NCBI RefSeq assembly: GCF_020252405.1
Contig: NZ_JADCDA010000012.1
Span: 1-50,198, forward strand
Length of the DNA: 50,198 nucleotides
Direction of reading: 5' to 3'
Origin: Aestuariivirga sp.
Lineage (GTDB): Bacteria > Pseudomonadota > Alphaproteobacteria > Rhizobiales > Aestuariivirgaceae
The stretch's first letter is position 1; the number at the start of each line of letters is the position of its first letter. The notes beneath the pieces were generated by a model that did not search any database, was not told where the DNA came from, and saw only the letters and a program-made list of their open reading frames with translations. A program made the position numbers and the translations under genes. This document shows positions 1 through 50,198 of the stretch, in pieces.

Positions 1-119
1 AACGACTCCGGGAAGCCGGAAAACCCTTCAAGGTCGCCCTCGTCGCAGCCATGCACAAGTTCCTCACCATCCTCAATGCCATCATGCGAGACAACACGGA
101 GTTCCGCCACAGCTACTGA
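1..119 (+). CDS. IS110-family transposase, C-terminal end (cut by window edge)
   Basis: Reading in frame from base 3 gives 38 residues ending in a TGA at 117-119. The stretch GKPFKVALVAAMHKFLTILN matches the very end of IS110-family transposases, where a Gly-Lys-Pro-x-Lys-Val-Ala-Leu run is followed by a basic helix ending in Leu-Asn-Ala. These enzymes move the element by site-specific, RuvC-like DNA cleavage. Only the tail is inside the window, so I cannot tell whether the copy is intact. The call rests on family resemblance from memory. Confidence 0.7.
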   Translation, partial: RLREAGKPFKVALVAAMHKFLTILNAIMRDNTEFRHSY

Positions 120-132
120 AAATCGACAGTTG

Positions 133-189
133 CTTGACCCGGACATCCTCTTTCGCGGTGACCAGAAAGGATACGCGGGTCAAGCCCGC
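133..189. repeat. palindromic sequence just downstream of the transposase
   Basis: CTTGACCCG at 133-141 is the exact reverse complement of CGGGTCAAG at 176-184, and the DNA between them is partly self-complementary (ATCCTCTTTC against GAAAGGAT). A second small hairpin, GCGGG-TCAAG-CCCGC, lies at 175-189. It fills the gap between the transposase stop and the convergent antiporter gene, and could be an IS end, a chromosomal repeat or a two-way terminator. No T-run follows it. Confidence 0.5.
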
Positions 190-221
190 GTAAGGTGAGT
201 GTGAAGGGTGACGGCCACGCC

Positions 222-1637
222 CTACCCCGCGAAAAACACCCAGCCCACCACCGCGAAAAGCGGCAGCAGGATCGCGCCTGACCACAGCATATAGCCGAAG
301 AAGCCCGGCATTTTCACGCCGGCGTTGCGCGCCATGGCATAGACCATGAAATTGGGCGCATTGCCGATATAGGTGTTGGCGCCCATGAACACCGCACCCG
401 CCGAGATGGCGGCGAGCGTCGTCGCTCCCTCGGTCATCAGGTATTGCGGGTCGCCGCCCGCCAGTTCGAAGAACACCAGGTAAGTGGGCGCGTTGTCGAG
501 GAAGGACGAGAGCCCGCCGGTGATCCAGAAATAGGCGAGGTTGTCGGGCTCGCCGCCCGGCCCCTGGACAAGCGAGACGAGCGGCGCGAAGACGCCGCCC
601 ATTCCCGTCTTCAGCATCGCCAGCACCGGGATGATGGTGATGAAGATGCCCGCGAAGAGCTGCGCCACCTCCTTGATCGGCTCCCAGTCGAACTTATTCG
701 CCGCGCGGCGTTCCTGCGGCGTGAAGGCAAGCGACAGGCCGACGATGACGATGAAGGCCCCATCGCGCAGCAGCGCGGCGACGGGTTCATGCGTGCCGAA
801 AATCACCACGTCGCCCAAATCCACCGAGGCGGAGAGCAGAATGGTTGCGATGATCGCGGCGATCAGCAGGAAGTTGATGCCCCCCAGCACGCGCAGCGGC
901 GCGCCGTCCGGCGTGGGGTCGCGCGGCAGGTGGCCTTCCTTGCGGTAGACGGCGCTGTCCATCGCGAAGAACAGGGCGAGCAGCACGCCAACGATCATGA
1001 GCGCGGGCAGCAGCAGGTGCACCGTGGGCCAGAAGAAGCTCACGCCGCGCAGGAAGCCCAGGAACAGCGGCGGGTCGCCCAGCGGGGTGAGCGCGCCGCC
1101 GGCGTTGGCCACGAGGAAGATGAAGAACACGAAAACATGCGCATTGTGCTTGCGGTCATCGTTGGCGCGGATCAGCGGCCTTATCATGATCATCGCCGCG
1201 CCCGTGGTGCCGATGATGGAGGCCAGACCCGCGCCGATTGCCAGCAACGCGGTGTTCGTGGCGGGCGAACCATGCAGATTGCCCCGCACCACGATGCCGC
1301 CCGCCACGGTGAACAGCGCCAGCAGCAGCAGGATGAAGGGAATGTATTCCATGAGTGCCGTATGCACCAGCGCTTCGCCCGCGGTGCCGGGGCTCCGCGT
1401 CACCACGATGGGGATCAGCGCGAGCAGCGCCCAGAAAGCCGCCACCTTGCCGCGGTGATGATGCCAGAAGTCCGCCGCCACCAGCGGGAAGACGGCGATC
1501 GACAGCAGCATGCCGAGGAAGGGGATGGCCCAGGGCAGGCCCAGCGTGCGCCCGTCAAGACCCTCCGCGGCGAAGGCCGGAGCGGCGGACAGCAGAAGGA
1601 ATGCGGCGGCAAGCCCCGCGCGTCCCGTCGTCATCAT
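222..1637 (-). CDS. NhaD/ArsB-type sodium:proton antiporter
   Basis: A 471-residue polytopic inner-membrane protein of the ion-transporter superfamily, probably exchanging Na+ for H+. Family hallmarks, numbered from the chosen start, are I-I-G-T-T-G near 141, N-A-G-G-A-L-T-P-L-G-D-P-P at about 178-190, F-L-D-N-A-P-T in the second half, and the mirrored M-G-A-N-T-Y-I-G-N-A-P-N close to the C-terminus. This is the two-fold pseudo-repeat expected of such carriers. The first 25 residues resemble a cleavable signal peptide (hydrophobic run, then A-P-A-F-A-A). I start at the ATG at 1637, five bases after the stop of the metallo-hydrolase; the longer open frame would overlap that gene. The substrate is inferred from family resemblance only. 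Confidence 0.8.
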   Translation of the reverse strand: MMTTGRAGLAAAFLLLSAAPAFAAEGLDGRTLGLPWAIPFLGMLLSIAVFPLVAADFWHHHRGKVAAFWALLALIPIVVTRSPGTAGEALVHTALMEYIPFILLLLALFTVAGGIVVRGNLHGSPATNTALLAIGAGLASIIGTTGAAMIMIRPLIRANDDRKHNAHVFVFFIFLVANAGGALTPLGDPPLFLGFLRGVSFFWPTVHLLLPALMIVGVLLALFFAMDSAVYRKEGHLPRDPTPDGAPLRVLGGINFLLIAAIIATILLSASVDLGDVVIFGTHEPVAALLRDGAFIVIVGLSLAFTPQERRAANKFDWEPIKEVAQLFAGIFITIIPVLAMLKTGMGGVFAPLVSLVQGPGGEPDNLAYFWITGGLSSFLDNAPTYLVFFELAGGDPQYLMTEGATTLAAISAGAVFMGANTYIGNAPNFMVYAMARNAGVKMPGFFGYMLWSGAILLPLFAVVGWVFFAG

Positions 1638-1641
1638 GGCC

Positions 1642-2598
1642 TCAGTCGATGTCCAGCGTTTCGCCCGCATCAGGCACCAGGAAGGAAGCGGGGTCAACCG
1701 AATACTGTTCGAGCGCGCTCTTCAGCGCCGCCACCGGCGCATCGATCGCCTCGTCGGTGAGCTGAATGGTGCCGTGGTGGATGGCGAGGCTGGCGCGGCT
1801 TTCCAGAATATTGTGCGCCTTCACCGCCTCCTCCGGGTTCATGTGCTGCGGATGCATGAACCAGCGCGGCTCATAGGCGCCGATGGGCAGCAGCGACAGG
1901 CGCGGCGGTCCGAAACGCCCGCGCACATCGCTGAAGGTTGAGCCCGTGCCGAAGCCGGTGTCGGCGGCGAAATAGATGGGGCCGCCCGGCGTCTCCACAA
2001 TAAAGGCGCCCCACAGCGCGGTGTTGGCGTCGAACAGCCCGCGCTTCGACCAGTGCAGGGCGGGCGTGAGATGAATGCGCAGGCCCTTGTGCTCAACGCT
2101 GTCGCCCCAGCCCAGCTCGTCGATGCCGAAGGACGATGATGCGCGCCTGACCCAGCGCGCATTGCCATGCGGCGTCACCACATGCGCGGCGTGGCGCCTT
2201 GCAATGCGCCGCAGCGCCGGCAGGTCCATGTGGTCATAGTGATTGTGGCTGAGCAGGATGATGTCGATGGGCGGAAGCGTTTCGGCGGTGAGAGCGGCAG
2301 GCCTTGCACGGCGCGGACCCGCGAAGGGAACAGGGCTCGCCCTGGACGACAGAAACGGATCGGTGAGGATATTGAGACCCCGCGTCTGCAGCAGCACCGT
2401 CGCGTGCCCGACCCAGGTGGCCTTCAGCGCATCGCCCTCGACGCGCCGGGGCGGCGGCGGAAAGCCGCGGTTGCTCACGCGCCAGGGCCAACGGGCGCGG
2501 TTTCCCTCCATCTGCCACTTCATCAGGTCAAGCAATGAAGCTTCGCCCCTATGGTCCTCGAGACTGTAGCGCCGGCCGTCATGGAGGATCCGCACCAT
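1642..2598 (-). CDS. MBL-fold metallohydrolase, NAPE-PLD / UlaG-like
   Basis: 318 residues with the metallo-beta-lactamase fold. The metal-binding H-N-H-Y-D-H lies at about residues 118-123, followed downstream by A-L-H-W, F-A-A-D-T-G-F-G and A-I-H-H-G-T, which supply the remaining His and Asp ligands. H-N-H-Y-D-H-M-D with the upstream W-V-G-H-A-T is typical of the NAPE-phospholipase D-like branch that hydrolyses phosphodiesters or lactones. The substrate cannot be told from sequence. I start at ATG 2598, one base after the stop of the upstream small membrane protein; the longer frame translates the neighbour's DNA out of phase. It is the middle gene of a compact three-gene minus-strand cluster. 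Confidence 0.8.
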   Translation of the reverse strand: MVRILHDGRRYSLEDHRGEASLLDLMKWQMEGNRARWPWRVSNRGFPPPPRRVEGDALKATWVGHATVLLQTRGLNILTDPFLSSRASPVPFAGPRRARPAALTAETLPPIDIILLSHNHYDHMDLPALRRIARRHAAHVVTPHGNARWVRRASSSFGIDELGWGDSVEHKGLRIHLTPALHWSKRGLFDANTALWGAFIVETPGGPIYFAADTGFGTGSTFSDVRGRFGPPRLSLLPIGAYEPRWFMHPQHMNPEEAVKAHNILESRASLAIHHGTIQLTDEAIDAPVAALKSALEQYSVDPASFLVPDAGETLDID

Positions 2599-2599
2599 G

Positions 2600-2779
2600 T
2601 CACATCTCCGCGCCGGTCGCCCACGGAATGGGCCCCGGCAGGATGGCGGCAGCCCCGGAGAAGGGCCTGTCATGCTGCACGATGACGAACAGCATGATCG
2701 CGACCGTGATCCCGGCCACCGGCAGGACGGTGGCAAAGATGCCGCCCGGCGGAAGAGAATAGACAAAATCCGGCGGCAT
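2600..2779 (-). CDS. small single-helix membrane protein
   Basis: About 59 residues from M-P-P-D-F: a short polar N-terminus, a Pro-Gly-Gly turn, one long hydrophobic helix (I-F-A-T-V-L-P-V-A-G-I-T-V-A-I-M-L-F-V-I-V) and a Pro/Gly-rich tail. The stop lies one base before the ATG of the metallohydrolase, so the two are probably translated together. In-frame ATGs farther upstream (2803, 2827) run into the palindromic repeat at 2823-2866, so I prefer the internal start. I do not recognise the family. Confidence 0.5.
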   Translation of the reverse strand: MPPDFVYSLPPGGIFATVLPVAGITVAIMLFVIVQHDRPFSGAAAILPGPIPWATGAEM

Positions 2780-2822
2780 CTTCCTGTCCCTTTCCCGGAA
2801 CATGCGCCAGATCAGGACGTTG

Positions 2823-2866
2823 ATCATGGTCTTATCGCAATAGCGGTTCCACTTTTGCGGATCATA
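2823..2866. repeat. palindromic repeat element, copy 1
   Basis: On the minus strand this reads ATGATCCGCAAAAGTGGAAC, a short loop, then TTGCGATAAGACCATGATC, a slightly decayed copy of the inverted repeat found at seven other places here. It separates the divergent metallohydrolase cluster from the restriction-methyltransferase gene and sits about 16 bases before the latter's ATG, so it lies within that gene's leader or promoter. Confidence 0.85.
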
Positions 2867-2881
2867 CTCTAGAAAGCAATT

Positions 2882-5800
2882 ATGAACTCCGCGAAACAAG
2901 CCGAAAGCCGGACCCTCGACATTCTGCGTCATCTCGCATCGCAGCCCGGCCATGACGAAGTCAAGGCCGACTTCCGCGAATTGCTGATTGAGGAGTTCCA
3001 GGTCGACCGCGCCAATCTCGAATTTGAGCGGCGCATACCGGAGGTGAGGGGCCGTCTGGACGCTCTGATCGGCAGAACGGTTTTCGAAGCGAAATCCAAC
3101 CTCGCGCGGGAGTGGGCCGACGTCGAGCGCCGTATGCCCGACTACCTGCGGGACCGGGAGGCGGAGGAAGGCGAGCGCTTTGTCGGCATTGCCTCCGACG
3201 GACTTCGCTGGTCGGTTTTCGAGCTTTCCGGGGGCAAGCTTTCGAATTTCAAGGAAACCCAGCTCAATCCCGAAAAGGCGGCGGAGTTTCTGGCATGGCT
3301 CGATGGCGTGCTGGCCCTCAAGTCGTCTCTGCCGCCGGACGTCATCAACATCAAGGCGGAACTGGGCTACGGCTCGGTCGCCTACCGGCGCGCCAGCGAT
3401 GGGCTGCGCCAGCTGTGGAACGCGCTGAAGGCCGACCGCGCCACAATGCTGAAGCGGCAGCTCTGGTCATCGCTCCTGAAGCTTGTCTATGGCAAGGAGA
3501 TCGAAAACGACGAACTTTGGTTGCAGCACAGCTATCTCGTGATCGTGGCCAAGGCCATCGCGCTGGCGGTTCTGGATGTCAATGAGGATGATCCCAGGCG
3601 GCTGCTGTCAGGCGAAAGCTTTCAGCGTCTCAACATCCTGGGCGCGGTGGAAAGCGACTTCTTCGACTGGGTGACGGCGAGCGCCGAGGGCGAGGACCTG
3701 GTTCGCCGCATCATGGCGCATGTTCGCCGTTTCCGCCTGCGCGAAGTTCAATCCGATGTTCTCAAGGTTCTCTATGAATCCCTGATAGACCGCGCGGAGC
3801 GGCATGGCCTGGGAGAATACTATACGCCGGACTGGCTTGCGGCGAAGGTGGTCCGGCAGTCGGTCACCGCTCCGGTTGAGCAACGCGTGCTGGACCCGGC
3901 CTGCGGTTCGGGAACTTTTCTGTTTCACGCCGTGCGGAACTTCATCGCCGAGGCCGAGGACGCGGGCATGAAGCCAAACATGGTGGCCGCCGAGGTGACG
4001 GCCCATGTCGCCGGCATGGACATTCACCCCGTCTCCGTCATCATTGCCCGCGTCACCTACCTTCTGGCGCTTGCCCCGGCGCTTGGCGCGCGCGATGGCG
4101 CGGTTTCGATCCCCGTCTATCTGGGTGACGCGATGCAGCTGTCCATTTCGGAGTGGATGGGCGGCAAGGAACTCACAATCAAGGTTCCGCCGTCGTCCGC
4201 CGGCAACAGCACCAGCGGCGAAGGCGAAAACGGGCGCGAGCAGCTGGATTTTCCGGACACTTTTTGCCGCGATCCGGCGCTGTTCGACAAAGCCATCGAG
4301 CGCATGCGCACGGGGTCTCTCGAAGGCATGAAGCGCGATCAAATCGAGGCGGCGCTCAAGCGGATCGTGGAACAGCACTACAAGCGCGACATCAATCAGG
4401 AAGAAGAGTTCGCCATCAAGGACATGGGCAAGACCTATGTGGTGTTTGACAGGCTGCGCCGCGACGGACGCGACTCCGTCTGGGCTTATGTTGCCCGCAA
4501 TCTCTCGCGGCCTCTCTTTTTCTCGGCGGCGGGTGGCTGGGCGAATGTTGCCGTGGGCAACCCGCCCTGGGTCGCTTTCCGCCACATGAGCGCTGATCTG
4601 CAGAAGAAGTTCAGGGAACTCGCCAGGGGCGAACGGGTCTATGTGGGCGGCAAATTGGCCACCCAGAACGATCTCTGCGCCCTGTTCATGGTGCGCGCGG
4701 CGGATCTCTATCTTCGCGCGGCGGGCCGGATTGCGTTTGTCTTGCCGCTCGCCGCCCTCACACGCGGGCAATTCGCCGAGCTTCGCCGCGGGTCCTTCCA
4801 CTCCACCCGGCTTGCCTATGATGCAGCCTGGACGATGGATGACGGCGTGCAGCCGCTGTTTCCCGTTCCGGCCTGCGTGCTGTTCGCGCGCAAGCGCGCC
4901 ACCGCCAGGCCCGTGCCGGATATCGTGACGGCCTATGCCGGCAATCTACCCTATCGCGATGCGCCGGAGGAACTGGCCGACCGGCATCTTCAGGTCCGCA
5001 ACGATGCGCCGCGGCCGGAGGAGGCCAATTTCGAGAGCGGCTCGGCTTACCGCAAGGCTTTCCGGCAAGGCGCAACGCTGGTTCCCCGCATGCTGTGCCT
5101 CGTCGAACGCGGCCAGACGGGTGGACGGCTGGCCCCCGATAGATCCTCACCCTTCGTCGTCAGCCGCCGCAACAGCCAGGAAAAGGAGCCCTGGAAGTCA
5201 CTCAGCGGCATCGAAGGCCGTGTGGAGGCGGAATTCATCCGCCCGGTGCTGCTGGGCGAGAGCATCTTGCCTTACCGAGTCTTGAGGCCCTTCGAGGGCG
5301 TGGTTCCCGTGACCGAAAAGGGAGCGGTGCTCGACGCGGATGCCGCCGCAAACCGGGGATATTCCGGCCTGACATCCTGGATGATGAGGGCGGAAAAGGT
5401 GTGGGAGGAGAACGCCGAAAGCGGAAAAATGACTCTTGTCGGGAGATGGAACTATCACAATGAGCTCGGTTCGCAGTTTCCGATAGGCGGAATTAAGGTA
5501 CTTTATTGCCGATCTGGCAGTCTCCAAGCCTCCGCCATCCTGCAGGATGACAGAACAATTATCGATTTTGCTCTTTATTGGTCGAAAGTGAAGACAATCG
5601 AGGAAGCAAGATATCTGTCAGCCTTTTTCAATAGTGAAGAGTCGCGGAGAAGGGTAGAGATGTATCAGAGCCGGGGGCAATGGGGTGCGCGAGACTTTGC
5701 CAAAGTTATGTTTAACTTGAATTGGCCCGTTTTTGATCCGGACTCAAATCTTCATCGGCGTCTCGCTGCCGCAGCGGCTGATGCGGAGAACCTGGCGTCA

Positions 5801-5926
5801 ACAGTCGAAATTCCCGATGGCATGAAGTTCCAGCGCGCCAGGAGGCTGGTCCGTGACGCCCTCACCGAGGCCGGCATCGCCCAGAAGATCGACAAGCTGG
5901 TGGCAAGGCTGCTCGACGGCGCGTGA
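2882..5926 (+). CDS. fused restriction-modification enzyme, type IIG-like (adenine methyltransferase with N-terminal nuclease-like domain)
   Basis: 1014 residues. Residues ~25-130 look like a PD-(D/E)xK nuclease domain of the HSDR_N kind: E47 and E49, then R-L-D60, then E69-A70-K71. The methyltransferase core has motif I D-P-A-C-G-S-G at 338-344 and motif IV N-P-P-W at 560-563, the signature of N6-adenine methylases. The remaining ~400 residues would hold the target-recognition domain. Cutting and methylating activities in one chain, with no separate specificity gene nearby, fit Eco57I-like type IIG enzymes. It would act on cytoplasmic DNA, restricting unmodified phage or plasmid DNA. It stands alone between divergent and convergent neighbours. 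Oddity: bases 5461-5760 are about 48% GC by hand count, clearly below the first part, so the C-terminal recognition part may have been swapped. A methylase-only role is possible if the nuclease residues are inactive. Confidence 0.8.
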   Translation: MNSAKQAESRTLDILRHLASQPGHDEVKADFRELLIEEFQVDRANLEFERRIPEVRGRLDALIGRTVFEAKSNLAREWADVERRMPDYLRDREAEEGERFVGIASDGLRWSVFELSGGKLSNFKETQLNPEKAAEFLAWLDGVLALKSSLPPDVINIKAELGYGSVAYRRASDGLRQLWNALKADRATMLKRQLWSSLLKLVYGKEIENDELWLQHSYLVIVAKAIALAVLDVNEDDPRRLLSGESFQRLNILGAVESDFFDWVTASAEGEDLVRRIMAHVRRFRLREVQSDVLKVLYESLIDRAERHGLGEYYTPDWLAAKVVRQSVTAPVEQRVLDPACGSGTFLFHAVRNFIAEAEDAGMKPNMVAAEVTAHVAGMDIHPVSVIIARVTYLLALAPALGARDGAVSIPVYLGDAMQLSISEWMGGKELTIKVPPSSAGNSTSGEGENGREQLDFPDTFCRDPALFDKAIERMRTGSLEGMKRDQIEAALKRIVEQHYKRDINQEEEFAIKDMGKTYVVFDRLRRDGRDSVWAYVARNLSRPLFFSAAGGWANVAVGNPPWVAFRHMSADLQKKFRELARGERVYVGGKLATQNDLCALFMVRAADLYLRAAGRIAFVLPLAALTRGQFAELRRGSFHSTRLAYDAAWTMDDGVQPLFPVPACVLFARKRATARPVPDIVTAYAGNLPYRDAPEELADRHLQVRNDAPRPEEANFESGSAYRKAFRQGATLVPRMLCLVERGQTGGRLAPDRSSPFVVSRRNSQEKEPWKSLSGIEGRVEAEFIRPVLLGESILPYRVLRPFEGVVPVTEKGAVLDADAAANRGYSGLTSWMMRAEKVWEENAESGKMTLVGRWNYHNELGSQFPIGGIKVLYCRSGSLQASAILQDDRTIIDFALYWSKVKTIEEARYLSAFFNSEESRRRVEMYQSRGQWGARDFAKVMFNLNWPVFDPDSNLHRRLAAAAADAENLASTVEIPDGMKFQRARRLVRDALTEAGIAQKIDKLVARLLDGA

Positions 5927-6088
5927 CGGTCGTGTTCCGAGGCGCGGTGCGGCGTCTGACGGTGAAGCCGCCCGCGAGGCGCGCCCTTGATTGTCATTAT
6001 TGAAAAGTTTCAGAAAGTTCAAACCGGCGTGGTGAGGATGCACATACCTTGCCACGGTTCCCGCGGGACTCGTTGCGGGATGCTGCTA

Positions 6089-6111
6089 CAATCGTTCTCT
6101 GAAAACGATTG
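6089..6111. promoter_or_regulatory. perfect 8-bp inverted repeat upstream of a small ORF
   Basis: CAATCGTT, a 7-base spacer (CTCTGAA), then AACGATTG. It ends nine bases before the ATG at 6121, where an operator could sit. The surrounding gap from 5927 is otherwise featureless and more AT-rich than the flanks. Too little is visible to name a regulator, and it could be a chance hairpin. Confidence 0.3.
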
Positions 6112-6120
6112 GACACAGGC

Positions 6121-6330
6121 ATGCCCGGAATCGACAGCGAAACACGCAATGCTTTCAATGAGTTGCTTGTGATGGATGAGCTGTCGCGGCTGCCCTTCGG
6201 GGCAATGATGCGGGTGTTGCAAACCTTGCCCGCGCCCGTTCTGGAGGTGGCGGCGAGCAGTGTTTTGCGAAGCCCTTGCCGGGATGGCCGGGGGTCGCAC
6301 GCGGGCAGCCCTCCGCCTGGCTCCCGGTGA
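6121..6330 (+). CDS. small hypothetical ORF, possibly a remnant
   Basis: 69 codons. The first 45 residues look protein-like (amphipathic, with M-D-E-L-S-R-L-P-F-G then hydrophobic helices). The last 20 are Arg/Ser/Gly/Pro-rich, as when a frame has shifted, and a second frame opens at 6260. It may be the start of a gene broken by a frameshift near 6260 and then cut off before copA. No family is recognised. Codon 6121 follows GGACACAGGC, a weak ribosome site. Confidence 0.25.
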   Translation: MPGIDSETRNAFNELLVMDELSRLPFGAMMRVLQTLPAPVLEVAASSVLRSPCRDGRGSHAGSPPPGSR

Positions 6331-6380
6331 TTGCACAACTGGGCCTGCTGTCACCATGACAATCGACTTCGATCGGGTGG

Positions 6381-8687
6381 TTATGTCCGCGCTTTCGCGG
6401 GGCTTGTCAGAGGGGCGCTTTGCCATGCTCCGGCGCGATCCTCCGTCGGACGGTAGCGGCGGAGCCTGAGGGCATTGCTGACGACGAAGACGCTGGAGAG
6501 CGCCATGGCCCCCGCCCCGATCATGGGCGACAGGAGCGTGCCGTTGACCGGATAGAGCGCCCCGGCGGCGACGGGTATGAGCAAGACGTTGTATGCGAAG
6601 GCCCAGAACAGGTTTTGCTTGATGTTGCGGACGACGGCCCGGGAGAGGCCGATGGCGGTGGGCACGCCGCGGAGGTCGCCCGACATCAGCACCACGTCAG
6701 CGCTCTCGATGGCGATGTCCGTGCCGGTGCCGATGGCGATGCCGGTGTCCGCCGCGGCCAGTGCCGGCGCATCGTTGATGCCGTCGCCCACGAAAGCGAC
6801 CGGGCCTTGCGCCTTGAGGCGCGCGATGGCCTCCACCTTGCCCTCCGGCAGCACCTCGGCGACGACCTCGTCGATGCCCAGCGTCCTGGCGATGGCCTCC
6901 GCCGTGCGGCGGTTGTCGCCGGTGATCATCGCGACCTTGAGACCCATGGCGTGGAGCGCTGCGATGGCGGCGGGGGTCGTGGGCTTCACCGGATCGGCCA
7001 CGGCGATGATGGCGGCGAGCTTGCCGTCGATGGCGGCATAAAACGGAGTCTTGCCCTGCCGGCCCAGACGTTCGGCGCTTGCGGCGAAAGAGGACACGTC
7101 GAGGCCAAGCTTCGCCATATAGCGGCCGGCACCCACGGCGACGTCATGGCCCCCGGCAAGCCCGCGCGCGCCGAAGCCGGGGATGGCCTCGAAGCCATGG
7201 ACGGCGGGAATGGCGAGGCCCCTTGCCCGGGCGGCGGAGACGATGGCGGCGGCGATGGGGTGTTCGGAGGAGTTCTCGACCGCGGCGACAAGGGCCAGCG
7301 CGTCACCGGGTGGGACGCCGTGAAGCTCGAAATCGGTGAGCTCCGGGCGGCCTTCGGTGAGCGTGCCGGTCTTGTCCAGCGCCACCACCGCGACGTCGCG
7401 CAAGGCTTGCAGCGCCTCGCCCCTGCGGAAGAGGACGCCGAGTTCGGCGGCGCGGCCCGTGCCGACCATGATGGACGTGGGCGTCGCGAGGCCCATGGCG
7501 CAGGGACAGGCGATGATGAGCACGGCGACGGCATTGACGAGGCCGAAGGCAAGCGCGGGCTGCGGGCCGAGGAGGAGCCAGACGAGGAAGGTCAAGCCCG
7601 CCACCGCCATCACCGCGGGCACGAACCAGGCGGTGATGCGGTCGACCAGCGCCTGGATCGGCAGCCTGGCGCCCTGCGCCTGCTCCACCATGCGGATGAT
7701 CTGGGCGAGGAGCGTGTCGGCCCCCACCTTGGTGGCGCGATAGGTGAAACTGCCGGTCTTGTTGATAGTGCCGCCGACAACCTCCACGCCTTGTGCCTTC
7801 GCCACGGGAACGGGCTCGCCGGTGATCATCGCCTCATCGACGAAGGACGAACCCGCGACCACCACGCCATCGACCGGCAGCCGGTCGCCCGGTCGCACCT
7901 GCACGATGTCGCCCACCACCACCTGGTCGAGAGGCAGTTCCACGGTCATGCCATCGCGTTCGACGCGCGCCGACTTGGCCTGAAGGCCGACGAGCTTTGC
8001 GACGGCCGCGCCGGTGCGGCCCCTGGCGCGGGCTTCCAGCAGGCGGCCCAGGAGGATCAGCGTGACGATGACGGCGGAGGATTCGTAATAGACGTTCTGC
8101 GTGCCTTCCGGCAGCAGCGCGGGCCAGAATGTGGCGGCCACGGAATAGCCCCAGGCCGCGGTGGAGCCCAGCACCACCAGCGAATTCATGTCCGGCGCGA
8201 GCTTCAGAAGGTTGGGAACGCCCGTCCTGTAGAAGCGCAGGCCGGGGCCGAACTGCACGATGGTCGCCAGCACGAAGTAGAGGAGATGGAGCTTGAAGCG
8301 GTCCACGCCATGGAGCCAGTGGCCCACGGCGGGGATGAGATGGCCGCCCATCTCCATGATGAAAAGCGGCAGGGTGAAGACGGCGGCAATGAGAAAGTCC
8401 CGCGTGAGGCTGGCGTGCTCCTTGTCCTTAGCCGCCCGGAGCGCATCGGGATCGGCCGCATCGGGACGACGCGTCTCATAGCCCGCCTGACGAATGGCGG
8501 CCTCGACGGAGGAGAGCGGCGTGCCGGCGAGGAGCTCCACCGTGGCGCGCTCCGTGGCGAGGTTGACGGTCGCGGAGACGACGCCCGGCACGGCGGCGAT
8601 GGCCTTCTCCACCCGGCGCACGCAGGAGGCGCAGGTCATGCCCTCCACGGGGAGGCTCTGGAGCGGGGCGGGTGACATTTGGGTCAT
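6381..8687 (-). CDS. copA: copper-translocating P1B-type ATPase
   Basis: About 768 residues. It exports Cu(I) from the cytoplasm across the inner membrane using ATP. Motifs in order, counted from the longer frame: one heavy-metal-binding domain with G-M-T-C-A-S-C at about residue 22-28; T-G-E of the actuator domain; the transmembrane C-P-C near 400; the phosphorylated D-K-T-G-T-L-T near 442; the S-E-H-P-I-A nucleotide-binding motif; and G-D-G-I-N-D-A-P near 640. C-P-C plus a single G-M-T-C-x-x-C domain is the Cu+ (or Ag+) class. I place the start at ATG 8687 because the upstream ATG (8705) falls inside a probable regulator-binding site. The next ATG inside, at 8678, is also possible. The gene is monocistronic in appearance. 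Confidence 0.93.
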
Positions 8688-8693
8688 GGGTGT

Positions 8694-8718
8694 GGACCTT
8701 CCCATGATGAGGGGTCAA
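8694..8718 (-). promoter_or_regulatory. candidate CueR/HmrR-type copper promoter of copA
   Basis: On the minus strand TTGACC (a -35 hexamer) is followed by CCTCATCATGGGAAGGTCC. The right half, CATGGGAAGGTCC, resembles operators of MerR-family copper regulators such as CueR and HmrR, whose dyad ACCTTCC-N-GGAAGGT sits inside an over-long spacer. The left half matches at only 4 of 7 positions. The -10 would fall almost on the ATG at 8687, implying a very short or absent leader. The regulator gene is not in the window. Confidence 0.4.
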
Positions 8719-8750
8719 GCGGCAATTCAGGGCGTGGCCCGGCGTGGCGG

Positions 8751-8807
8751 CCACCCCTCAGCCGGTTGCGCCCGAAGCTGGGGTCCTGCTTGCCGCCGGG
8801 GTGACGG
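8751..8807. repeat. GC-rich chromosomal repeat, degenerate copy
   Basis: Contains ACCCCTCAGC paired with GCTGGGGT, then GCCGGGGTGACGG. Together these resemble the longer inverted repeat at 39829-39915, which carries the same AAGCTGGGGTCC and TGACGG blocks. It fills the gap between the transaminase stop and the copA promoter. Confidence 0.4.
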
Positions 8808-8834
8808 CATCGGGGGTCCGGGGCGCGCCGCTGC

Positions 8835-9680
8835 CTACGCCGCGGCTTCCTTCAGGAACAGCTCGCGCAGCTTTCTGACCACCGGCCCCGGTTGGCCGCC
8901 GCCGATCCTTTTGCCGTCGATCTCCACGATGGGCATGACGAATTGCGAGGCGGAGGTGAGGAAGGCTTCGTCGGCCGCGAGCGCCTCCGCCACCGTGAAC
9001 TTGCCTTCGACGATCTCGACCCCCTCTTCCCGGGCCAGCCGCATCAGTGCCCGCCTGGTGCAGCCGGCGAGGATCTCGCTGGAGAGATGCCTCGTGATGA
9101 CCTTGCCGTCCTTGACGATATAGGCGTTGGAGGACGTGCCCTCGGTGACGAAGCCGTGCTCCACCATCCAGGCCTCCTGCGCGCCCTTCTCATAGGCCTC
9201 CTGCTTGCCCAGCGCGGGGGCCAGCAGCATCACCGTCTTGATGTCGCGCCGCGCCCAGCGCAGGTCCGGCGTGGTGATGACCTTGATGCCCGTCACCGCA
9301 TTGGGATTGCTGACCAGGCTCATGGCCTGGGTGAAGGCGATCAGGGTTGGCTTCACGTCGCCCCTGGGGAAGTTGAAGGCGCGGTCCGCCGCACCCCGCG
9401 TCACCTGCATGTAGATGATGCCCTCCGCGAGCCCATTGCGCCTGATGAGCTCCGCATGCATCGCGTCAAGCGCCTCGCGCGGGCAGGGCCAGGCCATGCG
9501 GAGTTCGTTCAGCGAACGGCCAAGCCGCTCCATATGCGCGGTGTAGTCAACCAGCCTGCCGCCGATCACCGCGCTCACTTCATAAACTCCGTCGGCGAAC
9601 AGGAAGCCACGGTCGAATATCGATATTTTCGCTTCCGTTTCCGGAAGATACTCGCCGTTCACGAAGACGGTGCGGGCCAT
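8835..9680 (-). CDS. class IV aminotransferase, D-amino-acid transaminase-like
   Basis: 281 residues of the fold type IV PLP family. From the chosen Met, F-D-R-G-F-L-F-A-D-G-V-Y-E at 22-34 is the family signature, R-R-D-I-K148 carries the lysine that binds PLP, and V-T-E-G-T-S-S-N near 180 holds the cofactor-binding Glu. Length and the W-A-R-R-D-I-K context fit D-alanine aminotransferase, which interconverts D-amino acids and 2-oxo acids for peptidoglycan or D-amino-acid catabolism. Branched-chain aminotransferase or aminodeoxychorismate lyase are alternatives within the same fold. I start at ATG 9680; the longer frame adds 19 unrelated residues. Confidence 0.8.
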   Translation of the reverse strand: MARTVFVNGEYLPETEAKISIFDRGFLFADGVYEVSAVIGGRLVDYTAHMERLGRSLNELRMAWPCPREALDAMHAELIRRNGLAEGIIYMQVTRGAADRAFNFPRGDVKPTLIAFTQAMSLVSNPNAVTGIKVITTPDLRWARRDIKTVMLLAPALGKQEAYEKGAQEAWMVEHGFVTEGTSSNAYIVKDGKVITRHLSSEILAGCTRRALMRLAREEGVEIVEGKFTVAEALAADEAFLTSASQFVMPIVEIDGKRIGGGQPGPVVRKLRELFLKEAAA

Positions 9681-9803
9681 GGACCGGGCTCCCTCATGCT
9701 GACCCGCTCTAAGCATGATTCCGCCATCTGAATCCATGGGGGTTGTGGCTTCGGGGGCGGGGGGCTAGGAAAGTGGCCAACGTCAACCGTCCAGAAGGAT
9801 ATC

Positions 9804-11159
9804 ATGCCGCGCAGCATTCCGGAGCAAGCGATAAAGGCCATGCTGAGCCGCGAAGAGGCCCTCTTCACCCAGCGCAACCCCACTTCCAAAAAGCTCTCGG
9901 ACGACGCGGCGCGCAACTGGCTGAAGGGTGTTCCGATGCACTGGATGGTGGACTGGGGCACCCCCTTTCCCCTCTTCATCGCCAATGCGCAAGGCGTGGA
10001 CCTCATTGACGCTGATGGCCACCGCTATATCGACTTCTGCCTGGGCGACACCGGCGCCATGTTCGGCCATTCGCCGCCGCCCGTGGCCGATGCACTCGCA
10101 CGCGAGGGCGCGAACGGCCTCACCACCATGATGCCCTCACCCGATGCGGCGGTTGTCGGCAAGCTGCTGGAAGACCGCTTCGGCCTGCCCTGCTGGCAGG
10201 TGACGGCCACCGCGTCGGACGCCAACCGCGCCGTCATCAAATGGTGCCGGGCGATCACCGGCCGGAGCAAGATCCTGGTCTTCAACCATTGCTACCACGG
10301 CGCGGTGGACGAGACTTACGTCACCATCGATGGCGGCACGCCCCATGCCGACCCGGCCCTGATCGGCGAGGTGCGCGACCTTACGCAGTTCACCAAGGCC
10401 GTCGAGTTCAACGATATCCCGGCCCTCCGGAAGGCGCTGGCGGACAGGGACGTCGCCTGCGTGCTGGCCGAACCGATCATGACCAATGTGGGCATGGTGC
10501 TGGCGGATGACGGCTATCACGCGGCGCTCCGCGCCCTCACCCGCGAATACGGCACGCTGCTGGCGATCGACGAGACGCATTGCATGTCGTCAGGCCCCGG
10601 CGGCTACACCCGCGAATATGGGCTGGAGCCCGACGCCATGGTGCTGGGCAAGCCCATTGCCGGGGGCATTCCCGCCGCGGTCTATGGCTTCACACAGGAC
10701 GTGGCGGACCGCATCCGGACGTTCCTCGAGACGCGCACGCCCGGCCATTCCGGCATCGGCACCACGCTGTCGGGCTCCAGGATCCAGCTGGCGCTGATGC
10801 GCGCCGTGCTGGAAAACTATTTCACCGGGGAGGCGTTCGGTCCCCTCCTGGCGCTGGCCAGGCGCCTCGAGAAGGGGATTGCCGATGTCATCATCAAACA
10901 TGACGCGCCGTGGCACGTCGTCCGTGCCGGCGCCCGGGTGGAGTTCATGTGCACTCCCCAAAGGCCCCGCAACGGCGGCGAGGCCGCAAGAGTGATCCAT
11001 CGGCCCATCGATAAAGCCGTGCATCACTATCTGCTCAATCGCGGGGTGATCGTCACCCCCTTCCACAACATGATGCTCATCTGCCCGGCGACGGTCGGGG
11101 CGCATGTGGACCGGCTGGTCGATGGACTCGACCGCTGTCTCGCTGAATTGATGGGCTGA
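9804..11159 (+). CDS. class III PLP-dependent aminotransferase
   Basis: 451 residues, fold type I, of the glutamate-1-semialdehyde-mutase / omega-transaminase group. D-E-T-H at 256-259 provides the Asp that pairs with the pyridine nitrogen, and L-G-K283-P-I-A-G-G-I-P the Schiff-base lysine. AGAAGGAT lies 6-13 bases before the ATG. It is followed after 12 bases by the glutamine-synthetase-like gene on the same strand, so the two form an operon. That pairing suggests an amine or polyamine substrate, with one enzyme glutamylating an amine and the other transferring an amino group. The exact substrate is inferred, not shown. Confidence 0.8.
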   Translation: MPRSIPEQAIKAMLSREEALFTQRNPTSKKLSDDAARNWLKGVPMHWMVDWGTPFPLFIANAQGVDLIDADGHRYIDFCLGDTGAMFGHSPPPVADALAREGANGLTTMMPSPDAAVVGKLLEDRFGLPCWQVTATASDANRAVIKWCRAITGRSKILVFNHCYHGAVDETYVTIDGGTPHADPALIGEVRDLTQFTKAVEFNDIPALRKALADRDVACVLAEPIMTNVGMVLADDGYHAALRALTREYGTLLAIDETHCMSSGPGGYTREYGLEPDAMVLGKPIAGGIPAAVYGFTQDVADRIRTFLETRTPGHSGIGTTLSGSRIQLALMRAVLENYFTGEAFGPLLALARRLEKGIADVIIKHDAPWHVVRAGARVEFMCTPQRPRNGGEAARVIHRPIDKAVHHYLLNRGVIVTPFHNMMLICPATVGAHVDRLVDGLDRCLAELMG

Positions 11160-11171
11160 GGAGCAAGCAGA

Positions 11172-12551
11172 ATGACACTCGTGTTCCCCCGCCGGGAGGC
11201 GGAAGCGCAGGCCTTCCTCGACCAGAACCCGGACATCGAAAGCGTCCATGTGATCTGGACCGACATGTGCGGCGTGGCCCGCGGCAAGGTGCTGCGCCGC
11301 GACGAGGCGGCGCCGGCCTGGAAGGACGGCCGCTTCCTGCCGATCTCGGCGCTCGTGCTCGATGTGACCGGTCAGGACGTGCCGGAAACCGGCCTCGTCT
11401 TCGACGAAGGCGACCGCGACATGCTGATGTGGCCGGTGCCGGGCTCCATGATGCGCGTGCCCTGGGCGCAGGCGCCCACCGCGCAATACATCGCCACCGT
11501 GCATGACCTCGACGGCACGCCGCATTACGCCGACCCGCGCAATGCGCTGGAGAAGATCGTCAGGCGCTTCGAGACCGAACTCGGCATGAGGCCGGTGGGC
11601 GCGGTCGAGCTCGAGTTCTTCCTGATGGACCGGGCGTCCGCGCTGGCCGGCAGGCCGGTTGCGCCCAAGTCGCTGATCAACGAGGCGCGGCCTCGGCATT
11701 ACCAGGCCTATTATCTTCAGGATACGGAGGACTTCGCGCCCTTCTTCCAGGACCTCTATGCCATGTGCGGGGTTCAGGGTCTGCCGGCCAGGACGCTGAT
11801 CTCGGAATATGCGCCGGGCCAGATGGAGATCGTGCTGCGCCACCGCGCCGATGTTCTCAAGGCCTGCGACGAGGGCATCCTGCTGAAGCGGCTGATCAAG
11901 AACGTGGCCGAGAAGCACGGCCTGGCCGCCACCTTCATGGCCAAGCCCTATTCCGCCTGGACGGGATCGGGCATGCACATCCACGTCTCGCTCGGCGATC
12001 AAGACGGCAACAACCTGTTCGCCGCGGAGGACCCCACACGGAACGGGCTGCTGATGCACGCCATCGGCGGCCTCAAGGCGGCGATGGCGGAGTCGATGCT
12101 GATCTTCGCGCCCAATGCGAACTCCTACCGCCGCTTCCGCCGCAACTCCTATGCGCCCGTCTCGGCCAGCTGGGGCATCAACAACCGCACGGTGTCCCTG
12201 CGCATTCCCGCCGGCCCGCCCGAGGCCTGCCACATCGAACATCGCCCCTCGGGCGCTGACGCCAACCCCTATCTCGTGATGGCGGCGGTCCTCGCGGGCA
12301 TGCATCACGGCATCACCGGAAAATGCGACCCCGGCAACCCGGTCAGCGGCAATGGCTATGAGCGGCGGGCCAAATACATTCCGGGCAACTGGTTCGACGC
12401 CATTGACGCCTTCTGGCGCGCCTCGATCCTCAAGGAATATTTCGGCAAGGAATTCATCGACACTTACTGCACGCTGAAGGAAGTCGAGGCCGACCGCTTC
12501 TATGCCGAGCCCACGGCGCGCGACTTCGAATGGTATCTCAGGACAGTCTAA
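11172..12551 (+). CDS. glutamine synthetase-like ligase (gamma-glutamyl-amine ligase type)
   Basis: 459 residues of the glutamine synthetase fold, in the GlnA-like / PuuA group rather than true GlnA. Visible blocks are V-E-L-E-F-F-L (first metal-binding glutamates, about 140), G-S-G-M-H-I-H-V-S-L (ammonia/ATP site, about 270) and R-R-N-S-Y-A-P followed by N-N-R-T-V-S-L-R-I-P (substrate arginines). Such proteins join glutamate to an amine using ATP. It shares an operon with the preceding aminotransferase, and polyamine or ethanolamine use is plausible because homospermidine synthase lies elsewhere in the window. The last codons are followed by a 12-bp hairpin at 12601, a possible transcript end. 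Confidence 0.8.
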   Translation: MTLVFPRREAEAQAFLDQNPDIESVHVIWTDMCGVARGKVLRRDEAAPAWKDGRFLPISALVLDVTGQDVPETGLVFDEGDRDMLMWPVPGSMMRVPWAQAPTAQYIATVHDLDGTPHYADPRNALEKIVRRFETELGMRPVGAVELEFFLMDRASALAGRPVAPKSLINEARPRHYQAYYLQDTEDFAPFFQDLYAMCGVQGLPARTLISEYAPGQMEIVLRHRADVLKACDEGILLKRLIKNVAEKHGLAATFMAKPYSAWTGSGMHIHVSLGDQDGNNLFAAEDPTRNGLLMHAIGGLKAAMAESMLIFAPNANSYRRFRRNSYAPVSASWGINNRTVSLRIPAGPPEACHIEHRPSGADANPYLVMAAVLAGMHHGITGKCDPGNPVSGNGYERRAKYIPGNWFDAIDAFWRASILKEYFGKEFIDTYCTLKEVEADRFYAEPTARDFEWYLRTV

Positions 12552-12600
12552 AGCGAAGAGCGCTCAAGTCGAATCATGTGGTCTTGCGACGTGCGGCCTG

Positions 12601-12655
12601 TCTTCTCCCGCTCCTTCAGCGGGAGAAGAAGGGACCCGTTGCGGAACGCAACGGG
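12601..12655. repeat. two adjacent perfect hairpins after the ligase gene
   Basis: TCTTCTCCCGCT / AGCGGGAGAAGA (12601-12612 and 12618-12629, 5-base loop), then CCCGTTGCG / CGCAACGGG (12635-12643 and 12647-12655, 3-base loop). Both stems are perfect. Without a T-run they are not textbook terminators; they look like units of a chromosomal repeat and may stabilise the upstream mRNA end. Confidence 0.7.
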
Positions 12656-12716
12656 GAGATGAGGGGACTTGTCTGCCGCTGGAGCGGCGGGCGGTCAATT
12701 GACTCCATTAGGATTT

Positions 12717-12852
12717 CCCTCCCCCTCGTGGGCAGGGCTATCGCATATGGGTTCCCTTCTCCCATCGCGTACCGCGACGGGAGAAGGGAAAATTGACATG
12801 GCACAAGACACGCCGCCGCCATATGCGATTCGCCTCCCCACGAGGGGGAGGT
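12717..12852. repeat. 136-bp nested palindrome
   Basis: Outer arms: CCCTCCCCCTCGTGGG with ATCGCATATGG (12717-12750) pair with CCATATGCGAT and CCCCACGAGGGGGAGG (12819-12852). Nested inside are TTCCCTTCTCCC (12752-12763) against GGGAGAAGGGAA (12779-12790) and TCGCG against CGCGA. No protein-coding potential is seen in this 487-bp gap between the ligase and gltA. The structure resembles a non-autonomous palindromic mobile element. Confidence 0.75.
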
Positions 12853-12892
12853 AAAAGACCCCGATTCTGCATGACCGCCCGCCGCTCGAGGA

Positions 12893-12932
12893 GCATGATC
12901 CGCAAAAGCGGTTTCACCTTTGCGGATCATGC
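12893..12932. repeat. palindromic repeat element, copy 2 (most symmetrical)
   Basis: GCATGATCCGCAAA (12893-12906) and TTTGCGGATCATGC (12919-12932) form a perfect 14-bp inverted repeat around a 12-base loop. It lies in the non-coding stretch between the ligase and gltA genes. Confidence 0.9.
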
Positions 12933-13038
12933 CCCAAGCGATTTGGAAGCCGACAAAAAGCAATCCGACTGGCGCGTCTGCCTGCTGACCAGCGGAGTTG
13001 CCGCGCCGCAGTATCCCAATTGCCCCCGCGGGCGCGGC

Positions 13039-14340
13039 TCACGTCCCGCGCTTTGTCAGCGGCACGTAATCGCGGCGGGGCGCGCCGGTGTAGAGCTGGC
13101 GGGGGCGGCCGATTTTCTGGCCGGGCTCTTCGATCATTTCCTTCCACTGCGAGATCCAGCCCACGGTGCGGGCGAGCGCGAAGAGCACGGTGAACATCGA
13201 GGTGGGGAAGCCAAGGGCGCGCAGGATGATGCCGGAATAGAAATCCACATTCGGGTAAAGCTTGCGTTCGATGAAATACGGGTCGGACAGCGCCGCCTGT
13301 TCGAGAACGCGCGCCACTTCCAGCAGCGGGTCGTCCTTGATGCCGAGTTCGGCCAGCACCTCATGCGCCGTCTTCTGCATGATCTTGGCGCGCGGGTCAT
13401 AGTTTTTATAGACGCGGTGGCCAAAGCCCATCAGCCGGATGTGGGAGGTCTTGTCCTTCACCCTGGCGATGAAGTCCGGAACCCTGGCCGGGTCGCCGAT
13501 CTGCTGCAGCATTTCCAGCGCCGCCTCGTTGGCGCCGCCATGGGCCGGGCCCCACAGGCAGGCAATGCCCGCCGCGATGCAGGCGAAGGGGTTGGCGCCC
13601 GACGAGCCCGCAAGCCGCACCGTGGAGGTGGACGCATTCTGCTCATGGTCGGCGTGCAGGATGAAAATCCGGTCCATGGCGCGCGCCAGGACCGGATTCA
13701 CCGCATAGTCCTCGCACGGCACGGCAAAGCACATGCGCAGAAAGTTCGCCGCGTAGGAAAGGCTGTTCCGCGGGTAAACGAAGGGCTGGCCGATGTGATA
13801 CTTATAGGCCATGGCGGCGATCGTCGGCAGCTTGGCGATCATCCGGTGGCAGGCGATCTCGCGCTGGCGGGCGTCGTTGACGTCGGTCGAGTCATGGTAG
13901 AAGGCCGACATGGCGCCGACCACCGCCACCATCACCGCCATCGGATGCGCGTCGCGGCGGAAGCCCTGGTAGAAGCGGGTCATCTGCTCGTGCACCATGG
14001 TGTGGTAGGTGATGTTCCTGTCGAACTCCTGCCTCTGCGGGGGGGTGGGAAGCTCGCCGTAATAGAGCAGGTAGCAGGTCTCCAGGAAGTCGCCGTGCTC
14101 GGCCAGCTGCTCGATGGGGTAGCCGCGGTAGAGCAGCACGCCCGCATCGCCGTCGATATAGGTGATCTTGGATTCGCAGGAGGCGGTGGAGGTGAAGCCG
14201 GGGTCAAAGGTGAAGGCGCCGGTCTGGGCATAGAGCCTCGTGATGTCGACCACGTCCGGCCCGATGGTGCCGGATCTGACCGGCATGTCCACCGACTTTC
14301 CCGCGAATTCGAGAACTGCCTTCTTCGGATCGTCAGCCAT
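13039..14340 (-). CDS. gltA: citrate synthase
   Basis: 433 residues, the usual length of the hexameric Gram-negative type. It condenses acetyl-CoA with oxaloacetate in the first step of the TCA cycle. Signature residues are [10 protein letters not shown] (about 230, oxaloacetate-binding His), [10 protein letters not shown] (about 265-275) and [14 protein letters not shown], holding the third catalytic His/Arg cluster. The ATG is preceded by GGGAGG seven bases upstream and by a promoter at 14376-14404. It stands alone, downstream of gltX on the same strand but separated by 250 bases. Confidence 0.97.
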
Positions 14341-14375
14341 TGCGGCCTCCCGTGTCTGAATTTTTTCCGTTACCG

Positions 14376-14404
14376 ACTATTGCACCGCACCATGGAAAGG
14401 TCAA
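14376..14404 (-). promoter_or_regulatory. candidate sigma-70 promoter of gltA
   Basis: On the minus strand TTGACC (14404-14399), a 17-base spacer and AATAGT (14381-14376) lie about 35 bases before the gltA ATG. The -35 box is strong and the -10 is moderate. The remaining gap up to gltX (14405-14591) shows no gene. Confidence 0.5.
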
Positions 14405-14591
14405 CGTCACTGACCTGATGCGCTGGTCCGCCGGCCGCCTGGCTGTCCGCCGCCCATCGCCATCCTGCGGCGGCATGCATTTTGGCATCTGCCGCAACAT
14501 GAGTCAGTTGCACTTCGGACGGCAACCGGCACGCTACGGCGACAACGCTTTTGTGCACCGGCAGCAACCTGTTTGCGACCGGAAAACTGCA

Positions 14592-16016
14592 TCAGGACGA
14601 CGCCTGATCGCGCAACCGGCCGAGCGACTCCCCCCGGCCCAGCACGTCCAGCACGTCGAAGATGCCGGGCGAGGTCGAGGCGCCGGTCAACGCCGCGCGC
14701 AAGGGCTGCGCCACCTTGCCGAGCTTCAGCCCGGCCGCCTCGGCGTAGGATTTTACAGCCGTTTCAAGATCATGCGCCTGCCAGTTCACAACCTGCTCAA
14801 GCACCGGAATCACCGCGCCCAGCACGTGGGCGCCGCCATCCCGGATGATCTGCCGCGCCTTGTCATCCATCGGCAGGGGCCGTTCCGCGAACAGGAATTG
14901 CGCGCCATTCTTCAATTCCACCAATGTCTTGGCACGCTCCTTCAATCCGGGAATCGCACGCAGCAGCTTAACTCTCATCGCGTCGTCGATCTTCGCCCTC
15001 ATGGCCTTGCCGCCCTCACCATACGGCAGGAAATCAATGAACGATATCAATAACTTGTCATCCGGCATATGGCGCATATAGTGGCCGTTCAGGTTCTCCA
15101 GCCTGGCAAAATCGAACCGCGCCGCCGACTTGCCGATGGCGTCGAGGTCGAACCACTCGACCAGCTGCCCGGTCGAAAAGATCTCGTCATCGCCATGGCT
15201 CCAGCTTAAGCGGGCCAGATAATTCCTCATCGCTTCAGGGAGATAGCCCATGGCCCGATAGGCCTCGACACCCAGTGCCCCATGCCTCTTGGAGAGCTTT
15301 GCCCCATCCGGCCCGTGGATCAGCGGGATATGGCTCATGTGCGGCGCCCGCCAGCCCATGGCCTGGTAAATCTGGCTCTGCCGGGCCGCGTTGGTCAGGT
15401 GGTCCACACCGCGGATGATGTGGGTCACACCCATGTCATGGTCATCCACCACGACGGACAGATTATAGGTCGGATTGCCATCCGAGCGCAGGATGATCAG
15501 ATCATCCAAGTCCTTGTTCGGAAAGACGACTCTGCCCTGGACAGCATCCTCGATCACGGTCTCGCCCTGCTGTGGCGCCCTGAAGCGGATGGCCGGCTTC
15601 ACCCCCGCCCGCACCTCCTGGGGGGCGCGGTCGCGCCACGTCCCGTCATAGCGGATCGGCCGCTTCTCGGCCTCCGCCCTGGCCCGCATCGCCTCCAGCT
15701 CCTCCGGCGTGCAATAGCAGCGGTAAGCCTTTCCCTGCGCGAGCAATTCCTCCGCCACCTGCCGGTGCCGCCCGGCCCGCCCGAACTGCGAGACGGGCTC
15801 CCCCGCCCAGTCCAGGCCGAGCCAGGTCAGCCCCTCGATGATCGCGTCAATGGCCTCCGCCGTCGACCGCTCACGGTCGGTATCTTCTATGCGTAACAAC
15901 ATCTTACCGCCCATGTGCCGCGCATAGGCCCAGTTGAACAGCGCCGTGCGCCCGCCGCCGATGTGAAGGTAGCCGGTGGGCGAGGGGGCGAAGCGCGTGA
16001 CGACTGGCGATGACAT
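14592..16016 (-). CDS. gltX: glutamyl-tRNA synthetase
   Basis: 474 residues, class I. It charges tRNA(Glu) and, in bacteria lacking GlnRS, often also tRNA(Gln). [14 protein letters not shown] (residues 8-21) contains the HIGH motif and K-L-S-K-R-H-G the KMSKS motif. The C-terminal half is the helical anticodon-binding cage. Start taken at ATG 16016 (M-S-S-P-V-V-T-R). The open frame continues 39 codons upstream, but that part is translated palindromic repeat (16091-16135). A 156-bp divergent gap separates it from comEC. Confidence 0.96.
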
Positions 16017-16090
16017 GAACGCCGTTCTCCTTATTGACTGACGTTGGGGAAGATGATTGCGTGCTCCGGGCCGCCAGATCAAAAGCTTGA

Positions 16091-16135
16091 GCATGATCTT
16101 GTCGCAAAAGCGGGTTCCGCTTTTGCGGATCATGC
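16091..16135. repeat. palindromic repeat element, copy 3
   Basis: GCATGATC-TTGTCGCAAAAG, a short GGTTCC loop and CTTTTGCGGATCATGC. It occupies the divergent gltX/comEC intergenic region. The flanking AAGCTTGA on its left also occurs beside other copies, so the repeated unit is longer than the palindrome. Confidence 0.9.
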
Positions 16136-16172
16136 CTTAGCACAGCTGTGCGCGGCCTGTAAGGGGAGTGCC

Positions 16173-18323
16173 ATGTCGCTTGCCACGCTGGACCCTGCGG
16201 CGGCGGATGACCGGCCCCGCCGCGCGTGGTTTTCCGCCGCCACCGGCGCGGCGCTGGAGGCCCAGCAGGGCCGCGGCTTCCTTTGGGCCGCGCCAGCCTT
16301 GAGCCTTGGAATCGGGGCCTATTTCGCCCTCGACCAGGAGCCCGGAACCCTGCTTCTCGCGAGCCTTGCGGCGGCGGGTGCCGGGCTCTTCTGGCTGGGC
16401 CGCGCAACAGGCCCGCTGCTGCTCGCGGGGCTTGTGTTCTGGGGCTTCGCACTGGCGGGTTTCCAGTCCTGGCGATCCGCGACGCCGCTCCTCGCCTTCA
16501 CCATGGGCGAGGTCACGGTCACCGGACGGGCGGTCTCCGTCGATCGCTCGTCGCGCACCCGGCTGGTGATGATCCTGGCACCGGAGCAGATCGCGGGCCT
16601 TGCGCCGGAGCGCCTGCCAAATCACTTGCGCCTTACGCTGCCGGAGAGGGCCGGGGCCACGCCGCCCGGCGCGCGCGTCACCTTCAGGGCCCGTCTGGCG
16701 CCCTTGCCCTCACCCGTGGCGCCCGGCGCCTTCGACTATGGCCGCAGCCTGTGGTTCGGCGGCGTTGGCGGCACCGGCCGGGTGACCTCACAAACCATTG
16801 AAATTCTTGATGTTCCACGGACCATACTGCCGCTCGAAAGCTGGCTCTCCGCCATCCGCGCCGCCATGGGCGCGCGCATCCGCGCCGCACTTGCTGAACC
16901 CTATTCCTCCTTCGCCGAGGCGCTGATCACCGGCGAGCGCAGCAGCATTCCGCCGGAAGTCAACAAAAGCCTGTTGATATCAGGGCTATACCACATCCTC
17001 TCGATCTCGGGTCTGCATATGTGGCTGGTGGCGGGCAGCGTGTTTTGGGCGGTGCGCGCGGGGCTGGCGCTGGCGCCCGGCCTGGCGCTGCGCTTTCCCA
17101 TCCGCAAATGGGCTGCCGGAGCGGCGCTGCTGATGGGCCTGTTCTACATGCTGCTGGCGCAAGGCGGCACGGCGACGGCGCGCTCCTTCCTCATGGTCGC
17201 CATTGTTTTCTTTGCCGTCATCGTCGACCGTCCGGCGCTTTCCATGCGCAACCTTGCGCTGGCCGCCGTGGCGATCCTCGTGCTCGATCCGCAGGCCGCT
17301 GTCGAGGCGAGTTTTCAGATGTCCTTCCTGGCGGTGCTGGGCCTTGTCGCCTTCTATGAGTTCTGGGCGCGCCGGAAGGAGGAACACGGCGCCGGGCAGG
17401 AACCCACGCCGCACTGGGCGTGGCGCATTGCGCGCTGGGCCGCCGCGGCCTTCATCGCCAGCCTCGTCACCTCGCTGATTGCCGGTTTTTCGTCATCCCT
17501 GCCAGCGGCCTATCACTTCGGGCGCATCTCGCCCTATGGTGTGCTGGCCAATGGGCTGGCCATTCCCGTGGTCGGCGTTCTGGTCATGCCCTTCGCCCTG
17601 CTGTCGGTGCTGCTGATGCCGTTCGGGCTGGAGCAGCTTCCGCTCACGGTGATGGGCAAGGGTCTGGAACTCGTCATTGCGATTGCCAATGGCGTTGCGG
17701 CGCTTCCGGGCGCCAACGAAGTCATTGCCCGGCCGCCGCTGACGGCCATGCTGACGATGGTTGCTGGCATGGTGCTGCTCTGCCTGCTGGCCGGTCCGGT
17801 GCGGCTTGCCGGGCTTGCGGTGATGGCGCTGGGCGCGCTGCTCGTTCTGCCGGCCCCGCCGCCGCCCGATCTCTTGATCGAGGCGGCGGGCGCCAACGTG
17901 GCGCTGCGCGACACGGCGGGTCAACTGGTGCCCGCCCAGCCACGCCGGGCGCGCTTTGCGGTTGAGAAATGGCTGCAGGCCAATGGCGAGGAGGCGAGCC
18001 TGGCCGAGGCCGCCAAACGCCCCGGCTGGAACTGCAGCGACGGGCGCTGCACCGCCACCGTGCGGGGCAGGGCCGTCGTCTATCTCGCCGGAGGAGAGGG
18101 AAAACCCTTGAATTGCGAAGGGGTGGACATTCTCATCGCAAGTTTTCCGTTGCGCGGCGACTGCCGGAACGTGGCCTTGCGCATTGACCGCTTCGATCTG
18201 TGGCGGCATGGCGCGCATGCCATCGGCCTCAGCGGTCCCGAGCCGCTGGTGACCACGGCACGCGGTGCGCAGGGGCGGCGGCCCTGGGTGGTGGCGCCTG
18301 AACCCCGCCCTCCCGCCGATTGA
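16173..18323 (+). CDS. comEC: ComEC/Rec2-family DNA-uptake channel
   Basis: 716 residues with about ten membrane segments. ComEC forms the inner-membrane pore through which single-stranded DNA enters during natural transformation. The competence-domain signature G-E-R-S-S-I-P ... L-Y-H-I-L-S-I-S-G-L-H-M-W lies around residues 248-287. The N-terminal ~230 residues correspond to the DUF4131/OB-like periplasmic part. The C-terminal ~150 residues lack the H-x-H-x-D-H metal site of the metallo-beta-lactamase domain found in Bacillus ComEC, so nuclease activity is not expected; this is common in alphaproteobacterial versions. Start ATG 16173 chosen because upstream codons are translated repeat. Confidence 0.87.
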   Translation: MSLATLDPAAADDRPRRAWFSAATGAALEAQQGRGFLWAAPALSLGIGAYFALDQEPGTLLLASLAAAGAGLFWLGRATGPLLLAGLVFWGFALAGFQSWRSATPLLAFTMGEVTVTGRAVSVDRSSRTRLVMILAPEQIAGLAPERLPNHLRLTLPERAGATPPGARVTFRARLAPLPSPVAPGAFDYGRSLWFGGVGGTGRVTSQTIEILDVPRTILPLESWLSAIRAAMGARIRAALAEPYSSFAEALITGERSSIPPEVNKSLLISGLYHILSISGLHMWLVAGSVFWAVRAGLALAPGLALRFPIRKWAAGAALLMGLFYMLLAQGGTATARSFLMVAIVFFAVIVDRPALSMRNLALAAVAILVLDPQAAVEASFQMSFLAVLGLVAFYEFWARRKEEHGAGQEPTPHWAWRIARWAAAAFIASLVTSLIAGFSSSLPAAYHFGRISPYGVLANGLAIPVVGVLVMPFALLSVLLMPFGLEQLPLTVMGKGLELVIAIANGVAALPGANEVIARPPLTAMLTMVAGMVLLCLLAGPVRLAGLAVMALGALLVLPAPPPPDLLIEAAGANVALRDTAGQLVPAQPRRARFAVEKWLQANGEEASLAEAAKRPGWNCSDGRCTATVRGRAVVYLAGGEGKPLNCEGVDILIASFPLRGDCRNVALRIDRFDLWRHGAHAIGLSGPEPLVTTARGAQGRRPWVVAPEPRPPAD

Positions 18324-18355
18324 CGGCAGGACCGGTTGCAGGCAAGAGGCAGGCC

Positions 18356-18640
18356 ATGAGCAAGCCCCCGAACCTCACCATGGGCGAGATCCGCAAGGAG
18401 ATCGACCGCATCGACGAGAGTCTCATCAAGATGCTGGCCGAGCGCCAGCGCTGGGTCGAGAAGGCTGTCGTCGTCAAGAAACGTGACGGGCTTCCGGCGC
18501 GCGATGACGCCCGCGTGCGCCAGGTCATTGACCATGTGCGCGTTCTGGCCCGCGGCCACCATGTCGATCCGGCCCTGGTCGAGACCATGTGGACGGAAAT
18601 GGTCGAATGGTTCATCGCATATGAGGAACGTTCGATGTGA
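18356..18640 (+). CDS. chorismate mutase, AroQ type
   Basis: 94 residues, all-helical. It converts chorismate to prephenate, the branch point to phenylalanine and tyrosine. E-I-R-K-E-I-D-R-I-D opens helix 1, the standard start of AroQ mutases with the catalytic Arg. L-A-E-R-Q-R-W-V-E-K-A-V-V-V-K follows, and the C-terminal E-T-M-W-T-E-M-V-E-W fits the third helix. It is a stand-alone mutase, not fused to prephenate dehydratase. It lies 32 bases after comEC on the same strand. A related isochorismate-pyruvate lyase activity cannot be excluded by sequence alone. Confidence 0.85.
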   Translation: MSKPPNLTMGEIRKEIDRIDESLIKMLAERQRWVEKAVVVKKRDGLPARDDARVRQVIDHVRVLARGHHVDPALVETMWTEMVEWFIAYEERSM

Positions 18641-18681
18641 GGCTCGACGGCGGGCGGGGCGGCTGGTTATCATCAGCCATC

Positions 18682-20628
18682 ATGATGTTCCCGCACCTGT
18701 TCTCGCCCTTCACAATTAAGTCCACCGAGATGCGCAACCGCATTTTCTCGACCGGGCATGACACCTATCTGCCGGAGGGCGGCCTGCCGTCCGACGCTCT
18801 GATCGCCTACCAGCGCGCCCGCGCCAGGGGCGGTGCGGGGCTCATCGTCGTCCAGGTCGTCGGCGTGCACGAGACTTCGCGCTACACCGAGGCGCTTTTG
18901 ATGGGCACCTCGGATGACTGCATCAAGCCCTTCAGCCGGCTGGTGGATGCCATCCACGGCGAGGGTGCAAAAGTCTTCATCCAGCTCTTCCATCCGGGCC
19001 GTGAGCTGCTGGGCCGGCCCAACGGCGTGGTGCAACCGGCCTTCGCGCCGTCGCATTCCCCTTCAGAGCGCTTCAAGGTCATTCCTCGCGAGATGCCGCA
19101 ATCGATGATCGGCGAAATCGTCGATGGCTTCGCCCAGGCCGCGCGCCGCATGGCGGAGGCGGGGGCAGACGGTGTCGAGATCGTGGCCAGCCACGGCTAT
19201 CTGCCGGCCCAGTTCATGAACCCCTGGGTCAACCGACGGCAGGACCAGTATGGCGGATCGCCCGATAACCGTTTGCGCTTCACCCGCGAGGTCATTTCCG
19301 CCATCCGCGCCCAGGCGCCAGGCGAATTCATCGTCGGCATGCGCATGTCCGGCGACGAGCATGACGAGGACGGCCTGGTGGAGGATGACTCGGTCGCCAT
19401 CGCGCGGGCACTGGCGCCGGAGCTTGACTACCTGAATGTCATCGCCGGCACGTCGGCCACCGCCTCGGGCGCTGCTCACATCGTTCCTTCCATGGCAAAT
19501 TCAACGGCTTATGTTGCGCCCTTCGCCCAAAAAGTGAAGCAAGCGACGGGCAAGGCCGTGTTCGTCGCGGGTCGCATCAACCAACCGCAGATCGCCGAGC
19601 AGGTGCTCGCTTCGGGCTCGGCCGACATGTGCGGCATGACCCGCGCCATGATCGCGGACCCCGAGATGGCCAACAAGGCGAAGGCCGGGAAGGTCGATGA
19701 CATCCGCGCCTGCATCGGCTGCAACCAGGCCTGTATCGGGCACTTCCAGCTCGGCTTGCCGATCTCCTGCATCCAGCATCCGGAGACCGGGCGCGAACTG
19801 GAATATGCCCGCAAGCCGCCTGCCGCAATCCGCAAAAGGGTCATTGTCATCGGCGGCGGGCCGGCCGGTCTGAAGGCGGCTGCCGTGGCGGCCGAGCGCG
19901 GCCATGAGGTGCACCTCCATGAGCGCGAGCGCCAGACCGGCGGCCAGACCCGCCTGGCGCAGCTTCTCCCCAGGCGCGCCGAGTTCGGCGGCATTGCCAC
20001 CAACCTCACGGCCGAGGCGGAACGCCATGGCGCCAGAATCCACCGCCGCAGCGAGGTGACGCGGGACATGCTGCTGGCGGAGAAGCCGGACGCCGTCATC
20101 CTCGCCACCGGCTCCAAGCCCCACACTCCGCCTTTCGAGGGCGAGGCGGCGCAGATGGTCCATGTCGCCGACATCCTCGCCGGGCGGGCCACCACCGGCC
20201 AGAGGGTGGTGGTTTATGACTGGATGGGCGATTGGGCGGGCTCCGGCATCGCCGAGAAGCTGGCCGCCGAGGGTGCCCACATACGCCTCGCCGTGAACCA
20301 CCACTGCGCCTCGGCCTCGATCCAGGCCTATATCCGCTTCGAGCAGGTCGCGCGCCTGCACAAGCTGGGCGTCGAGGTTCACCCGTGGCTGCGGCTTTAC
20401 GGCGGCGACGGGCGGACGGTTTTTTTCATTCACACGCCCTCGCGCGGGGCGGTGGTGATGGAGGACGTCGACACCATTGTGCTCAACACCCCCAATCTGC
20501 AGGAGGACGGGCTGGCGCCCGTGCTGGAGGAATTTGGAATTCCCCACCAGATCGTCGGCGACGCCTTGACCCCGCGCACCGCGGAGGAAGCTGTCTACGA
20601 GGGAATGCGCGCGGCTTTGGCGGTTTGA
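18682..20628 (+). CDS. NADH:flavin oxidoreductase (old yellow enzyme + 4Fe-4S + FAD), 2,4-dienoyl-CoA reductase / N-methylproline demethylase type
   Basis: About 648 residues. The first ~340 form the FMN-binding TIM barrel (F-I-Q-L-F-H-P-G-R near 110, D-G-V-E-I near 170). A cysteine cluster C-I-G-C-N-Q-A-C followed 11 residues later by another Cys binds a 4Fe-4S centre at about 350. The last ~270 residues hold an NAD(P)/FAD domain with V-I-G-G-G-P-A-G-L. This is the layout of dienoyl-CoA reductase, trimethylamine dehydrogenase and the stachydrine/N-methylproline demethylases. The V-V-Y-D-W-M-G-D-W segment favours the demethylase branch, but the substrate is unproven. ATG 18682 is preferred; a GTG at 18637 touching the mutase stop is also open. 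Confidence 0.82.
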   Translation: MMFPHLFSPFTIKSTEMRNRIFSTGHDTYLPEGGLPSDALIAYQRARARGGAGLIVVQVVGVHETSRYTEALLMGTSDDCIKPFSRLVDAIHGEGAKVFIQLFHPGRELLGRPNGVVQPAFAPSHSPSERFKVIPREMPQSMIGEIVDGFAQAARRMAEAGADGVEIVASHGYLPAQFMNPWVNRRQDQYGGSPDNRLRFTREVISAIRAQAPGEFIVGMRMSGDEHDEDGLVEDDSVAIARALAPELDYLNVIAGTSATASGAAHIVPSMANSTAYVAPFAQKVKQATGKAVFVAGRINQPQIAEQVLASGSADMCGMTRAMIADPEMANKAKAGKVDDIRACIGCNQACIGHFQLGLPISCIQHPETGRELEYARKPPAAIRKRVIVIGGGPAGLKAAAVAAERGHEVHLHERERQTGGQTRLAQLLPRRAEFGGIATNLTAEAERHGARIHRRSEVTRDMLLAEKPDAVILATGSKPHTPPFEGEAAQMVHVADILAGRATTGQRVVVYDWMGDWAGSGIAEKLAAEGAHIRLAVNHHCASASIQAYIRFEQVARLHKLGVEVHPWLRLYGGDGRTVFFIHTPSRGAVVMEDVDTIVLNTPNLQEDGLAPVLEEFGIPHQIVGDALTPRTAEEAVYEGMRAALAV

Positions 20629-20925
20629 CCGGCGCAACTGTGGCGCGGATGCAACAGCCGCCCGATTTGTGAGCACTGTCCAATTCCGCCAGAATCACAA
20701 TCTTTTATCCGCCCAAATTGCTGCTTAGCGTGGTCAGCGTGCAGGGGAAAAAACTCTATCTGCGCGGTCGATAGGGGCTCAGGGCAGAGCGGCGCTTTAC
20801 CATCGCGTGGACATTGGCCGGGCGAGGGGAAGCGTCGCGTTGGCGGAGGCCGTCGGCGTGTCCCGCGTGATGTGGAAGAGAAAAAGTGGCGTCGTCGAGC
20901 ATGGGTCATCCCGTTCACACCTTGA

Positions 20926-21009
20926 GCTTTGCAATCGCAAAGCACGGCTGGGGGGCTTGGAGCGTGATCCGCAAAAGTGGAACCGGTTTTGCGACAAGAT
21001 CATGCTCAA
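20926..21009. repeat. small hairpin plus palindromic repeat element, copy 4
   Basis: GCTTTGC-AATC-GCAAAGC (20926-20943) precedes a full element at 20961-21009 (AGCGTGATCCGCAAAAGTGG ... TTTTGCGACAAGATCATGCT). The gap 20629-20960 ahead of it carries no recognisable gene. It includes AT-richer sequence around 20690-20725, a possible promoter region for the downstream ExoR-like gene. Confidence 0.85.
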
Positions 21010-21020
21010 GCTATTGACCC

Positions 21021-21070
21021 GGCGCATGTTCTTTTCGTTCAGGCGATTCCGCCTGAACGGAACATGCGCC
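21021..21070. repeat. 50-bp near-perfect hairpin in the leader of the ExoR-like gene
   Basis: GGCGCATGTTC (21021-21031) pairs perfectly with GAACATGCGCC (21060-21070). Inside it GTTCAGGCG (21037-21045) pairs with CGCCTGAAC (21050-21058) around an ATTC loop. It ends 11 bases before the ATG at 21082 and contains an in-frame ATG (21064), so in RNA it would fold over the initiation region. It directly abuts the palindromic element at 20961 and may be part of the same composite repeat. Confidence 0.8.
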
Positions 21071-21081
21071 CGGGAACCGTG

Positions 21082-21999
21082 ATGTGGCCGGCGCTGCTCA
21101 GGGGCATGCATCGGGTTCGGTTCAGCAGCCGCCATGCCGCCCTTGCCGTTGGCGTGCTGATGCTGACGCTGGCGCCCGCCGCCGCCGCCGATGATGACGG
21201 AAAGGGACCGCTTTCCGAATTCTATTCCTACCTGCCCGCGGCGCCTGACATCCATCTTCCAGAAATCCAGATCCCGTTCTGGACAGATGACCTCAAGAAG
21301 GCGAAGCGCGCCTATAAAAACGGCGACTATGCCCGTGCGCTGACGCTGTTCCGCCGTGTTTCTGACGACGGCAACATCGTGGCCGACTGGTACCTTGGCC
21401 ACATGTACAGCCAGGGCGTGGGCGTGCCCCGCGACGACGCGATGGCCTATACCTACTACACGCGCGTGGCCGAGCACTATGACCCCGAGGAAACCGATCC
21501 GAAACGCCTCAAAATCACTGTCGATGCCATGGTGCGGCTGGCCGACTACCAGCGCACCGGCGCTGTCAATGCCGGCCTTCAGCCCGACCCGAAGGCTGCG
21601 GCGCAGAACTATCTCAAGATCGCCACGGCCTATGGCCACCCCGCCGCTCAGTTCGCGCTTGGCGTGATGAGCATCAAGGGCGAGGGTTTGAAGAAAAATC
21701 CAAGCCAGGGCCTGAAATGGCTGATGGCCGCGGCCCGCAAACGATATGCCCCTGCGGAAGCCTATCTCGGCGATCTCTACTGGTCTGGCCAGATCGTCAA
21801 TGCTGACCGGACCCGCGCCGTGATGTGGTACATCCTCGCGCGCCAATCGGCCCGGCCTGACGAAAACCCGGAAATCCATGCCCGCGCCGCGCAGATCGAG
21901 GCCAGCGTGGGCGAGGACGAACGAATCGAGGCCGAAGCCCGCGCCAAAGTGTGGGACGACCAGTATCCGGCCGAAAAGGCAAAGCCGGCGGGCGACTGA
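21082..21999 (+). CDS. periplasmic Sel1-repeat (TPR-like) protein, ExoR-like
   Basis: About 305 residues. An N-terminal signal peptide (A-V-G-V-L-M-L-T-L-A-P-A-A-A-A) is followed by Sel1-like repeats, recognisable by A-x-x-x-L-G-x-M-Y-x-x-G-x-G-V-x-x-D at about residues 105-125 and A-Q-F-A-L-G-V-M-S-I-K-G-E-G. Length, periplasmic location and repeats fit ExoR, which in rhizobia binds the sensor ChvI/ExoS(ChvG) partner and represses exopolysaccharide synthesis. The identity is an inference from architecture and order, so no symbol is given. Starts at 21064, 21082 and 21106 are all open. I chose 21082 because GGGAA lies 7 bases before it and outside the hairpin stem. Confidence 0.7.
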   Translation: MWPALLRGMHRVRFSSRHAALAVGVLMLTLAPAAAADDDGKGPLSEFYSYLPAAPDIHLPEIQIPFWTDDLKKAKRAYKNGDYARALTLFRRVSDDGNIVADWYLGHMYSQGVGVPRDDAMAYTYYTRVAEHYDPEETDPKRLKITVDAMVRLADYQRTGAVNAGLQPDPKAAAQNYLKIATAYGHPAAQFALGVMSIKGEGLKKNPSQGLKWLMAAARKRYAPAEAYLGDLYWSGQIVNADRTRAVMWYILARQSARPDENPEIHARAAQIEASVGEDERIEAEARAKVWDDQYPAEKAKPAGD

Positions 22000-22072
22000 T
22001 CGAGAACATCGGGCGCGCGCGATGCTCCGGCGATCCAATCCGGCTTGTGTCCGGAGGGGCGGGCGAAAGCGC

Positions 22073-22450
22073 CTATGAGGCGCGCCGTCCCGGGCGCGAC
22101 AGGATGAATCCTGCTGTCGCCCCCATTGCCAGCGCCGCGCCGATTTCGACCCAGGCGGGGGCTTCGGCGACAAAGTGGAGGTAACCGAACATCGCCGTCA
22201 TCATTACCACGGCGATGACCTTGGCGCCGGTGGGGATAATGCCATGGTCTTCCCAATCGCGGACATATTTGCCAGCATGGCGATGGGAGCGGATTTTCTG
22301 GGCCATCTCCGGACTTGAGCGCGAGAAGGCCCAGATGGCCGCCAGCAGGAAGGGTGTGGTCGGGAACAGCGGCATGACGATGCCGAAGACCCCCAGCGCC
22401 GCGCAGAGCCAGCCGGTGCAGGGAAGAACCGGGCGGCGCAGGGCTTTCAC
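22073..22450 (-). CDS. DUF454/YbaN-family inner-membrane protein
   Basis: About 125 residues with three or four membrane helices. G-W-L-C-A-A-L-G-V-F-G-I-V-M-P followed by L-F-P-T-T-P-F-L-L-L/A-A is the DUF454 signature, and the mid-protein F-S-R-S-S-P also fits. The function is unknown. The frame has no ATG near the family's usual start; a GTG at 22450 places the conserved part correctly. The open frame runs on to 22570, but that would overlap the divergent DUF502 gene. The two start codons are only about 58 bases apart. Confidence 0.75.
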   Translation of the reverse strand: MKALRRPVLPCTGWLCAALGVFGIVMPLFPTTPFLLAAIWAFSRSSPEMAQKIRSHRHAGKYVRDWEDHGIIPTGAKVIAVVMMTAMFGYLHFVAEAPAWVEIGAALAMGATAGFILSRPGRRAS

Positions 22451-22507
22451 CGCTCCGCCCCTGCGGGGCTTGTGATCGCAAGCCGATTCATGTCTAGTGA
22501 TTGTCCC

Positions 22508-23239
22508 ATGCCCGATCCCATTAATCCCAAGTCTCGCGTGAAGGGCGCTGACGTCGAAATCAAGGCGCACAGCTCCGTTTTCAGCAAGCTGCGCGCCTAT
22601 TTCTTCACCGGACTGGTGATCACCGCGCCCATCGCCATCACGATCTGGGCAACTTACTGGTTCGTCACGCTTTTCGACTCATGGATCAAGCCGTTCCTGC
22701 CGGCAAGCTATAACCCGGACACCTATCTGCCGGTCAAGGTGCCGGGGTTCGGGCTGATCTTCGCGCTCCTTGCCATCACGCTGATCGGCTTCATGGCCGC
22801 CAATCTCGCTGGCCGGACGATGATCGCAATATGGGATAAAATACTTAATTCAACCCCGGTGGTGAGATCGATCTATAAGGGTTCGAAGCAGATTTTCGAG
22901 ACCCTTTTTTCGCAAAAAGGCGCCTCTTTCCGTTATGTCTGCCTGGTCGAGTGGCCCCGGCGCGGCACGTGGTCCCTTGCCTTCATCTCGCGCGAGGTGG
23001 ATGGCGGGCAGATCGGGCTGGAGCAGGGGCGCGCGATGTATGCTGTCTACATGTCGACGACGCCCAATCCCACGTCGGGTTATGTGTTTTTTGTCGATTT
23101 GGAGGACGTCAAGATCATCGACATGAGCGTCGAGGACGGATTGAAGCTTGTCATTTCCATGGGCCTCGTGTTCCCGGACAAGCCGTTGCCGCCGGAAAAG
23201 GAGGCGGCCGTCGCCGTCAGCCGGCCGACAGGAGCCTGA
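22508..23239 (+). CDS. DUF502-family membrane protein
   Basis: 243 residues. Two N-terminal membrane helices (Y-F-F-T-G-L-V-I-T-A-P-I-A-I-T and G-L-I-F-A-L-L-A-I-T-L-I-G) precede a soluble part containing S-T-P-V-V-R-S-I-Y-K-G-S-K-Q, the DUF502 hallmark, then F-V-P/D-like beta segments. The family is widespread and uncharacterised. Starts at 22472 (GTG), 22490 and 22508 are open; none has a strong ribosome site. Its 3' end overlaps the convergent recG 3' end by 23 bases, so the two transcripts must run into each other. Confidence 0.8.
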   Translation: MPDPINPKSRVKGADVEIKAHSSVFSKLRAYFFTGLVITAPIAITIWATYWFVTLFDSWIKPFLPASYNPDTYLPVKVPGFGLIFALLAITLIGFMAANLAGRTMIAIWDKILNSTPVVRSIYKGSKQIFETLFSQKGASFRYVCLVEWPRRGTWSLAFISREVDGGQIGLEQGRAMYAVYMSTTPNPTSGYVFFVDLEDVKIIDMSVEDGLKLVISMGLVFPDKPLPPEKEAAVAVSRPTGA

Positions 23240-25334
23240 TCGCCTCGTCCCGCTCGAAGAGGTAGAGCAGCAGGCGCAGCGCTTCGCCGCGGGGGCCTGT
23301 CAGTTCAGGGTTTTTGTTCAGCGCCAATTGGGCGTCGTCGCGCGCCGCCTGCAGCAGGTCGCCATCGGTGGAGAGGTCCGCCATGCGGAACAGCGGCAGT
23401 CCCGATTGCCGCGTGCCCAGCATCTCGCCCGCACCGCGCAGCCGCAAATCCTCCTCGGCGATGCGGAATCCGTCCTCCGTCCCGCGCATGATGGAGAGCC
23501 GCGCCCTGGCTGTCTCGCCCAGCGGCTCCTGATAGAGCAGCAGGCAGGATGACTTGCCCGAACCGCGGCCCACACGGCCCCTCAACTGGTGCAATTGGGC
23601 AAGGCCGAAGCGCTCGGCATTCTCGATGACGATGGCCGTCGCCTCCGGCACGTCGACGCCGACCTCGATGACAGTGGTGGAGACGAGCAGTTGCAGCGTG
23701 CCATCCTTGAACTCCTGCATCACCCGGTCCTTGTCCGGCCCCTTCATGCGGCCATGGATGAGGCCGGCCTGGCCTTTGAAGCGGGAGGCGAGCTGCAGGA
23801 AGCGCTCCTCGGCCGCGGCGAGGTCCACCTGTTCGCTCTCCTCGACAAGGGGGCAGACCCAATAGGCGCGGTTGCCCAGCGCCATGGAGCGCGCGAGGCC
23901 TTCGATCACGTCGTCCATGCGCGCCATGGGGATGACGCGGGTGTCGATGGGAAGGCGGCCTGCCGGCTTTTCGGTGAGTTTCGAAACGTCCATGTCGCCA
24001 TAGACAGTCAGCGCCAGAGTGCGCGGGATGGGTGTTGCCGTCATGACGAGGAGATCGGTCGCGCCGCCGCCCTTGGCCTGCAGGGCGAGGCGCTGGTGGA
24101 CGCCGAAACGGTGCTGCTCGTCGATGACCACCAGCCCCAGGTCCCTGAACGCCACGTGCTCCTGGAACAGCGCATGGGTGCCGACGACGAGGGAGGTTTC
24201 GCCCGCCGCGATGAGCGCGAGGATATCCTCGCGCGTCTTGCCCTTCTCGCGGCCCGTGAGAAGCGAGACGGAGATGCCCGCGGCGGCGCCCAGCTTCGAC
24301 AGCGTCGCATGGTGCTGGCGGGCGAGGATTTCGGTGGGCGCCATCAGCGCACCCTGCGCGCCGCTTTCGATGGCGGTGGCGAGCGCCAGAAGGGCGACCA
24401 CCGTCTTGCCGGAACCCACGTCACCCTGGAGGAGGCGCAGCATCCGGTCGCCCGAGGCCATGTCGCGCAGGATGTCTTTGACCGCCTCGCTTTGCGCGGC
24501 GGTGAGGCTGTAGGGCAGGGCCTTGATGAGCTTCGCGCGGAGGTCGCCCGTGCCCGGCAACTTGCGGCCCCGCGCGCGCTTCATGTTGGCGCGAACGAGG
24601 GTGAGGGCCAGCTGGTTCGCAAGCAACTCGTCATAGGCGAGCCTGCGGCGTGCCGGACTTTCCTGACCGACGGCGGCAGGGGCCACCGGGTGATGCAGCG
24701 TGCGCAGCGCCGCCGCGAAGTCCGGCCAGCCGTGGCGCTGCAGGAAGGGCAGGTCCTGCCATTCGGGAAGCCCGGGCAGTTTCTCCAGCGCCTGGGCGAT
24801 GGCCTTGGCCAGCACCTTGGGCGAAAGGCCCTCGGTGAGCGGATAGACCGGCTCGATGAGCGGCATGCGCCCGAACTCGTCCGCTGCCACGATGTGGTCG
24901 GGGTGGGCGATTTGCGGCTCGTCGTTGAACCAGTCGATCTTGCCGGAGATGAAGCGCGTTTCCCCCTCGGGGAGCGCCCGGCGGATCGAATCTGCAAAGG
25001 CGTGGAAGAACACGAGCGTCAGCGGCCCGGTGCCGTCGGAGACGTCCACCCGGTATGGCGCGCGCTTGTTGCCGGGCGGCGGCGGGCGGTGGCGCATGAC
25101 GGTGGCTTCCACCGTCACCACGCCGTCACGCGGCAGGGCGTTGATCTTCGGTCGGAAGCGGCGGTCGACGATGCCGGAGGGCAGGTGGAACAGCAGGTCG
25201 ACGATGCGCGTCGTATCCCCGGGCGTTCCGTGCGCCGGGCGCAGGAAAGAAGTGAGCAGCTTGTCCAGCCTGGCGCCGATTCCCTTGAGGCCGGCGGCCC
25301 CGGCAAACAGCGGATTGAGGAGCGGTGGGCGCAT
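23217..25334 (-). CDS. recG: ATP-dependent DNA helicase RecG
   Basis: 705 residues. It remodels stalled replication forks and branch-migrates Holliday junctions. The N-terminal wedge/OB domain spans roughly residues 60-240 (V-D-L-L-F-H-L-P at the start of the wedge). The helicase core has Walker A G-D-V-G-S-G-K-T, the D-E-Q-H box (V-I-D-E-Q-H-R-F-G), T-A-T-P-I-P-R-T-L, and near the end Q-L-R-G-R-V-G-R-G. Full length. It is convergent with the DUF502 gene, divergent from sdhE-mfd, and separated from sdhE by 61 bases. Confidence 0.96.
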   Translation of the reverse strand: MRPPLLNPLFAGAAGLKGIGARLDKLLTSFLRPAHGTPGDTTRIVDLLFHLPSGIVDRRFRPKINALPRDGVVTVEATVMRHRPPPPGNKRAPYRVDVSDGTGPLTLVFFHAFADSIRRALPEGETRFISGKIDWFNDEPQIAHPDHIVAADEFGRMPLIEPVYPLTEGLSPKVLAKAIAQALEKLPGLPEWQDLPFLQRHGWPDFAAALRTLHHPVAPAAVGQESPARRRLAYDELLANQLALTLVRANMKRARGRKLPGTGDLRAKLIKALPYSLTAAQSEAVKDILRDMASGDRMLRLLQGDVGSGKTVVALLALATAIESGAQGALMAPTEILARQHHATLSKLGAAAGISVSLLTGREKGKTREDILALIAAGETSLVVGTHALFQEHVAFRDLGLVVIDEQHRFGVHQRLALQAKGGGATDLLVMTATPIPRTLALTVYGDMDVSKLTEKPAGRLPIDTRVIPMARMDDVIEGLARSMALGNRAYWVCPLVEESEQVDLAAAEERFLQLASRFKGQAGLIHGRMKGPDKDRVMQEFKDGTLQLLVSTTVIEVGVDVPEATAIVIENAERFGLAQLHQLRGRVGRGSGKSSCLLLYQEPLGETARARLSIMRGTEDGFRIAEEDLRLRGAGEMLGTRQSGLPLFRMADLSTDGDLLQAARDDAQLALNKNPELTGPRGEALRLLLYLFERDEAIRLLSAG

Positions 25335-25395
25335 GGGCCTATTTCACCGGGAACCGGTTGCGGCGCAAGAGCGCTTGGGGCATGAGACCCGGGCG

Positions 25396-25659
25396 ATGAC
25401 GCACGTCCCCGAAACCCACACCCGACGCAAGCGCCTGCTGTGGCGCGCCACCCATCGTGGCATCAAGGAGATGGACCTGATCCTCGGCGGCTTCGTGGTG
25501 AAGCACCTCGATGGCTTCTCCGATGTCGAGATCGCCGAACTGGAGCGCATCATGGAGATTCCCGACCAGGACATGCTTTCCTGGGCCACGAAGCAGGTGG
25601 ACGTGCCGCGCGAATACGTGTCGCCATTGTTGACCCGCCTTCTCGCCCATACGCCATGA
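25396..25659 (+). CDS. sdhE: succinate dehydrogenase assembly factor (FAD insertion)
   Basis: 87 residues of the SdhE/SDH5 (DUF339) family, which helps attach FAD covalently to the flavoprotein subunit of succinate dehydrogenase. The key R-G-I-K-E-M-D (R-G-x-x-E) lies at about residues 21-27, followed by the helical bundle with E-L-E-R-I-M-E-I-P-D-Q-D. The stop overlaps the mfd start as ATGA (25656-25659), so translation of the two is coupled. Confidence 0.9.
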   Translation: MTHVPETHTRRKRLLWRATHRGIKEMDLILGGFVVKHLDGFSDVEIAELERIMEIPDQDMLSWATKQVDVPREYVSPLLTRLLAHTP

Positions 25660-28600
25660 TCGATCTTTCGAAGCTGATGCCCAGGCTCTCACAGCCCGGC
25701 CGCACCGCCGTCTCGGGCGTGCCGCAGGGGCTGGATGCGATGCTGCTGCCCGGGATCGCTGGGGCGGCGGGCAGGCGCGTGGTTGTGCATGTGGCGGTGG
25801 ACGACAGCCGCGCTGCCGTTCTCGCGGACCAGCTTGCCTATTTCGCACCGGCGCTCGAGGTGCTGCGCTTGCCCGCCTGGGACTGCCTGCCCTATGACCG
25901 GGTGTCGCCGGTGGCCGTCATCGTCGCCCGCCGTCTCGCCACGCTGGCGCGCCTCCTGGAGCCGGTGACGAAGCCCACCGTTCTGCTCACCACCGTTCCC
26001 GCCATCCTGCAGCGCGTGGCGCCGCGCCCGCTGATCGAGGGGCAGAGCTTCTCCGCCGCTCCGGGCAACCGGGTCAATTCCGGCCAGCTCATCGGCTTCC
26101 TCGCCGGGAACGGCTTCTCGCGCACCGGCACGGTGGTGGACCCCGGCGACTTCGCGGTGCGCGGCGGCATTATTGACATCTTCCCGCCCGGATCGGACGC
26201 GCCGGTGCGGCTCGATTTTTTCGGCGACACGCTGGAATCGATCCGCGGCTTCGACCCGGAGTCGCAGCGCACGACGTCGACGCTCAGGCGCTTCACCCTG
26301 AACCCCGCCAGCGAGGTGCTGCTGAACGAAACCTCGATCGGCAAATTCCGCGTCAACTATGCCGCGGCCTTCGGCGGCATCGACATCAACGATCCGCTGT
26401 ATGAGAGCGTCACCGCAGGCCGCAAGTATCAGGGCATGGAACACTGGCTGCCGCTGTTCCACGACGAGCTCTCGACGCTGTTCGATTATCTCGATGACCC
26501 CGTCATCACGCTCGACCATTCGGCGGACGAAGCCGCGGCGGCGCGGCAGGAGCAGGTGGCGGAGTTCTACAATGCCCGGCGCGAGGCCCTCGACAAGAAG
26601 GAAACCTATGGCGCGGCCCCCTACAAGCCGGTGAGGCCCGCGACACTCTACGTCACCGAAGCGCAGTGGGCGGAGGCGCAGACGAATCATACCGTTCTCG
26701 CCTTCTCGCCCTTCGAGAGCCCGGACGCCATCTCGTTCGGAGGCCGCCGCGGCCGCAGCTTCGCCGCCGAGCGCGCGCAGACGGGCGGCAATGTTTATGA
26801 GGCCGTCAGGGCTCATGCGGACGATATTCGCCGCGCCGGGCGGCGCGTGGCAATTGCCTCATGGACCGAAGGTTCGCGCGAGCGCATGGAGACCATTCTG
26901 AGGGACCATGAGGTGGCGCCGCTCGCTGCCGCCAGGGACTGGCCGGAGTTCCTCGCCTGGGACAAGGCCATCGCCGGCCTTCTGGTGCTCGGGCTGGAAG
27001 AAGGCTTCGAGACCGGTGAATTCGCCATCATCTCCGAGCAGGACATTCTCGGCGACCGCATGGTGCGCCGCGGCCGGCGCAACAACAAGGCCTCGGGCTT
27101 CATCAGCGAGCTCTCGGCGCTCTCGCCGGGCGACCTTGTGGTGCATGTCGATCACGGCATCGGCCGCTTCGAGGGGCTGAAGACCATCGAGGTGCAGGGC
27201 GCACCCCATGACTGCCTGTTCCTCTCCTATGCCGGCGGCGACAGGCTGTTCCTGCCCGTGGAGAACATCGAGCTCCTGTCGCGCTATGGCTCGGACGAGC
27301 AGGGCGTGCAGCTCGACAAGCTTGGCGGCGGCGCCTGGCAGGCCAAGAAGGCCAGGCTCAGGGAACGCATCCTCAAGATCGCCGAGGGACTGATCCATAC
27401 GGCGGCCGCGCGGGAGCTGAAGCCCGGTGACGTGCTGCCGCCGCCCGAGGGCGCCTACGAGGAATTCGCCGCCCGCTTCCCCTATGAGGAGACGGAGGAC
27501 CAGCTCACCGCCATCGAGGCCGTTATCGAGGATTTCCAGAAGGGCCGTCCCATGGACCGCCTCGTCTGCGGCGACGTGGGCTTCGGCAAGACGGAAGTGG
27601 CGCTGCGCTCCGCCTTCGTGGCCGCCATGAACGGCAAGCAGGTGGCCGTGGTGGCGCCGACGACGCTGCTCTCGCGCCAGCACTTCGCCACCTTCGAGGC
27701 GCGGTTCAAGGGGCTTCCCGTCAACATCGCCCAGGCCTCGCGCATGGTGCCCAGAAAGGAGCTGGACAAGGTGAAGGCGGGGATTGCGGCGGGCGATATC
27801 GACATCGTCATCGGCACCCATGCGCTGCTGGCGGAGTCGGTGAGGTTCCGCGATCTCGGCCTGATGATCGTCGACGAGGAGCAGCACTTCGGCGTCAGGC
27901 ACAAGGAACGGCTGAAGGAGATGCGCGCCAATGTGCATGTCCTCACCCTCACCGCCACGCCCATCCCGCGCACCCTGCAACTGGCGCTGTCGGGCGTTCG
28001 CGAACTCTCGCTCATCACCACGCCGCCGCTCGACCGCCTGGCGGTCCGCACCTATATTACCCCCTTCGACCCCGTCATCATCCGCGAGAGCCTGCTGCGC
28101 GAGCATTTCCGCGGCGGCCAGAGCTTCTATGTCGCGCCGCGCATCTCCGACCTGGACGAGATCGCCGCCTTCCTGAAGGAGACGGCGCCGGAGGTGAAGT
28201 TCCGCGTGGCCCATGGCCGCATGGCGCCCACCGAGCTCGAGGACATCATGACCGGTTTCTATGACCGGAAGTTCGATGTGCTGCTCTCCACCACCATCGT
28301 GGAGTCGGGCCTCGACATCCCGACCGCCAACACGCTGATCATCCACCGGGCGGACATGTTCGGCCTTGCCCAGCTCTACCAGCTGCGCGGCCGCGTCGGC
28401 CGCTCGAAGCAGCGCGCTTATGCGATCTTCACAACGCCTGCCAACAAGCCGCTCACCCAGGCTGCCGACAGGCGCCTCAAGGTGCTGCAGTCGCTGGATT
28501 CGCTGGGCGCGGGCTTCACGCTGGCGAGCCATGATCTTGACCTGCGCGGTGCTGGCAATTTGCTGGGTGACGAGCAGTCGGGCCACATCAGGGAAGTCGG

Positions 28601-29129
28601 CTACGAGCTCTACCAGCAGATGATCGAGGAGGCGGTGGCCAAGCTGCGCACCGGCGGGGATACGCTGGAGACGGATGGCCAGTGGTCGCCGCAGATCAAC
28701 ATCGGCGCCTCGGTCCTGATCCCTGAAACATATGTGGAGGACCTGCAGGTGCGCCTCGGCCTCTACCGCCGCCTGGCGGACCTGGACGGCCAGCAGGCGG
28801 TTGATGCGTTCAGCGCCGAGCTGCGCGACCGCTTCGGTCCGCTGCCGGAAGAAGTCAACCATCTGCTCGCCGTCGTCTCGATCAAGCTCCTGTGCCGCAC
28901 CGCCAATGTGCAGAGCGTGGATGCGGGACCGAAAGGGGCCGTCATGGCCTTCCGCGGCGGCGCCTTCGCCAACCCCGGCGCCCTCGTTCAGTGGATTACC
29001 GGGCAGGGCGCCAGGGCCAGGCTGCGCCCGGATATGAAGCTCGTCGTCATGCGCGAATGGGAGACGCCGGAAGAGCGCCTGAAAGGGACAAGACAGCTGA
29101 TGCAGACGCTGGTGAAACTGGCGGCATAG
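25656..29129 (+). CDS. mfd: transcription-repair coupling factor
   Basis: 1157 residues. Mfd pushes stalled RNA polymerase off damaged DNA and recruits UvrA. The order is a UvrB-like module (residues 1-350), the RNA-polymerase-interaction Tudor-like part (G-D-L-V-V-H-V-D-H-G-I-G-R-F near 490), a RecG-like translocase with Walker A G-D-V-G-F-G-K-T near 640, D-E-E-Q-H-F-G, T-A-T-P-I-P-R-T-L and Q-L-R-G-R-V-G-R, and the C-terminal D7 TRCF domain. Start ATG 25656 overlaps the sdhE stop; the frame is open 216 bases farther upstream, but that is sdhE read out of phase. Confidence 0.97.
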   Translation: MIDLSKLMPRLSQPGRTAVSGVPQGLDAMLLPGIAGAAGRRVVVHVAVDDSRAAVLADQLAYFAPALEVLRLPAWDCLPYDRVSPVAVIVARRLATLARLLEPVTKPTVLLTTVPAILQRVAPRPLIEGQSFSAAPGNRVNSGQLIGFLAGNGFSRTGTVVDPGDFAVRGGIIDIFPPGSDAPVRLDFFGDTLESIRGFDPESQRTTSTLRRFTLNPASEVLLNETSIGKFRVNYAAAFGGIDINDPLYESVTAGRKYQGMEHWLPLFHDELSTLFDYLDDPVITLDHSADEAAAARQEQVAEFYNARREALDKKETYGAAPYKPVRPATLYVTEAQWAEAQTNHTVLAFSPFESPDAISFGGRRGRSFAAERAQTGGNVYEAVRAHADDIRRAGRRVAIASWTEGSRERMETILRDHEVAPLAAARDWPEFLAWDKAIAGLLVLGLEEGFETGEFAIISEQDILGDRMVRRGRRNNKASGFISELSALSPGDLVVHVDHGIGRFEGLKTIEVQGAPHDCLFLSYAGGDRLFLPVENIELLSRYGSDEQGVQLDKLGGGAWQAKKARLRERILKIAEGLIHTAAARELKPGDVLPPPEGAYEEFAARFPYEETEDQLTAIEAVIEDFQKGRPMDRLVCGDVGFGKTEVALRSAFVAAMNGKQVAVVAPTTLLSRQHFATFEARFKGLPVNIAQASRMVPRKELDKVKAGIAAGDIDIVIGTHALLAESVRFRDLGLMIVDEEQHFGVRHKERLKEMRANVHVLTLTATPIPRTLQLALSGVRELSLITTPPLDRLAVRTYITPFDPVIIRESLLREHFRGGQSFYVAPRISDLDEIAAFLKETAPEVKFRVAHGRMAPTELEDIMTGFYDRKFDVLLSTTIVESGLDIPTANTLIIHRADMFGLAQLYQLRGRVGRSKQRAYAIFTTPANKPLTQAADRRLKVLQSLDSLGAGFTLASHDLDLRGAGNLLGDEQSGHIREVGYELYQQMIEEAVAKLRTGGDTLETDGQWSPQINIGASVLIPETYVEDLQVRLGLYRRLADLDGQQAVDAFSAELRDRFGPLPEEVNHLLAVVSIKLLCRTANVQSVDAGPKGAVMAFRGGAFANPGALVQWITGQGARARLRPDMKLVVMREWETPEERLKGTRQLMQTLVKLAA

Positions 29130-29130
29130 A

Positions 29131-29301
29131 GCATGATCCGCAAAAGTGGATTCCGCTTTTGCGATAAGATCATGCTCAAGCATATGATCTGGCGCATGAT
29201 CCGCAAAAGTGGGTTCCGCTTTTGCGATAAGATCATGCTCAAGCATATGATCCGGCGCATGATCCGCAAAAGTGGGTTCCGCTTTTGCGATCCGATCATG
29301 C
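29131..29301. repeat. three tandem palindromic elements with a 63-bp period
   Basis: Palindromes at 29131-29175, 29194-29238 and 29257-29301 start exactly 63 bases apart. The 18-base linkers (TCAAGCATATGATCTGGC and TCAAGCATATGATCCGGC) are nearly identical, so the unit is palindrome plus linker. The array fills the whole space between the convergent mfd and DsbA-like genes, two bases from one stop and one from the other. The third copy ends TTTTGCGATCCGATCATGC, with a changed right arm. Confidence 0.95.
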
Positions 29302-29302
29302 G

Positions 29303-29947
29303 TTACGCCTCGCCGACCTCTTTCGATACGCGCGAGATCGCATCGATCAGCACGGCGGGTGACTGCGCGCCCGCCAGCGCATAGCTCTGCCCCAGGATGA
29401 AGGTCGGCACACCCGTCACGCCGATGTTGGTTGCATGCTCGATCTCCGCCCTGGTTTCCTCAACATCCTGCGCGGTGTCGAGCAGTTCGCGGATCTGCTG
29501 GGCGTTGATGCCGGCCTCGCCCGCGCAGGCGGCAAGCACGTTGCGGTCGCCCACGTCTTTGCCCTCGCTCCAGTAGGCCATGAACAGTCGCTCGACCATT
29601 TCGGTCTGCCGGTCCACCGTGTGCGACCAGCGGATCAGGCGATGGGCGTCCAGCGTGTTGGGCGTGCGCCTGATCAGGTCGAAACGGTAGGGCACGTCCA
29701 GTTCCTTGCCCGCCTCGATCAGCGGGTCATGGATGGTCTTCAGCTTCTCCGCGCCGAACTTGTTGAGCATGTAGTCATGCCGGTCGAGGCCCTCCGGCGG
29801 GATGCCGGGGTCCAGCATGAAGGGCCGCCAGCGGATCAATACGTCCATGTCGAGGACGGCGAGCGCGGCGTCAAGGCGGCGCTTGCCGAGGAAGCACCAG
29901 GGGCAGATGACGTCGGACACGACGTCGATGGCGAAACGACCGGCCAT
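29303..29947 (-). CDS. DsbA-family oxidoreductase, FrnE / HCCA isomerase-like
   Basis: 214 residues with a thioredoxin-like fold and helical insertion. V-I-C-P-W-C-F-L-G at about 13-21 holds the C-P-W-C redox pair, and G-V-T-G-V-P-T-F-I near 175-183 carries the cis-proline. There is no signal peptide, so it acts in the cytoplasm, as FrnE-like proteins do; they assist disulfide handling or polyketide chemistry. The W-R-P-F-M-L-D-P-G block is typical of this branch. It starts four bases after the stop of the acyl-CoA-ligase relic. Confidence 0.85.
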   Translation of the reverse strand: MAGRFAIDVVSDVICPWCFLGKRRLDAALAVLDMDVLIRWRPFMLDPGIPPEGLDRHDYMLNKFGAEKLKTIHDPLIEAGKELDVPYRFDLIRRTPNTLDAHRLIRWSHTVDRQTEMVERLFMAYWSEGKDVGDRNVLAACAGEAGINAQQIRELLDTAQDVEETRAEIEHATNIGVTGVPTFILGQSYALAGAQSPAVLIDAISRVSKEVGEA

Positions 29948-29950
29948 GGC

Positions 29951-30217
29951 TCAGGGCCTCTCCAGCGCTTTCCGGTTGAGCTTGCCGTTAGCGGTCCGTG
30001 GGAGCGCGGGCACGAACCATATCCGCTTCGGGAACTTATAGGCCGCGAACCGCTCCCCGGAAAGGCGTTCTCCGCCCGATGAGAGCGTGATCCGCAAAAG
30101 TGGAACTGGTTTTGCGATAAGATGATGCTCAAGCCGGGCAACAGGCCGGGGTCGCTGCGATGCACGGCCAGTTCGCCATTGTCGAGGAGCCCCGCCGCGC
30201 CCGGCGGGGTGCGCCGG
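29951..30217 (-). pseudogene. relic of an AMP-forming acyl-CoA ligase, interrupted by a palindromic repeat
   Basis: Two pieces on the minus strand resemble one ligase. Piece one (about 30217-30137) reads G-L-L-D-N-G-E-L-A-V-H-R-S-D-P-G-L, like the G-E-L-A-V-H-R-x-D-P region of acetyl/benzoyl-CoA-ligase types. Piece two (about 30075-29951) reads A-A-Y-K-F-P-K-R-I, then L-P-R-T-A-N-G-K-L-N-R-K, the C-terminal domain with the catalytic Lys of A10, ending in TGA at 29951. About 60-100 residues that should lie between are missing, replaced by the palindromic repeat at 30084-30132. The N-terminal ~370 residues are absent; the solute-binding protein gene starts there instead. Assignment is from memory of family motifs. 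Confidence 0.6.
30084..30132. repeat. palindromic repeat element, copy at the ligase relic
   Basis: AGCGTGATCCGCAAAAGTGG, loop, then TTTTGCGATAAGATGATGCT. One arm has G for C in GATGATG. It sits exactly at the deletion joint of the acyl-CoA-ligase relic. Confidence 0.88.
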
Positions 30218-30223
30218 TGAAGG

Positions 30224-32023
30224 TCACTTGTTGCGCCAGAGCGTCGTGGCCTCGAAACCCGTCAGCGGCTGGGCATCCGGGCGGCCGATGCTATTCCAGC
30301 GCGCCACCCACTGGCCGCCGGCATTGTAGAAGGGCGCCATGTAGAACCCCGCGGTCAGCAGCCGGTCTTCTGCCCGGACAGCCGCGATGAACTCGTCGCG
30401 GGTTCTGGCGCTCAGCATGGCCTGAATTGCCCGGTCCACGGCCGGATCGGCCACTCCGGCATAGTTCCGGGTGCCCTCATTGCCGCGCCCCCCGGAGCCG
30501 AAATACAGCACCTGCTCGTTGCCCGGCGACAGCGAGTTGAACCAGGTCCAGCTGATGACGTCAAAATCGTAACTGTTCCGTATCCGGAGGAATTGGGCCG
30601 CATCGACGAACTTCACACTGGCGGAGACGCCAATCGACCTGAGTGTCCTCTGATAGGCGAGCGCAACCTTCTCCTGTTGGGGATCGGTGAGGGTGATGGT
30701 GAAGGCGAATGGTTCGCCCCTGGCGTTCACCAGGCTGTTGCCGGACATTGTCCAGCCCGCGCCGCCCAGCAGCGCCATTGCCTTTCCGAGAATCTTGCGG
30801 TCGCGGCCGGAGCCGTCGCTGACGGGCACTGCATAGCTGCCGTCCACGAAATCCGGGCGCAGTTTCGCGAGGTCATCCCCCAGCACCTTCTTTTCGGCCT
30901 CGTTCACCGGCCTGCCCTGCGAAGAAAGTTCCGAACCGCCGTAATAGCCGTAGGTCCGGCGATAGGCACTGGCGAAGAGATTGGCGTTGATCCACTCGAA
31001 ATCGAAGACCATTGCGAGCGCCTCGCGCACCCGGGGGTCCTGGAACATCGGGCGCCTTGTGTTGAAGACGAAGCCCGATGCCGGGAAGGGAGTCTTTTGC
31101 TCAATCTTCTCGAGCGTGACCTTGCCGTCCTTGACCGCGGGAAAATCATATCCAGAGCTCCAGCGGGTGGGGTCTGTCTCGATTCTGACGTCCGCAAGGC
31201 CAGATTTGAAGGCCTCGAAGGTGGCGTTGGCATCGCGGTAGTAGTCGATGCGCACCGTGTCGAAATTCCACAGGCCCTTGTTCAGGGGAAGGTCTCTGCC
31301 CCAATATCCGGGGTTCTTGCGGTAGGTGATGGATTCACCGGGCTTTATCTTGTCCATCACATAGGGTCCGGACCCAATCATTGGATTCAACGACGAGACA
31401 GAGAAGTCCTTGCCTTCCCACGCCTTCCTTGGGAATATTGGCATCAGCCCCACAATCATCGGCAATTCCCGGTCGCCTGCTTCCTGATGGAAGGTTATGG
31501 TGCGGTCATCCGGCGTCTCGACCCTGGTGATCTTCGAAAAATTGGTCTTGAAATTGGGCCTGCCCTTGTCCCGCAGGGTTTCCATGGAAAAAGCGACGTC
31601 CGCCGCTGTCACGGGCGTGCCGTCTGAGAAGCTGGCTTCTGGCCTGATCCGGAACGTAAAGGTCTGCCGGTCATCCGAGGTGTCGATGGACTCAGCCAAT
31701 AGACCGTACAGGGAGAAGGGCTCGCCCCAGTTTCGCCCCATGAGGCTCTCGACGACGTAGGTCCGCACGAAGTCGGCCGGCTGGCCCTTCACGATGAAGG
31801 GATTGACGCTGTCGAAGGAGCCGGTGATGGCCTGGCGCAGATCGCCGCCCTGGGGCGCCTCCGGGTTGGCATAGGGCAGGTTCTTGAAATCGGCCGGGAG
31901 CGCCGGTTCGCCCAGCATGGCGATGCCGTGCCTCGGTTCGGCCCGGACGGGCGGGGCGAAGGCCAGGAGGGCCGTGGCGAGGAGGGCCATGGCGAGCAGG
32001 ACGGCGCGGCGGAGCATGAACAT
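30224..32023 (-). CDS. family 5 extracellular solute-binding protein, YejA-like (orphan)
   Basis: 599 residues. The signal peptide (L-L-A-M-A-L-L-A-T-A-L-L-A-F-A-P-P-V-R-A) is followed by the SBP_bac_5 fold that binds peptides or opines for an ABC importer. I-T-G-S-F-D-S-V-N-P-F and F-R-I-R-P-E-A-S-F-S-D-G-T-P-V-T are family markers. The H-G-I-A-M-L-G-E-P start of the mature protein is typical of YejA, the binding protein of the microcin C/peptide importer YejABEF. No permease or ATPase gene is adjacent. Start ATG 32023 follows GAAGGTCC; the longer frame runs back over the homospermidine synthase stop. Confidence 0.83.
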   Translation of the reverse strand: MFMLRRAVLLAMALLATALLAFAPPVRAEPRHGIAMLGEPALPADFKNLPYANPEAPQGGDLRQAITGSFDSVNPFIVKGQPADFVRTYVVESLMGRNWGEPFSLYGLLAESIDTSDDRQTFTFRIRPEASFSDGTPVTAADVAFSMETLRDKGRPNFKTNFSKITRVETPDDRTITFHQEAGDRELPMIVGLMPIFPRKAWEGKDFSVSSLNPMIGSGPYVMDKIKPGESITYRKNPGYWGRDLPLNKGLWNFDTVRIDYYRDANATFEAFKSGLADVRIETDPTRWSSGYDFPAVKDGKVTLEKIEQKTPFPASGFVFNTRRPMFQDPRVREALAMVFDFEWINANLFASAYRRTYGYYGGSELSSQGRPVNEAEKKVLGDDLAKLRPDFVDGSYAVPVSDGSGRDRKILGKAMALLGGAGWTMSGNSLVNARGEPFAFTITLTDPQQEKVALAYQRTLRSIGVSASVKFVDAAQFLRIRNSYDFDVISWTWFNSLSPGNEQVLYFGSGGRGNEGTRNYAGVADPAVDRAIQAMLSARTRDEFIAAVRAEDRLLTAGFYMAPFYNAGGQWVARWNSIGRPDAQPLTGFEATTLWRNK

Positions 32024-32108
32024 GGACCTTCGATTGCAATGCGAATCGGGACACATCATGGCCGGGCAAGCCCGGCCATGAAAGTCCCGCTTCAGCGCAA
32101 AGCGTCCC

Positions 32109-33539
32109 TCAGCGAACGAGAATGTTCTGGAACTGCCAGGGGTCTTTCCGGTCGAGGCCGGTGGCAAAGAGTTCAACGGCCGAGTCAAGCGGGGTCCAGC
32201 CGGTAAAGACCCCGCGCATCGGCCCCAAATAGGGCGATTGGATCTCGAGGCAGCGCTTGTAGTCCATCTCATCGGTCTCGACGATGCCGGCCATGGGGTT
32301 TTCGATGGCCCAGATCATGCCGCTCAGCACGGCGGAGGTCACCTGCAGGCCCGTGGCGCTCTGGTAGGGGGCGAGCGTCCGCGCCTCCTCGATCGAGAGC
32401 TGCGAGCCATACCAATAGGCATTCTTCTTGTGGCCGTAGAGCAGCACGCCGAGCTCGTCGCGCCCGTCGGCGATCTGAGCCTCGTCGAGGACATAGGCGT
32501 TCTTCGGGTGCTTGCCGCCATTGCCCAGCATCTCGATCCACGACAGCACGGCGTCGTTGGACGGGTGATAGGCATAATGGCAGGTGGGACGGTAGGTCAC
32601 CTTGCGGCCCGAGCGCACGGTGAAATGGTCCGAGATCGAGATGGCCTCATTATGCGTGACAAGGAAGCCGAAATGCGGGCCCTCCGTCGGCGTCCAGGTG
32701 CGCACGCGCGTGTCAGCGCCCGGCGTCTCGATATAGATCGCCGCGCCGCAGCCCGTCTTGTGGCGCTTGCCTTTGGGCGGCAGCTTCTTCTCATGCGTGC
32801 CCCAGCCCAGTTCGGCGGGCTGCAGGCCTTCCGAGATGAAGCCCTCGACGGACCAGGTGTTGACGAAGGCGCCGAAGGGTTTCGGCTGCCTGGAGCGCTG
32901 CGTGTCGCGCTCGGCGATGTGAATGCCCTTGATGCCCAGCTTCATCATCAGCCTGGCCCAGCCGTCGCGCGTGGTGGGTTCGGCGGCCTTGGTCTTGGTG
33001 GCCCTGGCGATGTCCATCAGCGCCCGTTTGACGAACCATGACACCATGCCAGGGTTGGCGCCGCAGCAGGACACGGCCGTGGGGCCCGGCCCCAGCGCCC
33101 GCTTCAGGTCGAGCATCTTCTCGCGCATGGCGTAATTTGTGCGTTCGCCCTGTGGAACCCTGGTGTTGTAGTAGAAGCCCGGCCACGGCTCGATCACCGT
33201 GTCGATGTAAAGCGCGTGCGTCTCGCGCGCCAGGCGCATGATGTCGAGGCTGTCGACATCGACCGAGAGGTTGACGATGAAGGCTGGGCCGGGACCCGCC
33301 GTGAGGAGCGGCTTCAGCAACTGACGGAAGTTCTTCCGGGTGACCGCAGCCTTCAGGAAGGCGGCGCCCTGCTTTTCGGCCAGCTGGCTGTGGGTCGCGT
33401 CGGGATCGATGACCGTGATCTGTTTGGGATCGCATTCGATGTGCCGCAAGATCAGGGGAAGCGCTCCCCTGCCGATCGAGCCGAAGCCGATCATCACGAT
33501 GGGGCCTTTCCACGCGGCGTGCACGGGCCAGTTGGTCAT
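32109..33539 (-). CDS. hss: homospermidine synthase
   Basis: 476 residues, the usual length. NAD+-dependent cytoplasmic enzyme making homospermidine from putrescine (or putrescine plus spermidine), the main triamine of many rhizobia. The N-terminal Rossmann fold shows M-I-G-F-G-S-I-G-R-G at 16-25, and S-C-C-G-A-N-P-G-M-V-S-W plus the E-G-P-H-F-G-F-L-V-T-H-N-E-A segment are characteristic. AGGAG lies about ten bases before the ATG. It appears to be a single-gene unit. Confidence 0.95.
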   Translation of the reverse strand: MTNWPVHAAWKGPIVMIGFGSIGRGALPLILRHIECDPKQITVIDPDATHSQLAEKQGAAFLKAAVTRKNFRQLLKPLLTAGPGPAFIVNLSVDVDSLDIMRLARETHALYIDTVIEPWPGFYYNTRVPQGERTNYAMREKMLDLKRALGPGPTAVSCCGANPGMVSWFVKRALMDIARATKTKAAEPTTRDGWARLMMKLGIKGIHIAERDTQRSRQPKPFGAFVNTWSVEGFISEGLQPAELGWGTHEKKLPPKGKRHKTGCGAAIYIETPGADTRVRTWTPTEGPHFGFLVTHNEAISISDHFTVRSGRKVTYRPTCHYAYHPSNDAVLSWIEMLGNGGKHPKNAYVLDEAQIADGRDELGVLLYGHKKNAYWYGSQLSIEEARTLAPYQSATGLQVTSAVLSGMIWAIENPMAGIVETDEMDYKRCLEIQSPYLGPMRGVFTGWTPLDSAVELFATGLDRKDPWQFQNILVR

Positions 33540-33650
33540 TTCATCGGAACTCCTGTGTTTGAGGGTCGAAGACTGCGCCTATAGCGCCTTGACCCGCCAT
33601 TCAAAAGAGAATTGTGAGATTACGACCGGGCCGGTCTTGCGCCGTGTCGA

Positions 33651-33953
33651 TCAGTCATCCGGTGGAAGATGTGCTTCGCCTTTGCGGCGGGAGAACTTCG
33701 CCATTTCCCATTCGATCCGCGCTGTCTTGTAGGCATCTATCACCGAAAAGCCGTAGATCAGAATGCCGCCCGCATGACGGGTGAAGAAACTTGCCGTCTC
33801 CGGGGTCAGACGCAGGCTGACCCATCCGAGAATGACGGTGAAGAACAAAAACATCAGTCCGCGCTGCGCCTTGCCGAGCAGCACATGGCCCGCGCCGGGC
33901 AGAATGACGGCGGCGGCGAGCACGGCATGGGGGTTCAAGGGCTTTGCAATCAT
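33651..33953 (-). CDS. small two- or three-helix membrane protein
   Basis: 100 residues. L-P-G-A-G-H-V-L-L-G-K-A-Q-R-G-L follows a first hydrophobic stretch, a pattern seen in DUF5683/TM2-like small membrane proteins. Then come L-M-F-L-F-F-T-V-I-L-G-W and I-L-I-Y-G-F-S-V-I-D-A-Y, and a charged tail. It overlaps the upstream gene by four bases (ATGA), so the pair is an operon. The function is unknown. Confidence 0.7.
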   Translation of the reverse strand: MIAKPLNPHAVLAAAVILPGAGHVLLGKAQRGLMFLFFTVILGWVSLRLTPETASFFTRHAGGILIYGFSVIDAYKTARIEWEMAKFSRRKGEAHLPPDD

Positions 33954-34630
33954 GATGAAGCCGCCGATGATGTTTCGACGTCGGCGCGCACAGCCATGAG
34001 AAGGTCAAGGCTGTCCGTTACCATCAGGGGATCGATGGTGACATCGCCAAAGTCAGCTTGGCGTAACACGCCATAGCGCGCCCGGTCCGCCTCTCCTGCG
34101 AGCAACACAACGCGCAGCCCCTTTGGAGTGAGCAGGAGTTCCTTGCCATGTCGTCCCCGGAAGAGCGCAAGATGGCGGGAGAGGATTCGCGGGTCCGGCA
34201 TGTGCGCCGCGTCGTCCGTTCGGATGACGGCGTCATGCGGGAAGTCAGGAGGGTTTGAAACGGTAACCGGCAGATCATCGAAGTTCGAGAAGCTGGTGAA
34301 TCCGGCGGGACGCATCATCAAGTCAAGTGTCGCTCTCACCGGAAATGGACCTGGCATGGTAACCATCAACCACAGGCTGGGCAGCTTGCGCACCGCCAGT
34401 GTGTCGGCCACCACCTTCACCTCCGCGATGCGGCCCTTGTAGCGGCCGGTCAGGACATATGTCCCGGCCGTTATGCCCGCGCTGACGCGGGGTTCGTCCA
34501 GCATTGCGGCTGCCGCGGAGAGCAGGCGGTCCGGCTCGGCTTTGCGCCGTCGCGCCGCGGAGATCGCGTGCCGCGCGAGGAGCCCCGCAAGGGCCGCGGC
34601 CAGAGCCGTTCCGATGATCGCTTGCCACAT
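33950..34630 (-). CDS. membrane-anchored hypothetical protein
   Basis: 226 residues: an N-terminal helix (I-I-G-T-A-L-A-A-A-L-A-G-L-L) then a beta-rich soluble domain with T-G-R-Y-K-G-R-I-A-E-V-K-V. I do not recognise the family. It is first of a two-gene unit with the small membrane protein at 33651. Confidence 0.65.
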   Translation of the reverse strand: MWQAIIGTALAAALAGLLARHAISAARRRKAEPDRLLSAAAAMLDEPRVSAGITAGTYVLTGRYKGRIAEVKVVADTLAVRKLPSLWLMVTMPGPFPVRATLDLMMRPAGFTSFSNFDDLPVTVSNPPDFPHDAVIRTDDAAHMPDPRILSRHLALFRGRHGKELLLTPKGLRVVLLAGEADRARYGVLRQADFGDVTIDPLMVTDSLDLLMAVRADVETSSAASS

Positions 34631-34689
34631 GCAGGCCGCCAGAATCTATGAGGCCCGCCTCGAAAGGCGGGCCGGTTTCTTGTCGATGC

Positions 34690-36093
34690 TCAGTATCCCC
34701 GGGGCTTCGGCCAGGGCATGGTGAACTGGTCGCCGCGCTTCACATAGCGATAGCGGTAGAAGTGGAACCACAGCGACATGATGATGTAGAACACCACCAT
34801 GGCCGTGAGCTGCGCTCCATAGCCGAGGAAGATGGCGAAATAGGTCACCACGCACAGCGCCAGCAGGATGATCGCCGGCAACGGGTGGAAGGGGTGCGTG
34901 TATCCGCGCTGGATCGTGCCAAGCGGCCACTTGTTCCGGAACATCATGATGTTGACGCTCATGAACGTGTAGTGCAGCACGCCCGAAAGGATCGAGAACG
35001 TGATCGCCTGTCCCAGGTTCGCGATGAAGGCGAAGGCCAGCGCGATCGGCACCAGGAAGATGATGGACCGGTAGGGGGTCCTGTACACGGGGTGCACCGC
35101 CGAGAACCACGGCGGCAAATAGCGGTCGCGGCCGAGTGAGAACCACGCCCGTGCCGCATCGTTGATGCAGCCGTTGGCCGAGGCCAGCGCGGCAAGGATG
35201 GTGGCCGTGAACATCATATTCTCCAGCAGCGCGCTTCCGGTCAGTTTGCCGGCGTCGAGGAGCGGGTAATAGGTGAATCCCAGATACTGCCAGGGCATCA
35301 GCGAAGCGCAGATGTACCAGGTCAGGGACGCGCCGATGAGCAGCGTGATCATGCCGGCCATGGTGCCATAGGGCAGCGAGCGGGAAGGCGAGCGAACTTC
35401 CTCCGCCGCCTGCGTCGTCCCCTCGATGCCGAGGTAGAACCAGATGCCCCAGTGGAACGCTGCAATCACGCCGATCCAGCCATAGGGCAGGGCATTCTCC
35501 GGCGTCACCATCTCGTTCAGCTTCAGGATCGTTCCCTGGCTCCACGGCTGGACCGAGAAGAACAGGACGATGATGGCCAGATAGGCAATGGCCGTGATGA
35601 CGAAGTTGACGTTCAGCGTCATCAGCACGCCACGGTAGTTCAGGGCGGCGAGGCCCACGATGACAATGGCGATGATGCCTTTGTAGTGCCAGTCGCTGAA
35701 ACCGTCGCCGGCATAGGCTTTCACCGTATCGGCGATGAGGATGGCGTTGGACACCTCCAGCATGGTGTAGGCGAAGACGAGGTAGAGGGCCACATTGAAC
35801 GCCATCAGCGGGCCGACGATGTGCTTGGCCTGCGCATACTGCCCGCCGGCCGCGGCGACGGTTGATGTCACCTCGGAATCGATCATGGCGACGGAGGTGT
35901 AAAGAAGCCCGATCACCCAGCAGATGATCAGCGCGGCGAGCGTGCCGCCCTTGTCGACGGCAAAGTTCCAGCCGGTGTATTCGCCGACGAGAACGATGCC
36001 GACACCCAGCGCCCAGACATGGCCGGGGCCGAGGATGCGCAGCAGAGAAACTTTCTTCACCGTGTCTGCGGCGGAAGCGGTTGCGTTCGACAT
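34690..36093 (-). CDS. APC-superfamily amino acid / amine permease
   Basis: 467 residues with about 12 membrane helices. The first helix contains G-P-G-H-V-W-A-L-G-V-G-I-V-L-V-G-E-Y, with the unwound glycine-rich segment that binds substrate in APC carriers. G-I-E-G-T-T-Q-A-A-E-E near 230 is the conserved helix-6 region of the ethanolamine/GABA-like branch. It imports an amino acid or amine with a cation, substrate unknown. It is the last gene of a tight operon led by three small membrane-protein genes, a layout not usual for APC permeases, which normally work alone. Confidence 0.85.
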   Translation of the reverse strand: MSNATASAADTVKKVSLLRILGPGHVWALGVGIVLVGEYTGWNFAVDKGGTLAALIICWVIGLLYTSVAMIDSEVTSTVAAAGGQYAQAKHIVGPLMAFNVALYLVFAYTMLEVSNAILIADTVKAYAGDGFSDWHYKGIIAIVIVGLAALNYRGVLMTLNVNFVITAIAYLAIIVLFFSVQPWSQGTILKLNEMVTPENALPYGWIGVIAAFHWGIWFYLGIEGTTQAAEEVRSPSRSLPYGTMAGMITLLIGASLTWYICASLMPWQYLGFTYYPLLDAGKLTGSALLENMMFTATILAALASANGCINDAARAWFSLGRDRYLPPWFSAVHPVYRTPYRSIIFLVPIALAFAFIANLGQAITFSILSGVLHYTFMSVNIMMFRNKWPLGTIQRGYTHPFHPLPAIILLALCVVTYFAIFLGYGAQLTAMVVFYIIMSLWFHFYRYRYVKRGDQFTMPWPKPRGY

Positions 36094-36103
36094 CTGACCC
36101 CCC

Positions 36104-36265
36104 TCAGACCTTGTGGGATTCTTGGACGCCCTCGATCTCGCCTTCGCGGGAAGAGGTCAGGGTTGCTTCCGAATAGCTCGTATCGACCCGGAACCAGTCA
36201 TAGAGCATCCAGAGGAGCAGCGCGGCGGACAGGACCCAGCCGATATTCGCAATTGTAATCCACAT
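36104..36265 (-). CDS. 53-residue single-helix membrane protein in the permease operon
   Basis: Starts M-W-I-T-I-A-N-I-G-W-V-L and continues as one hydrophobic helix to about residue 24 (L-L-L-W-M-L-Y-D-W-F). A soluble acidic tail of about 28 residues with S-R-E-G-E-I-E-G follows. The stop is ten bases before the permease ATG and the start 10 bases after the stop of the 128-residue gene, so it is clearly part of the operon. No family is known to me. Size and position suggest an accessory subunit of the permease. Confidence 0.75.
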   Translation of the reverse strand: MWITIANIGWVLSAALLLWMLYDWFRVDTSYSEATLTSSREGEIEGVQESHKV

Positions 36266-36275
36266 GGCCGTTCCC

Positions 36276-36662
36276 TCACTTTCCCTTGCCGTCGAATTTT
36301 TCCGCGATCACCTCGCGGTATTCCCTGTCGGAGGCGCGGAAGAGGAAGATGAAATAACCGGCGATCACCGCCGCGAGGATGATGAGCTGCACCCAGTCGA
36401 TCGAATAGTCGAACTTGTTCTGGATGATGTCATGCGCGGCTGCCGCGTCGGCGAAGCCCAGCTTGACCCACTGCTCGACCTGCGCCGGGGTCTGGCCAAG
36501 TGCTTCCCATGTCGGGTTCTCGATCTTCACGATCGAACGGGACACGCCCGCCCAGCCTGCCTGCAGCGGAAGCCACAAGGCGAGGAAAATGGCGGCGACC
36601 ACGAAAATGATGTCGATCCATTGCATGAAGCGGCTTTGTTCGGGAGGGGTATAGCGGGCCAT
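36276..36662 (-). CDS. 128-residue two-helix membrane protein in the permease operon
   Basis: Starts M-A-R-Y-T-P-P-E-Q. Helices lie at about 14-36 (I-D-I-I-F-V-V-A-A-I-F-L-A-L-W-L) and 90-109 (V-Q-L-I-I-L-A-A-V-I-A-G-Y-F-I-F-L-F). Between them is a ~50-residue loop, probably periplasmic, with W-E-A-L-G-Q-T-P-A-Q-V-E-Q-W. The C-terminal tail is charged. The ATG is two bases after the stop of the 94-residue gene. Unknown family. Confidence 0.8.
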   Translation of the reverse strand: MARYTPPEQSRFMQWIDIIFVVAAIFLALWLPLQAGWAGVSRSIVKIENPTWEALGQTPAQVEQWVKLGFADAAAAHDIIQNKFDYSIDWVQLIILAAVIAGYFIFLFRASDREYREVIAEKFDGKGK

Positions 36663-36664
36663 GG

Positions 36665-36949
36665 TCAGCGTCCCTTCCTCATCTCGTCGAGATGCTTGAT
36701 GTCGAGAGAATAGATGAACGTCTTGTCCTCCGCGTAGTGGCGCAGCATGGCGATGACGGATGCCGTGTTGAAGATGAGCAGCGCGACAGCCGCGATCAGC
36801 ACCACGGCCCGCACCCCGGTGTCCGGGATATACGGCCACGACATGACGAGGACGAAGATGATGGCCACCCAAAGCGCCATCACGAACAGCCATGCACCAC
36901 GGCGATCGCCCTGGTACATCGCCTCAATGCGTTGATTGAGGTCAGACAT
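36665..36949 (-). CDS. 94-residue two-helix membrane protein, first gene of the permease operon
   Basis: Starts M-S-D-L-N-Q-R-I-E-A-M-Y-Q-G-D. Helices lie at about 18-38 (G-A-W-L-F-V-M-A-L-W-V-A-I-I-F-V-L-V-M) and 44-65 (R-A-V-V-L-I-A-A-V-A-L-L-I-F). The tail is charged and soluble. GGGAG lies about six bases before the ATG; the longer open frame has no such site. It leads the order 94-aa, 128-aa, 53-aa, permease. Unknown family. Confidence 0.8.
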   Translation of the reverse strand: MSDLNQRIEAMYQGDRRGAWLFVMALWVAIIFVLVMSWPYIPDTGVRAVVLIAAVALLIFNTASVIAMLRHYAEDKTFIYSLDIKHLDEMRKGR

Positions 36950-37013
36950 GCGTTTCTCCCATTGACCAGCCATTTTCCCCGCAGCCGGCTGGGCCAATCC
37001 CCTGTGTGAGTCG

Positions 37014-37029
37014 ATTGCTGCGAAGCAAT
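37014..37029. promoter_or_regulatory. 6-bp inverted repeat upstream of the permease operon
   Basis: ATTGCT-GCGA-AGCAAT, about 65 bases before the start of the 94-residue gene, in an AT-richer part of the 157-bp gap. It could be a small operator or the end of the gene at 37107. Nothing else is seen in the gap. Confidence 0.25.
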
Positions 37030-37106
37030 TTAGTTGTCTGCGAGGAAACTCCCGCTGGTTGCCGATGTCAAGCTGTCAGACGCTGAAAGTCATGACGTGG
37101 CCGGAT

Positions 37107-37628
37107 TCAGGCTGTCGGGGGCTTGAAGCCTGCCATGCGCTTGCCGATCTCCTCGGCCGTCATGGCGGTGCCGAGTGCGGCGACGTTGAACTCCGGTTGC
37201 CGGAGCATGCGGCTGAACACCCCCAGGGCGCGGGCGGGCCAGGCGATGGCGGCGGCACTGCGCGCGGGTTCGGCAATGTCCATCTGCAGCGCATAGGAAC
37301 GGCCGTTGAAGATCACCTTCCACGAGACCGCTTCCCACGGGATGGGGTGCGCCGAGAGGCGGCGGTCCATCAGCCCGGCCCCGGTCATCTCAATGGCGTT
37401 GCCGGCGAGGCGGGCGCTGCGCCAGCAATGGCCGGCCATCACGGCCCCCACCACCGCCAGCACCACGCCCATCAGCATCAGCACCGCGGCACCGCCATTC
37501 CCCGCCTGGCCCAGCAGCTCATAACCGGCGGCGGCAAAAAGCAACCCTACGGCAATTTCCGCCACCCAGAACAGCAGCAGCAGGCGGGGCAGCAGCGGGC
37601 GGTTGGGGATGATCACGGGTGCTCGCAT
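37107..37628 (-). CDS. hypothetical two-helix membrane protein with PH-like domain
   Basis: 173 residues from M-R-A-P-V-I. Two adjacent helices (L-L-L-L-F-W-V-A-E-I-A-V-G-L-L-F and V-L-M-L-M-G-V-V-L-A-V-V-G-A-V-M) precede a beta-rich segment (I-E-M-T-G-A-G-L-M-D-R-R, then I-P-W-E-A-V). That arrangement resembles bacterial PH-like membrane proteins, though I do not recognise a family with certainty. It is divergent from parE with about 95 bases between starts. Confidence 0.6.
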   Translation of the reverse strand: MRAPVIIPNRPLLPRLLLLFWVAEIAVGLLFAAAGYELLGQAGNGGAAVLMLMGVVLAVVGAVMAGHCWRSARLAGNAIEMTGAGLMDRRLSAHPIPWEAVSWKVIFNGRSYALQMDIAEPARSAAAIAWPARALGVFSRMLRQPEFNVAALGTAMTAEEIGKRMAGFKPPTA

Positions 37629-37723
37629 GGCGGAAGAAGGCCCGGGACGGCCCTGTGAAGTCAAGTGTTGCAACTCACCCCCATGAGGGGATACTCACCG
37701 ACAGAAACGATTCAGGAACAAAA

Positions 37724-39760
<2,037 letters not shown>

Positions 39761-39828
39761 ATCCGGAGCGCCGTACGGGCAGCGCCGTCACCACCTCCCA
39801 GTACGCCGTCCACCACCCCCTCCAAGCG

Positions 39829-39915
39829 CCGTCACCCCAGCGAAAGCTGGGGTCCAGCTTTGGACGGCAACCACGCGGGCAGAAAGCTGGATTCCGGCTT
39901 TCGCCGGAATGACGG
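39829..39915. repeat. 87-bp imperfect palindromic chromosomal repeat
   Basis: CCGTCACCCCAGCGAAAGCT on the left is mirrored by AGCTGGATTCCGGCTTTCGC followed by CGGAATGACGG on the right. This kind of GTCA-C-C-C-C-A-G-C repeat is common between alphaproteobacterial genes, and a degenerate relative is at 8751-8807. It separates the parE stop from the foreign-looking DNA that follows. Confidence 0.75.
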
Positions 39916-39926
39916 AAATTTTGTTA

Positions 39927-40022
39927 GCCCGTTCCGCGATTGCAAATACTGTGGATCATCTCATGGGTTATAAGCCCGAGGAGCAATCCATCCCAATACA
40001 TCCTGAGTTTGAGAGCGAATAA
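39927..40022 (+). pseudogene. diverged second copy of the parE 3' end
   Basis: 31 codons open into this segment and end at TAA. A-N-T-V-D-H-L-M-G-Y-K-P-E-E matches the parE tail A-R-I-V-E-Q-L-M-G-N-K-P-E-E. At DNA level, GTGGA-CA-CTCATGGG-A-AAGCC-GAGGA is shared, with differences mostly at third positions. It is lower in GC than parE itself. There is no start codon and no ribosome site, so it is a fragment. The best reading is the end of a parE from another organism, imported with the DNA that follows. Confidence 0.6.
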
Positions 40023-40067
40023 AGTCTGGAGATTTGAGGAAAAAACGTGGGGTAAGGTAAAAAACAG

Positions 40068-40097
40068 TTGCAGGCCCCAGGACGTTCCTTGTATGTT
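40068..40097 (+). promoter_or_regulatory. candidate promoter of the Panacea gene
   Basis: TTGCAG (40068-40073), an 18-base spacer and TATGTT (40092-40097) lie about 29 bases before the ATG at 40126, within AT-rich leader DNA. The -35 match is moderate. GTGAG sits eight bases before the start codon. Confidence 0.35.
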
Positions 40098-40125
40098 CCA
40101 GTTTTGTGGAGATCCGTGAGTAATC

Positions 40126-40674
40126 ATGGCATTTGATGCAAGAGCTGTTGGAAACCTAATTCTGGAGGTTGCCGCGAAATCCGAGTATCGGATAACCAAT
40201 TTAAGCTTGCAAAAGTTGCTATACTTTAGCCATGGTTCCTACTTACTCAAGACGGGTAGTCCGTTGGTGTCGGGGTATTTTGAAGCATGGCAATTTGGTC
40301 CAGTCCATCCTACCGCCTACGGGGCATTCAAAGCTGCAGGTGACAAACCCATTGAATTCCGAGCCTCTGGTTTTGATCCTGTCACACGGGTGCCTCAAGA
40401 ATTTCCCCCTATCGAAGACACGAATGCGAAACAGATCGTTTCTCTGGTTGTTCAAGCCTATGGAGGTCTAAGTCCCGGCCGATTAGTTGATCTCTCTCAT
40501 GCAGCGAATTCACCTTGGTACTATGTTGTGGAAAACGCCAAGGTGCGACCAATGCTCGGCTTGCGAATCAGCGATAATCTAATTCGCGAGCGCTTCAAAT
40601 TTCACAAAGTGTCTGTTGCGAATCAACCGCGGTCAGGAGAACCGAATGAAGAAGCGCCTTTTGCCTCAGATTGA
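40126..40674 (+). CDS. Panacea/SocA-domain antitoxin (DUF4065)
   Basis: 182 residues. L-S-L-Q-K-L-L-Y-F-S-H-G-S-Y-L at about 26-40, F-E-A-W-Q-F-G-P-V-H-P at 51-61 and Y-G-A-F-K are the Panacea (DUF4065) core, found in SocA and in a very promiscuous antitoxin class that pairs with unrelated toxins. It should bind and neutralise its partner protein. It overlaps the next gene by 29 bases, the usual layout of such pairs. GC is about 40-45% by hand count of sample lines, far below the surrounding genes, so it is recently acquired. Confidence 0.85.
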   Translation: MAFDARAVGNLILEVAAKSEYRITNLSLQKLLYFSHGSYLLKTGSPLVSGYFEAWQFGPVHPTAYGAFKAAGDKPIEFRASGFDPVTRVPQEFPPIEDTNAKQIVSLVVQAYGGLSPGRLVDLSHAANSPWYYVVENAKVRPMLGLRISDNLIRERFKFHKVSVANQPRSGEPNEEAPFASD

Positions 40675-41362
40675 TTTGGTTAGAGCCATGCCGCTGTCTC
40701 GCATAGAGAAGCGAGCGTTGCTCCAGAAAGTGAAGTTTTTTCGGCCTACCTTGACTTATCGAGCGGTCAGGGCAGTAACGCCGGATTTGTTTAATGTTCG
40801 GCCTGGTTGTCTCGAACCTACCGCCAGCTGCTGGTCAGAAATCGCAAATGCAATCTCATCTCGGTGTCTGCACGTTGCTGAGAGAATACAAAATCTCGCT
40901 GTCGGGAAGCGGGTATTTGAGGATTCAACGCAGCGTCGATTGACTGGTTACCAACATCAGTTGTTCCCCTTGAAAATCGGAATTTCTGGCGGAGCGGTTC
41001 TGTGGAGCGACTTTTACATCGTTGTCGATGGTGTGCCCGTTTTCCCGTTCATTGATCCCCGGCGCTCGAATGGACTAGGTCCGATTGCGCGAAACGTTGC
41101 ATTCTCTTTGATGCATCAAAGGATCAGAGCAGACGGTGGGGATTTTGCATCGGCGGAGTTCGCTATCTATAAATTCCCTAGCGAGGGTGCTGAATCAAGG
41201 CGTCTAAGTATTCACTCTTCCGATGGCGCTGAATTGTATTCGTACGATGACTTGGAGCAGATGATCCAAGAGGTATACGAGGTTTGGGAAGAGGTCCTTT
41301 CGGATCGCGAGGCGGAAAAGCGAAGGGCAGCCGGTGGTCGCGTTGGGTCACTGGGTATATAG
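40646..41362 (+). CDS. unrecognised protein, candidate toxin partner of the Panacea antitoxin
   Basis: 238 residues. It is soluble, with no signal peptide or membrane helix, and I recognise no family. Residues 1-60 are basic (M-K-K-R-L-L-P). The centre has F-P-L-K-I-G-I-S-G-G (107-116), W-S-D122-F-Y-I-V-V-D128-G-V-P-V-F-P-F-I-D137-P-R-R, then an E171-F-A-I-Y strand and a charged helix (D-L-E-Q-M-I-Q-E-V-Y-E). Spaced acidic residues followed by a beta strand would suit a nuclease-like fold, but this is speculation. It overlaps the antitoxin gene by 29 bases and shares its low GC. GTCAGGAGAACCGA precedes ATG 40646. Confidence 0.7.
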   Translation: MKKRLLPQIDLVRAMPLSRIEKRALLQKVKFFRPTLTYRAVRAVTPDLFNVRPGCLEPTASCWSEIANAISSRCLHVAERIQNLAVGKRVFEDSTQRRLTGYQHQLFPLKIGISGGAVLWSDFYIVVDGVPVFPFIDPRRSNGLGPIARNVAFSLMHQRIRADGGDFASAEFAIYKFPSEGAESRRLSIHSSDGAELYSYDDLEQMIQEVYEVWEEVLSDREAEKRRAAGGRVGSLGI

Positions 41363-41366
41363 TTAG

Positions 41367-41765
41367 TCACCCCCACCTCTCCACCCTCAGCCCCTCCACC
41401 CGCCCGAACTCCCGCACGTTCCCGGTCACCAGCACTAACCCTTGTGAGCGGGCGATGGCGGCGATCATCAGGTCATAGGCGCCGATCATCTGGCCTTGGC
41501 GTTCAAGCGTGGCCCGGATGTTTCCGGCATGGAGGGCGGCGCGAGTGTCGAATGGCAGAACTTCCAGCCGTGCCGCGAAGCTCTCGATGATGGCAGTGCG
41601 GGCGGACGGATCGTCGTAGCGCTCCGCTCCATAATAGAGTTCGAAGAGCGTCACGTCGGATACGGCCATGCGGCCGTCATGCGCGCTGAACCGCTCGGCG
41701 AGCGCGGCCTTGCGCCGTTTGAGGGCGTGGATGCAGATGTCGGTGTCCAGCAGATAGGCGAGCAT
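41367..41765 (-). CDS. vapC: VapC-type PIN-domain ribonuclease toxin
   Basis: 132 residues. PIN fold: L-L-D-T-D-I-C-I at 5-12 supplies the first catalytic Asp, S-D-V-T-L-F-E-L-Y-Y-G near 36-46 the Glu, and A-Y-D-L-M-I-A-A-I-A near 97-106 the next Asp, with V-T-G-N-V-R-E-F closing the domain. VapC toxins cleave tRNA or rRNA. The ATG at 41765 overlaps the antitoxin stop (TGATG). Its last ~15 codons occur again at 42983-43031. Confidence 0.92.
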   Translation of the reverse strand: MLAYLLDTDICIHALKRRKAALAERFSAHDGRMAVSDVTLFELYYGAERYDDPSARTAIIESFAARLEVLPFDTRAALHAGNIRATLERQGQMIGAYDLMIAAIARSQGLVLVTGNVREFGRVEGLRVERWG

Positions 41766-41995
41766 CAAGTCTCGCCGCGCCGCTGGGGCGAAGGCTGCTT
41801 GCGGTCGCCGAGGAAATCATCGTCCAGCCGCGGTCCGGCGAAGAAATCCGCCCATGTGCCGCCCGCTGGCAGGATCAGCCGGGCGCTGCCGTTGGCGATG
41901 ATCTCCACCTTCTTGACATGGTCCGGCAAGGCCACGGCCTTCGGCAGGCGCACGGCCTGGGTCTTATTGGACTTGAAAACGGTGGATTTGTTCAT
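41765..41995 (-). CDS. vapB: VapB-type antitoxin
   Basis: 76 residues. The N-terminus M-N-K-S-T-V-F-K-S-N-K-T-Q-A-V-R-L-P-K is the AbrB/SpoVT swapped-hairpin DNA-binding domain of VapB. The C-terminal W-A-D-F-F-A-G-P-R-L-D-D-D-F-L is the segment that wraps around VapC and blocks its active site. A perfect operator dyad begins seven bases upstream, so the pair should repress its own transcription. The frame opens 243 bases earlier, but those codons belong to no family. Confidence 0.9.
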   Translation of the reverse strand: MNKSTVFKSNKTQAVRLPKAVALPDHVKKVEIIANGSARLILPAGGTWADFFAGPRLDDDFLGDRKQPSPQRRGET

Positions 41996-42001
41996 GGAGT
42001 G

Positions 42002-42024
42002 TGTATACACCCGTGGTGTATACA
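42002..42024. promoter_or_regulatory. perfect 10-bp operator dyad of vapBC
   Basis: TGTATACACC, three bases (CGT), then GGTGTATACA. Each arm contains GTATAC, itself a palindrome, so two VapB dimers could sit side by side. It ends seven bases before the vapB ATG, where a bound VapBC complex would block the promoter. Confidence 0.8.
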
Positions 42025-42110
42025 ATTCAAGTGTGCTGAAAGCCAAACGCGCTGAATTGTGGGAGAGTGGACGTATCTCGGATTGAGCTTGCCAATCTAC
42101 CCTCGCCTGC

Positions 42111-42758
42111 TCACTCCGCCGCAATCCGCCCTGCCTGCGAATGGTTCGCGTAGGTATCCCACGTCGGGGCATACCCCTCATTCGCCTGATTGCCCCAATA
42201 GGTCCAGCCGGGGCGCGTACCTCTTGCAAACAGCTCAAGATACGGCCCGCGCGAGCAACTCTCGATCACATCATATTGCTCGTCAGGCTTCCGTGAGTGT
42301 TCGCGTTTCCGAGTCTCGATCATGTTCACCTGACGCCGACCCGGTGCCAGGGTGCGGGCGTTCTTGCCGCGGGTGCCGAACAGCAGGATCTCGGTGACAT
42401 TGCGGAAATAGAAGCCCACGCCGCGTCCGTCAGAGCCGCCGTCCTTCCGGATCTTGTGCCAGACGATGTTGCTCTTGTAGTCGAACCCCCATGCCTTCAT
42501 CACCGACAGCCCTTCAGGCAGCAGTGCATTCGGCACCCACATGTAAAGATGTGCGGGCTCCTTCACCACATCGGACACGGGAAGTGCGCCGATGTCATTC
42601 GTCGTCATGGTCTCATAGCGCGTCAGGCGGCGGTGCTCCGGCGCCACCTTGCCGGTGCGGTTGGTGAAGCGCCATGGCGGATCGGCCAGCACCGTGTGAA
42701 ATCTTTGCCCCCGCAAGGACGAGGCGAGATCGATGATCGTCTTATTGAGCTTGTCCAT
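42111..42758 (-). CDS. MT-A70-family DNA adenine methyltransferase
   Basis: 215 residues. D-P-P-W at about 26-29 is the catalytic motif of N6-adenine methylases; V-W-H-K and the T-E-I-L-L-F-G-T-R-G segment are the MT-A70 pattern, and R-P-G-W-T-Y-W-G-N closes the domain. It methylates adenines in DNA. Its start overlaps the 3' end of a decayed BglII-family endonuclease by 17 bases, so it was the protecting half of a type II restriction-modification pair and is now an orphan methylase. A strong promoter at 42932-42960 drives the remnant operon. MTA70-family enzymes can also act on RNA, but this context argues for DNA. Confidence 0.85.
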   Translation of the reverse strand: MDKLNKTIIDLASSLRGQRFHTVLADPPWRFTNRTGKVAPEHRRLTRYETMTTNDIGALPVSDVVKEPAHLYMWVPNALLPEGLSVMKAWGFDYKSNIVWHKIRKDGGSDGRGVGFYFRNVTEILLFGTRGKNARTLAPGRRQVNMIETRKREHSRKPDEQYDVIESCSRGPYLELFARGTRPGWTYWGNQANEGYAPTWDTYANHSQAGRIAAE

Positions 42759-42881
42759 CGTCCTTGTACGCCTCTGGTCTGATCGCGATCACCACGACCG
42801 GGCAGCCGCCGCCCCGTTCCGCCATTCGCGGACATCGTAACGCTCAGCAATGTCCGGCGGGACCAGCGGATGATTCTGCAT
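42742..42881 (-). pseudogene. relic of a BglII-family type II restriction endonuclease
   Basis: From ATG 42881 the frame reads M-Q-N-H-P-L-V-P-P-D-I-A-E-R-Y-D-V-R-E-W-R, the usual start of BglII/BstYI-like endonucleases. After about 25 codons it runs into a Gly-Gly-rich segment. In another frame this gives G-G-C-P-V-V-V-I-A-I-R-P-E-A-Y-K-D-D-G and a TAA at 42742, the usual end of the same family. The 150-200 residues in between, including the catalytic core, are gone, and the joint leaves the frame shifted (140 bases total). The stop overlaps the methyltransferase start. Assignment rests on remembered family ends. Confidence 0.65.
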
Positions 42882-42931
42882 GCCATGATGATGTCCAGGG
42901 TAAAGTCGCAAGACAAATCCAAAGAATGTTC

Positions 42932-42960
42932 ATGATATGTTCTTTCATGCCCCCGGTCAA
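42932..42960 (-). promoter_or_regulatory. strong sigma-70-like promoter of the remnant restriction-modification operon
   Basis: TTGACC (42960-42955), exactly 17 bases, then TATCAT (42937-42932), about 50 bases before the relic's ATG. GAACAT occurs twice around the -10 (GAACAT-ATCAT-GAACAT), which could bind a controller protein. The leader up to 42882 is AT-rich and contains no gene. Confidence 0.6.
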
Positions 42961-42972
42961 CGGTCTGTCTGG

Positions 42973-43036
42973 GATCGCACCGCCTCTCGACCCTCAACCC
43001 CTCGACCCGCCGGAACTCCCGCAGGTTTCGCGGCAT
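42973..43036 (-). pseudogene. second copy of the vapC 3' end
   Basis: Reads M-P-R-N-L-R-E-F-R-R-V-E-G-L-R-V-E-R, against N-V-R-E-F-G-R-V-E-G-L-R-V-E-R at the end of VapC. At DNA level, bases 42983-43031 match 41376-41424 nearly throughout (CCTCTC-ACCCTCA-CCCCTC, GAACTCCCGCA). The two copies lie in the same orientation and flank vapBC plus the methyltransferase. No start or rest of a PIN domain is present here. Confidence 0.75.
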
Positions 43037-43099
43037 GCCGTGCGAACGGGTTTGCGGAGCCTTCGCCGTCGGCGGCATGGCCAGGTCGGCGAAGATCGC

Positions 43100-43237
43100 G
43101 AGGACGATTTTGCGGAAGCGCCGCGGATCGGCTGTCTTCCAGCCGCGCCCGGTCATGGCGCGTGCGGCCCCGCGTTCGGTTGAGCCCGTGGCCCTGGTCA
43201 GTTTGCAACCGGCGATCAGGCCGTTCCTGTTCTCCAT
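43100..43237 (-). pseudogene. IS5-type transposase fragment
   Basis: From ATG 43237: M-E-N-R-N-G-L-I-A-G, then L-T-R-A-T-G-S-T-E-R, resembling the M-E-N-R-N-G-L-V-V ... T-x-A-x-G-x-A-E-R block in the middle of IS5-family DDE transposases. After this the sequence turns Arg-rich and loses similarity. The rest of the element is missing, and inverted ends were not found. The gap from here to 43316 shows no gene. Confidence 0.6.
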
Positions 43238-43316
43238 GGTAAACCCCTCATCTCCCCGTTGCATGGCAGGCAACGTGTCCCTTCTTCTCTTGCTCGGGGA
43301 GCCACGGAAGACAGTC

Positions 43317-43820
43317 TTACGGCCTCAGCACGAATGGCGCGCCCTCGAAGGCATCCGCGCCGCGGCCGATCTTTTCGATGGCCTTCACCATCCTGCCATT
43401 TCGCCCCAGCACCTCATCCGCCAGCGACACGATCAACCGGTTCGGCGTGGCGGACGGCGAGGCGGCGCGCAGTTCGAAGGCCAGCTCCTCCTCGTCCGCC
43501 TGCGGCCGGAGCAGGCAGAGCGCGGTAAAGGCCGCCGCCGTGGAGCGGCTGATGCCGGCCCAGCAGTGGACCAGCATCGGCGCTGCCCGGTCCCAGTCCT
43601 GGAAAAAGGCGATCATCTTTTCCGCATCGGCCGCGCGCGGCGGCACATGGCCATCGATGGGCTGCACGATATCATGGAAATAGAGCCTGAGGTGCTGTCC
43701 GGGTGCAATGCCCACCGGCGCATCGTGCGGCGTGTCGGGTGCGAGCAGCGTCACCACATGGCTCACGCCGTGTTCATCGACGAGGGCTTGAACCTTATTG
43801 AGCGGGCCGACGACGATCAT
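43317..43820 (-). CDS. dual-specificity-type protein phosphatase (cysteine-dependent)
   Basis: 167 residues. H-C-W-A-G-I-S-R-S at about 85-93 is the C-x5-R phosphatase loop with catalytic Cys and Arg, and Y-F-H-D-I (about 48) supplies an Asp region. The family includes bacterial tyrosine phosphatases and small sugar or inositol phosphatases, and the substrate is not evident. It overlaps the upstream HD gene by four bases as the last gene of the ygfZ-tag-HD-phosphatase operon. Confidence 0.8.
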   Translation of the reverse strand: MIVVGPLNKVQALVDEHGVSHVVTLLAPDTPHDAPVGIAPGQHLRLYFHDIVQPIDGHVPPRAADAEKMIAFFQDWDRAAPMLVHCWAGISRSTAAAFTALCLLRPQADEEELAFELRAASPSATPNRLIVSLADEVLGRNGRMVKAIEKIGRGADAFEGAPFVLRP

Positions 43821-44422
43821 GGGGCAAGCTTCCTGAATGTCCTGAGATAAAGCGCGGCCGAATCATTGGGCGTCAGCGGCGTGAGGCGGAAGAAGCGTTG
43901 CGCGGCCTCGCCCGTCAAACCCTTCGGCTTGCCGAAGAATTTCTCCGCCTCGTCCACCGCGAAACCCGCAAGCTGTGTTGCTTCCAGATAGGCGGCGAGG
44001 CGGTCGCATTTCTTGATGAAGGTCTCCAGTGCCAGCGCGCCCTGCGGCGGCAGCCCGAAGCGGATGCGGATCGCCGCCAGCAACCGGTTCTCGAAAGCCT
44101 TGTAGTCGAGGCCCAGCGCCGCCTTGAAAGGCGAGATCATATCGCCCACCACATATTCCGGCGCATCATGCAGCAGGGCGGCAAGCCGCGCCTTGATGTC
44201 GAGGGATGAGTCGATATGCACCGCCAGCTCCTCCACCAGCACGCAATGCTGGGCGACGGAAAAGGCATGGTCGCCCTTGGTCTGCCCATTCCACCGCGCC
44301 ACGCGCGCCAGGCCATGGGCAATGTCCTCGATTTCAATGTCGAGCGGCGAGGGGTTGAGCAGGTCGAGCCTGCGCCCGGACAGCATGCGCTGCCAGGCGC
44401 GCGGCGTCGCATCACGCGGCAT
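43817..44422 (-). CDS. HD-domain phosphohydrolase, YfbR-like
   Basis: 201 residues, all-helical. F-S-V-A-Q-H-C near 54-60 gives the first His, L-L-H-D-A-P-E at about 83-89 the H-D metal pair, and D-R-L-A-A-Y-L-E-A near 140 the last Asp. YfbR-like enzymes are 5'-nucleotidases acting on dNMPs. It overlaps tag by 11 bases and the phosphatase by four. A nucleotide-cleaning role beside a DNA glycosylase is plausible but inferred. Confidence 0.82.
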   Translation of the reverse strand: MPRDATPRAWQRMLSGRRLDLLNPSPLDIEIEDIAHGLARVARWNGQTKGDHAFSVAQHCVLVEELAVHIDSSLDIKARLAALLHDAPEYVVGDMISPFKAALGLDYKAFENRLLAAIRIRFGLPPQGALALETFIKKCDRLAAYLEATQLAGFAVDEAEKFFGKPKGLTGEAAQRFFRLTPLTPNDSAALYLRTFRKLAP

Positions 44423-44996
44423 GCTTGACCGCCTCGTGCCGGTGGCAATCGACGAGGTGGTCGTTCACCAGCCCGCAGGCCTGCATGAAGGCATAGACGA
44501 TGGTGGGGCCGACGAAGCGGAAGCCGCGCTTTGCGAGGTCCTTTGACATCTTTTCGGCCAGCGGCGTCCTGGCCGGGATGTCGCTCATGCTCCGCAAGCG
44601 GTTCTGCAGCGGCACGCCGTCAAGAAAGTCCCACAGATAGGCGGAGAAATCCGGAATCGCCAGATAGGCCCGCGCATTGGTGACGCTCGCTTCGATCTTC
44701 AGGCGATTGCGCACGATGCCCGCATCCTGCATCAGGCGCTCGAGCTTTGCGGGGCTGTAGCGCGCCATCTTTTCCGGATCGAAACCGTCGAAGGCGGCGC
44801 GGAAATTGTCGCGCTTCCGGAGGATGGTGATCCATGACAGCCCCGCCTGGAAGCCGTCGAGCAGCAGCTTCTCAAACAGTGCCTGCGAGTCATATTCCGG
44901 CACGCCCCATTCCGTGTCGTGATAGGCCACATAGAGCGGGTCGGCGCCGCACCAGCCGCAGCGGCACAGGCCGTCCGCGTGTTTCACCGCGCTCAT
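44412..44996 (-). CDS. tag: DNA-3-methyladenine glycosylase I
   Basis: 194 residues, the usual length. It removes 3-methyladenine from alkylated DNA. The N-terminal C-R-C-G-W-C and the C-terminal H-L-V-D-C-H-R-H hold the zinc ligands. Y-H-D-T-E-W-G-V-P and F-E-K-L-L-L-D-G-F-Q-A-G-L-S-W are the family core with the base-pocket residues. It overlaps ygfZ by four bases and the HD gene by 11, so it is translated as part of that operon. Confidence 0.96.
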   Translation of the reverse strand: MSAVKHADGLCRCGWCGADPLYVAYHDTEWGVPEYDSQALFEKLLLDGFQAGLSWITILRKRDNFRAAFDGFDPEKMARYSPAKLERLMQDAGIVRNRLKIEASVTNARAYLAIPDFSAYLWDFLDGVPLQNRLRSMSDIPARTPLAEKMSKDLAKRGFRFVGPTIVYAFMQACGLVNDHLVDCHRHEAVKHAA

Positions 44997-45808
44997 GCCG
45001 CCCCCGGAACTTCGTATCTGGCCCAGGCGGGCTTCAGCACCGTCACGGTCGCGCCATCGGCGACAAGCGGGGCCGTGGCCTCCGCCAGCCGGTCAAGACG
45101 GATAAGAGCCAGTGCCCGTGTCCCTGATGAGGAGAGCAGGGTGCCGATCTGTTTGACGCCTGAGCTGATCCCGGTGCCCCTGTGCGGCGCAGCTCCGCCC
45201 ACCACCACCGGCAGGATGCGGCTTCTCGCCGTGCCCCGGTGCTCCATGCGTGACACCACTTCCTGGCCCACATAGCAGCCCTTCCTGAAATTCACCCCGC
45301 CAAGCTGGTCGAGATTGGCCTCATGCGGGAAGAACTCGCCTGAACCCAGGTCGGCCTCCGAATCCGCAAGCCCCGCCGCGATGCGCGCCGCATCATAGCC
45401 CTCGGCCTCGCCCTCGGGCGCGCCCATCATCCGCCAGCCGATGTCCTCACTGCGCGGGTCGCGGTAGCCGCCGGCTGCCGCCACCGGCGAAACTCCAACC
45501 GCAAGCTCGTCCCGCGCCGCGATCTCCACTTTGGCGCGGAGCCTGTACATCGCAAGCCGCTTCATCAAATCCGACCGCTGCCCCGCCGCGCAGTCGATCA
45601 GATAGCCGTCGCCGTCCCTCAGCACCATGATGTCGAACAGGATTTTGCCTTGCGGGGTCAGCAGCGCGGCATAGGCCGCCTGGCCCGGGCCCAGGTGGTC
45701 GATGTCGGACGTGAGCAGGTTGTGCAGGAAATGGCCAGCCTCCGGCCCCCGGACCGCAATCACGGACCGGCCGGGGAGGCGTCCGGCCCGAAAATCAAAG
45801 TTTTGCAT
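44993..45808 (-). CDS. ygfZ: YgfZ/GcvT-like folate-binding protein
   Basis: 271 residues from M-Q-N-F-D-F. YgfZ binds tetrahydrofolate and supports repair or assembly of certain Fe-S enzymes such as MiaB. The diagnostic K-G-C-Y-V-G-Q-E lies near residue 190, with F-L-H-N-L-L-T-S-D and G-K-I-L-F-D-I toward the N-terminus. It leads the operon with tag, the HD hydrolase and the phosphatase. It is divergent from the dihydroorotase gene with about 70 bases between. Confidence 0.88.
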   Translation of the reverse strand: MQNFDFRAGRLPGRSVIAVRGPEAGHFLHNLLTSDIDHLGPGQAAYAALLTPQGKILFDIMVLRDGDGYLIDCAAGQRSDLMKRLAMYRLRAKVEIAARDELAVGVSPVAAAGGYRDPRSEDIGWRMMGAPEGEAEGYDAARIAAGLADSEADLGSGEFFPHEANLDQLGGVNFRKGCYVGQEVVSRMEHRGTARSRILPVVVGGAAPHRGTGISSGVKQIGTLLSSSGTRALALIRLDRLAEATAPLVADGATVTVLKPAWARYEVPGAA

Positions 45809-45879
45809 CTCTGTTGCTTCGTTCGCGATCCACATTTACGAAGACCGGGAACAACCTGCAAGGAAAGCCGGGCCATTCC

Positions 45880-47205
45880 ATGCCGTTCCACGCCGAATTG
45901 ATCCTGAAGGGCGGCATCGTCGTCAACCATGACGGGGTGGGCCAGCGTGACATTGCCGTGTCCGGAGGGCGCATCGCCGCAATCGGCTCTTTTGGCGCGG
46001 ATCAGGCGGGCGAGGTCATCGACTGCACGGGCCTCCATATCCTGCCAGGCGTCGTCGACAGCCAGGTGCACCTCAGGGAGCCCGGGGCCGAGCATAAGGA
46101 AGACCTCGAAACCGGCGGCCGTGCTGCCGTGATGGGCGGCGTCACCGGCGTCTTCGAGATGCCCAACACCAGCCCCCTCACCACGGACGCGGACACGCTC
46201 GCCGACAAGGTTCGCCGCGCCACCAACCGCATGTATTGCGACTTCGCCTTCTACATGGGCGGCACGCGGGAGAACGCGCATATGCTGGGCGAGCTGGAGC
46301 TGCTGCCCGGCTGCGTCGGCGTCAAGGTGTTCATGGGCTCCTCCACCGGTTCGCTGCTGGTTGATGACGACAAGGGCGTGGCCCGCATCCTCGCCAATAT
46401 CCGCCGCCGCGCCGCCTTCCACTCGGAAGACGAGGACCGGCTGAACGAAAGGAAGCACCTGCGCGTCGCGGGCGACCCATCGAGCCACTATGTCTGGCGC
46501 GATGCCGAGGCCGCGCGGCTGTGCACCGAGCGCCTCGTCAGGCTTGCCCGCGAGGCGCACAAGCGCATTCATGTGCTGCACATTTCCACCGCCGACGAGT
46601 TCCCCATTCTCGCCGCCGCGCGCGACGTGGCGAGCCTGGAGGTGACGCCCAACCACCTCGTCTTCACGTCGGAGGATTACGCCCGCCTCGGCAACCTGCT
46701 GCAGATGAACCCGCCGATGCGCGAGCCCCATCACAAAGACGGCATCTGGAAGGCTGTGCAATCGGGTCTCGTCGATGTGCTGGGCTCGGACCATGCGCCC
46801 CACACGCTGGAGGAGAAGGCCAGGCCCTATCCCGCCTCGCCTTCGGGCATGCCCGGCGTGCAGACGCTGGTGCCCGTCATGCTCGACTGCGTGAACAAAG
46901 GGCTCCTCACCATCGAACGCTTTGTCGACCTCACCTCGCACGGCCCCAACCGCATCTTCGGCATGGCCTCCAAGGGCCGCATCGCTGAAGGCTATGATGC
47001 TGACTTCACCATCGTCGACCTGAAGGCGAAACGCACCATCACCAACGGCTGGATCGAAAGCCGCTGCAAGTGGACGCCGCATGACGGCCGCGAGGTGACG
47101 GGCTGGCCCGTCGGTGCCATGATCCGCGGCCGCCGCGTCATGTGGAACGGCGAGATCATCGGCAAGGCCCATGGCCGGCCCATCCGCTTCGTGGAAGCGC
47201 TTTAG
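45880..47205 (+). CDS. pyrC: dihydroorotase-family amidohydrolase
   Basis: 441 residues of the class I (long) type. It closes carbamoyl-aspartate to dihydroorotate in pyrimidine synthesis. D-S-Q-V-H-L-R-E-P-G near 62-71 holds the first metal ligands and substrate Arg; the later F-M-G-S-S-T-G, H-V-L-H-I-S-T-A and L-G-S-D-H-A-P-H-T motifs complete the binuclear zinc site. The usual first-motif D-x-H is here Q-V-H, so one metal ligand is altered; some family members tolerate this. The start at ATG 45880 has AAGGAAAG rather far upstream; a TTG at 45814 is also open. An allantoinase-like role is less likely. Confidence 0.85.
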   Translation: MPFHAELILKGGIVVNHDGVGQRDIAVSGGRIAAIGSFGADQAGEVIDCTGLHILPGVVDSQVHLREPGAEHKEDLETGGRAAVMGGVTGVFEMPNTSPLTTDADTLADKVRRATNRMYCDFAFYMGGTRENAHMLGELELLPGCVGVKVFMGSSTGSLLVDDDKGVARILANIRRRAAFHSEDEDRLNERKHLRVAGDPSSHYVWRDAEAARLCTERLVRLAREAHKRIHVLHISTADEFPILAAARDVASLEVTPNHLVFTSEDYARLGNLLQMNPPMREPHHKDGIWKAVQSGLVDVLGSDHAPHTLEEKARPYPASPSGMPGVQTLVPVMLDCVNKGLLTIERFVDLTSHGPNRIFGMASKGRIAEGYDADFTIVDLKAKRTITNGWIESRCKWTPHDGREVTGWPVGAMIRGRRVMWNGEIIGKAHGRPIRFVEAL

Positions 47206-47308
47206 AGCGGGTTTCGGTTCAGTGGACTCGAAACCTGCTCTGTCTCTTTGTTTGGTCGCATTTTCGACGGTCAACCGGTGTCCATTTGACCTGAGAGTGC
47301 TTAGAAAA
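47204..47308. repeat. rhizobial-type intergenic repeat with 13-bp hairpin
   Basis: AGAGCGGGTTTCG (47204-47216) pairs with CGAAACCTGCTCT (47229-47241) with a single mismatch. It is followed by CTTTGTTTGGTCGCATTTTC and TTGACCTGAGAGTGCTTAGA. The whole arrangement, including the trailing half, resembles a repeat often seen after genes in Rhizobium and Mesorhizobium. It begins inside the dihydroorotase stop codon and ends 12 bases before the next ATG, so it may terminate the first gene. It differs from the GCATGATC element. Confidence 0.6.
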
Positions 47309-47319
47309 AGGAAAACACC

Positions 47320-48303
47320 ATGTCCTTCCGTGCCATTCTCATCAGCGAGACAGACGCCGGCCAGAAGGCGGAACTGACCCGCCTTGAGGAGTCAGACCTG
47401 ATGGAGGGTGACGTCACCGTCGATGTCACGCACTCCTCCGTCAACTACAAGGACGGCCTCAACATCACCGGCAAGGCGCCGATCGCGCGGCGCTTTCCGT
47501 TGATCCCCGGCATCGACTTCGCCGGCGTCGTGCGCGCCTCCGCCAATCCGCGCTGGAAGGCGGGCGACCGCGTGGTGTTGAACGGCTATGGCGTGGGCGA
47601 GGGCCACCACGGCGGCTTTTCGGAAGTCGCCCGCCTCAGCGGCGATTGGCTGGTTCCTGCGCCTGAGGGCTGGACGGCGGCCGACTGCATGTCGGCCGGT
47701 GTCGCGGGCTACACCGCCATGCTCTGCGTCATGGCGCTGGAAGAGCAGGGCGTGAAGCCGTCGGATGGCGAGATTCTCGTCACCGGTGCGGCGGGCGGCG
47801 TGGGCACGACGGCGGTCGTCATCCTCGCCGGGCTCGGCTACCGCGTTATCGCCTCGACGGGCCGCGTCTCGGAGGAGCCGTTCCTCAAGAGCCTCGGTGC
47901 GGCCGGCGTCGTTGACCGCGACGGGTTCAACGGGCCGGTGAAGGCGCTGGCCAAGGCGCGCTGGGCGGGTTGCATCGACAGCGTTGGCTCCACCACGCTG
48001 GCCAATGTCATCTCGCAGATGAACCCGGACGCAACCGTCGCCGCCTGCGGCAATGCGCAAGGCATGGACCTTCCCACCAACGTTGCCCCCTTCATCCTGC
48101 GCGGCGTCAAACTCGTCGGCGTCAATTCCGTCTCGACACCCATGCCGCGCCGCCTCAAGGTGTGGGAACGGCTGGTGCAGGACCTTGACCTCGCGAAGCT
48201 CCACGCGCTGACGACGCATGTGAAGCTCGAAGACGTGCCGCGGGTCGCCGCCGACATCGTGGCGGGCAAGGTGAAGGGCCGGGTCGTCGTCGATATCGCA
48301 TAG
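47320..48303 (+). CDS. acuI: AcuI/YhdH-type acryloyl-CoA reductase (MDR family)
   Basis: 327 residues, a zinc-free medium-chain reductase. NADPH-dependent reduction of acryloyl-CoA to propionyl-CoA, used in 3-hydroxypropionate and DMSP metabolism. Markers are S-V-N-Y-K-D-G-L near 40-47, F-P-L-I-P-G-I-D-F-A-G-V-V, V-T-G-A-A-G-G-V-G near 148-156 (nucleotide binding) and the YhdH-type N-G-Y-G-V-G-E-G-H-H-G-G. AAGGAAAACACC precedes the ATG. The physiological substrate is inferred from the family. Confidence 0.87.
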   Translation: MSFRAILISETDAGQKAELTRLEESDLMEGDVTVDVTHSSVNYKDGLNITGKAPIARRFPLIPGIDFAGVVRASANPRWKAGDRVVLNGYGVGEGHHGGFSEVARLSGDWLVPAPEGWTAADCMSAGVAGYTAMLCVMALEEQGVKPSDGEILVTGAAGGVGTTAVVILAGLGYRVIASTGRVSEEPFLKSLGAAGVVDRDGFNGPVKALAKARWAGCIDSVGSTTLANVISQMNPDATVAACGNAQGMDLPTNVAPFILRGVKLVGVNSVSTPMPRRLKVWERLVQDLDLAKLHALTTHVKLEDVPRVAADIVAGKVKGRVVVDIA

Positions 48304-48304
48304 G

Positions 48305-48323
48305 GCATGATCCGCAAAAAGTG
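48305..48323 (+). repeat. half copy of the palindromic repeat element
   Basis: GCATGATCCGCAAAAAGTG is the left arm alone, with one extra A, directly ahead of the LysE gene start codon. The right arm is missing, as if the rest was lost by deletion when the genes came together. Confidence 0.8.
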
Positions 48324-48953
48324 ATGGATGTCTCGCTGCTCTTCATCGGCATGGCCATCGGCCTTGCGGTGACAGCGCCGCTCGGGCCGGTCAGTATTCT
48401 CGTCATCCGCAACGCCATCCGGCGCGGCTTCGCGGTGGCGTTTCTCGTGGGCTTCGGCGCGGTGGCGGCGGACGTGCTTTATGCCGCGGCCGCTGCCTAC
48501 GGCGTCAGCTGGGTGTCACATCTGATCGGGGCCTATGCCCGGCCGCTGCTCCTCGGCGGCGGCGTGCTGCTGGTCATCACCGGCGTCTGGCTGGCGCGCA
48601 AGCGGCCGGAGCTCTCCATGACCGGGGTCGGCGAAGTGCAGACCGCGAAACTTGCCAGCAATATATTGGCGGGTTTCGGCCTCACCATCTCGAACCCGGG
48701 AGAGTTCTTCGGGTTCCTCGCCATCTTCGGCGCCATGAGCGGCGTGTTGCGGCTGCATGAGGATGCGGCAAGGCCGCCCACGGTGATCGCAGGCGTGGCC
48801 CTGGGCGGAATTGTATGGTGGCTGTTGCTGAGTTTTCTGGTCTCGCGCTTCCGCGCCCGGATCGGCGGAACCATGCTGGCGCGCATCAGCCGCTGGACGG
48901 GAATTCTGATCGCCGCCTTCGGTTTCGCGTTGCTGATGCAGGCGCTCGCCTGA
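48324..48953 (+). CDS. LysE/RhtB-family amino-acid exporter
   Basis: About 209 residues with six predicted membrane helices. G-L-A-V-T-A-P-L-G-P-V-S-I-L-V-I-R near 13-29 is the LysE signature, followed by G-F-A-V-A-F-L-V-G-F-G-A and L-T-I-S-N-P-G-E-F. Such proteins export amino acids or related metabolites. The start at ATG 48324 has no good ribosome site because the half repeat occupies the position; a GTG at 48321 is in frame. Confidence 0.85.
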   Translation: MDVSLLFIGMAIGLAVTAPLGPVSILVIRNAIRRGFAVAFLVGFGAVAADVLYAAAAAYGVSWVSHLIGAYARPLLLGGGVLLVITGVWLARKRPELSMTGVGEVQTAKLASNILAGFGLTISNPGEFFGFLAIFGAMSGVLRLHEDAARPPTVIAGVALGGIVWWLLLSFLVSRFRARIGGTMLARISRWTGILIAAFGFALLMQALA

Positions 48954-48954
48954 C

Positions 48955-49221
48955 CTACTGGCGGGCGCGGACGAGCGAGAACTCGCCGCTGCGCACGCGC
49001 TCCGGCAGGCGCGCGCACATCTCCGCCACCGGCTCCTCGCCATAGGTGGAGATGAGTTCGGACAGCGCGGCGAAGATCGCGGCGGTGGCAATGCAGTCCG
49101 GGTCCACGCCTTCATAGGCGGCTTCATCCCAGGCATCGCGCAGGAATTGCAGCGCCAGCTGCTTTTCGGCGGCGGCGCCGGCATCGATCGGGCGGGAGAA
49201 ATTCTTCAGCATGCTGTCCAT
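48955..49221 (-). CDS. small helical hypothetical protein
   Basis: 88 residues, mostly helical and acidic. W-D-E-A-A-Y-E-G-V-D-P-D-C-I-A-T-A-A-I-F-A-A-L precedes L-I-S-T-Y-G-E-E-P-V-A-E-M-C-A. No membrane or signal segment. I believe similar small proteins occur in related alphaproteobacteria, but I cannot name a family. It is convergent with the LysE gene. The next minus-strand gene upstream is the NUDIX hydrolase, across an 80-bp gap that holds GGCCCG-GCG-CGGGCC at 49266. Confidence 0.65.
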   Translation of the reverse strand: MDSMLKNFSRPIDAGAAAEKQLALQFLRDAWDEAAYEGVDPDCIATAAIFAALSELISTYGEEPVAEMCARLPERVRSGEFSLVRARQ

Positions 49222-49300
49222 CGTTTCGCGGCATCGCTCCGCACTCTGAGGCGATCATAGCAAGCGGCCCGGCGCGGGCCAGCCGCCGCTTAAAGGAGGG

Positions 49301-49750
49301 TTAACCGCCGCGGCCCAAATCTTGAACGCCGTTAAGCATCTGGCGCGCCCTGGCAATGGCTTCGTGCATGTTGGGAGCAAGCCTGAAGCCTTGCAGCCGG
49401 TCCGGGTCGGCCCAGACGGCCGCCGCCGCATCGCTCGCAGGCAAGGGCTCCCCGGGGCCCGCAACGCCGAGATAGGAGGCGATCACGTAGTGCGCCGCGA
49501 GGAGGCCGCTGCCATCTCTGCGGATCACGTCATAAAGGCCGAGCAGGCCGCGGAACTCCGCCGTCATTCCCGTTTCCTCGCGCAGTTCGCGGGCGGCGGC
49601 GTCTTGGAGTGTCTCGCCCGGTTCCACGTGGCCTCCGGGGAAAGCCCAGATGCCCTTCGGCGGCTTTGCCCGCTCGACCAGCAGCACCTTGCCGTCACGC
49701 CAGATGGAGGCCGAGACGCCGAGCTTCGGCCACTGTTGCTCATCCGCCAT
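49301..49750 (-). CDS. NUDIX hydrolase
   Basis: 149 residues. The NUDIX box [10 protein letters not shown], then [10 protein letters not shown] at about residues 39-61 matches G-x5-E-x7-R-E-U-x-E-E-x-G. It hydrolyses a nucleoside diphosphate linked to another group, and the cofactor preference is not visible. The divergent start is 19 bases from the YedK-like gene, so the two must share a very short control region. Pairing with a DNA-damage protein would fit nucleotide sanitation, but that is inference. Confidence 0.87.
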
Positions 49751-49769
49751 TCGTGATTATCTCCGCCCC

Positions 49770-50198
49770 ATGTGCGGACTCTATAGCCTGTCGAAGACGC
49801 CGCGGGAAACCAAAGCCTGGTTCGGATACCCGGAGGATGAGGATTTCCCGCCGCGCGCCCATGTGGCGCCGGGCCAGCCCATCGCCGTGGTGCGGATGGA
49901 CAATGGCGCCCGCCATTTCGCGCTGGTGCGCTGGGGCTTCATCCCCTCCTGGGTGAGGCAGGTGAAGCCCGGCAAGCCGCTCATCAACGCGCGCGGCGAA
50001 ACGGTGATGGAGAAGCCCTCCTTCAGGAGCGCCATGCGCCGCCGCCGCTGCCTCGTGCCGGCCGATGGCTATTACGAATGGTCAGGCGCCGAGGGCCGCA
50101 AGACGCCCTTCTTCGTGCAACGCCCGGACAAGGGCCTCTTCGCGCTCGCCGGCCTGTGGGAGCACTGGATGGGGGCTGATGGCTCCGAACTCGAAACC
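49770..50198 (+). CDS. SOS response-associated protein, YedK/HMCES type (cut by window edge)
   Basis: First 143 residues of the SRAP family. M-C-G-L-Y-S gives the essential Cys2, which becomes the N-terminus after Met removal and cross-links to abasic sites in single-stranded DNA. L-V-R-W-G-F-I-P-S-W and N-A-R-G-E-T are the substrate-binding blocks, P-A-D-G-Y-Y-E-W holds the catalytic Glu, and L-A-G-L-W-E-H-W follows. The C-terminal part lies outside the window. Confidence 0.93.
   Translation, partial: MCGLYSLSKTPRETKAWFGYPEDEDFPPRAHVAPGQPIAVVRMDNGARHFALVRWGFIPSWVRQVKPGKPLINARGETVMEKPSFRSAMRRRRCLVPADGYYEWSGAEGRKTPFFVQRPDKGLFALAGLWEHWMGADGSELET

Follow-up and report, generated by a model that had tools for sequence, protein, structure and literature searches.

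A socAB toxin-antitoxin pair in a short AT-rich insert between parE and vapBC, with a nuclease-like predicted fold and a candidate clamp-binding tail in SocB

At the sequence level, the window (the whole stretch of 50,198 nucleotides analysed here) carries two overlapping genes that we name socA and socB, together with the following features:

39780..39915, no strand: repeat-like element with GC-rich inverted repeats, in the interval between parE and the insert, placed by alignment with the relative L068
39916..41366, no strand: inserted stretch of about 1.45 kb bearing socAB, 49.1% GC, both borders inferred from relatives
40126..40674, plus strand: socA, putative Panacea-domain antitoxin gene, 182 aa, from NCBIfam NF047745 and Pfam SocA_Panacea
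40635..40640, plus strand: AGGAGA within socA, likely the socB ribosome-binding site, read from the sequence itself
40646..41362, plus strand: socB, putative toxin gene, 238 aa, ATG at 40646, from NCBIfam NF047746
41054..41062, plus strand: codons of D137-P138-R139, which form the [D/E]-x-R motif closing the third core strand in the SocB model, from the 34-sequence alignment and strand 130-137
41345..41359, plus strand: codons of G-S-L-G-I (residues 234-238), the C-terminal tail and candidate clamp-binding peptide, from tail-pattern counts and pLDDT below 50
41367..41768 and 41765..42238, minus strand: VapBC genes, downstream of socB
42111..42758: MT-A70 methyltransferase gene

The sequence-only reading of this DNA had described a Panacea gene overlapping a 238-residue gene by 29 bases, and the coordinates of socA and socB confirm it. 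The pair was also said to be AT-rich in a GC-rich setting, which holds: it has 49.9% GC (socA 48.1%, socB 51.0%), compared with 64.4% in the window and 66.1% in the parE-type gene upstream, and the lowest value among 930 other equally long stretches of the window (step 50) was 58.0%. Third-position GC is 43% in socA and 52% in socB, against 87% in the parE-type gene. For the claimed VapBC and restriction-modification remains nearby, VapBC is present, and of restriction-modification we saw one MT-A70 methyltransferase gene. Beyond that gene, a stretch of some 56 bases (42980-43035) appears to resemble the 3' end of vapC (41371-41426), the same stretch of the relative L066 being matched by both, and it may be a vapC remnant. 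The socA product carries an F-G-P-V-H-P motif at residues 57-62, in which G58, P59 and V60 (GPV) are identical throughout five aligned SocA sequences.

Both genes match NCBIfam models named after SocAB. SocA scored 232.9 bits against NF047745 (1.9e-69), above the cut-off of 190, and matched Pfam SocA_Panacea at 2e-18. SocB scored 209.4 bits against NF047746 (E 3.4e-62), 0.6 bits below the curated cut-off of 210, and the match spans positions 1-227 of the 228 in the model. The SocB name depends here on this NCBIfam model. Searches of Pfam, PHROGs and PADLOC gave no match for the 238-residue protein, and those of Pfam and PADLOC with alignments gave weak matches only, each to a single member. 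PADLOC had none for SocA either, and PHROGs placed SocA in two families of unknown function. Searching solved structures by sequence returned none for SocB or SocA; at E up to 10, SocB had three weak, unrelated matches. All 34 SocB sequences of our alignment match NF047746, but they were found through that model or through sequences that it had found. None of 14 control genomes, Caulobacter vibrioides among them, had a SocB match, and the founding Caulobacter protein is thus absent from the comparison.

Judged by these family matches, the pair is a socAB toxin-antitoxin locus whose toxin gene is of the SocB type, at the edge of the curated cut-off. The sequence-only reading had seen a partner of no known toxin family, and this part has to be given up: NF047746 already names SocB, which excludes a new toxin family, and the Panacea survey PMC8832971 has SocB as toxin cluster T10 (here and below, papers are cited for the parts of their text available to us). 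The novelty is one further socAB locus of an already known type, with an already named partner.

We compared the neighbourhood with the corresponding loci of 29 relatives. In three of the same genus (L066, L069, and L074), vapC-like sequence lies no more than 112, 66, and 17 bases, respectively, beyond the end of parE. These are the only three with vapC beside parE; the remaining loci have other sequence downstream, and a few stop shortly past parE. Since parE leads directly to vapC in the three, we conclude that socAB came in as an inserted stretch of some 1.45 kb. On the upstream side, the relative L068 aligns with the window up to 39915, through the repeat-like element, whose 23-base core occurs once in the window; the insert starts immediately after it. 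Thus, the alignments indicate that socAB is an insert between parE and vapBC at about 39916-41366, and these borders place vapBC in the older neighbourhood, outside the insert.

The family is small. In the class, the SocB model matched 6 of 385 genomes; in the order, 6 of 347; in another order, 1 of 18; and among relatives, 1 of 61. These genome sets overlap in part. The sole match among the 61 relatives is the window's own genome, and a profile search of 36 further genomes from the genus, not all of them complete, found no SocB. Scanning one genome per species with two short peptide patterns gave 50 loci, 48 of which are presumably alphaproteobacterial, as we read the record titles. Viral contigs yielded three loci. 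For phages, a protein search with two queries found no SocB; for plasmids, the first query returned one distant Rhizobium record and the second none.

Some records stand apart from this distribution. The record titles of two SocAB-like loci are Mycobacterium sp. KBS0706 (L015) and Nostoc favosum (L029), which may reflect contamination or transfer. SocB relatives also lie on three contigs classed as viral in IMG/VR (L062, L063, and L064), although none turned up in named phage records. In BFVD, the unnamed viral protein M4T560, 109 residues long, covers 106 columns of the SocB model at 27% identity, with a TM-score of 0.69 by its own length, and could be a viral SocB fragment.

The sequence-only reading had named homologues mostly lacking a Panacea gene nearby as its refutation, and the counts point the opposite way. 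Sixty distinct loci were available, the window included, after the duplicates L021, L048, L054, and L059 had been excluded from the linkage count. Of these, 47 hold a full-length SocB, and in 46 a full-length SocA overlaps its start; the 47th (L029) lies at a contig end with a partial SocA in place. In five loci an intact SocA accompanies a SocB that is interrupted or incomplete (L040, L042, L046, L049, and L051), three have only SocB pieces and no SocA (L036, L050, and L058), two are truncated at contig ends (L043 and L063), and two are incomplete in both genes (L006 and L052). An intact SocB beside a demonstrably broken SocA was found in none of the 60. As the loci were collected through SocB, SocA genes lacking SocB fall outside this count. 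L011 is a diverged pair: its SocB-like gene (495645-496058 of its contig, genome G468) is below the profile threshold of our analysis and reaches 27.8 bits in NCBIfam, and its SocA reaches 147 bits, under the cut-off of 190. This gene ends in P-D-L-F-A, near the classic clamp motif.

Thus, the Panacea antitoxin of the sequence-only reading is very probably paired with a toxin, as the SocA and SocB matches and the gene linkage suggest. That the 238-residue gene encodes a harmless metabolic protein beside a Panacea gene by chance has next to no probability: linkage and family match rule it out, and we found no point in its support.

The residues singled out earlier as a possible active site (D122, D128, D137, and R139-R140) fared unequally in the 34 aligned SocB sequences, the window's included. 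Position 137 is D in 25, E in 7, N in 1, and G in 1; R139 is R in all 34 and R140 in 27. D128 is kept in part (D in 22, E in 5). D122 is D in only five, and we ruled it out as an active site. Outside this group, D10 is identical in all 34, E79 is kept in 29, and N83, W120, R149, S154, M156, and D166 in 32 or 33. One locus deviates: L010 (the same locus as L054, Hyphomicrobium sulfonivorans) has a SocB with no C-terminal tail and with N at position 137, beside an intact SocA. It is a single case that possibly fits a decayed toxin.

We predicted the structure of SocB with AlphaFold2 from 38 sequences, with loci L002-L011 excluded from the alignments. The window protein gave a mean pLDDT of 86.8 and a pTM of 0.85, and a Bradyrhizobium relative 90.4 and 0.87; the second model used the same alignment reordered, so the two are not independent. 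The core runs helix 77-96, strands 100-103, 123-127, and 130-137, helix 146-161, and strand 171-176. With Foldseek against the PDB, the Cas4-family protein ACE1 came first for both models (E 1.9e-3 and 1.7e-4). AdnA or AddAB, LHK-Exo, HincII, RecE, and MGME1 followed lower in the list of one or both models, with some unrelated proteins between them. PD-(D/E)XK proteins, a fold that we take most of these hits to have, make up most of the best 50 PDB rows per model, many of them repeated HincII chains. Among the viral predicted proteins of BFVD, those of the top five matches that carry a name are nucleases of the PD-(D/E)XK or RecB family (best E 6.0e-4). The TM-scores are low, from 0.35 to 0.50 for the best structural hits and mostly from 0.14 to 0.20 for HincII.

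D137 ends the third core strand, within the conserved [D/E]-x-R, at what we assume to be the site of the (D/E)-x-K motif in the PD-(D/E)XK fold. Two relatives read FIDYRR or FLDYRR there, presumably much like the DYK motif found in RecB-like enzymes. SocB thus resembles nucleases such as ACE1, LHK-Exo, MGME1, RecE, and AdnA/AddAB in the predicted helix-strand-strand-strand-helix-strand order of its core and in the [D/E]-x-R that ends strand 3. However, the residues typical of these enzymes are not retained: the lysine is replaced by arginine in 34 of 34, and position 122 on strand 2 is acidic in 5 of 34. Seven hhalign comparisons of SocB with PDDEXK_1 and Cas4 alignments gave probabilities of 0.1 to 1.2%, hardly above the unrelated controls (0.1 to 0.5%). 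As positive controls, Cas4 (three sequences) against the PDDEXK_1 sets gave 94% and 93%, and only 10% with one set. With no signal in the profile comparison, we rejected sequence-level homology with PD-(D/E)XK families and do not class SocB as a member. From the models, the globular part of SocB is likely a derived PD-(D/E)XK-like fold, and an active nuclease seems unlikely. In our searches on SocB motif, fold, and nuclease we met no description of a nuclease-like SocB fold, in a literature where subscription papers were mostly outside coverage.

Beyond the core, both models show a long helix and then a disordered C-terminus; residues 234-238 of the window protein have pLDDT below 50. The match to NF047746 stops at residue 230 of 238, so the tail lies beyond the model. 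Its last residues follow a pattern: a terminal hydrophobic pair, with a glycine allowed between and at most three residues from the end, occurs in 24 of 26 SocB representatives, in 29 of 275 other long ORFs, and in none of 27 SocA. This pattern was chosen after the tails had been seen. Adding a glycine shortly before the pair gave 23 of 26 vs. 4 of 275, and disallowing the internal glycine 22 of 26 vs. 26 of 275. The representatives are less than 85% identical and exclude L027, whose frame continues past the domain (24 of 27 at worst with it); the 275 were picked mechanically from the same loci and are ORFs rather than verified genes. Tails read, for example, GPLI, GGLF, GPLFD, and, in the window, GSLGI; the ending NPFNF of L003 is related.

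Bacterial clamp motifs at the C-terminus follow QL(S/D)LF with much variation, according to the available text of PMC9690074, and the nuclease NucS has [E/K]-[L/Y]-[T/R]-L-F in its C-terminal region (PMC8228993, seen in part). The leading Q of the bacterial consensus is missing from the tail. The C-termini of DNA polymerase IV-type genes yielded no local clamp motif for comparison. We infer from the pattern that the flexible hydrophobic tail, here G-S-L-G-I, is a candidate clamp ligand.

Alternatively, the tail could be a ClpX recognition signal, with an internal motif such as Q103-H-Q-L-F107 contacting the clamp instead. Caulobacter SocB is indeed a ClpXP substrate in the accessible part of PMC5422525, and residues 103-107 are the only internal match in the window protein to the loose pattern Q-x-x-[LIMVF]-(x)-[FLIM]. 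However, this motif is not conserved, with just 4 of the 34 having Q at position 103, and it lies within the folded part. Moreover, several tails extend one to three residues past the hydrophobic pair (FD, FG, FS, FGTG, FYGL), which we read as unlike a strict C-terminal degron. We therefore hold this reading of the tail to be distinctly improbable.

Taking the tail as the putative clamp contact, the nuclease-like core raises the question of what else SocB does. It could cut or bind DNA at the fork, with the tail merely tethering it to the clamp. The PD-(D/E)XK proteins among the best structural hits, in two models and in both PDB and viral searches, would fit, as would [D/E]137-x-R139 at the expected place and the FIDYRR or FLDYRR of the two relatives. 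So would the collapse of forks under SocB (available text of PMC7566177) and the case of NucS, a nuclease of the RecB type that carries a clamp motif at its C-terminus (PMC8228993, in part). Against this stand the arginine in all 34, the strand-2 acid, conserved in so few, the silent profile comparison, and the low TM-scores, and the portions of the literature examined report no enzymatic activity of SocB. On balance of the models, a core that cuts or binds DNA is unlikely. The same low credence applies to the family-wide version, in which SocB proteins are clamp-tethered PD-(D/E)XK-fold toxins whose [D/E]-x-R pocket is needed for toxicity, by cutting or gripping fork DNA. A tethered toxin of this kind would be suppressed by mutations in the clamp cleft or in the clamp motif no less than a pure clamp plug.

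NucS/EndoMS combines a RecB-like nuclease fold with a short C-terminal clamp-binding motif, in what PMC8228993 offers here, a layout like the one proposed for SocB. In contrast, it is an active mismatch nuclease with another N-terminal domain and no antitoxin, and the likeness is one of architecture alone. RipA of Streptococcus pneumoniae is a toxin of a toxin-antitoxin system that acts on the same clamp pocket, whereas its authors, in the part of PMC12795458 covered, report neither sequence nor structural homology with SocB.

At the functional level, the closest known system is SocAB of Caulobacter crescentus (type VI). In Caulobacter, SocB uses the usual clamp-binding motif to dock in the hydrophobic cleft of DnaN (PMC9690074), blocks elongation and makes replication forks collapse (PMC7566177), and is passed by the adaptor SocA to ClpXP for degradation (PMC5422525), each taken from the part of the paper available. 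The window pair shares with it the matches to models named after SocAB, the antitoxin gene first with the toxin gene overlapping, and a host with DnaN, ClpX, and ClpP. It differs in the SocB score, 0.6 bits short, and in being a lone insert in one species of the genus; the likeness runs through the NCBIfam model. The host genome has one DnaN and a ClpX. Its ClpP (270 bits) adjoins ClpX on the same contig and falls under the cut-off of 308.6, passed by only 5 of 10 matching control genomes.

By analogy with Caulobacter, we think it highly probable that socAB was acquired as a small insert, and that SocB blocks the DnaN clamp and SocA restrains SocB. SocB would bind the hydrophobic cleft of the sliding clamp through its flexible hydrophobic C-terminal tail and, once bound, would stop replication elongation; SocA would hold it in check, in Caulobacter by delivery to ClpXP. 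At the window locus, we infer toxicity, clamp binding, tail contact, and ClpXP proteolysis.

The restraint step could take another form. The window SocA has the Panacea domain and GPV of the PanA-PanT network, and SocB is its T10. However, the pairs tested in the available part of PMC8832971 neutralise by direct binding, and their antitoxins needed neither ClpXP nor Lon. Neutralisation of the window SocB by direct binding could follow. In a further version, the locus would be a Panacea pair that works by direct binding (type II-like), its toxin having SocB-like ancestry and another target. Those tested pairs would speak for it, and so would the 18-38% identity of the window SocB to its aligned relatives. 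As the model match is full-length, the gene overlap the same, and the tail similar to that of the family, we give another target very little weight.

On the reading that we prefer, a clamp-blocking SocB restrained by SocA, the window adds to a small, mostly alphaproteobacterial family one socAB locus whose insertion site is clean. The conserved tail and the nuclease-like core suggest that SocB has two separable parts across the family. If the core proved to be needed, the simple clamp-blocker picture of SocB would change, and SocB would join NucS as a clamp-tethered nuclease fold.
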